64,000 nt of DNA from assembly GCF_040954645.1 (NCBI RefSeq), contig NC_092810.1, positions 10,526,377-10,590,376 on the forward strand. The letters run 5' to 3'. How positions within the stretch are numbered: position 1 is the stretch's first letter; each line of letters opens with the position of its first letter. Position numbers and translations under genes: made by a program. Origin of the DNA: Diabrotica undecimpunctata. Lineage: Eukaryota > Arthropoda > Insecta > Coleoptera > Chrysomelidae. The notes beneath the pieces are model-generated. The model had not been told where the DNA came from. It was given only the letters and a program-made list of their open reading frames with translations, and did no database searches. Positions 1 through 64,000 of the stretch are shown here, piece after piece.

Positions 1-54
1 AACAGGAGCTGCAATTCATGGTATCTCTTTAACCCCTAGACTTCATCGTCTCTT

Positions 55-475
55 CTTCTTAAAGTTCCATCTCCTATCGGAGGTTGGATATCATAACGGC
101 TATGGTCACTTTGTTGGCTGCTGCTCTGAAAAGTTTTAGTGAACTACAGTTAAACCATTTTCTAAGGTTCTTCAGCCAGGAGATGCGTCTTCTTCCTATG
201 CTTCTTCTTCCTTGGATCCTTCCTTGCATAATAATTCTCAGCAGCTCATATTTTTCTCCTCTGGTTATGTGACCCAAATATTCTAGTTTTCTTCTTTTTA
301 TGCTGTTTATAATTTCTATCTCCTTATTTAAACGTCGTAGTACCTCAGCATTGGTAATCCTTTGAACCCACTGAATTTTTAATATTCTTCTGTAACACCA
401 CATTTCGAACGCTTCTATTTTCCTTATGTGTTGTTTCTTCAATGTCCAAGCTACCAAGTTCACTGTCTCTAGCAA
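55..475 (-). mobile_element. Family A non-LTR retrotransposon, 3' end
   Basis: A frame of 133 codons (475 down to 74) encodes the region C-terminal to the reverse transcriptase core. It contains EAFEMWCYRRILKI, EVLRRLNKE, LEYLGHI and WLKNLRKWF, the conserved tail block shared with copies near 4.2, 7.2, 10.0, 16.5, 23.6 and 62.6 kb. An AAG-rich run (TCTTCTTCTT on the plus strand, about 50-60) marks the 3' tail. The RT palm and endonuclease are absent, so the copy is 5'-truncated and cannot move on its own. The clade is probably RTE/BovB-like, but I assign that only loosely. Confidence 0.8.
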
Positions 476-779
476 AGTCCATATCTCGCTTCTCTACATC
501 ACTACTGGACGAATCAAGCTTAGATATAAGATCTTTTTTGTATTTCTACTGACAATTCTGGACTTTCAGAAGATTCAAATAGCTTTCGTTTAGACGCTGT
601 CATCCTGGCTTTAATCTGCTCCATCACACCTGCTTCTACTTGGTCACTACTGAATCTAGGTGTCTAAAACTTGTCACCCTCTCCAACATATCTCCAATCA
701 TGATTACTACTTAATCTTGTTCTTCTATGATTGATGTGTCCTAGGTTCCTTCACATAAGCTTGACGCATACGATGCACT

Positions 780-1180
780 AGAACAACAACTGAGGGATAT
801 AAAAGATGCTGTAGAACAGCAATCAAAGAACAGCATATACGGAAAGAAAAAGAGCTTTTGAGAAGAAAAAGATTGAACAGTTGAAAGGACTAAGAGAAGC
901 AACCAAATAAGAAACTTCTATATGCAGGTAAAAAACGAAAGGAAAAGCTTTCGAGTATTTCGGTGAGCTACTTAACCATACTGGAGACAGCGAGGTTACA
1001 GAAGTTATACGAATAAACCAAAAGAAGAAAAATATTTAGAAGTGATCTTCCAGAAACAAAAGTAAAGAGAAGACATTGCTGAAGCCATCAAAGCTCTTAA
1101 AACCCCACAAAGCTCCAGGAACCGATGACATACAAGAGGGAAAGCTATATGTGTTTTGAGAGAGATGAGCAAAAACTATG
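780..1180 (+). mobile_element. Decayed LINE fragment (linker to RT N-terminus)
   Basis: Translated in shifting frames, this stretch has a lysine/glutamate-rich linker. It then has an EYFGELLN-like block and an EAIKALK-HKAPGTDDI-like block, typical of the start of a non-LTR reverse transcriptase. Frameshifts and stops break it throughout. No 3' tail is visible. Confidence 0.5.
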
Positions 1181-1683
1181 TTCAAGAGAGGTATATCTTT
1201 GTAATTTGTTCACTCCAGTAGATCTTCTTTTTTAGCTAATGGGAAGATAATTTAAGTGCATCATTTTTCGGGCATTCGTTCTTTGTTCCAAACTTTGACT
1301 ATTATTTTGTAAATTTTGTAAAATTTTTTACTTCCAATATTGATGTAGATTCTATGGAGAGTTTTTTCTTTTCTTTATGACGAGATGTTAAATTGCTCAA
1401 CTAAAATATTTAATATTACCTACATCGCTGATACCAGCAATATATCCAATAGTGTCTCTATGCATATATCTTCAGTCTTAGTTTGAATCCTTTTTTGTGT
1501 TATTTAAATACATTTCTAGTTTAGTTTGGTCCCTTTAATAGTTGAAATCCTTTCATGATTTGAGTATTTCCCTTTCTTCTTAGCTTTGTGTAGGTTTGCT
1601 CCTTATCCCGATTTTTTCTTTGCTGCATAAGTTTGTATGCCTAACTGATGTTTGCAGATACAGCGATGTTAAATATAACAACG
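1181..1683. other. AT-rich spacer, nothing recognised
   Basis: About 500 bases of AT-rich sequence on both strands with no coding signal, repeat structure or RNA gene that I can support. Confidence 0.5.
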
Positions 1684-2081
1684 TTTCATATAAAAATGCT
1701 TGCACTTCATTCAAGATTTACGACGTTAGAACCCCACAGCGTTGTTAAAACATCAGAATACTTAGTAAGGGAGGAATTTTTAAAATGTCAACTATTTGTC
1801 AAACTATTATATTAATAGTAAATACACTTAGTTTTAAGACTACTGCAACACACTAAAATACATAAGAAACCATTTTAATACAAAATTATATATTCTAAAT
1901 TTTAAACTTACCTCTTTTAGGACTTTAATAGTAAAAACGTCCCGCCATTATTGCTTGTTCAAAATAATCTATCTTATATGAAAGCTTATCAGCTTTCTAC
2001 AGACTATTTATTTGTTTTGGCATAGCACAATCACAATGCACAACAATAATTAGTTTTTAAAGCTATTAATCTAAAATTCAA

Positions 2082-2088
<7 letters not shown>

Positions 2089-2150
<62 letters not shown>
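2089..2150. repeat. (TA)n microsatellite
   Basis: An uninterrupted alternating TA run of about 60 bases inside the MITE-like unit. It is expected to be length-variable. Confidence 0.95.
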
Positions 2151-2155
<5 letters not shown>

Positions 2156-2302
2156 GATAAAATTGTGTAAGAAATCAAAACATAAACAAAATTCTTACTC
2201 TAAAAAAGCTGCAACACTTTATACACTTTTGCCACACACTTAACTGTCAATAAAATTTGAAGTTGCGTACAATTGTCTATAATAATAAAATGTGAAGTTG
2301 TC

Positions 2303-2347
2303 AATAATAATTTTAATTAAATAGATTATTTAATTAAAATTATTATT
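2303..2347. repeat. Near-perfect palindrome, 21-bp arms
   Basis: Bases 2303-2323 and 2327-2347 are exact reverse complements separated by the 3-base spacer GAT. The arms are entirely A/T. The structure lies centrally in the 1684-2640 inverted-repeat unit. Confidence 0.9.
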
Positions 2348-3120
2348 TTGTGGAATATTAGACTTACAGAGTTATTTCATAAAATTTATATTATTAATAA
2401 TAACAAATATTTTTGGTTATTTAATCAATATAATTCTAAAATTTCCAATATAATAATGGTTACATTTTTCTGATTATTACACTATGTTGACGCCTATGAA
2501 AGATCGAGCAGTTCTGTATGGGTATCGTATTATTAGCTGTGTTAAGACAATTTGAACTCTAAGGTTGAGGTTCTGGAAATTTTAAATATAAGTGACGTCA
2601 CTTTATATAAATTGTGACGTGCAAGCATTTTTATATGAAAAATGCTATATAATTATATTTTGTACATAAAGTATTGTGCATTTTATTGTTTACACTAATT
2701 GTACAAGGAGCAGCTTTTTAGGAATAAAAAATACATAAGAATTGATAAGAAAACAGCTTTAAGGTTCACTCTACTGAACATATACATTGCAAGCTTATTT
2801 GCGACCATAAATGTTCGTTAGTACCTACGTTTGTTATTTATTTTTTACATTTTTACGCAGTGAAACCATGCTAGTCATTTACTGGTTATTTATGTAAATG
2901 TTGTACATTATTATTTATAAACGAATTTAGTTATTATTTTTTGTAAATTCGGCTAAATGATTATTTTAAATTTCTATTTAATTGAAATATTGTGTACTTA
3001 GGGTTGGTAATACTTGTCGATGATGCGTACAAATCAAAAAGATAATTCAAAATAATAATTTATGACCATCCTTGCCATTAGATTAAAAAATACCTATCAA
3101 AGAAAAAATAAACACTGATT

Positions 3121-4740
3121 CATTTCATCATTATATGTCCACTGAGGAGACTTTTTTGCTTTCTACTACATTTTGTAAACGTTTGTTAGAGACATTAAGA
3201 GTTTTCATTACAAGCAGTTTACATACTCTAAAACTTTCCAGATTATACACACATGACACCCATTTCTTGCTAACTGCATTTAGTTTTTTTCTTTTTATAG
3301 GCTCAGACTGTATGGATCGATTTAGAAAAGCTGTTTGGAGATTCCAGTGCTCAATGCTCAATACTCTTTACAAATTGAAAGTCTTGATTCTTATGAAATA
3401 ATATTGTTACATGTATTCCGAGTACAGCAGACCAAGATGATGCAAGTACTAAAAAAAGCAGGAATTAACAACCAAGATCTGAAAAAATTTGAAATCTTTA
3501 CTGGAATCAGACAGCAAATCTCAGAGTTGAAGGTGAACACACTGACTATGTGAAAATCATGCGTGGAGTGAGACAAGGCTGTATTTTGTCTCCTCTAATC
3601 TTCAATCTGTACTCTGAAAGAATATTTATCGTAGCTTTGCACGAAACTGAAAATGGTATTATATATAAAGCTACTAAATGGTTACCGACTAAACAACATC
3701 AGATATGCAGATGACACCATAGTATTTGCGGACAATTTAAAAAACCTACAAGTTCTTATAAACAAAATCACGTATTACAGTCAACAATATGGACTCAATA
3801 TAAATGTTAAGAAGACAAATCTTATGATAATTAGCAAGAAAAGGATAACAGAAGGTCAACCCTACGTCAACCAATCCCCTGTAGAAAGAGTGACGCACTA
3901 CAACTACCTCGGCACCATAATAAATGAAGAATGGACCAACAACCAGGAGATTAGAGCACGCATCGGAAAATCTAGATCCACCTTCAATCGGATGGGGGCC
4001 TTTTATAAGAGTCACAACCTCTCTCTTGATACAAAAGTAAGAATGCTGCGATGCTACGTCTTCTCTGTCCTTTTTTATGGTGTTGAATCGCGGAACTTGA
4101 ACGAAGATATGTGCAGAAAACTCGAAGCATTTGAGATGTGGCTATATCGGGGAATACTTAAGATCCCGTGGACTGACCGAGTCACAAATGAAGAGGTCCT
4201 CAGAAGAATGAATAAGAACCGAGAGGTACTGACCACCATCAAATCTCAAAAGTTACAATTCTTCGGACATGTTATGCGAAATGAATCCAGATATGCTCTT
4301 CTTCAAGCCATCCTGCAAGAAAAAATATTTGGAAAACCAGATCCAGGAAGAAGAAAAGCATCTTGGTTAAAGAACTTCAGAATCTGGTTCAATACAACAT
4401 CTGTGCAGCTTTTCCGCGCTGCTGCAGATAAGATAAAAATTGCCATGATGATCGCCAACATTCGTAACGGATAGGCACATCAAGAAGAAGACATTTATTC
4501 CAACAATGATGACTTTCAAGTTCTCGTAACTTTTTCGCTTCATGCGTATTGTGTTTTTTGTCCATGTAAGCTTCACCGGAATTTTTTGCTATTTTAGCCC
4601 TGTTTTTTCCACTTATCTGGCCTCCGAATCTTTTTCTTGCCAGTCTGCTTTGGTGGTGGAAACGCATTAGCAGGTACATCCTCTGCTATTGGCTCCGTAT
4701 TCCGCAAAGAAACAAAACGAACTCTTCTTAAAAACATTGC
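3121..4740 (-). pseudogene. DUF7869-like transposase relic split by a LINE
   Basis: Two minus-strand pieces flank a LINE. The right piece (about 4740-4490) encodes a lysine-rich stretch with RRPDKWKK, then after a frame change AKIAKNSGEAYMDKK and a Cys/His segment (HHCWNKC). The left piece (3361-3131) encodes KKWVSCVYNLESFRVCKLL and MKTLNVSNKRLQ. This pattern resembles the N-terminal part of the DUF7869-type proteins represented more completely at 32.3-40.4 kb. The identification rests on remembered family patterns. No C-terminal domain is seen, so only a relic remains. Confidence 0.45.
3370..4486 (+). mobile_element. Family A LINE, 5'-truncated, RT half onward
   Basis: A decayed RT segment (GVRQGCILSPLIFNLYSE near 3570-3620) is followed by a 273-codon frame (3653-4474). 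That frame contains the catalytic YADDT motif, YLGTIINEE, GVESRNL, EAFEMWLYRGILKIPW, LQFFGHVMR and WLKNFRIWF, and ends in MIANIRNG just before an AAGAAGAAG tail (4480-4488). The frame opens only after the GVRQGC block, so the element is coding-dead. It is the longest plus-strand family A frame here and interrupts the transposase relic on the opposite strand. Confidence 0.85.
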
Positions 4741-6969
4741 TGTTTATAATAACATAAAACTCTACAATTTAAGTATTTACTTAGGAGCTAACTCATCTAA
4801 AATGATAACAAACTCAACTAACACTCTGACGCAGTGGAACAGGGGTACAAGTGCACGTGTATCTCTTCTATTCCAAGCCCAAGCATAGTTGATTTGGAGG
4901 CTAAGTAATTTGTCGCTAGAAAGCAATACCTGTTAGACTTATTGCTTAGATCTCTTTACCTCCAAATATAATGAAAGATTACCAGTTCAGCGATGCAGTT
5001 TTCTCAATATTTACAAAAATGTCACATACCCCTTTACTTCTAGGGTCCTCTGTTAATACAACGTATTTTGAATATTAATGAATATGTCAGATCAAAACAA
5101 TGGGTCCCTTTAATGTTTATAAGCAGGAATATTATTTTTGAATGAAATAAAAAAAGGAATTCTTGAAGATATAAAAAAATTTATTTTTAATTCACAGTAA
5201 ATTATTTTTAATAACACCGCCACCTGTGAAGGCAACTTAATGATCTAATAATTCAATTATTCAAAATAAAGACAATCATTAATATACATTATTGGTAATT
5301 CAATATATCGAAGTACCTTTCTTTTTATGTACCTACTATCCATATCATCGTCACAAAATAATCATCTTACTAAGTATTATTAAAATAAATTAAAAACCCA
5401 TAAATAATTACGTATATCTAAACTAAAACAAAACACCACACATAATTTTGTAAATATTTGAATCTAGAGGAACCTTTATACAGTACATTAAGTTTTAAAT
5501 TAAATATACACACTATAAATGGCAACACTGCGCGCCGTCGACTTTCCACGAACCTCCGTTGCCCCGTCGCTAAAAATTTGTCATTATACAGTGGTTGTTT
5601 AAAGCGTTAAGGTTGATCTGCACCCCCAAAAAGACAAACTGTACATTCAAAAAATTTAAAAAAATTTGAGAAGGTATATGTGACAACTAGAAGTATTTTG
5701 ACAAATTTTGAGCAAACTTCATGTTTTCGTTTTCGAAAAAACTCAAAAAAACTACTTTTTTCCAAGTATAAAGAGGGAAAACCAGACATACAATTTTGTT
5801 AATTTTCTTACAGCATAAAGATATAACCCTAAGAAATACTTATGAATTTTTTGAAAATTTTTGAATGTACAGTTTTATCACAGTGGGAAAAAATAATACG
5901 TTATGTTTAACAGCGTAGATCTTTAAATGTCTGTTTTTTTTTGAGAGGAGACCAATTCCTTGCGTCAATTCATAATATTGTTAAAAATTTTGTCACGCTC
6001 AAGCAATGTCGCCAGAAAAGTGACAGATTGGGATACTGTTCAGTCGTAGAAGGTTATATATTTGAATCATTTCTGTAGGGCATAAAGAATTATTTCTTAT
6101 TTTATTAGGAATTATTTTTATTTTCAATAAGAGTATATTTTTTATTTTATATTTTTAAAAAAATGCGCTTTTATTTTTAATTGAACTGCAAAAAATTGTT
6201 CGCATTATTAAAAACCGATACAAATGCACCGCTTTATAATGGTCAGTGTATTTTTATCGAGTTTATATACTCTAAGAAATGAACCGGGCATACGAAATAA
6301 ACAAAGCATCGAATTCGAATGACGGAGATGTATATCCCACCCGTCGTTACGTGCTACTATTAAATGATTTTCAATGATTTTCTGATTTCTGTCGTGCTGT
6401 TGGAGGAAATCGAGAATTACAATTACCTCGTACGAGGCAATGTCGCCGATTTTAGCGATTTATGTAGTGTACAATATCTAATCCAAAACTTTAAGTACTG
6501 TATGTAGTTTATGTTTCTATTTATAGATTTGAAGTGTCAAATAAAGTATCCGCAGATATACTGCATGGTATTACTACTATCTAAAGAAAACAGTTTCATA
6601 GATAAATTAAAATAATCTTTAACCGAATTATTGTAGGGTAGGTCAAATAGGAGATTATATAATTCTTTAACAAATTTAAAACATTTTTATTACTATGTAT
6701 CAGGTGAAATAAGCAGCCCAAGAAGAGAAATGTGAACATATCTGTCCAGGGTAGCAATGCTACCTGACGCAGAGTTAAAAGAATGAATATGAATTACTTT
6801 TATAAAGTGGGGAGTGGCATAGTTAAATAAATGAATACATTAGTTCCATATTGTTATTAGAATTCACTCAGGTGCTAAATCTTCTTTGAGGCGCAAGTGA
6901 GGTTGGTAATCACTGTATTTTGACAAACAAAATTGCAGTACGGCGATAGCATGTCCATTTCTATACGTT
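4741..6969. other. Intergenic, no gene recognised
   Basis: About 2.2 kb of mostly AT-rich DNA. A short GC-richer patch near 5525-5580 (GCGCGCCGTCGAC) stands out but has no coding signal. Short frames such as 5789-5607 (minus) lack recognisable motifs. I cannot support a gene or RNA here. Confidence 0.4.
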
Positions 6970-7545
6970 CCTTGGTTCTTCTTCTTCATGTGCCGTCTTC
7001 TACCGAAGGTTGACGACCATCAAACGATAGGTTTCTCTGTTTTGTGCCGCATGTATTATGTTCGCAGCTTCTGGTATTTGAAACCATTCTCTCAAGTTTC
7101 TCAGCCAGGATTTCTTCTTTCTGTCCAAACCTCTTCTACCTTCAATCTTGCCTTCCACGATAAGCTGTAGCAGACTATACTTATCATTACGGAACACATG
7201 GCTCAGGTATGACGCTTTCCTCCTTTTAACAGTTATTAACAATTCCACCTCTTTACCCATTCGTCTTAATACCTCTGTATTGGTCACTCTGTCTGTCCAA
7301 GGTAGTCTCAGTATGCGTAGATTTCTAGAGCCGCTAACTTCTTTATAGTTGCTGCTGTTAACGTCCACCCTTCAACTCCGTAAAGTAGCGTAGAGAGTAC
7401 GTAGCATTTCGTGGCGCGCCATCGGAGGTTAACGCTTAGGTGGCGGTTGCTTAAGAGCTTTCTCATTTTGATGAATTTGGATCTTGCTATTTCAATTCGG
7501 ATCTTAATCTCTACGTCTAGGTCCTTGGTTAAGAATCAAAAATAA
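6970..7545 (-). mobile_element. Family A LINE, 3' end
   Basis: Minus-strand translation gives IEIARSKFIKMRKLL, TKCYVLSTLLYGVEGWTL, LPWTDRVTNTEVLRRMGKE, ASYLSHVFRNDKYSLLQLI and WLRNLREWF (the frame 7368-7000 covers the last part). An AAGAAGAAG-type tail (TTCTTCTTC on plus) lies at about 6976-6987. A frameshift divides the upstream block from the 122-codon frame. The RT palm and endonuclease are missing. Confidence 0.8.
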
Positions 7546-7608
7546 ACAGGGTGAGTTTTTAATGCGACACCGGTCGGTAATTCCATTATGGTATAGAATG
7601 TCTAAAAA

Positions 7609-7854
7609 ACTTATTTAGAAAAAATGTAGGCAACGATATTTTATATACTTGGAAAATATGTGGAATTCTGTAGGGTGAGTTTTTTTTTAAATGTAATATA
7701 CCATATATAAAATAAATAATTGTTTGTGCATTACTTCTTTATATAGATGGTGTTTATATGGTTGCTATGCCACTTAGTTATTAATCACCCTGTAGAATTC
7801 GACATATTTTCCAAGTATGGAGAATATCATTGCCTACATTTTTTCTAAATAAGT
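7609..7854. mobile_element. Foldback (MITE-like) element, ~68-bp arms
   Basis: The left arm starting ACTTATTTAGAAAAAATGTA at 7609 is repeated in inverted orientation ending at 7854, with scattered mismatches (CAACGATATT versus CAATGATATT, ACTTGGAAAATATGTGG versus the mirrored copy). The arms extend to the shared CTGTAGGGTGA at about 7676 and its inverted copy at about 7785. The roughly 110-bp centre is AT-rich and noncoding. The 246-bp unit folds into one hairpin, as many non-autonomous DNA transposons do. Confidence 0.75.
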
Positions 7855-8259
7855 GGAGAGGGAGAAAGTTCTCTTTTAACCATCAAATAGAAGAGCCTTA
7901 TTTATTTTTGCCTTGCTGTTTCTGGGATTTAATACTAAATTATGATATTAAAGTCCAGAGAATTCGAAATATTCTTTCGTGTATCTATATATAACGTCCG
8001 GTTTATAGCGTCCTGCGCATTCCGGTTCCCAGTCTCCATTTACGTCTATCGACTCAGTCTTCTGGTCGTAGATCTCTCTCCGACATTGCCGTCTAGAATC
8101 CATGAAGCCGTGTAGTTTTCGGTCTTCCTCCTTTTTTTTCGTTCAGGTGGCTGTCAATCCAATATTACCTTTAGTAGGTGATTGTCTGTTATTCTCTGTA
8201 GCTTATGTAACTGTTGATGGAGTGCATCCCTTCTGTATTTTTTTACATTTTTTATATAC

Positions 8260-8486
8260 CATAGACATATAATACAAATAGACAGCGCTGGAATATAGGC
8301 CCGTTCTCCTAAAACTGACGCAAAGCATGACCACGTGATCTAAATGACCAATGGGAAGGTCACGTGGTCGATAAACATGGTCCATTAGAAAGAGATGCAG
8401 GGATTGCTTTGCGTCAGTTTTCTCTGTCGTACTATAGGAACGGACCGGTATTGCAGCGCTTGATCTATTTGTTTTATATGTCTATG
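8260..8486. mobile_element. 227-bp MITE with long imperfect inverted repeats
   Basis: CATAGACATATAATACAAAT at 8260 is mirrored by ATTTGTTTTATATGTCTATG ending at 8486. The similarity continues inward through AGCGCTG, GGCCCGTTC and AACTGACGCAAAGCA. The centre contains GACCACGTGATC and GGTCACGTGGTC, a second nested inverted pair. It has no coding capacity. The flanks show no clear duplication, so the superfamily cannot be assigned. Confidence 0.75.
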
Positions 8487-9184
8487 ACTTCTAGAGTGTA
8501 TTCTTAACCTAATCTAGCCTAGACTCCACGTTAGATGTATTTTTGAAAATAATTTAATTAGAGCTCTTCAAATTTGCGCTTATGCATAACTGTAACTCAT
8601 CTACGTGTCTAAAATATTTACAGCTCGATATCACTTCTTGTAGTACCGGAAGTTGCCCTCAGTTTTGTTAATTTAATGGAACGCTCTGCATATTACTGTA
8701 TTTTTAGATTTTACATAAAAGTTTGCAAACATTTTGCATAAGCTACGATTTTTTAGAAATTAATGTTTTTTCACAAAACAACATTTTGACAGACACAACT
8801 TTTTTTGTGAGAGTGGAAATCTTCTAAATACCGTACCAGGTGAATCGTACCGAGAGTGAGTTAGATTCAGAGTAGATAACGAATGAGGCGCGCGTGGCAC
8901 GTCTTTCCAGACCGTTCAATCTCACGCGCAGCCTCCCATATCCTTTTTCTTATTTATCATTAATGCTATTGTAATTGTAATTGATCCACTCCTCTACATC
9001 CGGGATTGGCACCCTCGTAAACGTAGCATATCGTTCATTTTCTCATTCTTCTTGTCACATTCTTATCATTACCCTTCTTTCTTTTCCTGGCTATAGCTAA
9101 AGCTACAGTCGAGGCCCCCTATGTGCCCAGACGACCATTAACAACATATTACTTTGAATCATTTCTAATATTAATTTACATAAT

Positions 9185-9370
9185 ATGATCTATTATGCGT
9201 TCCACTCATCTGCTTATAGACCCCTATCTTCCATTGCACCCTTTACCTCTTGTCTCCACGATCTTCTTGGTCTTCCCTTTTTCCTGCAGTTGGTGGGGAT
9301 CCACTGTAACCTTCTCTTTGGCCATCTTTGATTATGTATCCTTTCGACAAGGCTATACCATTTCAGCCTT
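9185..9370 (-). mobile_element. Short LINE C-terminal remnant
   Basis: Minus-strand translation contains KKGRPRRSWRQEVKGAMEDR followed by a stop and ADEWN. This matches the Arg-rich block (GRP..W..EV..AM.DRGL) that closes many insect LINE polyproteins. Nothing upstream is preserved. The flanking stretches 8487-9184 and 9371-9688 hold nothing else that I recognise. Confidence 0.45.
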
Positions 9371-9688
9371 TTTCATTATATAACAGTAACATTCTATAAC
9401 AGTTTTTAATCAAAATTAATGAACGTAAACTCCCATTATTTATGATGATTCTTTTTTCAAACTTTCCTCATCAAAGAAGACTTCTTTTTTTTTCAATTAA
9501 ACAATTCTGCAACAGTAAGTTTATTTCAGCTATTAATAAGGTGTTGTAGGAATTTTTGTGTTGTATTTTTCTGACAATGATTCTGTCAAAGCATTCCCAA
9601 GCTGAATGAACCGCCTATATAATATTTTATATATTGACCCAAATAAATATTAAATAACGATATACGAGTGGACGGTTTAAACTTGTTA

Positions 9689-11525
9689 TCTTCTTCTTGA
9701 GTGCCGTCTCTCTATGGAGGTTGGCAATCATAATGGCTATTTTTATTTTTAAACTTGCTACTCTAAACAAATCAATCAATCTGCATTGATACCAATGACG
9801 TAGATTCTTCAGCCATGAGTTCTGCCTTCAGCCAACAGATCTTCTTCCTTCAATCTTTCCCTGTATTATGAGTCCCAAAATTTCATATTTTGGTCCCCTT
9901 ATCACGTGGCCTAGGTATTCCAGTTTTCTGGTTTGTATAGTGGTGATCAGTTCTGTTTCTTTACCATCCCTCTCCAGTACTTCTCTATTTGTAATTCTAT
10001 CAGTCCATGATATTTTTAATACTCTGCGGTATAACCAGAGTTCGAAAGACTCGATTCTTTTTAAATTGCATTTTTTTAATGTCCAAATCTTAGCTCCATA
10101 TAATAATATTGAAAATATATAACAGCGAATGGTACGTAGTCTGATCTCCAAATTTAGATTTTTGCACGTTAGGAGTGGCTACATTCGTATAAATGCTGAT
10201 CTGGCAATCTCTATTCGCCTATTTATTTCTGCAATCTGATCATTGGTTTCATTGATCAAAGTTCCCAAGTACTGATATTTTTCTACTTGTTCTATCACGT
10301 TACCATTGATTGTCAATAGGTGATGTAAATTTTGTGGTCTTTTTGTAATCAATATGTACTTCGTTTTTTTAGCGTTTATAGTAATTTCCATCTCAGCACT
10401 ATTCATTCATAGGCTTTCGATAAGATGTTGTAGATCTTCTATACTCGTTGCTATGATCACAGTGTCTTCTGCATATCGTAAGTTGTTAATTAATTTCCCG
10501 TTAACGGTAACTCTCGCTTTGATATTATTGAGCCTGTTTTGGAAAATTTCTTCAGAATTAAACAAATTAAACAAAAGTGGCGATAAAACACATCCCTGTC
10601 TAACTCCTCTACAGATCTTCATTTCTTCTGAGTGTTGCCCATCAATTTGAACTATGGCACTTTGGTTCCAATATAATGTTTGCACTATATTTATGATTTT
10701 ACTGTCAATGCGCTTGTTCATAAATATTGATATTAGTTTTTCATGTCTTACTTTATCGAAAGCTTTTTCGTAGTCAACAAAGCACAAGTGTAGATCAGCG
10801 TTTACATCCCGACATCGCTAAATCAATATGTTAATGGCAAATAGTCCTTCTCGATTACCAATTCCAGTTCAGAACCCGAACTGCGTCTGCTAATATCCTC
10901 CTCTAGCCTTTCGTATATTCTCTTATGTATTACTTTCAGCAGTAATTTTAAAGTATGACTCATGAGGCTCAGTGTTCGATAATCAGAGCACTCTTTTGCT
11001 GCTTGTTTTTTAGGGATGGTTATAAACCTGACCTGGTTATATAGCTGACTTCAGCTACTCTTGTGGTATTATTCCCGTATCGTACACCGTGTTGAATACA
11101 TTTGCCAATACTTCCAAGTTATCCTCTTCCACTAGTTTAAACAGTTCTACTGGTATTTCATCTAATCCAGCTGCCTTACTGTCTTTAGAATTTTTGATAG
11201 CATATTTGATTTCATCTATCGTGATTTTCTGTCTCTCTAAAGGATTTAATTCTTGTATTTTCTGCATTTCACCTGTTTCATCTTGGAAAAGTTCTTTAAC
11301 GTACTCGTCCCATCGTCTTAATTTCTCTGGTAAATCTATTAGTAGTACTCCCTTTGTCTTTTATGTGTCCCTGCTGTCTATTTCGACCCATTCCAGTCAC
11401 TTCTCTTATTTTTTGTGCATATTTCTCATATCATATTTTGTTTCTAGTTCTTCAATCTCTTTAGGTACATTGTTTCATCAAATAGATTTCCTTAGCTGTT
11501 TTGATTTTTTCCTTAATTTGTTATA
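9689..11525 (-). mobile_element. Family A LINE, most complete copy
   Basis: Reading right to left, there is a linker (METKYDMR-like near 11460, GMGRNRQQGHIKDK near 11390), then the RT N-terminus (IDEIKYAIKNSKDSKAAGLD, IPVELFKLVEEDNLEVLANV; 11267-11055). The RT palm follows at 10787-10407 (CFVDYEKAFDKVRHEKL, CRGVRQGCVLSPLLFNLF, and LRYAEDT in place of the usual YADDT). The tail is at 10406-9828, ending at a TTCTTCTT run near 9691. The catalytic Asp-to-Glu change and several frame breaks make it inactive. The endonuclease domain is missing. Confidence 0.85.
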
Positions 11526-12280
11526 GTACCTTATAAAAACATGTCCAACAGTTTACTTAACATATAAAAATCCAATAATGTAAAGGGTGTTCCATTAAAA
11601 GTTACGTGAACCGTTATGTTAATATACCCTTCATTTTCATATCCCGACAAAGTTGTTGTGTACTATATTTTGTGTAGTATTAGAAGAGGTAATTAGTCGA
11701 AGACATTCATTAAGAGTATTTGATTGTCCAGTCATCAAATAACACCCATTTTAAACGGATTTTCTTTACTCACTTCACTATTCTTTAGCCATCGTTACGC
11801 TATGAAGTATTTCTATCCTTTTTCTTTTTAGGGGTAATACCAGAAACGTACATAAGCTATTTTTACGAATTAGAGGAACTAATTTGTTATACCTGGTACA
11901 ATAGTCATTTTATTTTCGACCGATAGTTTAATATTTGATGTTTTGTGATTTTTTCTACTTATTCAAGTACCTATATCATTATATTAATACATTCCGTAAT
12001 AAACATTCTGAAATTGTATATTGACATTTTCAAAAGCATTGTATGAAAAATGTATAATGAATAAATATTAAATATGATAAAATAAATATTATATTATAAA
12101 CTACAGTGTTTTATTCTACACTTTGTCTAGCTTTTATGCCTATTTATTTTCCTAAACATTTTTTTATTTAAAACACAAAAATTATCAACCGCCAGGGTTG
12201 TTAATGGATATAACAAACAAAAGAAATATTGTGGCGTGTTTAAATAAAACAAGCGGTTGTTTTATGATCCTTAAATGGAA
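11526..12280. other. AT-rich spacer
   Basis: No coding frame with recognisable motifs, no inverted repeats and no RNA gene can be supported in these roughly 750 bases. Confidence 0.4.
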
Positions 12281-14238
12281 ATTTAAGGATCCCAGTTAAC
12301 GGAGTATTATCCGACAACTATATCACTGAAAATGGTGTACCCCAAGGTTCTACTTTGAGTTTTACCCTCTTTCTAGTAGCCATCAATGATATTTGCTCCC
12401 ATATAAAATCTCCCGTTAAATTTGCCCTATACGCAGACGACTTATTGTATACTGTCAAGAAAAATCCACAGCTGCAACCTCATCTTTATTACAAAATTCT
12501 GTCAAGACTACATAGTCCGAGAAAACTAGCTTTAGGTTTTGTTCCAATAAATCCAAAATAATTAAGTTCACCAGGAGATACAACAGCGCAGAAATACCCA
12601 AAATAACAATAAACGGAGTAAATTTGGAGTTAATTGATTATTACAGTTTTATTTATTGTTAAGTTTTTAGGACTAACTGTCGATAACAAACTCACTTGGC
12701 GTCGTCATATCGACGAAATACAAGGCAATTGTTTAGGCAGAATGAATTTGTTAAAGACATTGTCCCACTATCAATAGGGTGCCGATGAAAGTGTACTATT
12801 CAAAATATATCGAGCTATAATCCAATCCAAATTAGACTATGGTTGTATAGTTCACTTGTCTGCATCCAATAGTTAATTACAATCGGTAAAGTCTGTTCAC
12901 AACACTGCTCTCTGAATATGCTTAGGAGCATTTCGATCCAGTCCCGCTGAAAGTATCTATTGTGAATCTCATGAACTCCCTCTTTACCTTCGAAGGCATC
13001 AAGGCAGCAACTACTTCTATCTTATGCTAGCAGAATTTAATCAAATCCGATTAACCCTCTATTTAATCCTCTGATTTTGACTAAACTGGGACTCGTAAAC
13101 TCGACCAGATGTATACTTTCAATCCCACAGATCCTACAACCCTTGTACCAAGACACAAAATTATCTCGAACACTTGCATCTATAAAATCAGAATCCCTGC
13201 CAAGGGGTACCTTTTATAAACACTTCCCTGTGTAAATTTAATAAGCAACAAACAAATAATATCATTTTTCGACATTCTTTCAAAAGCTTTGAAGAATATT
13301 GTGAATATATCTCACTATGATAAGGTGATTTATACCGATGCATCCAGAAACGTAGATGAAGTTTGCTGATTTGTCACTACAGTTGATACAGTATCAGGAC
13401 AATACCGAATATCCAACGAATGTAGCGTGTTTTCAGGAAAACTCTTCAGAATTTCAAAAGCTCTCGAGTTCCCTTTTGACAAGCATCAAAATGTAGCTCT
13501 GTGCACCGATTCCTTATCCGCATTTCATTCGTTAGAAAATATTTTCAATCAAGATCACCTAGTGCAAAAAATACTAGAATCGATCCATCTCCACACTCCA
13601 ATATAGGTGCCTTCTCATATCGGCATCCAAGGAAATGAGATGGATTACAGCGCTGCAAAGAAGCCTCTACATCCAACTAACCCACCTACAACATACAGCT
13701 CCAAGAAGATATAAAATCAAAATTCAAAAGAACTATCCAAGGCAAGTGGCAGGAACTGCGGATCACCAAAGACACAAAGCTCAGAGAAATACAACCTAAT
13801 GTTAACAGCTATTTATTCCTATCATCCCTGAATAGAAAAGAGAAGATAGCGATACGAAGATTGAGGATAGGACACACACGTTTGACACACGGTCATCTTA
13901 TGTCCTCTACAGACCAACAGTTATGCTCCCACTGCAACCATATTCCTATTACAGTCAAGCACATCCTCACAGAATGTCAACACTACCAGGCCACTCGCAT
14001 TGCCAACAATATAACCCACAGTTGAAAAGAACTTCTGAACCGACTCAAGATCCTAATGGACTTCTTAAAGACTAAACAGTTGTTTGACAAAATATAATTT
14101 ACATAATATTGTTATACTTTCCTATTGTAAACCCTGTATCATAACTCTGTAAGTACTATTGTAAATCTTTGCCCCCGTGTCAATGACCAAAGATGTCGAA
14201 ACACGTTAATTCGATATAAAAAATAATAATAATAAAAG
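12281..14238 (+). mobile_element. Decayed LINE with RNase H (I/Jockey-like)
   Basis: Translation across frames gives ENGVPQGSTLS, LFLVAINDI and LYADDLLYT (RT catalytic core, 12325-12460), then LGLTVDNKLTW and HIDEI. An RNase H block follows with YTDASRN near 13335, LCTDSLSAFHSLE near 13500 and PSHIGIQGNEMD near 13610. A terminal Cys/His motif (CSHCNH...HILTECQHY) lies near 13925-13985. Stops occur inside RT and RNase H. The copy ends in (AAT)n at about 14224-14238. The RNase H plus terminal zinc motif favours the I or R1/LOA-like side of the Jockey superfamily. Confidence 0.8.
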
Positions 14239-14368
14239 GGAAGTGGGAAGTGGAAAGGTAAAACGTCCATTGTAATATTAGCCATGTTCTAATTCTTATA
14301 ACTAACGTAAGTTTGGCTTACGTTAAAGATAAAGCGTAAAAATAATAAATATATTTAATGTTTAACAG

Positions 14369-14374
14369 TTTATT
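14369..14374 (-). promoter_or_regulatory. Possible mRpL1 polyadenylation signal
   Basis: TTTATT on the plus strand reads AATAAA on the minus strand, about 130 bases beyond the mRpL1 stop codon. Position and motif fit, but AT-rich sequence produces such hexamers by chance. Confidence 0.4.
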
Positions 14375-14503
14375 TTGAATAATAAAATTCACTGTATATT
14401 TTTACAAATTGATTAGTTAAAATAACAAATGGATCATATATGTTGTAAGACATATATTACAACGATCACAACATTGTACCGACTATAATATAACAAACAG
14501 TCT

Positions 14504-17500
14504 TTACAGCGTCATTCGTTCTTCTACTTTTTCATCGTCATCTACTACAGACTGCTTCGAAGACTCATCGCTTTCTATAAATACCTCGTGATTGACTTTA
14601 AGCTTCTCTGAAGAGTACGGCGTCCATAAAAGACACCTAAAATTATTAAAAACACAAATAAACACAATGTAAAATTTATATGAACTAAAGCGATGAAAAA
14701 CAATTCATCTGGACACAATCAAGTAAAGTAACAGCCTTGCTGATATCTTAGAATAGTAGTGTACAGAAAATATTTACTATTCAAGATAATAAATTAGTCA
14801 AAAGATGGAAAAAGTTTGAAGGGTGTAAACAATTTTAATTCCTAGCTAAATGCTTTCGATTTACAAAGCCATCTTCAGAGCTATGCCACAATACAAAAAC
14901 AATGTAAATTACTAATTTTAATTTGACAACGATTGACTTACGTCAAATATTAGTGTAATCTAATTTATTAAATATATAAGAACATTATACCTGGTAATAA
15001 AAGAACCGCTCCTTTTTGGTTTCATTGTGTAAACATCTCTTATTAGTGCTGCAAAATTTTCTTCCAGTTGTTTAGGATCCATGGTTAACTGAAATATTTT
15101 AGGAAAATTAAAATCTACACTTAATTCACATTCACTTAATCTGTATTTAAGATGTGTTTTTATTTGATGAGTGTCAGATCAGTAGGTTATGATTACGGTC
15201 ACGGGGCTCTAGGCACAATGTATGGAGTATGGAGACTCTTTGTCAGTTGTCACTACTGGTCAACGTTTGTTAGAACATGAATTCTTGGAGACTTTGTTAA
15301 AAAGTATGTTTAACTAAATGTATTTAACTCAAAAAAATAAAAAAGGAATGCATGGGTATGGACATATACGACATTCTGATGCACTAAATAAAATAAAAGA
15401 AGTAATTATGTCAAGTAGTGTGCTTGCCAATTTCAATGAGAAGTTACCAACTGTGATACAGACTGACAGTAGTAGTAATGGCTTGGGGTGTTGTCTCTTA
15501 CAGAATAACAGACCAGGAGCATTTGCATCTAGGGCGCTAACGACAGCAGAGTCAAATATGAGTCAAATTGAAAAGGAGTTCTTGGCAATCCTATATGCAT
15601 GCAATAAATTTCACAATTTTATCTACGGAAGGAAAGTGCAAATTGATTCTGACCATAAGCCTTTGGAGGCATTAATGCATAAAGGCATTGCGGACATAAT
15701 GTCGCCGAGATTACAAAGGATTAGGGTAAGATTATCTAAATATGACATAGATGTAAAATTTAAGCCAGGCAAGTTCATGCATGTGGCAGATTTATTATCG
15801 AGGAATTTTATAAAAGATGAAGTGGATGATGATAAATTTATTACAGAAATAGTTCATACTATTAACATGACTGATGAGAAGAGAGAACAATTTAGGACTG
15901 AAGTGGATGCTGATGAGGATCTGAAACTAGTAAAGAAATATTGTATACAAGGGTGGCCCAAAACCTTGTCAAGAGTAAGTGATTCAATTAGGTATTATTA
16001 TTATATAAGAAATGAACTATATTTACTTGACGGACTAATATTTTACAAAGACAGAGTTATAGTCCCAAAAATATTGAGAGAGAGCATGCTAAGATTATTG
16101 CATTCGAGTCATTTTGGCATTCAGAAAACCAAACAGAGAGCAAGACAGATATTACATTGGCCACAAATGAACAAAAGTATAGAAGACTGGGTAAGAAATT
16201 GTAGCAAGTGTGAGATATTTAAAAGTCATAATGCTAAAGAACCACTATTACTTAAAGAGTTGCCTCAAGCACCTTTTGAAAAGGTAGCAAGTGATATATT
16301 AGATTATGGTGGACAGTCATATCTAGTTCTGATCGATTATTTTTCTAAATGGCTCGATATAGTGAAAATTAATTCAAAAACTTCTCAGGTGGTCATCAAG
16401 GAGTTAAAGAAATTTTTTTCAACGCACGGAATACCCTCTTCTTCTTCTTCAAGTGCCCTGTCCGTTGCGAACGTTGGCTATTAACATGGCAATTCTGATC
16501 TTGTTTGCGGCGCTTCTGAATAGTTCGACCGATGTGAGCCCGAACCACTTCCTCAGATTTTGAAGCCACGAGTGTCTTCTCCTGCCTGGCCCTCGCTTAC
16601 TGTCTATTTTTCATCAGATAACATGCCTTATAATTCATGGCATTGTCACCAATTTGCTAAAGACTGGGATTTTCGGTTTGTAATGTCCAGTCCCCGCTAT
16701 CCACGGTCTAATGGACAGGTAGAACGAGCCGTTCAAATTGCAAAAAACATGCTTAGAAAGTGTGACGACTTAGATATGGCGCTCCTGGAGTATCGCAATA
16801 CTCCAATAAATGGAACAGATAAAACACCGGCCCAATTAGTGACTAACAGGGTTCTTAGATCGAAGCTACCATCAAATAAAAAGCACAAAGACATAAATCT
16901 AAAGGAAGAGTGGGAGAAACTAGAGGCAAAAAGAAACGAATATAAAAATTATTATGATAGAAACACCAAGGTAAGAAGAGAAATAGTGCCAGGAGAGAAT
17001 GTAGGTGTCAGAGAGGGTAGAGAATGGAGACCAGGTAAAATTCTGGAAAAAGTAGATGAGGCACCCAGATCTTATTTAGTGCAGAAATAAAATGGGGAAG
17101 TGGTCAGGCGAAACAGTTATCACTTGAGGCCTTCCCTAGTTAAAGCGAAAATTAAGAAGAATACTGATTTTGCACATAATGATAGATCATAAAACTCCTC
17201 ATCTGGGAATCAGAGTTGTGGAGTAGAGGAACCTTCAACCTCCCACATGAATGCTGAAAATAGAACTAGTGCTAGACTCAAAAGAGCTCCAGTGCGTTTT
17301 AAGGACTATCAAATGTAAGCGGAAAGATGTCATATCAGTAGGTTATGATTACGGTCACGGGGCTCTAGGCACAATGTATGGAGACTCTTTGTCAGTTGTC
17401 ACTACTGATCAACGTTTGTTAGAACATGAATTCTTGGAGACTTTGTTAAAAAGTATGTTTAAATAAATGTATTAAACTCAATGAAATATTATTACTATGA

Positions 17501-20500
17501 GTAAACTATTTTTCTTTTCACTTAAAATAGTGTATTATTTTGAAAGATCCTTGCCAAAACATAATAGGCTATATTTCCAAAATTGGTCTAGAAGGCCAAC
17601 TGATTAAAATTTTCATATAAAATAGTAAGCTTGTGCAACGTACATACAATGATTGACTACATCAGCATGCTATGCACCATATAGGTACACACTTTTCCAT
17701 TGGCAAATAGTGCTGTCTATCAATATGGTTCACAAATACATAATGGCAAACAGTACTAAATCAGCTTAGCAGTCAACCTGTTAAACTAACTCATCATCAT
17801 CATCATCCAGCCTCAAGAGTCCACTGCTGAACATAGGCCTCTTCCTCGTGTTTCCAACCCCGTCTATCTTGCGCTGCTCTTATCCAGTTTTTATTGAGTC
17901 TTCTTAAATCGTCAGTCCATCTTGTAGGTGGTCGACCGACGCTTCTCTTGTCTTCCCTTGGCCTCCATTCCAATAACCTGTGTGTCTATCGCCCATCTGT
18001 CATTCTGGCTATGTGTCCTGCCCATCTCCATTTTAGTCTGGCTATCTTCTCGATGATGTCAGTCACTCCGGTTCTTCTCCTGATGTCTTCGTTGGTTATT
18101 CTGTCTCGCAGAGTTATTCCTAACATGGACTGCTCCATTCTTCTCTGCGTGACTCTCAGTTTGGTAGCTGCTGCTTTTGTTAAGGTAAGTGTTTCTGCTC
18201 CGTACGTCAAGACTGGGAGGACGCACTGATCAAATACCTTTCTCTTTACGCATGTGGGCAGCTCACTTTTAAAAGTTTCTCTCAGTTTTCCAAATGCTGC
18301 CCACCCAAGGCCGATTCTTCTCTTCAGTTCATGAGTCTGGTTATCCCTGCCAATCATAATTTCATGTCCCAGGTATTTATATCTATCTAACAGTTATTAT
18401 AGTGTAATTTACATCTAATCAGTTATTATAGTTAGTTTAAACTAACTATAATAACTGATCTGGTAGATACAATAAATAAAATAAAAAAAGTCATATGAGT
18501 AGATAACTTACTGATCCAATAACTGTCTGAACTGAACCATAATCTTTCTCGTATTCATCCTTAGCAGCTGTGTAATTAATACCATATAGAAACTTTTCCA
18601 CTGCACTTCCGAGATTAACATCCAAACTACCACTTTTCGGATTAGGAAACCTCTTCTTCAGCAAACCTCTCAGAACCACCATTTCCGGAAGAATTTCAGG
18701 ATGGGCAACTATATATTTGAAGTCATTAAGATTGAGTTCCCCCACTTGAATTTTCTTGATCATGTCAACGCCGCCGACTAGCTGGGCGCCAGCATCAATG
18801 GCAAGTTTTTGTATTTCCTGGGTTTTGGCGAAAGCAGCTACAGACGGGATTTGTCCTTGGTCGAACCGGTGGGGAATTGCAACAGTTCGTGTAAAATTAT
18901 CTAGCAATCGAGTCTGAAAGACAGAAAATGTATGTGTTTATATTATTAGACAAGTATATGTAAAATGTATATTTATAAGAGACCTTAATTAAGAGAAAGG
19001 ATTTTAACAAAATAGTAGGTCCATGTGGAGAAAATGTATTGAATGAGAATGGAACAAGACTGATTGACCTATGTGACCAGTATTTGATAAGAATATGTAA
19101 GGATTTCTTTAGACATAAAAAGATACATAAATATACATATAAAAAAATCTGTAGGTGAATAACAATCGAAGATCTGTAGGTGAATAACAACTCAATAAAA
19201 CAGACATATAATTATAAATACTTAGGGGTAACAAATACAGGAACAAGAAAAATTAGAGAGAAATTTGCAGGTTATGTTGAGTTGAGATCTCAAGATGCCC
19301 TTACAATCACTAGTGGGTTTAAATAAAAAAAGTAAAATAAATGTTTATTTCTCCATTACTCAAGCCATACATTAAAACTTATGATCCATGATGCTAGAAA
19401 ACTACCGGAAATACTTAATTTAATTGCAATGGTTAAGAATACAATATCTTTCTTTTATTAGTCATCAGCCGGCAGGAATTTGGTTCCTAATCTATCAAAA
19501 ATCTGTAAGACCAGATGGTGTGAGAAATGCACTAGCATTAGAAAGTTTTCCAATTTTCCTCGAAGGTTTAATCATGATTGCTAAATACTCTGCGATTTTG
19601 AAACCTGTTATGACTAAAATCCTTACATCATCAAGAAGGATTGACAAGAAATTGAACAAATTTCTGATGGTTTACTTAAAAAATTACATGATATAAACAA
19701 TGCAAAATCTGTCATGGAGATTTATGAGGTGGGTGATATCTCTGCAGAATTAGTTTTATGGTACAATCTTTGAAAAAAGAAGTATTTAGCAGGAGACAAT
19801 TTAAAGAATATTTAAGTAACCGCACTTTTAAAGGCAGCTAAGATTTTTTCTCTGCAACAAGGCATGCACTTCTCATTTTAAGTGATTCCTCATCAACTTC
19901 AGTTACTGCTGAACAATCTTTCAGTAACTTTCAAAGGGTAAAGACCTGGCTCAAGGGTACAAAGTGAGAGGAGAGATTGCCTGGGTGTGTTTGATGAGAG
20001 TCCATCAGAAATTCATCACAGGAAATCAGGATTGGATTAAAACGAGAGTTCTTCTTCAAATCCAAGAAAAATGACATTACTATTATTAGTGATAAGATAA
20101 AGATATGTCAAATCCAAGAAAAATAATATTACAATTATTAGTGAAGAGACACATACTAGAGAAAAAGTAATTTTTTTTTTTTCAGGCAAATAATTGTAAT
20201 AATTTGTTGATAAAGCTCTGCTATATAATTATTTTATATAATTTACCTAAAATTTTTATTTAATTCAACTTTTCCATGTTAAAATGCTACTACAAAGATG
20301 ACTTGCCCCCGCACCTAGTTTTGATCCTGGCTATGCCCATGCTCTCTCAATATATAGGCATTCAGGAGGTGATATTCACGAGTTTTTGAAGCAGTTATAT
20401 TATCTTATGCAAGTAAATCATAAGGATACATAATGTTTCTTCATAATTTTTATTCAACTTACCTTCTTTTCACCCTCCATATTTAATTCTACAGTGACAT

Positions 20501-21942
20501 GTAAGTCTGTTTCAGGTCTATTATACATTTCAGGGTGATGAGTTTCTTTATGAGCTTTGACAGCCTCTTGGAAAGGATACACAACCCATTTGTAGTATTT
20601 ACAAACAAACACATCATCTACTGGATCTCTCATTTGTGAATCATCAAATTTTAGTTTGGGCCTACTAGCTAAGAACCTACAAAATTCAGCAAGACGTTTT
20701 TAATTTGGATAATGTTGCTATAATAACTAACAGACTACTTACTGCTCTCTGTTTCTTTGATTGTGTGGTATAAATCCAACTTTTTGGATTTCCACTTTGA
20801 CTTTAGCCTTCTTCTTACGATCTCTGGTACCTTTCCTGGCTGCATAGCACCTGGATTGTATTATATTTAAAGATTCAGGGGCTGATCTGATTACATTGTT
20901 TTGTAGAGTTTGAAAAACAGTAGACTGCAGGGTACCTAAAATAGAAATAATAGAAAAATTCACAATAACTCGACAACAAAGCTTAACAAGCAGCTCCAAT
21001 CACAGAACAATAATATGTGCAATATGAATAAATTTAACCCAACTGACAAAAAATTATATAATTAGCATAGACCCTGAAAAGGAAAGACAGTGTGAATACT
21101 TTTAATAATAATAAGTGTGTAGAGTCTAGTAAGCTCATGACTTGATTAACCATTCTTCTCCTTTCCATTTTGGTTTTTTATAATTAGAGGTTTAAACAAT
21201 ATCCTTTCTTTTCATTATTTACCCCCTGATACGATTTCTTATATCTGTATTTTTGTAATCGTATTCAATTTCTTCCAATAGTCTTTCATATCGTATTTTC
21301 TTTTCTCTTAATATTTGTTTAGTTCTTTTTCATTGTTCAGTGTACTCACTTTCAGTATCTTTTGATCTTAATTTCAGTACTATTAGTCTTAATTTACTTC
21401 ACTGCTCTCATTCTGTTGAACATTCATTATTGAATCATGTTTTCTTCCTTTTTTTTAATTTCATCCCAACCACTTTTGGCTGATTATACCATGCATCTCC
21501 TTTTGAATGCTTGTTCGTAATTTTTCTTTGAATACTTTTAAGGAATCATTAAAATAAAGAAAGGGTATACTAAGCAATGAAGATATAATCAAAGTACATA
21601 ATACACATCATCAGAAGTAATATTCCATTTTTAAGATAAAGGAAAGATCAGGTCACAAAGACATTCACATGGAATGAATGCTACTATGAAAATACAATTG
21701 AAAAACGAAAAGAACATGAATTGAAGGATTGGACCTGTATCTCAATTAATACAAATCTAAAACTTATTAACTACTATTGTAAGATCGAAAAATTATCATT
21801 TTTTAGGACAAGATTAATAGGGTAGAAAGACATTCTATAAGACAAGTTACTGTATTATTTATAGTTAATTTAAATGTGTACAGTTCAACACAAATTTGAA
21901 TATAGAATGATATGACTACTCACGTAAGGAGAGAAAATTCAT
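14504..21942 (-). CDS. mRpL1: Mitochondrial ribosomal protein L1 (uL1m), six exons
   Basis: The product is a large-subunit mitoribosomal protein (L1 stalk). Coding exons by consensus splice sites are 21942-21924, 20935-20743, 20676-20463, 18913-18512, 15088-14991 and 14636-14504. They total 1059 nt, or 352 codons plus TAA, with all phases matching. The N-terminus MNFLSLRTLQSTVFQ is hydrophobic and basic with no acidic residues, like a mitochondrial presequence. Exon 2 holds a Lys/Arg-rich region (RKGTRDRKKKAKVK). Exon 4 carries the L1 core (AGAQLVGGVDMIKKIQ, YIVAHPEILPEM). Exon 5 has MDPKQLEENFAALI. The C-terminus is acidic. Similarity to animal MRPL1 is from memory. The tiny first exon (19 coding nt) is inferred from frame and a GTGAGT donor and is the least certain part. 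Introns 3 and 4 carry transposons, but the exons look intact. Confidence 0.9.
15172..15331 (+). repeat. 5' LTR (160 bp)
   Basis: Direct copy of 17328-17480. It carries an extra TATGGAG duplication and begins TGTCA like its partner. Confidence 0.85.
15318..16433 (+). pseudogene. Gypsy pol remnant: RNase H and integrase 5' half
   Basis: The open frame contains an RNase H (TVIQTDSSSNGLGCCLL, DHKPLEALMHKGI). It then has the H-H-C-C integrase zinc domain (LLHSSHFGIQKTKQRAR, WVRNCSKCEIF) and the start of the catalytic core (ASDILDYGGQSYLVLIDYFS). It continues to STHGIP and then runs into an inserted LINE fragment. The first methionine is not native, since codons 1-8 are LTR sequence. The integrase resumes at about 16593. 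Confidence 0.85.
16434..16592 (-). mobile_element. Family A LINE tail inserted in gypsy integrase
   Basis: Minus-strand translation gives WLQNLRKWFGLTSVELFRSA and IAMLIANVRNG, followed by an AAG-repeat tail (CTTCTTCTTCTTC at 16437-16449). The segment splits the integrase core exactly between STHGIP and the downstream Asp motif (SSDNMPYNS), so it inserted after the gypsy element. Confidence 0.85.
16593..17317 (+). pseudogene. Gypsy integrase 3' half and C-terminus
   Basis: VYFSSDNMPYNSWHCHQFA supplies the second catalytic Asp. SPRYPRSNGQVERAVQIAK supplies the catalytic Glu of the DDE triad. A QLVTNRVLRSKLPS block and a basic C-terminal region follow. After one frame break, a terminal RLKRAPVRFKDYQM ends at a stop about 10 bases before the 3' LTR. 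Confidence 0.8.
17328..17480 (+). repeat. 3' LTR (153 bp)
   Basis: Begins TGTCATATCAGTAGG and ends AACTCA. It matches 15172-15331 apart from a few substitutions and the 7-bp indel. A purine-rich tract precedes it. Confidence 0.85.
17793..18390 (-). mobile_element. RTE-like LINE, 3' end
   Basis: Minus-strand translation has YKYLGHEIMIG, RRIGLGWAAFGKLRE, KVFDQCVLPVLTYGAETLTL, RRMEQSMLGITLRDRITNED and LKWRWAGHIARMTDGR, the classic RTE post-RT block. An ATG-repeat tail (CATCATCATCATCC on plus) lies at 17793-17808. It is 5'-truncated, lies in mRpL1 intron 4, and is related to the copy at 56.3-56.9 kb. Confidence 0.85.
18418..18459. repeat. 42-bp perfect palindrome
   Basis: Twenty-one bases on each side of the TTT/AAA centre (18438/18439) are exact complements. 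Each arm contains CAGTTATTATAGTTAG. A partial extra copy of the arm (CAGTTATTATAG) lies just upstream at 18391-18402. The palindrome sits in mRpL1 intron 4, between the RTE fragment and exon 4. Confidence 0.9.
19300..20070 (+). pseudogene. hAT transposase relic (C-terminal part)
   Basis: A short frame (19424-19696) has GIWFLIYQKSVRPDGVRNAL, and downstream stop-ridden frames contain SVTAEQSFSNFQRVKTWLKG and EERLPG. The latter is the hAT C-terminal dimerisation signature in the DUF4371/THAP12-like type. Multiple stops and frameshifts make it dead. It lies in mRpL1 intron 3, antisense to the gene. Confidence 0.65.
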
Positions 21943-22399
21943 GTTGTATATTACTATTATATATATTTTTATAAATTAATGAACATAATTAATAACACAT
22001 TATTGTTGCCGTAACATAACCTCAAATCAGCTGCTTGCTTGACTATTTTGATTCTGTCTATAAAAGTAACTACGGTAACGCCAAAAATTCTTAATTGCCC
22101 TTTTCTCAAATTTTTAATTGGAAATCATCAGAATTAATATAATGATAAAATGTTTTGTCCTAAATTTGAATTTTATTTTATCTATTTATTGGTAGTATGT
22201 ATTATAAAATAACTTGGACAAAATAATAAATAAAATAACGCAGCTAGGAATAATATCCACCCACTTTAACTTCTAGGTGATAGGCAACATTTAATACTTA
22301 TTAAAAAATAATATTTTATACTTCGCAAAAAACTTAGCAAAAACTAATTTATTTTCTTTTACTGGGAGAGTTCCCGAGAGTTGGCTGTATAGGGGAAAG
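21943..22399. other. Upstream flank of mRpL1
   Basis: AT-rich sequence that should hold the mRpL1 5' UTR and promoter. I see no defined core promoter element. Confidence 0.35.
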
Positions 22400-22495
22400 G
22401 GGGGGGGGAATAGTGGCCGCCTAAGCATTTTGGTTTATTTTTACTGCTACATAGCTTTAAAAATTATATTGTTAACGTAAATAAAACTTCAAACC

Positions 22496-24597
22496 TTAGT
22501 ACTTCAAACTCTTTTTACGAAAAATTTTTAAATAGAACAAAAAAAAATTAAACAGTTTTTCAAGCTTCTGCTGGTAGCCATATTTACCCGCTGCCGAGGG
22601 GTAAAAGTGCCATTGCAGTGGCCACTGCAAATAAAATTTTGCCTTCGAGACTGGTACAGTCTTTGTGTGCCCATTGGCCGCAAATGCTGCATTGGATTCA
22701 GAGTTCTCTGTTTTTACCAAATTCGCCAGAAATTGTGCAAATATCTTCGTTAACGTCCCTATCACGGTCATCGTCATCATCCTCATCTTCAAATGATATA
22801 TCTTCTGTGTTCTTATACAATTTCTTTTTGAAATTTTTCGGGGAGGACTGGACTGTTCGATGCCTATTTTTGGTTTGGTTTCTTTGCTGGCTTTATTTCT
22901 CATTTGCTCTTTCTTCTTCCGCTGTTTTTCTTCTAAAAGTAACTTCATTGGTGTTGATGTCATTATTTTGGAATGTTGCTTCCTGTTGCTTTTGTGGTTG
23001 GATCTTTTATTTCCAAATGAGCCATCTTTTGAGCATCCTGGTAGTGGAATTATATCAACAAAAGATACTTCAAACTTTTGGTCATGTGTCGAACTTTCTT
23101 TATTCCATTTAACTTCCTTATTCTTCTCCTTATCTAATCCACTTTTTTGCTCTTGGTCTAGTGCCTTTTCATTTTTTTTTCTTGTATGAATGATTCACCT
23201 GGAGTAGTCTTCATCGTTAAAATTTTCAGGGTTATATGGAAATATTCCTGTATTCTCAAAACCTTTAAAGGCTTTCACTGGTGTGGCTACGCGATCGTAT
23301 GAATTTTTAAATATTTCAGCTATTTCAAATGTCGTGATACGCTCATGAAGATGACTTCGAAGATAATTGCCACATTCTATGGTATACGCTGATTTTAACG
23401 ATGAGTAAAAAGCTACATCCAGCGGTTGGAGTCAATGCGATGTGTGCGGGGGTATAGTGAACATAATAATTCCTCGTTCTTTACAGAAATTATATGTCTC
23501 TAATGTACAGTGGCAACTGTGATTGTCGACGATTAACAAAACTTAATCCTCGTTTCTTCTCCAGCTGATTCTCCAAGGGAAAGTAAATGGTAAGAGAGGA
23601 CCGGGAAGAAGACGCATTTCCTGGCTTCAAAATTTGCGAAAGTGGTATAACACGACTACCACTGAACTGTTCCGCGCTGCAATAAGCAAAGTGAAGATAG
23701 CCGTGATGATCGCCAACGTCCGGAACGGATAGGCACTTTAAGAAGAAGAATCCTCGTTTGAAGCTTTGAAGGTTTTACAATACTGTAAAAATGCTGGAGT
23801 CGTTCGAGAAATATTTGTTCATTTATCCACCCATTATCCGAGCAGCTGTAAACTGCACCAAGTGGCCCATTTTTCTTTAACTCTGGTTCCATCCTTTTGT
23901 GGGCATAAATAAACAAAGGTGGAACATATGTTCCTGATGCACTTATGCAGCACATAATGGTTGTTGTTTGACCTCTTTCTGCGCTTTTAATAAAGCCGAC
24001 TCCCTTTTGTCCCTTTTCAGCAAGTATTTTTCCGGTGTTTTGAACGGTTGTTATGCCTGTCTCTTCTGCATTATATATTTTGGATGCCGAAAATTTATAT
24101 TTATCTAATATGGAGTTTAAATTAGAGAAAAATAGGTTTACTTCAGTTTTGTTAAAAGCAGATATGCGGTTAATACTTGTCGCCTCCGGTTATCTTAATC
24201 GAATAATTGGATTTCTTTTAAGGAAGCCGTCAAGCCAGTCTCTTCCAGCAATTTCTTTTTCTTTGGAAAATGGATGATGTAAATTTTTTTCTTCAGCGTA
24301 TTTATAGACACATTTTTTTATTTCTGTGGGAGTTATCCCATAAAAATGTTTTGATAACTTTATGACCTGCTTTATCAAAACTTCTTCTTCTTCTTTGGTA
24401 AACACAGAATTATGACCTAAAGAAGCAGCTGTTGTATCTTTCCGCTTTAGTCGTAGTTGAATTGTAGATCTGGGAATTGCAAAACTTCTTGCAACTTCAC
24501 GGGCGCTTCTGCCATTATTTACTGCATTTATTGCTGCGCTAAGTTGCTCAGCATTCCATCGTGTTTTGTCACTTTTTCTCTTGTAAACTCGAGGCAT
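22496..24597 (-). pseudogene. Pogo/jerky-like transposase, broken
   Basis: The N-terminal frame (24597-24190) has a psq-type helix-turn-helix (NNGRSAREVARSFAIPRST) and a CENP-B-like region (GRDWLDGFLKRNP). After an in-frame TAA, the DDE_1 core continues: NAEETGITTV, where the first catalytic Asp of the expected DET is Glu, then ASGTYVPPLFIYAHKRM and NGPLGAVYSCSDNGWI. Beyond the LINE insertion come VDNHSCHCTLETYNF (second Asp) and LQPLDVAFYSS (third Asp), with a TGA just before. A basic C-terminal region ends near 22496. Stops, a frameshift and the insertion make it non-functional. Confidence 0.8.
23556..23748 (+). mobile_element. Family A LINE fragment with 11-bp TSD
   Basis: Translation gives ILQGKVNGKRGPGRRRISWL, QNLRKWYNTTTTELFRAAI and IAVMIANVRNG, and the fragment ends in AAGAAG. 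AATCCTCGTTT flanks it at 23545-23555 and 23749-23759, a clean 11-bp target-site duplication. This 193-bp 5'-truncated copy defines the family's 3' terminus and shows it can still end-process correctly. Confidence 0.9.
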
Positions 24598-24700
24598 CCG
24601 AAATATAAGAATTTATAAAGAAATACTCTGTATTATATAAATATAATTTGGGGGTAATAGTGGCCGGTCAGCATTACCTCCAGGTACGTGTCTATTATAA

Positions 24701-25484
24701 CCCCAAAATACATATTTATACTGATCGACTCATTATCATTAATCACTTAAATTAGAGCAAGAACTTCTTATATAGTCTTAAACTACGTTAAAAATTTAAC
24801 AAATGGATACCAATTATACAGCTAAATAAACTTAATTACATATTTCTACATACATTTAAAAATCTTGCACTAATGCGAAAGAATATAGACGCAAGTATGC
24901 GTCTTCCACATTGATAGGTATTCACCAGTAGTTTCCTCTGACAGTATTTTAAGTCAGCAATATATAAATTCTAATAAATTGTTATAAATGACATTTGAGA
25001 ATGTCTCTACTCTCTACTACACTCGTTTGTCTTTCTTCTTGCACATGTATAAAAAGTAATCATCACCATTGGCTGGATGATCATGTTAAATCTTCGCTAT
25101 TTCCCGCTTTGTGTTTCCCATTTTTTATTTTTAAAATTACATTATATTGTTCTGTTTGATTATTATAACTAAGCTTCGGTCTTCTCCTTGTTTCTATTTC
25201 CTACTACAAATTGTTTTGTTTTTTTTTTTTGGTCGATATTTCATCTTTTCCATCCTTTGTAGGTATCCCATCCACTGTAGTCGTACATTTTTTATGCATG
25301 TTATAACATCCGGATCCTGGTATGTTGTGTATACCTAATTCAAAATTATATCTTCTTCGCCAGACGCCATTTCTTTTAAGCCTTTGTAAGTATATTGTAA
25401 TAAATGTGATTCCCGACTTTAACTCCTCTTATGATATTACTGCAATGTGACAGAATTTATCTCACCTTGTCATAATATAGTATA
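24701..25484. other. AT-rich spacer
   Basis: No supported gene. Short frames such as 25147-25338 are low-complexity and lack motifs. Confidence 0.4.
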
Positions 25485-27630
25485 GGGGTGAAGGGGAATT
25501 CCGCGCAATAAAGTAACTAGTAAACTGTTACATATTGCGATAAACTGTGCAAGTTTAACATTAGAACAACAAAAAAAAACTATTAAACAAAGAGTGAAGT
25601 GTTGTAGCATTTCAAATCACTTTGTATGTATTAAAATACCGAAGAATATTTTCAATGTATTTCTATTTCCTATCGTATATATTGAAACACCGAAAAAGTA
25701 TTTTCAATCGTTTTGTATCGCTGGAGTTGATAATAAATACATTTTAAAGTTTGTTTATATACCACAGATGCGTATTTCTTCGGTATTTCTTTAATCGAGA
25801 TCCGCGTTAGGATATTTTCCTCGTTAAATAAACAGAATATGTTCGTTTATGTTTTGTTTATACCGAATTGGGTAAACGATTTTTAAAGAGAATGACATCA
25901 CTCTCAGTGAGGCAGCTGTCAAAGGCAGTTGGTTTTGGTGTTAGTCCGAATTTTTCTTCTAATTTGTAATGTTTTTGCGTTTTTCGTCTTTTGTCATTGG
26001 AAAATGTGTAGTATAGTAGTAGTGTGGAGTTTAAGTGCAGTTAATGAAGTAGATTTGGAAGAGATTTTGAGGAGAGAACACGCGGCGTGGGTTATCTGAA
26101 GAAACCGGCAAATTTGTTGGCAGAAAAGTGAATTATACTCGAATATAATGTGTAAATTTTTGCAAGAGTAATCACTGTTTTTTTTTTTTCGTGCCGTCTC
26201 TCACCTAAGGGCTTTGAAGAACGGCGTTTCCAACAGCTTTAAAAGATACCCGCATGGTTCCGTTGCGCTTGAGTTTTTAAGAAGCCAAGTTTCAAAGGTT
26301 GCTTTCCAGTGTCCAGCTTCCACCCTCATTTTGTTTGTCCCAGGTCATTCCAGACTATTTTCGCAGTGCATTTGTTTGTGTTGCAGTGAATTTGAGTCCA
26401 GTTCCTACCTCAGAAATTTTAAAGGAAAAAATAACATTTAGTGAAATTCAGGTAATCTTTTTTTGTTGAACTTTTCATATAAAAATAAACAGTTTTTTAT
26501 TTGTAACAATATAACATTTGTAAATTATAACCACATAAATTTTAATCTGTTTTGTTCAAAATTGTAAACCCTATTTTTCATTTCTAATTTTTTCCGTTAC
26601 AGTGTACTTTCATGAATAATTGTGCGACTGCAATTATTTGACGTAAAGTTCAAATTTTATAGTTAAGTGTATTGTATTTTCTATAAATTATACATAGTTT
26701 TATATCATTTACATATAATTTTCATTGGTATATCTTTAATAAATAACAAGTATTTAATTTGGAACGACACAAAAACGTTTTAGGCAATTCCGCGTTACAG
26801 TAGTATTTTAAATTTCAGATGCCAAGAACTTACCATAGAAGAAGCAATAAATATCTATTAATAGTAGCAATAAAAGTTTTGCGATCTGGACGAAAAATTA
26901 TGGAAGTTGGCCGAAGTTTTGGTTTACCAGAGCCGACATTACGAGATAATAAAAATAGTAAACCCAAAAAAAGAAAAGTTAGGCCGAAAGCCTTTATTTT
27001 CTAAAAAACATGAAGCAGCATTGACGGAGTACATTTTAAAATTATTATCCAAAATGTTTTTTGGTTTGGTTATCTTCAGATGAACTTTGGAGACTGGTGT
27101 CACTGGTGTTCATATTATTACTTAAAAAGCAACATGGTTCCCTGCTCGACTGGAACACGTGACGTGGTTATTGTCAGTTCAAACGACACAGACCAACTCG
27201 TTTGTCGTTTAAGAAGTAAGATTATTTTTTAATGAAACTATGATGAATAAATATAAATTTACTCAAGACTGTATTTATAACACTGATTAGACCGGTATTA
27301 CCACTATACAAAAACCAGTAAAGATTTTGGGAGAAAAAAGCCAAAAACGAGTAGGTTCAGTGCCTTCTTAGGAAAGAGGTAAAACGGTCACTATTCTTTG
27401 TGCATTCTGTTCTTCAGTGTCTTATGTACCACCAAAGTTCATTTTCCAAGGGAAATAATGACTGAAGAACTCCGAACAAATGGCCCAGTAGATGCTGTCT
27501 ATAAATGTTCAGATAATGGCTGGATAAACGAAGCGTTATTTACGGAGTGGCTAAAATATTTTCAACATTATGTAAACCCATCCAAAGAAGATCCTGTACC
27601 CTTGATTCTAGACAATCATTCCAGCCATAT
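25485..27630 (+). mobile_element. Second pogo-like element, plus strand, decayed
   Basis: It shares the transposase architecture of the 22.4-24.7 kb element but is on the opposite strand. AATTCCGCG occurs near 25497 and again near 26789, just before the coding start. The first coding ATG (26819) follows TTTCAG, so a spliced 5' leader is plausible. The right end is cut by an RTE fragment at about 27630. Confidence 0.55.
26819..27630 (+). pseudogene. Pogo-like transposase, broken
   Basis: The first frame (26819-27004) encodes MPRTYHRRSNKYLLIV and a psq-like HTH (LRSGRKIMEVGRSFGLPEPT), then stops. Downstream the DDE_1 core is recognisable: YNTD, then a TAG stop, then TGITTIQKPVKILGEK (the stop replaces the Glu of the expected DETG). 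Next come SVSYVPPKFIFPREIM, NGPVDAVYKCSDNGWINEAL and LILDNHSSH, where it ends at the inserted LINE. A deletion removes most of the region between the DNA-binding and catalytic domains. Confidence 0.75.
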
Positions 27631-27890
27631 CATCATCATCATCAGCTGGAGTTACAGCACTTCGTGAGCCTGCCTCAAAATATCCTTCCCTGTCGAGTGT
27701 CGGTCTTCTCCATCACCTTACTCCAATCTCTCTTAAATAGTCCTGCACATCAGCACATCGTTCAGATATCTGAGTTGAGGTCGCCCCCTTCTTTTTCTTC
27801 TTTCGACCGGCCTATTTAGCATGGTTATTTTAGCATGATCAATCATTTTAGCCTGCTTTACCAGGTCAGATTTGTGATGATGATGTCAAA
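27625..27890 (-). mobile_element. RTE-like LINE 3' fragment
   Basis: Minus-strand translation contains RRKRRGRPQLRYLNDV and, in a shifted frame, DILRQAHEVL, before an ATG-repeat tail (CATCATCATCATCATC on plus at about 27629-27644). This resembles the C-terminus of the 60.1-60.5 kb copy. Several frameshifts are present. Confidence 0.6.
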
Positions 27891-28845
27891 TGATTGATTC
27901 TGCTAAGTAAGTGTATATCTAACCTTCATATTTCATAAAATCGTTTTTATTTTATATTAGTACATATTACAAAAAAACTGAGGAGTATTTAAAACTGAGG
28001 GAGTATTTAAAACTGAGGAGATTAACACCTTTTCGATAAAATCAACTCGTATCTCGTGTGTGGACGTCTATTTTAAATTAAGTCAAGACCATTGTGCGGC
28101 GCAGCCACCAAGTAGTAGAATGGAGTTTTTCAAACTGTTGTCAAGATGAGAGCGAAGATGAGGAAGGTTATTGTCACATGGTTGGAGAGGTAGGTACCCA
28201 ATCTATTTGGCTGTCTGGTTGTCTGTGCAATTTCTCTGAAATGGACCGGACGTAGACGGACGTCGGCCAACCTCGACCATTTGAGGGATTATTAGCAGGC
28301 CTGTATTGTTTCGTTTGGAGCATGGTACAATAACTTAAATATAATAAAGTCGCTTTTATGTATCATGGTTTGGAGATTACAATCTCTTGTTTTGTTAACT
28401 GTGTGTGGATAAACAACTTCATGTATAGACGATACGAAACCCTTATAAACAATTACGGTTTTTTTTCCAAATATACTACCAAAACGCAAGTTCTGAGCCG
28501 GTCAATTCTAGTAATTAAAAAATATGTACAGATAATTTACTGATTAATATAATATAACTACTCAAAATTATGGCAGTTAATGAGTTATTAAAGTGTGTCA
28601 AATTTCAAACAGAATAACCAAATAGTTTATAAATTATTCAGTTTGTTCATCCCGGAGAGCGATTATTTAAACCGCTGTACTTGCCCAAACAGTCACTCTC
28701 GAGATATTTTGTAAATTTTTTCAACCTTCATTTTTGCAGGTATATTAAAAAAACTTCAATATTTTAATAAATTTCTGATTAAAAAACAGTTTGAACAAGG
28801 GCTGACTTTTTAGCTTCAAAACATTTATAATACCTTTGATATTTT
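27891..28845. other. No gene recognised
   Basis: A short tandem duplication of AAAACTGAGG(G)AGTATTT lies near 27976-28010. Frames at 28292-28543 on both strands lack motifs. Nothing else can be supported. Confidence 0.4.
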
Positions 28846-31800
28846 TTATGTCACATGGTTGTAAGTAGGCTCAATGAAAAGCTGGTGAAAAAACACACTT
28901 TCCAAAAAACACAACCTTCTATGACCAATAACAAGAAACAAGATGAGATATTCCAGCGGACAGTTCACTCCTCCACTTTTCCGTGTAGGTATTTTAGGAG
29001 TAGGTAATATAAACAATGGAAATATCGTTTTAAGAAATAAAATGCTCTCTTGTTTCCTATTGCCACATTTTATGCCACAAGCGTGTGACATAAAAAAATT
29101 GTTAAATTGGCAATTATTATCTGAAAGACATAAACCACACCGATTTGTTCGTAAGTAGTGACAGTTTTTCGTATTGTGAACGTGAACATTAGACTGCTTT
29201 ATTAAATGGACCCGTTTTCTGTGAATTTTAGTTAGAACTTGAAATATCAACAAAGTAGGAAGCGGCATAATTTTGATTGTCAAAGAAAGGTCGGCAGTGT
29301 TCTAGATAACTAATCCCTGTTAAAATCCTGATAGCTTTCTTTTGCATTCTAAAAATTTGAAGTGCATTTATTGAATTGCCCCATATCATTAATCCATAGT
29401 TTAGGTGAGAGTAGAATAAAGAAAAATATGTCATTTTTAATGTTTCAAAGTTGACAACCCTTGCATTATCTATAGTTATTCCCAATAGTTTAACAGTCTC
29501 TTTGTTATCTGGATCATTATGTAAATTACTTGCAGATATAACCAAATCTTGCGTTTTATCGGAGTTAAGTTTTAGTTTGTTTGCAGCAAACCATGTGCTA
29601 GATATAGTAGAAACTTCCTCATAAGACATTTTTAAATCATCATTATTCTTCCTGATATACCGTGTTAACAAACAAATGTACTATTACGAATTAATAGTAA
29701 TTAAATTAACACGAACTATTCCTTCGATAACTCTGGCGAGATAAATGAACTTTTACTCATAGGTGCAAATAATTATCCAAATTTAAATGGTTGCAATAAA
29801 CAATCAAAGACAATTTATAGGTTTAGGTAAAACTAGGTAAAAACTTACCGCTGGGTCTAATTACCATGGTTTGCACTACGAAACAACGAACAAAACCAAT
29901 TCAATATGCGTGCATGGGTTCACTTGCCGGGTTACGTCTTTTCCTCTTAACGACTGGTGCTCTTATGTTTTAACGGGACGCATTCCACGAGCCCGATGCC
30001 GGTACTTATAGGGATCGTAGGAATACAGGGAGGACAAATGTTTTGATTAGTTGACACAACCATATTTGAATTTAAACATACCGTATGTAGTATAATCTGT
30101 GAATTGTATGGATTTGCACGGAGATATGAATTTAGGCAAATCGTTGACATAAATATTAAACAAAAGAATTCCTAAGACCGAACCTTGTAGGACTCCATGT
30201 TTTACGGATAGAAAATTGGAGAGATGACCTTTAGACACTATCGCCTGATGTCTACCACATAGATAAGAAGTTATAAGCTTAAGAGGGGTACCTCTGATTC
30301 CATAGAAATTTAATTTGTGGAGCAAAATATCGCGTGAAACGCAGTCAATAGCCTTCGACAAGTCGCAAAGAGAAATTGCTAGAAACTGCTCAATAACCTC
30401 GCTCACAACATTAAATACCGCGTTCGTAGTAGAACGAGCACTTCTGAATCCGTATTGTGAGTTGCTAAAGTAATTATTTGACTCAAACTAGGAATAAAAT
30501 TGTTGTTTGATAACCTTTTCAATTACTTTCCCAAAAGTAGAAACAATTCTTATGGGTCTGTAATTGTCAGTTTTTGCGGAATCACCTTTTTTATAGATAG
30601 GTAGTACTTTTGAATATTTTAGTACTTCGGGAAATACTCCAGTTAATTGAATTAAATTAATAAGATTAGTGAAAGGTGTTAAAACTATTTAGCAAGTTTC
30701 TTTTTTCGTGAGCGTCCCTACAATTAGAATTAGTATGAGACTTTATTATTTGAGAGATCTCTTCTTCCGCAATGGGACAATTGAAGAGGACATCGACATT
30801 CATAGTGGGAAGAGATGGAATTATATTCTCTGCAATTGTGGTAAAAAATTGATTTATTTCGTCTGGAGGTAGATCAGGTTGTACCGAACTGGATTTTGTT
30901 TTGTTTCTTTCGAAATTTACTATTTCCAGCAGTCTCTAGGTTTATTATTGGAATTAGTAATAAAATCACAATAAGCTGACTTTTTAGCAATTTGTAATTG
31001 CCGATTATATTCAAATTTTTGGTGTTTATATACTTTGAACAAATCGGGATCCTTAGTGGCATCTGCAATGTGTTTAATAAGAGAAGGATCAGATCTGTAA
31101 GACCTTAATTCACTATTAAACCATTGCACGGGTGGTTTTTTTAGCAGTTTGCCGTACTTTTTTTAGTGGAAAATGCTTTAATTTTAAGTTGTTATAATTT
31201 TCGGTAAGAAAGACTGTCAAAAGTCAAAAGAAAAAGTCCATCTTTGTACTAGCTAGCGCACGTTTAAGCTTCTGTAAACCAGAAGAAGTAATAAACCGTT
31301 GAAATGTTTGATTAGTGTCAACAACTTTATGCTTAGAGTCAATAAATAAAAATTGAGCTCGATGGTCAGAATAACAAGGTTGAAAAACGACGACTTTGTA
31401 GATATTTTCAGAAAAAATTGTCATAATGTTGCCGATGCAAATACTGGACTAGGATGTGATTCTAATATAATCTTTTATAGTTACTTTTAGACCAAAAGAT
31501 GTTAATAGATTTTGAATATCAAAAGAGGGTCAGATTCAGTTTTAAAATTTATATTAAAATCACAAAGTATGATCAGTTTGTCTGCTTTACTAAGCAAGGA
31601 CGTTATGACATTCTCAAAATTTACCAAAAACAAGTCAAAGTAACGCTTACCCGATCTGTATACAATTAAAATATTGGTTTTTATTAAAGGTACATAAATT
31701 GCACAAAACTCTGAACTTTGCTCAACATTATATTCATTTAGATTAAGAGAAGAATACGTGATAATTTATTTTACATAATATGCAACTCTACCTTGTTTCT

Positions 31801-31860
31801 TTTTTACCCTACAAAAGAAATTAGCTAATGAAAAGCCTAATAATTAGGCTAAGAAAAAGA
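28846..31860 (-). mobile_element. CR1/Jockey-like LINE, decayed, nearly full pol
   Basis: From right to left, an endonuclease-like region (EFCAIYVPLIKTNILIVYR, LIILCDFNINF; 31800-31440, and CYSDHRAQFLFID near 31360) leads to a linker (WFNSELRSYRSDPSLIKHI, 31129-30920). The RT follows (LSKAIDCVSRDILLHKLNFY, GVLQGSVLGILLFNIYVNDL and FTDYTTY in the catalytic position; 30406-30047). Then comes an interposed segment, and the RT thumb and C-terminus (WFAANKLKLNSDKTQDLVIS, VKLLGITIDNARV, LNYGLMIWG, MQKKAIRI; 29671-29228, then 29283-28846). Loss of the YADD motif and frame breaks make it inactive. Confidence 0.8.
29663..30056. mobile_element. Insertion in LINE with LTR-like ends, possible solo LTR
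   Basis: A roughly 394-bp segment separates the two halves of the RT. It begins TGTTAACAAACAAATG and ends in the near mirror GTTGACA, with a further inverted echo (ACAAATGTTTTGATTAG). Length and TG...CA ends suit a solo LTR. The flanks (TACCG and CAACC) do not show a convincing target duplication. Confidence 0.4.
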
Positions 31861-32011
31861 TGCTAATAATTAATTTTAAATTTTCTTTACTTTGCCAGTG
31901 CTTTTTGCAGGAAACCTAAAATTTGACCATAGCTCCGAAGACATCTTTTGATTTTTTTTATTTGGTCGGACGATAATACCCATTTCGATTGTTGAGCAGT
32001 GTATCTCATAT

Positions 32012-32041
32012 GAAGGGTAAGGGGAAAAAACAAACGATGTC
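32012..32041. repeat. Left terminal inverted repeat (30 bp)
   Basis: Perfect reverse complement of 40622-40651. Preceded by ATAT (32008-32011). Confidence 0.9.
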
Positions 32042-32125
32042 CATTTTATAAGAATTTCAGGTAATCAACTCATTGTGTTGACAATATCCGGTCCCAAACA
32101 CGTGCTAAATTGTATGGGAATAATA

Positions 32126-32220
32126 CCAACGGTGTCCAAATAAGAAAGCATTAGAAAATACCCATACTGGTATAAAACAAACGTTGTCCGCGCGGTACTG
32201 GTAAACAACCGACGTAGTCC
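32126..32220. repeat. Subterminal repeats, CAAACGNTGTCC type
   Basis: CCAACGGTGTCC (32126), ACAAACGTTGTCC (32177) and CAACCGACGTAGTCC (32206) repeat the inner end of the left TIR (CAAACGATGTC, 32031). An inverted copy, GGACAACGTTGG, lies near the other end at 40404-40415. This spacing and orientation suggest repeated binding sites for the element's own transposase. That role is inferred. Confidence 0.6.
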
Positions 32221-32705
32221 AACTAGTTGCATAGCAACGACAGTTAACAGGGCGTGACAATTTTACGTCATGTTTTGTTCTTTTCGTCTTTCGCGGCAGT
32301 TTATGTCAAGATGAGTTCGAGTGAAGAATATTTGTGTGACGATCTGTTAAAAAAAAACCAAGAAACGACAGAAAATTGGTCGAACTGCAGATGTAATGAA
32401 AAAGTTAAGATTGCAGGCTCACGAGTTAGGAGATGATTGTAAGTGTAAAAGACTGAAGTGTTTTGAAAACACTACTGCTCAAGAGAGGCAAAACATACTT
32501 AACGGATTCAATCAACTAGGATCAATTGATGCTCAAAACTGTTATTTAGCTGGATTGATTGCTGTATTGCCAGTTGTAAGACGAAGGTCACGACAAGTCG
32601 ATGGAGAACAACACCATGATGCTACCTACCGCTACAGAGTACGAGTGAAGAGAGAAAACATAGAAGAAATATCTGTCTGCAGTAGTGCTTTTACTGCAAT
32701 GCATG

Positions 32706-33088
32706 TGTTGTGAATTTATTAATTGTTAAGTCTTTAATTTATAATGTCTTGTTCTTATCTTAATTCATTAAAAAGCACAATGACTGATATTTATTTATTT
32801 TCACTAAACATACATAATTTATTAAAAAGCGAACGTAACATTTTATCGCGAGCGCGTCGTCCGAATTAACTGTGTCTTCCAAATAAAGTTCCGTTATTAT
32901 ATACCAGTGCCGTTATCTCGAATCGTCTAAAACCTTCGATGGCGAAACGGTAAAAGCAAACTGGATTTCCCTCGCATCGCTTCTGGAAGGTCGCTCAGGT
33001 AAATCGAGGCCTCTCGTAAACTCTACAACATATTAGATTAAAAACATGTTTTAAAGGTTAAAACTATGACTCATATTTTTACGTAACA
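32706..33088 (-). repeat. 3' LTR (383 bp)
   Basis: Apparently identical to 38629-39011. On the coding strand it follows the polypurine tract and contains the stop codon of the polyprotein frame. Confidence 0.93.
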
Positions 33089-36000
33089 TTGCCCCCCTCT
33101 CAAAAGATGGTTCCTCCTGGAACCTTGTTGGGACTAGAACTGGAACGGTATGCTGGTATCGGCAACTGGACCCACTTTTACAACTTCCAGTTGTATAAAA
33201 ATGACAAGGGACGGTTTTCTCTCCGCTCCAGTAACTATGCGGATTGCAACAGACTAACACCTGGACTTCGGTGTCTTTAAAGATCTCCTCCACCATATTT
33301 CGGATAACCCTCCAATCTAATTGGCGGCACTCCAACTTTGGCATGGCTAACTTTTGCACGTCGGACTCTAGTACGTGCCCTCTCAATTGAAGTAAGGCTT
33401 CCCATACATCTCGGTAGGTAGGTTGGTCACGGGCAGTGTCTTTTGTTACCAGGTAGAAAAGGTAACGTGATGCATCTTGGAGTTTCAAGGTTTTACCGGG
33501 AGCTGGCACTTGGCATTGAAGTTCTGCAACTCGACCAAACTTCCTTCGAAAGACGGATGCCAACCCTGGTGCGTCTTTGATACTGGCCGGGATGGTAAGG
33601 GCCAGCGAGTAGTCATCGGGGAGCTCGAGTAGATCTTGCTTTTCTTCAGTGGTAACACCATGTCTCGCTTTACCGGTACCTCCATAGGCACCCATGAATT
33701 CCTCAAACGTGAGGTCAAACACATCTTGGACTTGGTTTACTTCCACTTCTTCATCTACGTCGTGGTCACCTTCGAAAGATGCCAACCGGTTATGGTGTAC
33801 TATCATCGGCTTTCCCCTCGGAATCTTGCTTATTCGGTAGATGACATCGTTGATCTTCTCCATGATGAGGTATGGACCTTCCCAAAACTGCTGCAATTTG
33901 GGAGAACAACCTTTTCGCTTCTTGGGATTATACAGCCATACTTTGTCGTTCTTCTTAAAGCAACCCTTTTCGGCTTGTGTATCGTACCGTTTCTTCATTC
34001 GGTCGCTAGCGATCTGAAGGTGGGAACGGACCAACTCATGTACATCGTCCATTCTTCTTCGTAATTCGATCACATAATCTTCACCTGCTACATCTTCTCC
34101 AGGTCGACACCCAAATTCTAGATCACAAGGTAGTCGCATTTCGCGTCCGAATAGGACTCTGGCTGGTGTCTGGCCCGTTGATTCGTTAACAGCAGATCTG
34201 TAGGCCATTGTGAAGAACGGAAGGTATTGGTCCCAGTCTCGCTGATGATCGGACACCATCTTTGTCAAATACTTGCCAACTGTCCTATTCATTCGTTCTA
34301 CCATACCATCCGATTGCGGATGATACGCGGTAGTTCTTGTTTTCTTCATGCCTAGTCTATCACATATTCCTTGGAATAGATCACTTTCGAAGTTCCTGCC
34401 TTGGTCACTATGGATCTCCAAAGGCACTCCAAATCGGCTGATATATTCTTGGATCAACTTATCTGCAACGGTGGCGGCCTTCTGGTCTGGAAGTGCGTAA
34501 ATCTCGACCCACTTAGTGAAGTAATCCATTACTACCAACATGTACTTGCCCCCATTTTCACTTTCTGGAAATGGCCCTGCAATGTCCAAAGCTATTCTTT
34601 CAAACGGGCTTCCAACATTATATTGTCTCATAGGAGCTCTCCTTTTCCGGTGAGGCCCGTTACTCGTAGCACAAATAGTACATTTCTTACACCAGTCTTT
34701 TACGTCGTCGGAACTGTTCATCCAATAAAACCGTTCCCGAATTCGCTGAAGGGTTTTCCTTACACCAAAATGCCCTCCCGATGGACTGTCGTGTAACTGA
34801 CGAAGTACTTCGGCTATTCTGCTCTTTGGGATCACCAACTGTCTTCTCTTCTCTGAACCGTCATCATTTTCCAGGACTCGTTTAAGCAAGCCATCTTCGA
34901 TGATAAATGAGTCCCACTGGGCCCAATACGTCTTAACTACTGAGCATAGGTTTGATATTTCCTGCCAAGGTGGTCGACGGTTTTCCTCTTTCCATTTTCG
35001 GATTTTCTGTATAACTGGATCTCTCTCTTGTTCTTCCCTTATCTTAGTAGGCGTCCAGTCGTCGTTGACAATCGTCGTTCTTAGCACTGCTGCTTCCTTG
35101 GATTCCGTTTTGTTGCAGTGGGGACACTCTGCTGGGCATGGCCGTCTGGAAAGAGAATCAGCGTTTCTGTGGCTAACTCCGGCTCGGTGCTCAATCTTAA
35201 AATCGTATTCTTGGAGTCGTTCGATCCACCTGGCTATCTGACCCTCTGGATTCTTAAACTGCATCAACCACTTAAGGGCGGCATGGTCGGTTCGGATTAA
35301 AAACTTCCTTCCATAGAGGTATTGATAGAAGTGCTCTACTGATTTCACTACTGCCAGAAGTTCTCTTCTCGTGACGCAATAATTCCGCTCAGGTTTTGAA
35401 AGAACTTTACTAAAATATCCGAGGACTCGTTCCTGTCCTCCTTGAATCTGAGACAGCACTCCTCCAATTCCCACATTACTTGCATCTGTATCTAAGATGA
35501 ACTCTCCTTCTGGCAGTGGATACCCTAAAATTGGTGCTGTTATTAAATGCTTTTTCAAGGTCTCAAAGGCATTTTGGCAGTCTGTATCCCAGCGGTAATC
35601 TCTTGCTTCCTCCGTAAGTCGCGTTAATGGCTTAGCGATATCTGCAAACTTCTTAATAAACCTCCGGTAGTAAGTACATAGTCCAAGAAAACTTCTCACT
35701 TGATGTTTGTCAGTTGGTTTTGGCCATTCCTTAATGGAATCGATTTTTCCCTTATCCACGGCCACTCCTTCTTTACTGACTATATGACCCAGATAATTGA
35801 CTTTACCTTGAAATAGCTGGCACTTCTTGGGGTTTAGCATCAATTGGGCAGCTTTAAGTCGATTAAAAACGTTTTCTAAATTCCTCAAATGATCTTCGAA
35901 TGTCTCCCCCAAGACGATTATGTCATCTAAATAAACCAGGCATGTTTTCCAAGATAACCCTCTCAACACATTTTCCATAAGCCTCTCAAATGTCGCAGGA

Positions 36001-38558
36001 GCATTACAAAGACCAAATGGCATAACGTTGAATTGCCACAATCCAGATCCTGTGGTGAAGGCTGTCTTTTCTTTATCGACTGGGTCCATTTCTACCTGCC
36101 AGTATCCAGACTTCAAATCTAAAGTAGAAAACAATTTACTTCCAGCCAATGTGTCCAATGTGTCATCGATCCGAGGCAGAGGATAACTATCTTTCTTGGT
36201 AACGTTGTTCAGCAAACGGTAATCCACACAGAACCTCGTCGTTCCGTCTTTCTTCTTAACCAGGACCACCGGAGAGACCCATGGACTCGTAGAAGGTTCT
36301 ATCACCCCGTCTTTCTTCATTTCCTGAACAATCGTTTCAGCTTCCTCTCTCTTCGCCTGTGGTAATCGTCGAGCTGTTTGACGAATTGGCTTAGCATTAC
36401 CAGTATCAATTTTATGCTTAACAACGGTAGTTCTTCCCGTCTTTCCTCCTTTCGGTACGAAAATATCACGATACTGCCGAAGAAATTCCCTTAATTTCCT
36501 TTTCTCCATCTGATTTAGAGACTGTCCTGCAACTGCAACCATTTGGTCGAATTTGTCGTTGGAATTATCAGATGTTGTCGCCTGACGAATTATGGATGTC
36601 ACAGGTACACAAGTTCCTACTTTTGTCTCTTTCTTTATGGTCACTGGGTAGTCGTTGACATTGATAAGTCTCACAGGAATTTCTTTAGCCGAAGTCACCA
36701 ATTCCTTTCCAATTATGATTCCACGGCCAACCTCATCGTCGTGGTTCCAAGGCTCCATCATAACAGGTCTCCCTTCGTCTACAATTCCCTGTAGTCGCGC
36801 TACTATGATCGTTTCGCTTCTTGCAGGCACGACTGTATCTTCTGTAATGGCTGCTTGCACAGTGTTGTCATTATGTGGATGGAGAAATACCTCCTCGTTG
36901 CCAACTTTGATTACCTTATTCTTAAAATCCAATTGGAATCCATGCATATTCATTACGTCCATTCCTAATATAACATCCTCTTCGATGTCAGCAACTATAA
37001 CAGTATGGACGAACTTTTCTGCTCCAATTCCCAATTGTACCTGGATTTCTCCATGAATGTTGGCATTTTCACCTGTAGCGGTCCGAAGTCGCAACCTCGT
37101 TGGTAACAGTTTCTTTCGGCTGTTTATAACTGTCGGGCGTATGATGGTTCTGGTCGCTCCGGTATCCACCAACAACGTATGCTTTTTACCATTTATGTCT
37201 CCATCTACATATACACTATCTTCACGACATTTCAAAGAAGCTATTAGTATAAGAGGGTCTTTGGAAGAGTTCCGGGTCGAAGCTGCCCCCCTAAGGTTGA
37301 CTCGTTCTGGTTTTCCTGATGGTGAGTTTCTTGATTTTATGGTCTTCTTTTTCTTGCATGTCATGCTTTTCATCAAATTAAAGAGCTGGTCAAGTTTATC
37401 TTCGTCTCCTTCCTCTTTTACAGTCCTAACTTTACTGTACCCGCCAGAGGCCTGCGTAGCTGACTCGTATTCGAGGGCGGCGGATAGGACATCAACCAGC
37501 GTCTTGTGACGAGCTAATCGCAGTGTTCTCTGCATTTCATGATCACGAAGACCATCAATAAACGTTTGAACGGCCAATTTTTCCATCATGTCTTCGGGAG
37601 CTGTTGGATAAGCATATCGTACTAATCTGGCAATATCTACCTCATATTCTTGAAGAGCTTCATCTTTCTTCTGTCTACGATTTTTAAGCTGTGACTGATA
37701 TACATGCTCCAAATGTTCGTGGCCATATCGCATATTTAACCTCTTCTTCAGTTGTTCGAAATCATCGGTCTCCTCTACGGCTATGGTCTGAAGCACATCT
37801 AAGGCATCTCCTCGAAGAGCGATAGTCAGGTTTACAGCCTTTTCTTTTTCAGACCATCCATTTGCTCTTGCGGCTGATTCGAACTGTTTCATGTAGTTGT
37901 TCCATGATGATTTTCCGTCGAAAGTTGGGACTTTAACATGAATAGAACCTCCACTTCCTTCAAATTTCGGCCGTGTCTCCAACTTAAATTTCGTCTCGTC
38001 TTCTTTTATCTCCACTGTAATCGGATTGTTACCTCTCTCTGCTGTCCCTGTTTCTTCCATCTTCCTTTCCATCTCTTTAATCTTTTCTTCGAAGGCCAAC
38101 TTATCGGCAGCAACTTGGTTTTTTAGCGAAGACACTCTATCGTCAAGAGCAGATATTTCAGAAGTGACTTTAGAGATGTTAGCAGAAACTTTGCTTTCCA
38201 GAGAAGAAATCTCGTTAGAAACTTTGCTTTCTAAAGAAGCGATGTCGCCGGATACTTTGTTCTCCAATGATGCGATGTCGCCGGAAACTTTGGCTACATC
38301 AGAAGACACTTTCGAAATATCGTCGGAAACTTTGTTCTCTAATGATGCGATGTCGCCGGAAACTTTCGAAATCGACGAGAGGACAGCATCATGTTTGTCT
38401 TCAAATATATAAGTCTCTGGATCTAGTCCTTCTTCTAGCAAAGCGTTCTTTAGTCGTTGGACTAACTCAGCCTTTTTTCCGGTAGAAGCTAATTCTCTGT
38501 CTTCAAGATGTCTTCTTAAATTAGTCACTGTCAGCTCATAAATCGTAGCCATTTTCAC
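33051..38558 (-). CDS. Gag-pol polyprotein with SAP-like, macro and CCCH domains
   Basis: A single 1835-codon frame. Approximate domains are: SAP-like helix-extended-helix 7-45 (LRRHLEDRELASTGKKAELV); coiled coil 58-175 with repeated KVSGDIASLEN units; gag capsid-like region 205-390; retropepsin with LLVDTGATRTII near 463; RT with FCVDYRLLNN and YLDDII near 875; RNase H (LDTDASNVGIGG) near 1019; integrase HHCC 1254-1294 and D1321, D1383, E1418, a DD35E spacing; and an integrase C-terminal region. A macro domain follows at about 1645-1756 (SIKDAPGLASVFRRKFGRV, SRYLFYLVTK, QPTYRDVWEALLQL), then a C-x7-C-x5-C-x3-H zinc finger near 1783-1801. There is no gag CCHC knuckle and no gag/pol frameshift. 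The frame stops 38 bases inside the 3' LTR. Catalytic motifs look intact, so activity is plausible. Confidence 0.93.
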   Translation of the reverse strand: MKMATIYELTVTNLRRHLEDRELASTGKKAELVQRLKNALLEEGLDPETYIFEDKHDAVLSSISKVSGDIASLENKVSDDISKVSSDVAKVSGDIASLENKVSGDIASLESKVSNEISSLESKVSANISKVTSEISALDDRVSSLKNQVAADKLAFEEKIKEMERKMEETGTAERGNNPITVEIKEDETKFKLETRPKFEGSGGSIHVKVPTFDGKSSWNNYMKQFESAARANGWSEKEKAVNLTIALRGDALDVLQTIAVEETDDFEQLKKRLNMRYGHEHLEHVYQSQLKNRRQKKDEALQEYEVDIARLVRYAYPTAPEDMMEKLAVQTFIDGLRDHEMQRTLRLARHKTLVDVLSAALEYESATQASGGYSKVRTVKEEGDEDKLDQLFNLMKSMTCKKKKTIKSRNSPSGKPERVNLRGAASTRNSSKDPLILIASLKCREDSVYVDGDINGKKHTLLVDTGATRTIIRPTVINSRKKLLPTRLRLRTATGENANIHGEIQVQLGIGAEKFVHTVIVADIEEDVILGMDVMNMHGFQLDFKNKVIKVGNEEVFLHPHNDNTVQAAITEDTVVPARSETIIVARLQGIVDEGRPVMMEPWNHDDEVGRGIIIGKELVTSAKEIPVRLINVNDYPVTIKKETKVGTCVPVTSIIRQATTSDNSNDKFDQMVAVAGQSLNQMEKRKLREFLRQYRDIFVPKGGKTGRTTVVKHKIDTGNAKPIRQTARRLPQAKREEAETIVQEMKKDGVIEPSTSPWVSPVVLVKKKDGTTRFCVDYRLLNNVTKKDSYPLPRIDDTLDTLAGSKLFSTLDLKSGYWQVEMDPVDKEKTAFTTGSGLWQFNVMPFGLCNAPATFERLMENVLRGLSWKTCLVYLDDIIVLGETFEDHLRNLENVFNRLKAAQLMLNPKKCQLFQGKVNYLGHIVSKEGVAVDKGKIDSIKEWPKPTDKHQVRSFLGLCTYYRRFIKKFADIAKPLTRLTEEARDYRWDTDCQNAFETLKKHLITAPILGYPLPEGEFILDTDASNVGIGGVLSQIQGGQERVLGYFSKVLSKPERNYCVTRRELLAVVKSVEHFYQYLYGRKFLIRTDHAALKWLMQFKNPEGQIARWIERLQEYDFKIEHRAGVSHRNADSLSRRPCPAECPHCNKTESKEAAVLRTTIVNDDWTPTKIREEQERDPVIQKIRKWKEENRRPPWQEISNLCSVVKTYWAQWDSFIIEDGLLKRVLENDDGSEKRRQLVIPKSRIAEVLRQLHDSPSGGHFGVRKTLQRIRERFYWMNSSDDVKDWCKKCTICATSNGPHRKRRAPMRQYNVGSPFERIALDIAGPFPESENGGKYMLVVMDYFTKWVEIYALPDQKAATVADKLIQEYISRFGVPLEIHSDQGRNFESDLFQGICDRLGMKKTRTTAYHPQSDGMVERMNRTVGKYLTKMVSDHQRDWDQYLPFFTMAYRSAVNESTGQTPARVLFGREMRLPCDLEFGCRPGEDVAGEDYVIELRRRMDDVHELVRSHLQIASDRMKKRYDTQAEKGCFKKNDKVWLYNPKKRKGCSPKLQQFWEGPYLIMEKINDVIYRISKIPRGKPMIVHHNRLASFEGDHDVDEEVEVNQVQDVFDLTFEEFMGAYGGTGKARHGVTTEEKQDLLELPDDYSLALTIPASIKDAPGLASVFRRKFGRVAELQCQVPAPGKTLKLQDASRYLFYLVTKDTARDQPTYRDVWEALLQLRGHVLESDVQKLAMPKLECRQLDWRVIRNMVEEIFKDTEVQVLVCCNPHSYWSGEKTVPCHFYTTGSCKSGSSCRYQHTVPVLVPTRFQEEPSFERGAMLRKNMSHSFNL
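33089..33106 (-). promoter_or_regulatory. Polypurine tract
   Basis: The minus strand reads TTTTGAGAGGGGGGCAA immediately before the 3' LTR. The G-rich purine run is also read as codons of the polyprotein, an uncommon overlap. Confidence 0.75.
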
Positions 38559-38610
38559 AATTTATTTTATATTCACTTGTATTATTATTATAAGTCTAAT
38601 TTATGTTCGA

Positions 38611-38626
38611 TCTCACTCTGACACCA
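38611..38626 (-). promoter_or_regulatory. Primer-binding site
   Basis: TGGTGTCAGAGTGAGA on the minus strand begins two bases after the 5' LTR. It starts with the TGG that pairs with a tRNA CCA end. The specific tRNA is not identified. Confidence 0.75.
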
Positions 38627-38628
38627 TT

Positions 38629-39011
38629 TGTTGTGAATTTATTAATTGTTAAGTCTTTAATTTATAATGTCTTGTTCTTATCTTAATTCATTAAAAAGCA
38701 CAATGACTGATATTTATTTATTTTCACTAAACATACATAATTTATTAAAAAGCGAACGTAACATTTTATCGCGAGCGCGTCGTCCGAATTAACTGTGTCT
38801 TCCAAATAAAGTTCCGTTATTATATACCAGTGCCGTTATCTCGAATCGTCTAAAACCTTCGATGGCGAAACGGTAAAAGCAAACTGGATTTCCCTCGCAT
38901 CGCTTCTGGAAGGTCGCTCAGGTAAATCGAGGCCTCTCGTAAACTCTACAACATATTAGATTAAAAACATGTTTTAAAGGTTAAAACTATGACTCATATT
39001 TTTACGTAACA
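38629..39011 (-). repeat. 5' LTR (383 bp)
   Basis: Apparently identical to 32706-33088. It should contain the promoter of the element, whose transcript runs leftward. Confidence 0.93.
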
Positions 39012-40621
39012 CATGGTATTACTAGATCTAAGTTGGTTCATATTCAAGCATCTCTGAAAACATCCGGACTTGCTCCTGTCGACAAAAGAGGAAAGCATTC
39101 TTCGAAACATCGTCAGTTAACTTCTGATTTAAGTAACCAAATTCAGCAACATATTGCTTCATTTCGGGGCAGGTTAAGTCATTATAGCATTCAGGACTCG
39201 AAAAAAGTGTATTTAAGTGAAGAGTTAAATATTATGAAAATGTTTCAAATGTTTAAAGAAAAGTATCCTATTGCATCTGTTTCATATGACACGTACCGAA
39301 ATATCTTTAATAACAAATTCAACATTTCATTTGGATACCCAAGGGCAGATACCTGTAGCAAGTGTGATGAGTTTAATGCAAAAATCAAGACTTTTCATTC
39401 TGTTGACGATGCAGCACAGATAAAAGCTCTATCTACTGAAAATAACTTGCACAAAAGACGTGCCCAAGTTTTCTATGATAGAAAACGAGCTGCCCGAATA
39501 AAAGCTAGGAGAACTTTTGAATATGAATCAATCGTCATGGACTACCAGAAAAACATTTCGCTACCCAACATCAGCACTAACGATGTTTATTATAGGAGAC
39601 AACTTTCTATGTTTTCTTTCAACATTCATGTGCCGTCTTCAGGAAAATCCTGTTTTTTTACATATCCTGAATATGTGTCAAGGAAAGGATCCGACGAGGT
39701 ATCATCGTTTCTCTTCTATTTCATTTTTAATGAACTACCAACAGAAGTCCGTCATCTTCACATTTTCTGCGACTCAGCTGGTGGACAAAATAAAAATTTC
39801 ACAGTTGTTCGGCTACTTCATTACATTGTCCATGACATAAAGCGTCTAGATACTATTCAAGTTACATTCCCCATTAGAGGACATTCGTATCTAGAATGTG
39901 ATAAAAACATGGGCTTGATAAATTTGAAGACTAAGATGGAACTACCCGTAGATTGGATATATGTGTTAAAAGATACAAGAAAAAAGCCGGAACCGTTCAA
40001 AGTTATAGACGTGGACCAGACATTAACGAAACAGTGGACTACATTTCTCCAAGAAAAATTTATTCGTAAGTGTCCAATAGCTCTGCAACAAGTAAGAGAA
40101 CTTCGATTGGTGAAAGACAAACGCGGATTGGTTTTTTACCGAACCACTTTTTATGCCACCCATAATGGCATTTGGGAAAGCAAGCAAATAACAGGTAGAT
40201 CAATAAAATCTGTTGTTCCAAGAAAAATGAAAGATGGCGAATTTGAGCTACCAAGTCAAGCATACCATAGACCATTACCGATTTCCCAGGCTAAGTACAA
40301 CGATTTACAAGTTTTAAAACGATTTTGTCTTCAAAATGCTCAAGAATTTTACGAAACATTGCTATACAAATGAAAAATCTCTGTGTAGGCTTATGTAGAA
40401 AGTGGACAACGTTGGTTTTTAACAAGTTATTTGTGACGTTAACGTGCTTTTTTATTTTTTCAACAAAATCTAATAATGTTAAGTTCGTATTCTTTTGTTT
40501 AGATATTAATAATATAGTAATAAACTACTTAAAAATATTTGTATGCAGTTTTATTTATTTCTAAGATCATAACCAGCAGATTAGTCACGTTGATTAACTT
40601 TTCTCTGTAAGTTACTTTTGT

Positions 40622-40651
40622 GACATCGTTTGTTTTTTCCCCTTACCCTTC
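40622..40651. repeat. Right terminal inverted repeat (30 bp)
   Basis: Perfect reverse complement of 32012-32041. Followed by ATAT (40652-40655). Confidence 0.9.
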
Positions 40652-40655
40652 ATAT

Positions 40656-41634
40656 ATTGTTAAATGTCATCACTCTTTGCTTATAGGTATCTTCTATACC
40701 TAAAGAAAGTCTGTCATTAATATAAGTTTGCTCCTAAGATTCCGAAAAAAAAATAATCCTTTATTTATTGTAATTTCATCAGCAATTCCTTCTGTTTTAA
40801 ATATATTCGAAGACCGTAGAGAAACATACCCGTACATGTCATATTATATATTGAAATTGTCCCTACACATAAGTCCGGAAACATAATATCTATTATGTAA
40901 GAACAAAATCAAAATATTTCGCAAAATTCCCTTCGCGTGTGTGGCCAGCCATACGGAACTTTGCATAAGAAATTACGGCATAGGCTTCGGCACCCGTACC
41001 CGGCAATAGGATGGCATGGCCAAGCAGACTCGACGAGAGATACCAGTTCCAGTACACAAATACAAAACACGAAAGTGCTGTCAGTTTAACGAAACCGGTA
41101 ACGTGGTGAGGACGAAACGTGGTAACCTACTCCGGCAATCCTACCAACGACGGACGTGTTCCGATAACATCGTATTACGCGGAGTATGTGTGCTAAAAAA
41201 CTGTCATAAGGTCAAGGAAATCGTACGACCATAAAGTCTCGACAAGATTATTTGTTACTTGAACGAACTTTGTTAATAAATTGCCTTGATCATTTTTCGA
41301 TTATTCTATTTGTATGTTAGTTTGCCGGTACTGCGAGTTTTTGACAACCAGTTTTGACTATTGATTGGATTTTTTTCTGCAAATTTGTTAAAAAAAGTAA
41401 GATATTAAAGTATTCAAATGATTATTAGATCCTAGCATAGACCAAATACCAATTTTTATTTTATTTTACTAATAAAATTTTCTAATAACTTAGCTAACGA
41501 AATAAAGATTTTATCTATATATTTTAAAAACCTTAATGTCTCGATTTATAAGCAAAATGTATTTTTAATGGAGAAGTGATACAAGATCGCTTTTTTTTAA
41601 CAGTCTTAGTTTCATAATATTGTTCTGAAGCTAT
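40656..41634. other. Intergenic; one unassigned small frame
   Basis: Mostly AT-rich. Bases 40930-41235 are GC-richer and include a 72-codon plus-strand frame (41016-41234) rich in Arg, Lys and Cys. It has no motif I recognise. It could be chance or an exon. Confidence 0.3.
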
Positions 41635-42224
41635 TTTCTTGTGGCATTTTAAATTAATTACTATTAAAATGGGAATAAGCCACAATTAAAGGTTAAAATA
41701 CGTTTATTGACGTTTCAAATCGACTTCGGAAATCGTTCTCAAAATACAAACATTATTAAATTAAACAAATTTTGTTTTTTGTTACTTAGTGAAAAATTCT
41801 TCTAATAATTTAATTTTCTCTGACTCATCTATATTGACAATTCAGACATACCTTATACATTTTAAAGTAGACGACTTTAAAATGATATTGCCAATATTGT
41901 TGAGTTGCGTTCCTGGGACGACTTTACTTATAAGATAGTTCATTCGATTACATGAAATCAACTTTAACTTGAGAATATCCGTCAGAAAATATCATAACAT
42001 GTAATTCGTCTTTAAAAAGACAAACACATGCCATGATGACAGTAAAATTCTCCTGTTAGTGATTCCATAGTGAATTATGAGGGAAAAACCAGGAAAAAAA
42101 CCTCATAATACTATCCCGACATGGTAAGTATTTGATCGTGCATTTAGTTTACCTTCAATAAACACCAAATTCCGATTTTATATGTTTGTTATTTAAAAAA
42201 CATAAATAATGTATTCTCTATATG

Positions 42225-42875
42225 TTACTGACTTACCAATACTGGTATTTTCCTTTTAATAACTTCCTCTTTCAATATGGGTAACCAGATCCTACTACAT
42301 TCTGCCGAGGAATTCGCGACACAATTGGTCTCATTTAGCATAATTAGAGCCGCTTCTTTGATTTTTCTCTTTTTACCATCCGTTTCTTTTAGGACTATAT
42401 TTGAATCATTCCATTGAACCCTATGTTCATTATCCCATGCGTGTTTACAGATTTGAGATCTATCAAATTCTCTATTTTTAATATAGGATTGATGTTCACG
42501 TATTCTAACATTTAATGGTCTTGATGTTTCACCTAAATAAAACTGATCGCATTCACAAGGTATTTTATATATGCAATTCTTTGTCCTTTCTTGTTCATTG
42601 TTAGGTTTGGTTTTGGACAAAATAGATCTCAACGTGTTTGTTGTTTTGAATGTTGTTGAAATGTTGAATTTATTTCCTATCCTTTTAAGCTTTTCAGATA
42701 ATCCTTTTATGTATGGTATTGTTATTTTCCTCGTATTATTCCTTGCATATGCTGTAGGATCTCGTTCTAAGTTGTTTTGTTCTATTCGATCGATTGTTGA
42801 AAATTCCTTATTTATAAACGATAAAGGATAATCATGTTTTGATAAAACAGATGTTAAAAAATGTTTTTCCTCCTT
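42225..42875 (-). pseudogene. Penelope C-terminus with GIY-YIG endonuclease
   Basis: The frame carries a linker (FINKEFSTIDRIEQNNLE, IPYIKGLSEKLKRI) and then a complete-looking GIY-YIG domain: CIYKIPCECDQFYLGETSRP, LNVRIREHQSYIK and HAWDNEHRVQW, to a C-terminal IWLPILKEEVIKRKIPVLVS. The RT domain is missing from this copy because it is truncated at the inverted junction. The annotated methionines are not native starts. Confidence 0.85.
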
Positions 42876-44025
42876 GTAGTGAACTATCAAAATTTTTATT
42901 AAATATTTTAAAACCAATTGCAAATAAAAATGGCACATTTATAAAAAATACACAACATTTTTTAAATAAATTATCAAATATTGAATTTAATTCAAATAAT
43001 ACTTTAGTAAGTTTTGACATAAATAGTTTATTTACGAATGTGCCATTAGATAAGACTTTAAACACAGTCAAGACAAAATTAGAAAGTGATGATACATTGG
43101 CAACTAGAACAAGACTAAATATATCAGCTATAATGGAGTTAATAACATTATGTACTGATAATACATACTTTCAACTAAATAATGAATTCTATAAACAAAG
43201 TTTTGGACTAGCAATGGGCTCTAGTTTATCTCCATTATTAGCCGATAAATTTATGGAAGATTTTGAAACAAATATTATTTCTAAACAAAATTTAAAACCC
43301 TCAGTATGGTGGAGATATGTAGATGATGTATTCTCAAAATGGCCTCATGGATCAGAGTTGTTGGACACATTCCTAAATGATATAAACGATAAAGAAGAGA
43401 CAATAACATTTACCATGGAAAAGGAATATAATAACACATTACCTTTTCTGGATGTTTTAATCTCTAAGAACGATACTGGATACGAAACTCAGGTGTATAG
43501 AAAACCAACACACACCAACAGATATTTAAATTTCAAATCAAATCACAATATTAATATTAAAAAGGGAATTATTAAATCCTTATACGATAGAGCCAAAATT
43601 ACTTGTTCTAACGAAAATTCGTTCTTGGAGGAAAAACATTTGTTAACATCTGTTTTATTAAAAAATGATTATCTTTTATAAATAAGGAATTTTCAACAAT
43701 CGATCGAATAGAACAAAACAACTTAGAACGAGATCCTACAGCCTATGCAAGGAATAATACGAGGAAAATAACAATACCATACATAAAAGGATTATCTGAA
43801 AAGCTTAAAAGGATATGATAATGAACATAGGGTTCAATGGAATGATTCAAATATAGTCCTAAAAGAAACGGATGGTAAAAAGAGAAAAATCAAAGAAGTG
43901 GCTCTAATTATGCTAAATGAGACCAATTGTGTCGCGAATTCCTCGGCAGAATGTAGTAGGATCTGGTTACCCATATTGAAAGAGGAAGTTATTAAAAGGA
44001 AAATACCAGTATTGGTAAGTCAGTA
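42876..44025 (+). pseudogene. Penelope RT with broken endonuclease
   Basis: The RT core is well preserved: NTLVSFDINSLFTNVPLDKT, QSFGLAMGSSLSPLLADKFM, WWRYVDDVFSKW (catalytic YVDD) and LPFLDVLISKN, ending at a stop at 43679-43681. Comparison with the minus copy shows a small deletion that caused this frameshift. A second deletion of roughly 240 bases removes the GIY-YIG catalytic segment between LKRI and DNEHRVQW. The N-terminus is truncated at the inverted junction. Confidence 0.85.
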
Positions 44026-44888
44026 ACATATAGAGAATACATCATTTATGTTTTTTAAATAACAGACATATAAAATCGGAATTTGGTGTTTATTGAAGGT
44101 AAACTAAATGCACGATCAAATACTTACCATGTCGGGATAGTATTATGAGGTTTTTTCCTGGTTTTTCCCTCATAATTTACTATGGAATCACTAACAGGAG
44201 AATTTTACTGTCATCATGACATGTGTTTGTCTTTTTAAAGACGAATTACATGTTATGATATTTTCTGACGGATATTCTCAAGTTAAAGTGGATTTCATGT
44301 AATCGAATGAACTATCTTATAAGTAAAGTCGTCCCAGGAACGCAACTCAACAATATTGGCAATATCATTTTAAAGTCGTCTACTTTAAAATGTATAAGGT
44401 ATGTCTGAATTGTCAATATAGATGAGTCAGATAAAATTAAATTATTAGAAGAATTTTTCACTAAGTAACAAAAAACAAAATTTGTTTAATTTACCAATGT
44501 TTGTATTTTGAGAACGATTTCCGAAGTGGATTTGAAACGTCAATAAACGTATTTTAACCTTTAATTGTGGCTTATTCCCATTTAAATAGTAATTGTCTTA
44601 GTTTCAAAAGATAATAATTTTAAGATTATTATTTAGATTATTTGGAAAGATACTTAATGTTTTCTTAGCCAACAGTTCTTTACGAATCTGTACTGTTGTT
44701 CCCTAATGTTAGTATATACAGTACATTCAACTTACACCTCTAAACGATTAACACCTTAAGCGTCATTTGCATCCTATTAGATACAAATGACTTTGATCAT
44801 TTTTGGCCACCTGTATCCAGACGGATACAAATGAATATGTTCACTTTAGGCTAGATGAATTCAAAAGAATACAAGGTTTTGTATTTAA

Positions 44889-47185
44889 TAGTCTAGGCGG
44901 GATCTGTTTTGGATTGGACATTTTCCATAGGAAGCTATTTTTTTGCTGGAATCCCTTCAGGATGTGCCCAATATCGATAATCACGATATGCGCCAGTCGC
45001 AAACCCTGTGCTAAATTTTTTATTTAACGAAATCTGAAAACAATTGAAAATTTCTCATTTTTTTGCTAATATTTTCGTTTATAATTCGGAAAATATTGAT
45101 CCTAGAGAAAAAATTATAAGAAGTTAAAAGTTTCGTTATTCAATTTTACACAATATTTCGTTAGCTAGAAATTGAAAATTTAATGTTTATTGTTGAAAAA
45201 ATAGCAATAATTGGAAAAAAAAGTACAAAAAATGAAGTTAATCCTTTAAATGTTTTCGAATTTCTAAACTTGACTTACGAGCTCCATATTCCGCCTAGAA
45301 AAACCTTTTAATATGTTTAAAACGTGTGCTAAATTTTGTTAAGATCGGTCAAGTAGGTATTGCATAATAATTTTGCAACCCAGCCTACTGGAAAAAAATC
45401 GCAAATTTTCAAATTTATAGTAAGCCCTAAATAAGGCCCTCAGATAGTTGCAAATTTTTCTACACATAAAAGAAGGCTCAAACTTTCAAACGCTTTTCGT
45501 AAAATTCAAATCGGTTCACTAGGAGAGCCTAGAAATTTTTTTAAAGTCTTAAACATTTTTTATATATATTAGGCTTATAAACAAATTGAATAACCTTACG
45601 AGCTTTAAACATATCAATTTCAAAATTTATACACTTAAAGAACATTAAAAGACGCTTCTTCTTCTTCTTCAAAAAAATACATTCGGCTTACTGGTTGCCG
45701 AGATATTGAAGGTCAAAGTTGGCATATATTTGCCGTGTAACTATAAGTGATAGAGAGCTCGTTTCTAAACAAATACCCTCGTCTTGTCAAGTACTTTTTA
45801 TATGAAAAGTTATACGTAATGCGCTTTATGGCATCATCCATAAAAAAGACAAATAAAAAACCGTTTTCGCGTAAAATGTCGCTCGGAATGCATGAGAGGT
45901 GGTGATGGGTGATTCACTCGAAATGTGAATCGGTGAGTTCAAAATCATAGCGCGCGCTAAAAATTGCATTATCTCGGCTTCTTGTTAACCAATTTTGCTC
46001 TTTTTTTTTGAATCGATGTCTCGGACGACCAGGATTTCAAATATCATATTTTCAAGTACCATTTTTAATTGCAAAATTGGGAAATTTGCAATAAACAATT
46101 GTATGTTAAACAAGTAATTGCATTTTTTCTTCGTGCATTTTTTTTGAGCTTGCAATTTATACATTGAAGTAAATTGTTACTTTTAGTAAACAAATATGTA
46201 TTTATAAATTGTTCATAATTAATTTAAATTGTTAAAACAAAGAAGAACGAAAAAAAAAATTTTTTTATCATAAATAAACTTTATTTTGACTCAATCTTCA
46301 ATAATTTTTTTTAAAGTCTTTTTCTTTTTTTGGAAAGACAAGAATCTTCAGGTCTGACCTTGACCTTCAATATCTCGGCAACCAGTAAGCCGAATGTATC
46401 GTTTTTTTAAGAAGCGTCTTTTAATGTTCTTTAAGTGTATAAATTTTGAATTTGTAATGTTTGAAGCTCGTAAAGTTATTCAATTTGTTTATAAGCCTAA
46501 AAATGTTTACAATTTTAAAAAAATTTTTAGGCTCTCCTAGTAAAACGATTTGAATTTTACAAAAAGCGTTTGAAAGTTTGAGCCTTCCTCTATATGTAAA
46601 AAATTTGCAACTATTTGAGAGCCTTATTTATTGCTTACTAGAAATTTGAAAATTTGCGATTTTTTTTCAGTAGGCTGGATTGCAAAATTATTATGCAAAA
46701 ACCTATCCGACCGATCTTAACAAAATTTAGCACACGTTTTAAACATATTAAAAGGTTTTTCTAGGCGGAATATGGAGCTTGTAAGTCAAGTTTAGAAAGT
46801 CGAAAACATTTAAAGGATTAACTTCATTTTTTTGTACTTGTTTTTCCAATTATTGCTATTTTTTCAACAATAAACATAAAATTTTCAATTTCTAGCTAAC
46901 GAAATATTGTGTAAAATTTAATAATGAAACTTTTAACTTTTTATAATTTTTTCTCTAGGATCAATATTTTCCGAATTATAAACGAAAATATTAGCAAAAA
47001 AATGAGAAATTTTCAATTGTTTTCAGATTTTGTTAAATAAAAAATGTAGCACAGGGTTTGCGACTGGCGCATATCGTGATTATCGATATTGGGCACATCC
47101 TGAAGGGATTCCAACAAAAAAATAGCTTCCTATGGAAAATGTCCATTATGGTCTGAATTTCTACAAATCCCGTCTAGTCTATAAT
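44889..47185. repeat. Large inverted repeat, ~830-bp arms
   Basis: The left arm 44889-45716 and right arm 46360-47185 are near-identical reverse complements. Examples are TAGTCTAGGCGGGAT against its mirror near 47180, CGCCAGTCGCAAACCCTGTG near 44992 against its mirror near 47045, and GGTTGCCGAGATATTGAAGG near 45694 against its mirror near 46365. The 643-base spacer is noncoding. A foldback transposon or large MITE fits best. No coding frame lies in the arms. Confidence 0.85.
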
Positions 47186-47403
47186 TGAATGGGGGACTTA
47201 TAAAGCATAGCCGGTTGGTTCAAAATTTGTTTTTGGCCAACGATTTTTTTTACAAGGTAATAATTAAACATATTTTGTTATAATAAAATATAATTGATTT
47301 AAATAAAAAATAACATATTTATTTTTAGTAGCTATTAATAAAAACTCGGTATATAATACCAAATTTTTTATTGTCTCAAATTTGTGGCGAGTTTGCGAAG
47401 ATT

Positions 47404-48000
47404 TGGCTTGGGCATATTTTCAATCATGGATGTATGTTAGCCTTTCGTAGCAAGCCATACATCTTCTTTTTTTATTATCATCCACTAAAATATGATTTTC
47501 GTTGATGTTATTAGGCGGAGAAGGTCTTGTAAAATTTTCGTCCAAAAGCTGAGTGACAATTTGTTCTTTCAATTTGGTGATGGACATTTTGTTCTTCATT
47601 ACCATCTGATGTACACAATACGCATTTATTGGCGTAGTTCCTGTTAGTAATTCTACTGATAATTTTCCATACCATTTGATCCCTTTTCGTGAACTAGAAA
47701 TATGCCTTCAGAAAGATCGATAAAGGCTTTACGTTTATTGTACTCTAAAATTATTATCGGTTTTTCTATTTCCTCGCCAGGTCTTCTTACAGGAGCCATT
47801 GCATTGCTGTGTTTTGTTGAAATCACCAAGACATCTTTTTTGTCATTCCATTTTAAAACAGTACAACCTGTGTTGCTTTGTAAACTTGTGGACTGATACT
47901 CCTCTAACTTTGCTTTCACAACTTCAGAAGGATTATTTTTTCTGTTTGAACGTAAGGTCTCCTTTTTATAGTTTATAATGCTGAATCCAAATCGATACAA
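47404..48000 (-). pseudogene. piggyBac-type transposase C-terminal fragment
   Basis: The frame 48000-47653 encodes TVLKWNDKKDVLVISTKHSN, EKPIIILEYNKRKAFIDLSE and other blocks of the PGBD-type DDE domain. After a frame break, 47605-47420 gives KLKEQIVTQLLDENF and a Cys pair (KKRRCMACYERL), the start of the C-terminal zinc-binding tail. The N-terminal DNA-binding and first catalytic regions are absent. The coding strand is truncated at 48000 beside a GATACAAGTGGC/GCCACTTGTATC hairpin. Confidence 0.75.
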
Positions 48001-48395
48001 GTGGCCAACATCGTCAATTTATGAAAATGAGCCACTTGTATCCATTTCGATACAATAATGTTTTTATGAGAAAATATCATTATAACATAAATTCTAAAAG
48101 ACACAGTTAAGTAGGGCATTTTTAATACATATTTATGAATTTTACACAGTGGCCCCCAGAACTGCGTTTATTTTTAACATGGTGGCCCTTAACATGGAAT
48201 TCGCAGAAAACATTTCGTTGTAGTAAAAGGCACGGTAAACTGCACTGGCGTTCTCCATAATCTTTTTAATTACTTACTTTGTTTAGAATATTTTGCCTGT
48301 ATTATCAGTTAGAGTTAATTTGTATAAAATGAGGAGCAAAGGTTTTCTGCGAATTGCGTTAATCGTTTACAGGTGTAAGGTGGTTGAATGTACTG

Positions 48396-48959
48396 TAGAG
48401 CTTTCCTAGTTCCACGTTCATGTTTAGATCGTTTCTTTCACTACATAAAACTTATTATGATTAAATTGTTAGTTTTTTAAGTAGTAATATTAGTTTAGAT
48501 TAGTTTTATTAAGTATTAACGTACGTATTTTGAGTAGATCAGATGATAAACTGGGCGCCATGATGGCTACATAACTAAGATAAAATGACCTTCCTATACT
48601 TATCAAAATTAAACTGGGTTGCGTCTTCGATTTTGCCTTGAAAGATATTTCATTTCAACAGGTTTTCTAGGTTACTTTTAACTACAAATAAATACTAGGA
48701 ATATTTTAGTTATTTTAGTAGAAGTTACTTTTTTTTCATTTACTGTAATAGGCTGATTGACGGCTGGTGTTTAATCAAATGTTTCATTCAGAATACTGAT
48801 TACTCTATACTCGAAAATTTTAATTTTTTCGGTATAAAAATATTGACAAAAGTCCAGATATATTTGTTGGTAATTTCCAAATCCAAGTAAATATGTTTGT
48901 ACTTGGATTTGGATTTTTTTAAAGCAAGCCTTTTTAGAATACAGATCACAACAGGCATA
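48396..48959. other. AT-rich spacer
   Basis: Nothing beyond short frames is visible. TACTTGGATTTGGA (48887-48913) echoes in inverted form nearby. Confidence 0.4.
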
Positions 48960-50035
48960 CAACCACTATAAACTAATCAGAAATGAAACGAATACTTTAT
49001 CAAAACAGATGGAACACGATTTCTACGGAACACAAAGAGAAATATGGAGAATGATCAAAGGGCAAAGAAAAGAGATAAACGAAACACATTCCGAAGGATA
49101 CATACATGGAGAAAGTACATAGTAAGAGCAGCACAACTTAAAACAGAATTACTGACAGTAAATGGACCAAAATTACTACTAGCATACGCAGATGACATCG
49201 ACATTGTGGGAAACACAGTCACCAATGTCACCAAGGAGACTTTTAATAAATTGGAGGTAGAGGCAAAGAAAACTGGTCTAAGGGTAAACGAAGAGAAAAC
49301 CAAATACATGTGCATCAACAGACAAAAGAGACGAGATAGAATAGGGCAAAATGTTACAATAGACCCATATAACTTTGAAAGAGTGGAGAGTTTTAAATAT
49401 CTCGGAGCAATAATGACTGCAGATGACGATATCGCGGAAGAGATTAAAGGAAGAATTCAGGCAGCAAACAGATGTATTTATAGCCTCCACAATACTATTA
49501 AATCTAAAAACCTTACACGAACATCAAAGATTAGAATTATAAAACGGTGATTAGACCGGTGCTCATGTATGGCTGTGAGACGTCGACCCTGACCAAAGAA
49601 ACTGAAAGAAAACTTAGATGTATTGAGAGGAAAATCCTCAGAAGAATCTTTGGGCCTTATCACGACATTAATAGCAACCAATACCGAATGAGAACAAATG
49701 CTGAGGTCAAGCAGATATATAGAGCGAGCGATATAGTCCAAGAGATTAAATCCCAACGTCTAAGATGGGCTAGCGATGTCCATAGACTCCCTAATAACCG
49801 CCTTGCCAAGCTAATATGGGAGGAAGCCCCCACAAGAAGAAGGCCCTTAGGACGTCCACGAATGCTCAGACTTGGAGCCCCTGCTGATGAACTGCAGATA
49901 TGGGAGCCCTGAACATCCTGACCCCAGAAACGCTGAAGACTAGGTCCTTATGGACCTATTCCGTATTATGGGGGTGATACAATGGACCCGTCTTAGGAGG
50001 TCTAGGTGCCTGAAGCTATAACCAAAACTGCATTG
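48960..50035 (+). mobile_element. RTE-like LINE, RT palm to C-terminus
   Basis: The frame 49044-49550 has LLLAYADDIDIVGNTVTNVT (catalytic YADD), TGLRVNEEKTKYMCINRQ, YLGAIMTADDDIAEEIKGRI and KNLTRTSKIRIIK. A stop follows, then 49547-49912 continues with RPVLMYGCETSTLTKETERK, ILRRIFGPYHDINSNQ, QEIKSQRLRWASDVHRL and RRPLGRPRM. The upstream RT is missing and one stop splits the frame. This is a different LINE family from families A and C. Confidence 0.8.
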
Positions 50036-50272
50036 GAATTGTTATTATTTAAAATGTTTCCAGTTAAAATGATCTGTTGTTGCTAAGGACCGGACGGCTT
50101 GACTTTATCTGTGTAAAATAATTTACAACAAATACAGAATATCTTATTTTCACTTCTTGAATAAGATAGCAATCATGAACTTTGAAAACGTTCTCCATTT
50201 GAAGTTATCTTGTAATACATTGTTTTATTAAAATTACGATTATCCGAATCTCGTCTATACGTGACACTTAAA

Positions 50273-50690
50273 TCAATTTTTTGTTATCGAAAAATCAAAT
50301 GCATCTGTATGTTGTATATAATTTAGTTCAAGTGTGTAAGTACTCAGATCATTATATTTAAAATGTTCGATAAAATTTTGTTTGCTAACGGTAGTCAGTT
50401 CCAGATTTGCTTTTGGTTGTTGATTTTTTAGATTTAAGGTTAAGATTATTTCTTCGAAACCAGATGTAGAAGTCTCGCCGGAATCCAGACTCAATTCAAA
50501 TTGACAATTGTTTTCAGTTAAGTAGGTCCCGGTTTCTTCTGATTTAGAAACCCAATAATTTTTTTTGCTTTTTTTGACTCTTCTTCTCCATGTTGTTTAC
50601 TTCGACTTTCCGGGGGACGTTTTAATAGCCCTTTTAGCATGCCCAGCTCTAGAGATTTTGCTGCCCTGAGCAAGATAAGCGACCGCGCCC
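50273..50690 (-). pseudogene. Unassigned frame, possibly a hAT/ZMYM N-terminus
   Basis: A 73-codon frame (50494-50273) continues upstream in broken frames through a lysine-rich stretch (EESKKAKKIIGFLNQKK). The composition resembles the N-terminal region of ZMYM1-like hAT proteins. No diagnostic motif is present, so treat this as unrecognised. Confidence 0.25.
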
Positions 50691-50869
50691 TCCTCCTCGA
50701 CTTGGTAGACCCTTGACTATTTTTATTGATGTCTGTTTTATGCTAAACTATTCAATATACCATTTTCTACTTTATTTGAAAAATAAACGTTTAAAAACAT
50801 ATATAATTTGCAATATTTGCATGAAATTTTACTATATAACTATATATTAACTTGCTTTAATATCCAAAC

Positions 50870-52320
50870 ACTCACTATCCATATCCATAATTACACACTT
50901 ACATTTTTAATTAAGTAGCACATTAAGTCTTGCCTTGGTACAGGAAAAGTCTTTTGATAATTCTCCAAGATCCAGGGACTCAGTTAGTTCGTGTTCAATA
51001 GAGATTGTCGCTAGAGTACACAAACGTTCCTGGAACGTAGGTGATCTTAAGTAGTTTCAGCTTTGAAAATCTTCTTTCTCCAGAGACCACTGTCACTGGT
51101 AGGATTAATAAAATCCTCAAAGCAACACTAACGTTATATGCGAAATGAAAATCATACTCTCTAATCATTTTCAGGGTCTTTGGAGGTGTACTCTTGAGCT
51201 TGACATCAAAAGTTAAAGCATCATTTCTTTAATTTTGTTTGTGTTGTACAAAAACTCAAAATTTCCTTAATTTTCTGATCTCTACTAAGTACTTAATGCG
51301 CTAACGGTTGTGTCTATAATTTTTAAATAGGAGTCAACTTTATATCGTGTCTTTGGATGAAGGTTCATAATTTCATCTTCAGCCTCATAGCCAAATTGTC
51401 TTTCACTTTCCTCTTTCTTGCTCTTGCTTTGCTTCCGATTTTCGGTGTCTCAATTTCTAACTTTGATGCTAGCTTTTTGTGTCGGTCAAATAACTCTGGA
51501 ATTTTAAATCACTTCTGAGAGAGTTGAAATGGATTTCCGCTTTTTCTAACAAAATAACCAATTGAGACACTCCCATATGAATACTCACATTGCCACAGAG
51601 CAAAGAAAAGTAAAATCACGGATTTAATTTGCCAAACAGCTTGCCTCATGAGCAATCATTTTAGTGGTGATTTTATTTTCAGTGGTTTCTACAGGAACAT
51701 CCTAGATTTCTTCAATCTGGTATCTGATAGGATTGCAACAAATCTACGTTCCCATCTAGTTTCGGACAAAGGTTTCAATGTTAGGCTAAATATATGATTT
51801 CTCAGAATATCCCAACGATGAGTAGAAACTGAGAAAAAGTTGTAAATTTTTTTCACTAATAAAAAGAAAGAAACTGCAAACTGTGAGGCTTTAGCAGCAT
51901 CTTTCACGGCCAAGTTGAATTAATGACTAGAACATGCACCAAAAAATGCTTTAGGATTCATTTTTAAAATTCTGTTTTGGACTCCCAAGTTCTTCTCTTT
52001 CATGTTTGCCACATTATCGTATCCTTGTCCCTTCATATCTTCCAAAGGTATTCCCAGTTCATTCAGTTTTTGCAAAATAACTTGTCCCAAGCTAGTGGTT
52101 TCCAGTACAAGAACAAATCCAAGAAAATGTTCTGCAGTTTTAACACTTTGTAAACAGAAACCTAAATCAATAAAACGTACAACAATAGTCATCTGCTCCA
52201 TTCCAGAAATAGCAGGTGTACAATCCAAAATCATTCTATAATACTAAATTTTTTTTTATTTGGTCATAGACGAGTTGAACAAGTTCGATTTGATTGTTAC
52301 TAGCACTTGTTGTTCTCCTA
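50870..52320 (-). pseudogene. ZMYM1-like hAT transposase relic
   Basis: From right to left: NNQIELVQLVYDQIKKNLV, then ILDCTPAISGMEQMTIVVRF, GIPLEDMKGQGYDNVANMKE and NPKAFFGACSSH (52234-51920). These are hallmark blocks of the DUF4371/hAT RNase H-like domain. After one stop comes LKPLSETRWERRFVAI (51913-51689), and in degraded frames RYKVDSYLKIIDTT, NYLRSPTFQERLCTLATISI and ELSKDFSCTKARL near 51390-50920. Many stops are present. It is 5'-interrupted by the LINE at 52.3 kb. Confidence 0.8.
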
Positions 52321-52324
52321 ATGT

Positions 52325-52725
52325 GCTCCTCTTCTTCTTCTTTTTATGTAGACATGTCTCGTGTCTGTTTTCCAATGTGCCTTCAGTAAGTTGTCGTTCC
52401 ATCGTTTTCGTAGTCTTCCTACTGATCGTCTTCCTATTGGGGAACCGCCTCTTGCCGTCTTTACTACTCTATTTGTTGTCATTCGGCTTATATGATCCTT
52501 CCATTCTACTCTTCTATTTCTTACTCAGTTCTTAATGTTCTCCACCTTGCATCTACGTCGTATATCTATAGTTCTAGCTCTGTCCCATCGTGTCTTACCA
52601 TCAATGTTTCTAAGTGTTTTCATCTCTGCTGTTTCTAACATCATCTTTGTCCTTTTTGTGTCAGGTCGTATTTCTGCCGCGTATGTCATTATTGGTCTGA
52701 TTGTTTTGTAAACTTTTGTCACTTC
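52325..52725 (-). mobile_element. Family C LINE 3' end inserted beside hAT
   Basis: Translation gives VYKTIRPIMTYAAEIRPDTK, MMLETAEMKTLRNIDGKTRW and IRRRCKVENIKN (52722-52525), then degraded C-terminal frames to an AAGAAGAAG tail at about 52330. It closely matches 57.7-57.96 kb (long identical stretches such as CACCTTGCATCTACGTCGTA). Confidence 0.8.
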
Positions 52726-53274
52726 ATTACATAAATCCGATGGTAAGTCTAATAATAAAGACTACCTAAGTGTGATTGCCAAAACTTGTTGTTAGAACTA
52801 CTTTTTTGACATTGTAAGAGAAATGGAAAATTACAAAAACTGGATTACTTATTAGAAGAAAGAAGAACATGATTTGAACTAGTACAACAAATTTGGCACG
52901 GAGAGATACAGAGATTGCCAATATAAATAAACGTGTAAATCTTTTATGAGGAAGAGAGAAAAATGTTCACATCAAAAACGTATACAACGGCTTAGAAACA
53001 TACGAAACCAAGTCTATTTTCCAAGTATTGCTTGTCAAATTTAACGTGATACTTGGCCGATTTGAAATTAGGCTCCACCCACGATGCGCATTCGACCACA
53101 ACACAATTCGTCCTTATTATTTCTTGGCCCTTCGAAGTGCAAGGTACTTGTATAGTCTGTGACAAAGTTTTTTTATTTTACTTATGTTTAAAGTTACTGT
53201 GTGTTGAAGAAATATCGTATTACAATAGATTTGACTTTTTAAATAATTATTGTTAAGTATTTTAAATTATAAAC

Positions 53275-54240
53275 ATGGATTTTCATTCAAAATTAGAAGG
53301 CAAAGTCTTGTTTGGACAAACTAGGGAGGTAATAGCAAATGTAATTATTTTTATGCAGAGAGAAGCGATGCAAAATCCGCATGTTAAACATTTTAAAAAA
53401 GTTCAAGAGCGTGCTTCCTTAGCAACGGGAGTAAGTATAGCCACTATAAAACGGATCTCTCGTAAAATGAAAAATATAGAAGGTGCTTCTACATAATTTT
53501 CGACGCCTAACAAAAGAATGAGATCTGCCCCAAAATCCAACTTGGGCGATTTTGACAAAGGTTTACTTCGGCGTATAATAATAAATTATTTCACGGAAAA
53601 ACGAGTTCCTACATTGCGACATATTACAAAAAAAATTAATGAAGACAATATTTATACAGGGTCGTATGAAACTTTGAGAAAAGTGATGAGAGATATGGGA
53701 TTTCGATGGAAGAAAGCGAAGAATAACAGGAGAATTCTAATGGAAAAACCCGATATACAAGTGCCCCGGAGGAAGTTTCTCAGAAATATTAAACAATATA
53801 GGGAAGAAAATCGGTCCATAATTTACATGGATGAAACTTATATTCATTCCTCTTGCACAAACCCAGAAATAAAACTTATGAAATACATCAAATTATGAAC
53901 AATGCGGGTCACTCTGTCTTAAGACTACCTCCCTACCACTCGGACTTAAATCCAATTGAGTTAGTGTGGGCTGCTCTAAAACAATATGTGGCAAATAAAA
54001 ATGTAGATTTTAAATTTAAAAATGTTGAAACATATTGTGATGCGTTTTTCTGCAAATTTTCCCAAGATGAGTGGAAAAAATATTGCGAGCATGCTATTTC
54101 TTATGAGCGTTATTAAATGGAAAAGGAACCAGCTCTAGACTTAATTGCAGACGATTTAATAATACATTTGCAGAAAGATAGTGACACTGATAGTGTGGAT
54201 TCTCTAGAAAATAGTAGTTCGGAGACAGAAGACGAACTTT
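53275..54240 (+). pseudogene. Tc1/mariner-like (DDE_3) transposase relic
   Basis: The frame 53275-53496 gives an N-terminal HTH region (SLATGVSIATIKRISRKMKN), ended by a TAA. The frame 53518-53898 continues with PTLRHITKKINEDNIYTGSY, GFRWKKAKNNRRILMEKPDI and RSIIYMDETYIHSS (first catalytic Asp). The region that should carry the second Asp is deleted. 53853-54116 resumes with NAGHSVLRLPPYHSDLNPIE (third acidic residue) and LKQYVANKN, and a short acidic tail ends in SSSETEDEL at about 54240. I found no terminal inverted repeats. Confidence 0.8.
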
Positions 54241-54339
54241 AATTTTAATCGTGTCTTTTGTGGTGAGTTATAAATTAAATTATCTCAAGTGTCTTGTGTA
54301 GTCAAGTAATTTGTATCTAAAAGTAGTATTAGGCATCAG

Positions 54340-54890
54340 ACTAATCAGTGAGTTTGAGTGCCAGCGGCACCGAAACACCTTTCTGAAGGACGCGTAAACT
54401 GAGCATTGAGGTCACGTACCGACAGACGTAGGCGGATGGACAGGCACTTGGTGCCTTTTGGGCACCCAGTCGCCGAGGAGAACAAAATTCAGTTTGCCAA
54501 TTCGACGACTGAGTGACCGAACACACACAGTTTGGACAGTAAGACATCGACCCAGGTCGATGGGCGATGGCCCACTGCTTGGAGAACACATTTAGGGAAC
54601 ATGAGTCCTAAGTAGTCATTCAGTTTTTAGTCATCCAAAGGGAGAAAAGCTTTTTTAGCTACCCCTAAAATTAGGTGGCTTAACCACATACGGAAGATGT
54701 TCTATTAAACAGGGTCTCCAAAGTAAAAAGTGAGTACAGTCCCCTCTGCGAGGGGGAGGGGTGGAAGGATAGCTTGTGGGTCAGATAGGTACCACTCGAA
54801 GGGTGTGTGACCGGTTTGCTCTTCAGACATGTGGGTCCCACTATTCCATTGGAACACATATCTCTGTAGGAGCTGGGTTGTACGCTTGTG
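54340..54890. other. GC-rich unassigned block
   Basis: About 550 bases clearly richer in G and C than anything nearby, with short hairpins (GGTGCCTTTTGGGCACC near 54450; CGACCCAGGTCG near 54549). It ends in a TG repeat (54891-54900). No frame has recognisable motifs. It could be a retroelement leader or a structured RNA. Confidence 0.4.
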
Positions 54891-54925
54891 TGTGTGTGTT
54901 TTTATTTAAAATAAAAATTATTCTT

Positions 54926-55345
54926 AGGCTATTTTCTTGTGGCATAATAATGTAATTTACTATTTTTATTGAGAATAAGCCACAATTTTAGTTTAAAATA
55001 AGTTTAAAATAAAAAATAAAATATGACAACTCTAGTATAAAAATTAAGTAATAAATGTTTCGTCGGTATGTTCCAGGTATAAGATTAACTACTGTTCTTT
55101 TATTCTTATATAGTTTACTGTAACGCAAATGTAAAGCTTTCATCTCTGCCAATATTCCTCTTATTAAATTACAGAACGAGAAGAGAAGTGTATAGAAGTG
55201 TTCCAAAAAAATGCCGCTTTAACATGACTGAATGGTCAATATTAATGAGTCAAATAAAATATAATTATTAGAAGAATTTTTTTACCAAGTAACAAAACAA
55301 AATATTTTGTATTTTGAGAAAAATTTCCGAAGGAAAAATTGAAAC
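54926..55345 (+). mobile_element. Penelope terminal-sequence fragments
   Basis: TATTTTCTTGTGGCATAATA...AATAAGCCACAA (54929-54985) matches 41632-41690. ATGAGTCAAATAAAATATAA...GAAACGTCAAAATAAC (55244-55353) matches the plus-copy 3' region at 44421-44540. This is a small decayed relative of the 41.6-44.6 kb element with no coding sequence. Confidence 0.7.
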
Positions 55346-55353
55346 GTCAAAAT

Positions 55354-56324
55354 AACATAAAATATAGACATATAGAAGTGCCATTAATAAATAAGGCGAC
55401 TCTCTGTAAACTTGTAGTATGGAGTGTACCAACGAGGCGAAGAGACCGAGCGCATTATGTATCTCTTTTCCTCCGAATACGTTCTCACTTAATTTTCTAC
55501 GCAAGTGGACAAATTTGTCAAGTATCACCTTAAATTTGACAAGCTGTAGTAGAAGAAGGAAACCTCAGTACACGCTGCTAAGCATATGGCACAAGAAGAA
55601 GATTCAGTCTTATATTTAATTTCTTTAAACTTTCTGTTAATTATTTGTTTACATTCAGCATGCTGTATTTCGGTGTCCTAATTCTTTTGTCGACTTTTCT
55701 AAATTTTGTGTCTTGCTAGTGATTTAGAGTTAGTTATTCGTGTATTGTTAAGACTTATCACAGCCTCGTAATTTTTGATTTTTAGAATTCCAATTAGTTA
55801 CAAATAAGTATAATTACCGCTTATTGCAATTTAATTATATTGTGCCAGGTGAATTTTATTACCTACTAGCAAAATAATCAACCAGGAAAAGTACATTGAA
55901 ATTGCATTCTACGGGTACCTTTATCGACTTACTAAAAAAATTATTTCTCTGATTATATGAATGTGTAGGTCGTAACAGTTCATTAAAATCGCATTGACTA
56001 TACTCATCCGTAGACACTAATAATTAAGTATGTTTGCACTTCATGATAAAAACTGATTACAGCTAAAATTCAAAGTTAACGAGTAATAAACCATCATCAG
56101 GCATCTAAAACATATCCAGGGTGTATCAGAAATTCAAATTAAAACTTACTACTTTATATCACAGAATGTTCTATTTCTCTACTATGGGGAAAGGGTTTTT
56201 GCACTGCTATGAAATAAATTACAGACTGAATAGTGGTATGAGAATAAATGGAAAAATAAAATATGTATGTTTGGGTTTATTAGTTTATTTAACCTTAGAA
56301 GACCAATTAGTGTTTGAGTAAATA
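55354..56324. other. No gene recognised
   Basis: Short overlapping frames near 55340-55620 on both strands lack motifs. The rest is AT-rich without structure that I can support. Confidence 0.4.
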
Positions 56325-56945
56325 ACATCATCATCATCATCAATTAGCCTATATTTGTCCACTGCTGAGCGTAGGCCTCCCGTAAAATGTTCCACCTATT
56401 CCTATCTTGTGCTTCTTGCATCCAGTTTGTGGTGATGCGCTTGATATCATCCGTCCATCTAGTCGGTGGTCGTCCTCTGCTTCGATATGCCTCTTGCCTT
56501 GGTCGCCATTCCAGAATCTTTCTGGTCCATCGATCATCCGTTAATCTGGCAACATGAACAGCCCAAGCCCATTTATCCATGGCTATTTTTTCAACTGCAT
56601 CTGTGACTCCTATTCTTCTTCTTATTTCTGGTTTGGTAATTTATCTCTGATGGTAATACCTAATATTGATCTTTCCATAGCGCGTTGTGTAACTCTTATT
56701 TTAGCTATTGTTGTTTTTGTCAGAGTCAGTGTTTCTGCACCATATGTAAGAACCGGTAAAACGCACTGGTTAAAAATCTTTCTTTTTAAACAAACTTGGG
56801 TAATAGACTTGAAAATGCTATTCAATCTACCAAAGGCAGCCCATGTGAGACCTATCCTTCTTTGTATCTCAGTTGTCTGATTATCTCGGCCTAAGCGAAT
56901 CGCATGCCCTAGATATTTGTAAGCTATTACTTGGCGATGCTATGG
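56325..56945 (-). mobile_element. RTE-like LINE, 3' end
   Basis: Translation gives YKYLGHAIRLGRDNQTTEIQ-like upstream sequence, then KIFNQCVLPVLTYGAETLTL, RAMERSILGITIRDK, WAWAVHVARLTDDRWTRKIL and RGRPPTRWTDDIKRI (56825-56344). An ATG-repeat tail (CATCATCATCATCATC on plus) lies at 56327-56342. It is in the same family as 17.8-18.4 kb but diverged. Confidence 0.85.
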
Positions 56946-57220
56946 CTCTCAATCATAATTTTACCGCTGACTACTCGGTACGCTTACGGTAGCGGGTAGC
57001 ACTCCCCTACGATCCCGGTAAAGGACAGGCTGCTACAGGGAGTGGCGTCCCTGCCATACGCTAGGTACTGACTTTCTCCTATGTCTAAGCCTTTAGGAGA
57101 GACCAGGTCCCCAACCTATCTTCCTACCCATTTTCCAATCCTTACCACATCCCGATATATTCCGCTACCAACCCGCACTGGCCAGCGTGGTAGTGAAATG
57201 GCTAATTTTCCCCGTAAATG
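56946..57220. other. GC-richer block, likely retroelement leader
   Basis: A locally GC-rich, noncoding stretch containing CCCGCACTGGCCAGCGTGGT near 57173. This is a phrase I associate with 5' leaders of insect LINEs or related SINEs. It directly abuts the RTE fragment. The assignment is from memory and weak. Confidence 0.35.
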
Positions 57221-57649
57221 ACATGACACAAACTAGAAATAATAACGGGTTCAATTAAATAGAGACAAATATTGTCAATTTTCCACATGTTCACTTCTTT
57301 TCTTTGATAGCTTGCTCATAATATTTATTCCAATTGTTTGTCCTCACGTGACTTACGGCATTTTGAAAAACTTTTGAACCATCTACTTTGAAAGTAGTAT
57401 TCTACTGGTAACTTTCTGCATAACTTTTCCTTATAGCTTCAATGGTAAGGGAAAAGCCATAGTATCGATATGCCAAGCAATGGCGCTGTTTTATCTATAA
57501 CGTATGTCTTAAATATATCCTTGTCTCTTAACAATATTTTAAAGCTTTTTTACTTAAAGAATCTTATGGTATTTTTATATTTTTAGAAACAAGCCACTGC
57601 TGTTTGCTTTACGCCAACTACTTGTTAGCTTCTCATGACATGACTGTCT

Positions 57650-58230
57650 GTTTTTCATCGTTTTCGTGGTCTTCCTACTGATCGCCAGCTTATTTGGGAA
57701 CCGTCTCTGGTCGTCTTTACTACTCTATTTGTTGTCATTCGACTTTATGATCATTCCATTCTACTCTTCTATTTTTTACCCAGTTCTTAATGTTCTCCAC
57801 CTTGCATCTACGTCGTATATCTATACTTCTAGCTCTGTTCCATAGTGTCTTACCATCAGTGTTTTCATCTCTGCTGTTTCTAACATAGTTTTTGTCCTCT
57901 CTGTGTCAGGTCTTTTTTCTGCCTCGTATGTCATTATTGGTCTGATGACTGTTTTGTAAATTCTGCCTTTCGTTTCTTTCCCGTTATTTTTATATCTCCA
58001 TATTGTTTCATACAGGCAGCTTGCGGCTCTCTTTGCTCTATTCCTTTGTTCTTCCACTTCAGTTTCGAGCTTTCCGTAGCTAGATAATGTGATGCCTAGA
58101 TTTTTAAACTCCATCACTTGTTCTATTATCTGACCTTCCGGCTCCAATTTACATCTTAGTAAATTTTTGCTGTTATAACCATGCATTTTGTCTTTTTTTT
58201 GGGGAAATTAACATGTTAAATTTTCTGGCG
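57650..58230 (-). mobile_element. Family C LINE fragment
   Basis: The frame 58186-57821 contains EGQIIEQVMEFKNLGITLSS, YGKLETEVEEQRNRAKRAAS, CLYETIWRYKNNGKETKGRI and YKTVIRPIMTY. The continuation to about 57650 parallels 52.33-52.72 kb. Stops and frameshifts break it. Confidence 0.8.
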
Positions 58231-58359
58231 GTTATATTAAATTGGTGAAGCATACGTTGTAAATCATCTTCACTTTGCGTCGTCTGCATAGTGAATTATT
58301 TTAAGTTGTGTTTCTCCCATTTGGTATCCTTTTTTAGTTCATCCATAATCATCGCAAAA

Positions 58360-59320
58360 TACTTCACACCTAAGAGAGCGGCGCCAATACAAACAGAAAT
58401 CAGAGTCGAAGAACTAAATACGGAATCCAAGGACTCCTTATACAGAAAAAGAATGTCAGAGAAGATTGCTGGTAATGAAATATTAGAAAACGATAACATC
58501 GAGGAAAGCTGGGAAAAACCCAAAAATAACACAATTAACGCAGGCAGCACCAGAATCACTTGGAGAGAGTAAGGTAACAAACACTAACATATCAAATAAG
58601 AAAACCTTATACAATACTTGTTAGCAACCTTTTGAAATAAAGGACTATATAGAAACTCATCCGAATTAACGGAAAACTGACTAGAAAGCTTATCAGGCAG
58701 ACCTGACATACAGACTTAAGCAAGAGAGAAAATAAGCAATACAAAGGTGCTAGATATGAGCTAGGAACGTACCCTGGTGGAATAATGGCTTTGCTTAAAA
58801 GAGTAGAGTTATAAGAAAATAATTCTCTGCAAAAAAAATAGGTGGAGCAATCATCGCAAAGCTCTGATTGAATACAGTAAAGCACTGTGAAAGGGTAAGG
58901 GAGACGAATGGAGAAAGAACTGCGAGAAGATAGAAAAGACTGCAAAAGCTGCTAGCTTATCAATACTCCAGTTGTAATCTGTAGAATATACACAGACCAA
59001 CCAAGAGACTCTGATGGAACTCTTAAGAGTTCACTTCCCAGGGTCTGAGGCAAAACGGAGGATGGACAGATCAGACACCATAAGATATGAAACTAGAGCA
59101 AGCTGGAGAGCAGTAAAAGAGAGGGTAACACGCGATAAAATAAAAAGGGCGGTTGAACTCAATCAAATCATATAAATCACCGGGGACGGGATTTGTCCTG
59201 TACTGTTACAAAAAGGAACCGAACTTTTATACAAACAAATGAGTATCTTACTTCAGGTGAGCATAGCATTGGGGTACATAACAAAAGTATGATGCCTAGC
59301 CAAACCGGACAGGTGTTGGT
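58360..59320 (+). mobile_element. R1-like LINE, linker and RT N-terminus, decayed
   Basis: Broken frames give ALIEYSKAL, WRKNCEKIEKTAKAASLSIL, QTNQETLMELLRVHFPGSEA and VTRDKIKRAVE. These are typical of the segment between endonuclease and RT in R1-clade elements. It ends near ALGYIT. A similar RT part lies downstream in opposite orientation. Confidence 0.65.
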
Positions 59321-59329
59321 ATAAGTGTA

Positions 59330-59500
59330 ATGCCTTTCGTATCGAAGGCATTATAAAAACTGATCGACAGACGGTCGATAGAGATGGAATACTGGTTAAA
59401 AGACTGATACGATCCATCCTGTGGCTCTATAGCCCAGGCCTCACTCCATCCATCCATGCTGTGGCTCTATGACCCAGAGAATTTTTTCCTTTCGCATCTC
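59330..59500. repeat. Short hairpin and direct repeats
   Basis: AATGCCTTTCGTATCGAAGG forms a small hairpin (59329-59352). TGTGGCTCTATAGCCCAG and TGTGGCTCTATGACCCAG (59419-59477) are near-identical direct copies. Function is unknown; the segment bridges the two oppositely oriented R1-like fragments. Confidence 0.5.
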
Positions 59501-60085
59501 CTAGTAAGGATATTTAATGTTCTTTGGAGTGTGCTGGATAGAACATTACTATAATTACTAGATCATCCGCATAGGCTTGCACTTCTACCCCCTGTGCGTC
59601 AAGAAGCAAGATCAAATAATCCACCAGGAGTGACCACAGCATGGGAGAAAGCACTCCCCCTTGTGGGCAACCCCTAGCTGTTTTGGCTAAAATCTCCTTT
59701 TCTTGCAGGTCTATTAGAACCGGCCTATTTTCCACCTTTGCTTTGATCCAGTTGCATACCGTAGCGGATATCGCATTTGATGCTGCTGCATCATAAAGAG
59801 AATTTGGTTATGCATTCTTAAATGCGCCTTCTACATCTAAAAATGCAGTTATTGCAATATATCTATTATTAATGAGTGACTGATTTTCTGAACTACTTCG
59901 TCCAGTATTGGTTCAGTTGATTTTTCTTCTTGATATGTATGCTGGTTGCCATTGAGAGAATAATCCCTCAATGGCGCCTCCTTAATATGTCTGTAGGATT
60001 TAGGTAGGGCGTTGTCTTGTCGTCCTATTTTGTGTATGTTCACCACCCTTACAGTTGTCCAAGTCTTTGGTATATAACCTATAGC
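59500..60085 (-). mobile_element. R1-like LINE, RT fragment
   Basis: The frames 60106-59849 and 59735-59514 contain IGYIPKTWTTVRVVNIHKIG, CPQGGVLSPMLWSLLVDYLI and VQAYADDLVIIV (catalytic YADD). A frameshift separates them near 59800. The right side is cut by an RTE fragment. Confidence 0.8.
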
Positions 60086-60490
60086 TATCATCATCATCAG
60101 TGGCATTACAGCTCGTTATGAGCCAAAGCCTTCTTCAGAACAATCTTCCATTCGCCCCTGTCTCTGGCAACTCTTCTCCATGCTTTAACTCCGATGGATT
60201 TTAGATCATCCTCTATGTTATCTTGATACCTAAGTTTTGGTCTTCCTCTGGCTCGTCTTCCCACTGGTCCTCTTCGGTTGAAAATTTTTCTGACCGTTGC
60301 ATCTTCATCTCGCCTAATTACACGTCCTATCCATCGAAGGCGTGCTAATTTATTACATTTTACAACGTCAGGTTCCCCAAAACTTCTATATAACTCAAAG
60401 TTGTAGCGCCTACGCCATAAACCCTGTTCTTGGACTCCTCCATATATTTTCCTTGGAATTTTTCTCTCGAAACGTTTAAGCAATTCTTCT
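60086..60490 (-). mobile_element. RTE-like LINE 3' end inserted in R1-like LINE
   Basis: The 125-codon frame (60483-60106) has FERKIPRKIYGGVQEQG, LARLRWIGRVIRRDEDATVR, RGRPKLRYQDNIEDDLKSIG and AWRRVARDRGEWKIVLKKAL. An ATG-repeat tail (ATCATCATCATC on plus) is at 60088-60099. The clean C-terminus and tail imply a fairly young copy. It joins the R1-like RT at about 60086. Confidence 0.8.
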
Positions 60491-61459
60491 TGAAACCTAG
60501 TGCTATGCTAGCCCTAAAGATCTTTTTTAGAATGGGCAATAAGATGTCCATTTTTTGTAGTAGGGCAGGAAATATCCCATCCTCTTAATTTATCACTTAG
60601 AAAAAAATTTTTTTTCGGTCCGTCTAGATATTTATTTTATTTTATCTGGCCCTTTCCATAAAAAAATTCTCCATATCTGTTTCATTTCCTATAAATGCAA
60701 TATTGTAAATATTAAGAGTTTTCTGTGCTTCTTATTTTGCCAACGTGGAAAAAAATCATAGTCACTCATGACATAAATAAAAATGAAATGAAACTTATAA
60801 AGAAATAAAAAAATATAAAAATATTTACTATCATTTCTAAAATTTATAATCTGTGCATTTATATACTTCCTTAGTATTGTATAATTAGTTGTCGTTATAA
60901 ATCATACCTCTTTAAATATTTGCTTAATAAATAAAGCGTGGTTGAATTACTTATCAGTTCTAATAATTTATTTTCACGTTTTCTATAAATTTCACGAACT
61001 GTTTATCGTTAAATACCAGGATTTGAAATATTTAGGAAGTGTGGGTTTTCACGCCCGATCACCATCATCTCAAAAAACGTATTGACAAGGTGGTTCGCCA
61101 TTATTCGTTAAGAAACGAATTCTACAGATGTATTTATCAGTGGACTAAAATTGTGATAGCATAAATAATAAAAAAAAAATAATAAAATCTTAATTCAATG
61201 TTTAAATTTTAGAAAAATTTTGTTTACGAGAGCAATTCAACGTCTTTTCCGTGCTAGTATGAGACTGTGAATCTGCCTCTCCGGTACTCAACTACTCAGC
61301 GTATTAACTCAGGATATGGCACAAGGCTGCAACTATTAAACGTTGATTTGTTTATTGAACATGATACACACATACACGCACAAACTCAAAATACACATAC
61401 ACAATCGGCGAATCAAAATACTGCTGTATTTTTTACTGCTTTTATTCAGAATTGCACAA
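60491..61459. other. AT-rich spacer
   Basis: No gene supported. The small frame at 61267-61473 is a low-complexity Thr/Gln/His stretch without motifs. Confidence 0.4.
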
Positions 61460-62385
61460 CACAATCAAGTTAATAAAATCTAAAGGTATTACTTACATTT
61501 TAGGAGACTTTAATGCAAAAATTGGTGTAGGTACAGTTGAAAATAGAGTTGGACAGTTCGGATTCGGAACTAGAAACGAGAAAGGAAAGGCTCATGGAAT
61601 TCTGCCAAGAAAAGAATATGGTAATTGCCAATATTTGGTTTCAGCTTCTTAAGAGAAGACTATATACATGGACGTCTCCTTCACAACAGAAAACCACATT
61701 GTCAGAAACCAGATAGACTTTATACTCGTAAATAGCAGATATAAAAACTCTATAACCTCAGTTAAAACTTATCCTGGAGCAGATGTTAACTCAGACCACA
61801 ATCCGTTAGTTGCTGACGTGAAAATAAAATTAAAAAGAATTGAACTCAGAAAACAACAACCAAAAATTAATGTAAGAATGCTAAAAAACGAAGAAATAAC
61901 AAACGAATTAAAAAATAATGTGAATGTTAATATGCAAAAAAACACTAACTGACAACAAACAAATTATGGACGTAAATAAAAAGTGGTATAATATAAAAAA
62001 CACATTACTGAAACCAGCTCAAGAAAGTTTGATACAACATAGGTCAGAGGCTAAAAAACAGTGGATGACAGAAGAAATACTATTACAGATGGAAGAAAGA
62101 AGGAAATATAAAGGAAAAGATCTACAGAAGTATAAAGAAATACAACGAATAATTAAGGAAAAAATCAAAACAGCTAAGGAAATATATTTTACGAAACAAT
62201 GTAAAGAGATAGAAAAACTAGAAACAAAATATGATATGAGAAATATGCATAAAAAAATTAAAGAAGTAACTGGAATGGGTCGAAATAGACAGCAAGGACA
62301 CATAAAAGACAAAAAAGGAGTACTACTAATAGATTTAGAAGATACCAGAGAAATTAAGACGATGGGAGGAGTAAGTTAAAGAACG
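61460..62385 (+). mobile_element. Family A LINE, endonuclease and linker part
   Basis: An AP-endonuclease-like domain appears in two frames: YILGDFNAKIGVGTVENRVG and FGTRNEKGKAHGIL (61452-61652), then NQIDFILVNSRYKNSITSVK and GADVNSDHNPLVADVKIK (61668-61952). The linker frame to 62379 includes METKYDMRNMHKK-like and GMGRNRQQGHIKDK blocks shared with the 9.7-11.5 kb copy. It breaks at MGGVS, where the orientation switches. Confidence 0.8.
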
Positions 62386-62394
62386 TATATGGCC

Positions 62395-62830
62395 CAGGTA
62401 TTCTAGTTTTGCGACGTTATATGGTTATGACTAGTTCGCGCTCTTTACCCATTCTATGTAGTACTTCTTCGTTGGTAACTCTGTCTATCCAAGAAATCCT
62501 CAACGTGCGTCTATAGCACCACATCTCAAATGCTTCGAGTCTCTTCAGTGATGCTTCAGTTAAGGTCCATGACTCCACGCCATATAAAAGAACGGAGAAT
62601 ACGTAAAGAACACCAAAAACCATGTATTTGGTGTTTTTGATGTTAAAATCAAGCCCAAACCTGCTACTTACTTCTGCCACCCTGGAGACAAGTGTCTGCA
62701 GACCTTTAAGACTGTCTGCAAAAATGACAGTATCATCAGCGTATCTTATGTTGTTCAATCGTTCTCCGTTTATAAGTATTCCCTCGTCTATGTCCGTTAG
62801 CGCTAGGTTCATAATGTGCTTTACTTAGTT
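62395..62830 (-). mobile_element. Family A LINE, RT C-terminal part, inverted
   Basis: The frame 62812-62417 contains NNIRYADDTVIFADSLKGLQ (catalytic YADD), FGLDFNIKNTKYMVF, an internal deletion joining directly to VLYVFSVLLYGVESWTLTEA, EAFEMWCYRRTLRISWIDRV and EVLHRMGKEREL. It ends in EYLGHI where it meets the oppositely oriented segment. No 3' tail is present. Confidence 0.85.
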
Positions 62831-63362
62831 GGCGCATGGATATTAATTAGAATGATTTTTCTGAACTGACCTCTTACACTTAAGAGATAGAACGTATCTT
62901 TAATTTCTTTAAAAAATTACACCAAAAACCCTGTGCCAAAAAACCTGTTATGCATACATAAAATTTTCTTCTTCTTCTAGAATCTGTTCAAAAGATTCAG
63001 TATATTCATATTACAGTACATTTGATGGCTTCTAATAGTTTCTTGCACAATTTGTGTACGTGCTCCAGTGCATACACTCTTATAACTAGGTACTGCCCAG
63101 TGGGTTAATATAATTCTTTTGTAGTCACAACAAATACATTTGTTTAGATTACTTTTAATAAATAAATACATTGTTGAGCAATTACTAATGTGTGTAATTT
63201 GTCATAAAACTTAGTTGTTTACTCTTAAAATTCGTTAACTAGAGATAAATTTTACTCGTCATTTATTTTGTTTGTAATATAAATATAATTTTTTAAATTT
63301 TAATAACACTTTTTCTTATAAATTGTCTTCTTATGTGTCTATCAAATTATATTATTGTTACA
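62831..63362. other. Upstream flank of chondroitin synthase exon
   Basis: AT-rich sequence with no gene. It ends in a plausible 3' splice site (ATTATTGTTACAG, 63350-63362). Confidence 0.4.
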
Positions 63363-63482
63363 GACAAACTCCTTGACCTCTGGGTTAAAGAAGATAACCG
63401 AACCTAATTCCTAGAACGTCAACGAAGAAAAGATGTGCGAAAGTTGACACAAAAATGAACTTGCATCTTTTGACTCCAGACG
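63363..63482 (+). promoter_or_regulatory. Likely 5' UTR portion of CHSY exon
   Basis: A putative splice acceptor (TTACAG) at 63362 precedes 120 bases leading to the ATG at 63483, so at least one upstream noncoding exon is likely. The intervening sequence has an in-frame stop upstream of the ATG, supporting that start. Confidence 0.45.
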
Positions 63483-63972
63483 ATGGCACGCAGAAGGCGC
63501 TTGCTAAAAGTCATACTGGGCATCATAATAGGATTGTTTGCATCTCAGCTGTACCTCGAGGGGTGTCCAGGCTCCCATAAAAGACGTATTACTCCTCACC
63601 ATTTGATCAGCGAAGAAGATCGTCGTGCGTTGAACAAAAGTTTGCTCTTCGTGGGCATTATGACTGCCCAAAAATTCCTGGATACGCGAGCAAAGGCTGT
63701 GTACGAAACGTGGGGGAAGGAAGTGCCGGGGAAAGTGATGTTTTTTAGTTCGGAAAATTCGTACAGTGAACATGTGCCGCTAGTTGCCTTACGAGGAGTG
63801 GACGATAGTTACCCGCCACAAAAAAAGTCGTTTAGGATGCTTAAATATATGTATGATAATTTTATCGATCAGTATGAGTGGTTTTTGCGAGCGGACGATG
63901 ATGTGTATATAAGGACTGATCGGTTAGAGGAGTTGCTAAAATCTGTCGACAGCAAGAAAGCCTGGTTCATAG
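63483..63972 (+). CDS. Chondroitin sulfate synthase (CHSY1-like), first coding exon
   Basis: The family polymerises chondroitin (alternating GlcA and GalNAc transfer) in the Golgi. The exon starts MARRRRLLKVILGIIIGLFA: a short basic cytoplasmic tail and a single hydrophobic anchor at about residues 8-21, as in a type II Golgi protein. Then come FVGIMTAQKFLDTRAKAVYE, TWGKEVPGKVMFF and EWFLRADDDVYIRTDRLEEL. The DDD at 138-140 is the metal-binding motif of the N-terminal Fringe-like beta-1,3-glucuronosyltransferase domain. The coding exon ends at 63972 before a GTAAGA donor, after codon 163 plus one base (phase 1). The rest of the gene, including the second transferase domain, lies outside the window. 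The call rests on remembered CHSY family features; CHPF paralogs are the main alternative, and the intact DDD motif favours CHSY1. Confidence 0.88.
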
Positions 63973-64000
63973 GTAAGAGCACTGTTTGATTTACGTCGGA

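Follow-up and report, generated by a model that had tools for sequence, protein, structure and literature searches.

A TARG1-type macro domain behind the integrase of a Ty3/gypsy lineage in Diabrotica undecimpunctata and other insects

Chromoviruses are Ty3/gypsy elements with chromodomains behind the integrase. Ty3/gypsy elements that have captured host domains are a known kind; a macro domain in this place, and the fate of that domain, are new to us. Fish endogenous retroviruses have macro domain ORFs, according to a passage in PMC4977317 citing Basta et al. 2009, which was the only relevant one among the matches listed in a literature search for macro domains in LTR or gypsy elements. As far as this citing passage goes, they resemble the element described here as retroelements with an acquired macro domain but differ in being vertebrate retroviruses that carry it as an additional ORF. 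Viral macro domains (alphaviruses, VP8 of the insect-borne Kadipiro virus) likewise place the macro fold in a parasite genome, but in RNA viruses and without fusion to an integrase; the macro domain in the Kadipiro virus VP8 model (BFVD A0A8E0KJF2) was 34% identical to ours in a structure match. The DarG macrodomain, unlike ours, belongs to a bacterial toxin-antitoxin context as the antitoxin of DarTG. In TARG1 (OARD1, C6orf130), an ALC1-type hydrolase, K84 is the attacking residue and the lysyl adduct is then resolved by D125, as stated in excerpts of PMC9967889 and PMC6397177. The excerpt of PMC6397177 adds that loop 3 of TARG1-type domains also binds phosphate, and it supplied the TARG1 pattern TKx(30,35)Px[IL]GxGxD that was used here.

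We analysed a 64,000-nucleotide stretch of the D. undecimpunctata genome (the window), which lies on a contig of 145,884,717 bp in an assembly of 1.743 Gb. A sequence-only reading had proposed a TARG1/OARD1-type macro domain fused to a Ty3/gypsy polyprotein. The fusion was borne out by the order of Pfam domains in one frame (33051-38561, minus strand; 1836 codons), in which protease, reverse transcriptase (RT), RNase H and integrase follow each other as in Ty3/gypsy elements (Metaviridae). LTRs, a 4-bp target-site duplication, a polypurine tract and a C-terminal add-on to the integrase complete the likeness (Table 1). Since the two LTRs are identical and flanked by the CATG duplication, the insertion is recent. 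Where chromoviruses have a chromodomain, the add-on here consists of a macro domain of ADP-ribose type followed by a CCCH finger (match to CPSF4 chain 6fuw, E 1.3e-5). Its position behind the integrase is that of the chromovirus tether, by analogy with which a targeting role might be considered. The C-terminal residues of the ORF are the translated polypurine tract and the start of the LTR.

Table 1. Features of the element in the window (Pfam residue numbering shifted by 2 to match the full frame from the integrase C-terminal domain downwards)
Feature	Position	Strand	Basis or remark
Target-site duplication CATG, left	32702..32705	.	Identical to 39012-39015
3' LTR, 383 bp	32706..33088	-	100% identity to 5' LTR; ends TGTT...AACA
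Single gag-pol-macro-CCCH ORF	33051..38552	-	First ATG at 38552; stop within 3' LTR
Polypurine tract AGAGGGGGGCAA, translated in frame (..ERGAM..)	33089..33100	-	Adjoins LTR
CCCH zinc finger C-x7-C-x5-C-x3-H, CPSF4-like, residues 1786-1804	33150..33206	-	PF00642, 23.6 bits (cut-off 20.5)
TARG1/OARD1-type macro domain, residues 1635-1771	33249..33659	-	PDB sequence matches, fold
Shortened loop 3 (MPKLECRQ), without TARG1 GxG and catalytic Asp	33321..33344	-	Alignments
Codon of Lys 1707, equivalent of TARG1 nucleophile K84	33441..33443	-	Alignments
Linker, motif FMxxYxxxxKxRxGVT	33660..33716	-	Alignment; present in a considerable share of element domains
Integrase C-terminal domain, GPY type	33804..33878	-	PF22938
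Integrase core	34317..34604	-	PF00665, E 3e-13
Integrase zinc-binding domain	34659..34832	-	PF17921, E 5e-21
RNase H	35205..35513	-	PF17917, E 2e-34
Reverse transcriptase	35778..36260	-	PF00078, E 2e-38
Aspartic protease	36948..37208	-	PF13975, E 7e-11
Gag capsid region	37542..37826	-	PF03732, E 1e-7
Probable primer-binding site TGGTGTCAGAGTGAGATC	38609..38626	-	2 bases behind 5' LTR; starts TGG
5' LTR, 383 bp	38629..39011	-	Identical to 3' LTR
Target-site duplication CATG, right	39012..39015	.	Identical to left copy

The whole macro domain aligned with TARG1 (2eee, E 1.3e-21; query residues 43-183 against 4-146), and its predicted structure has the three-layer macro fold, in agreement with the proposed TARG1/OARD1 type. 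An early structure model built from 7 rows was poor (pLDDT 59), yet TARG1 ranked first. Of the profile and structure matches that had been suggested as checks, those to the TARG1 sequence and fold were obtained, whereas PF01661 (Macro) gave no match to the window protein at E <= 1 in Pfam; the domain is therefore identified by its fold and by sequence matches to PDB entries. Among 10 relatives scanned, PF01661 was passed by P0025 (32.7 bits, cut-off 22), which passes PF22938 in the same protein. Alignment also placed Lys 1707 at the position of K84 and showed the Asp loop to be shortened (GCGLD to EC--R), both as first read from the sequence. By inspection, the TARG1 loop pattern is absent from the window, where EC--RQ stands in place of GCGLD, and loop 1 is altered in this family (SLALTIPAS for SLAHC). 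Compared with TARG1, the domain thus lacks the Asp125 loop and GxG, and it is carried by a retroelement, after the integrase and before a CCCH finger. Because the GxGxD Asp loop is missing, we filed the window protein as TARG1-derived and not as a TARG1 hydrolase.

Two families of such elements were found in the D. undecimpunctata genome: family A, to which the window belongs, and family B. When the 249 C-terminal residues were used as query, 6170 unverified first-look candidates came up, of which 150 were scored; none of the 150 was below 98% identity. A stop interrupted the matched stretch in 1 of them and was absent from the other 149. The ORFs of the 150 scored copies spanned 1795-1870 codons (43 copies), 1415-1432 codons (70) or other lengths (37). 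In the 67 further family A copies whose sequence was read, the Lys is kept and the Asp loop is missing throughout, with the same EC--RQ. An Aromia domain used as query yielded 5100 candidates, of which 150 were scored at 46-47% identity and 12 family B loci were taken. Family B copies likewise end in macro domain and CCCH finger, and Arg replaces K84 while the loop Asp is kept in 20/20 distinct copies read, taken from this search and from one with human TARG1. Over this stretch they share 95-99% identity with L010, itself one of the 20.

Protein searches found 1, 7 and 57 proteins, with named sources in Diabrotica virgifera, D. balteata, Gonioctena, Leptinotarsa, Psylliodes, Aromia, Nilaparvata and Macrosteles; stand-alone fly TARG1s were also matched, and P0021 is a D. 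undecimpunctata protein. Among other beetles, in which a search for such elements had been suggested, relatives come from leaf beetles and a longhorn beetle. By regular expression, the integrase C-terminal sequence was detected in the same predicted protein in 11 of the 22 relatives examined (Aromia P0006 and Leptinotarsa P0015 among the named ones), and the full linker motif in 9. A tail peptide, which in these protein sequences we read as translated polypurine tract, is present in 10/22. The same kind of search found no integrase sequence in the named hemipteran pieces P0007, P0024, P0026 and P0027, which were counted as element domains because they grouped with the integrase-bearing P0019, P0020, P0023 and P0025. 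The lineage is present in beetles and, by the tree, probably in plant-sucking bugs (Hemiptera). In a scan of viral contigs, 28 stretches matched a search pattern and none was confirmed by tblastn. The CCCH finger is lacking in P0019, P0020, P0023 and P0025, the last three of which have LGQNSLKEG near their end, again read as translated polypurine tract.

A tree was built without the catalytic columns and with the human row chosen as root. It omits 27 of the 57 proteins because they were fragmentary, nearly duplicated other rows or were redundant fly proteins (P0005, P0008-P0011, P0028-P0030, P0032, P0034, P0035, P0037, P0040, P0041, P0043-P0045, P0050, P0052-P0060); of these, P0029, P0030 and P0050 carry TRK and resemble family B, and in the Nilaparvata fragment P0028 the loop Asp is replaced by Asn. 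The phylogeny, which had been suggested as a way to find the donor, separated 23 element domains from 13 cellular TARG1s by a branch with support 98/96, and the beetle's own TARG1 was nearest to the element domains with weaker support (90/86). This own gene is evidently L033 (C3:100934209-100934595, minus strand), a 760-codon host frame with Lys and GCGLDRLDW intact; it was the one match above all family copies among 150 scored of 4771 candidates from a human TARG1 query. L033 has a long charged N-terminal part and, behind the macro domain, what by eye resembles a second, degenerate one. Since all 23 element domains lie on one side of the branch, a single capture fits, although with the chosen human root it is the simplest reading and not proof. 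Taking sequence, fold and tree together, an insect Ty3/gypsy lineage almost certainly captured a cellular TARG1-type macro domain at some time and set it at the end of pol, following the C-terminal domain of the integrase.

The catalytic residues have different fates within this lineage. Lys and loop Asp are both kept in 14/23 element domains, whereas five have the Lys and a deleted loop (the window, P0002, P0003, P0004, P0012) and three have Arg for Lys, combined with the loop Asp in L010 and with Glu in P0017 and P0021; in Leptinotarsa P0015, the loop is three residues shorter. Among cellular domains, Lys is present in 13/13 and Asp in 12/13. Family A stands next to family B in the tree (support 91/84); since each has lost a different residue, their common ancestor most simply had both. 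The ancestral element domain, with Lys and Asp kept, was probably an active ADP-ribosylhydrolase. As family A is without the Asp loop and family B has Arg for Lys, the window domain most likely no longer completes hydrolysis. The earlier suggestion that it may bind rather than hydrolyse fits this differing loss, and retention of the domain after one catalytic residue was lost per family fits a shift to a reader or anchor on the integrase.

As the best overall explanation, we tentatively propose that an ancestral hydrolase became a reader or tether on the integrase in Diabrotica. A host TARG1-type domain would have been taken up by a Ty3/gypsy element and placed behind the integrase, where it might have removed ADP-ribose at the site of integration or on components of the element. 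In Diabrotica, the catalytic pair would then have been broken in two ways, by loss of the Asp loop in family A and by the swap of Lys for Arg in family B, and the domain retained as an ADP-ribose- or protein-binding module on the integrase. Such a module could, in the manner of the chromodomains of chromoviruses, guide the integration complex to ADP-ribosylated chromatin or shield it there, and the CCCH finger would contact nucleic acid; we hold this part of the proposal to be somewhat less likely than not. A Lys without Asp might trap substrate. It is rather improbable that a host hydrolase was turned twice, by different mutations, into a non-releasing ADP-ribose anchor on the integrase (in family A possibly a covalent one) that reads ADP-ribosylation as a chromatin address. 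Against a reader, conservation is lower in the macro domain than in the other pol enzymes (between the window and P0002, identity is 68% there, 93% in RT and 86% in the integrase core). The flanks of 8 insertions (the window and 7 other copies), all different at the 3' side, are diverse and give no sign of tethering.

Loop 3 also binds phosphate, and with it family A has lost the glycines that do so. Even the binding of ADP-ribose may therefore be weakened in this family, and a complete decay of the ADP-ribose chemistry is a serious rival. The domain would then be a decaying passenger whose chemistry is dispensable, retained only because it spaces the CCCH finger as a folded unit or because the frame runs to the 3' LTR; we regard this as doubtful. 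It would account for the catalytic loops altered in several lineages (families A and B, P0015, and P0028 with its Asn) and for a macro domain that changes faster than RT or RNase H. The variant counts divide on this point. In family B copies, which were picked with macro-domain queries, macro-domain singletons were 44N:20S and shared changes, mostly silent, 8N:13S (pN/pS 0.62 vs 0.17; p 0.019), which argues against a mere passenger and supports purifying selection on the domain in this family. For family A, copies picked by this region's protein similarity bias the macro counts, so 20 copies picked by integrase were used with the window. In these 21 sequences, macro-domain singletons were 19N:15S and shared changes 4N:5S (pN/pS 0.38 vs 0.24), and over the whole stretch the counts were 34N:17S and 4N:6S (p 0.16, not significant), as a passenger would allow. 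The RNase H-integrase stretch, which the choice of copies by the macro region does not bias in this way, served as a yardstick in 48 family A copies (52N:24S singletons, 11N:27S shared; p 0.0001). The CCCH finger of family B showed no constraint at counts that are too few (shared 4N:2S, single 4N:4S). Also against decay, P0002, P0003 and P0012 retain fold, Lys and linker motif at 58-71% identity, with no other domain indel.

It appears unlikely for Diabrotica that the domain actively erases ADP-ribose put by the host on element RNA, DNA or proteins, with the Lys alone or another residue sufficing in family A. The 14 element domains with both residues make erasure likely in the wider lineage, the Lys is present in all 67 family A copies read, macro domains are carried by insect and other viruses, and in DarG the Lys is essential, with a mechanism described as unclear in the excerpt of PMC9967889. 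On the other hand, one of two catalytic residues was lost in each family of closely similar copies, which is not expected if hydrolysis pays. The idea that the element counters host ADP-ribosylation is a guess, more plausible for relatives with both residues than for the window's family. An assembly chimera, or the chance insertion of a host gene into a single element copy, has next to no probability, since the domain is present in 67 family A copies that were read, 149 of the 150 scored matches are free of stops and relatives occur in other insects. A chance match and a fusion confined to one copy were likewise rejected.

The captured domain ties LTR retrotransposons to the host ADP-ribose system, otherwise studied mainly in DNA repair and viruses. 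The lineage offers intact active sites alongside sites broken in two different ways, a natural series on which eraser and reader functions are testable with small domains. It is also a warning for annotation, as some insect database proteins called OARD1-like are retrotransposon pieces. Seven D. virgifera database proteins with retrotransposon-like pieces (P0004, P0005, P0008, P0009, P0017, P0029, P0060) are named OARD1-like (four), uncharacterized (two) and tachykinin-like peptides receptor 86C (one), and represent either annotation errors or exon capture.

Further observations concern element structure. At the gag N-terminus, a SAP domain was matched at 38439-38534 of the window (25.4 bits, Pfam cut-off 23.9). 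A 33-bp tandem repeat in gag (38185-38292) encodes a coiled-coil-like KVSxDIAxLE repeat, at which copy length varies (L023 vs L024). At least two LTR lengths occur, 383 bp and 405 bp, in four each of eight copies (L001-L008). In both families, gag either ends in a CCHC knuckle with pol in another frame (L021 and L022 in A, L028 in B) or is fused to pol without an intact knuckle (the window at 37200-37400, L023 and L024 in A; L031 and L032 in B), a parallel fusion with knuckle loss. Two copies lie 5945 bases apart on one strand (C7:141294171, C7:141300116), perhaps in tandem with a common LTR, and the copy at C7:79941860 lies within a 3393-codon open frame. Other mobile-element pieces in the window (3635-4471, 15318-16481, 38985-40370, 41656-44594) comprise RT fragments, one with a large inverted repeat around it, the RNase H and integrase zinc domain of another gypsy-like element, and a DUF7869 match below cut-off.
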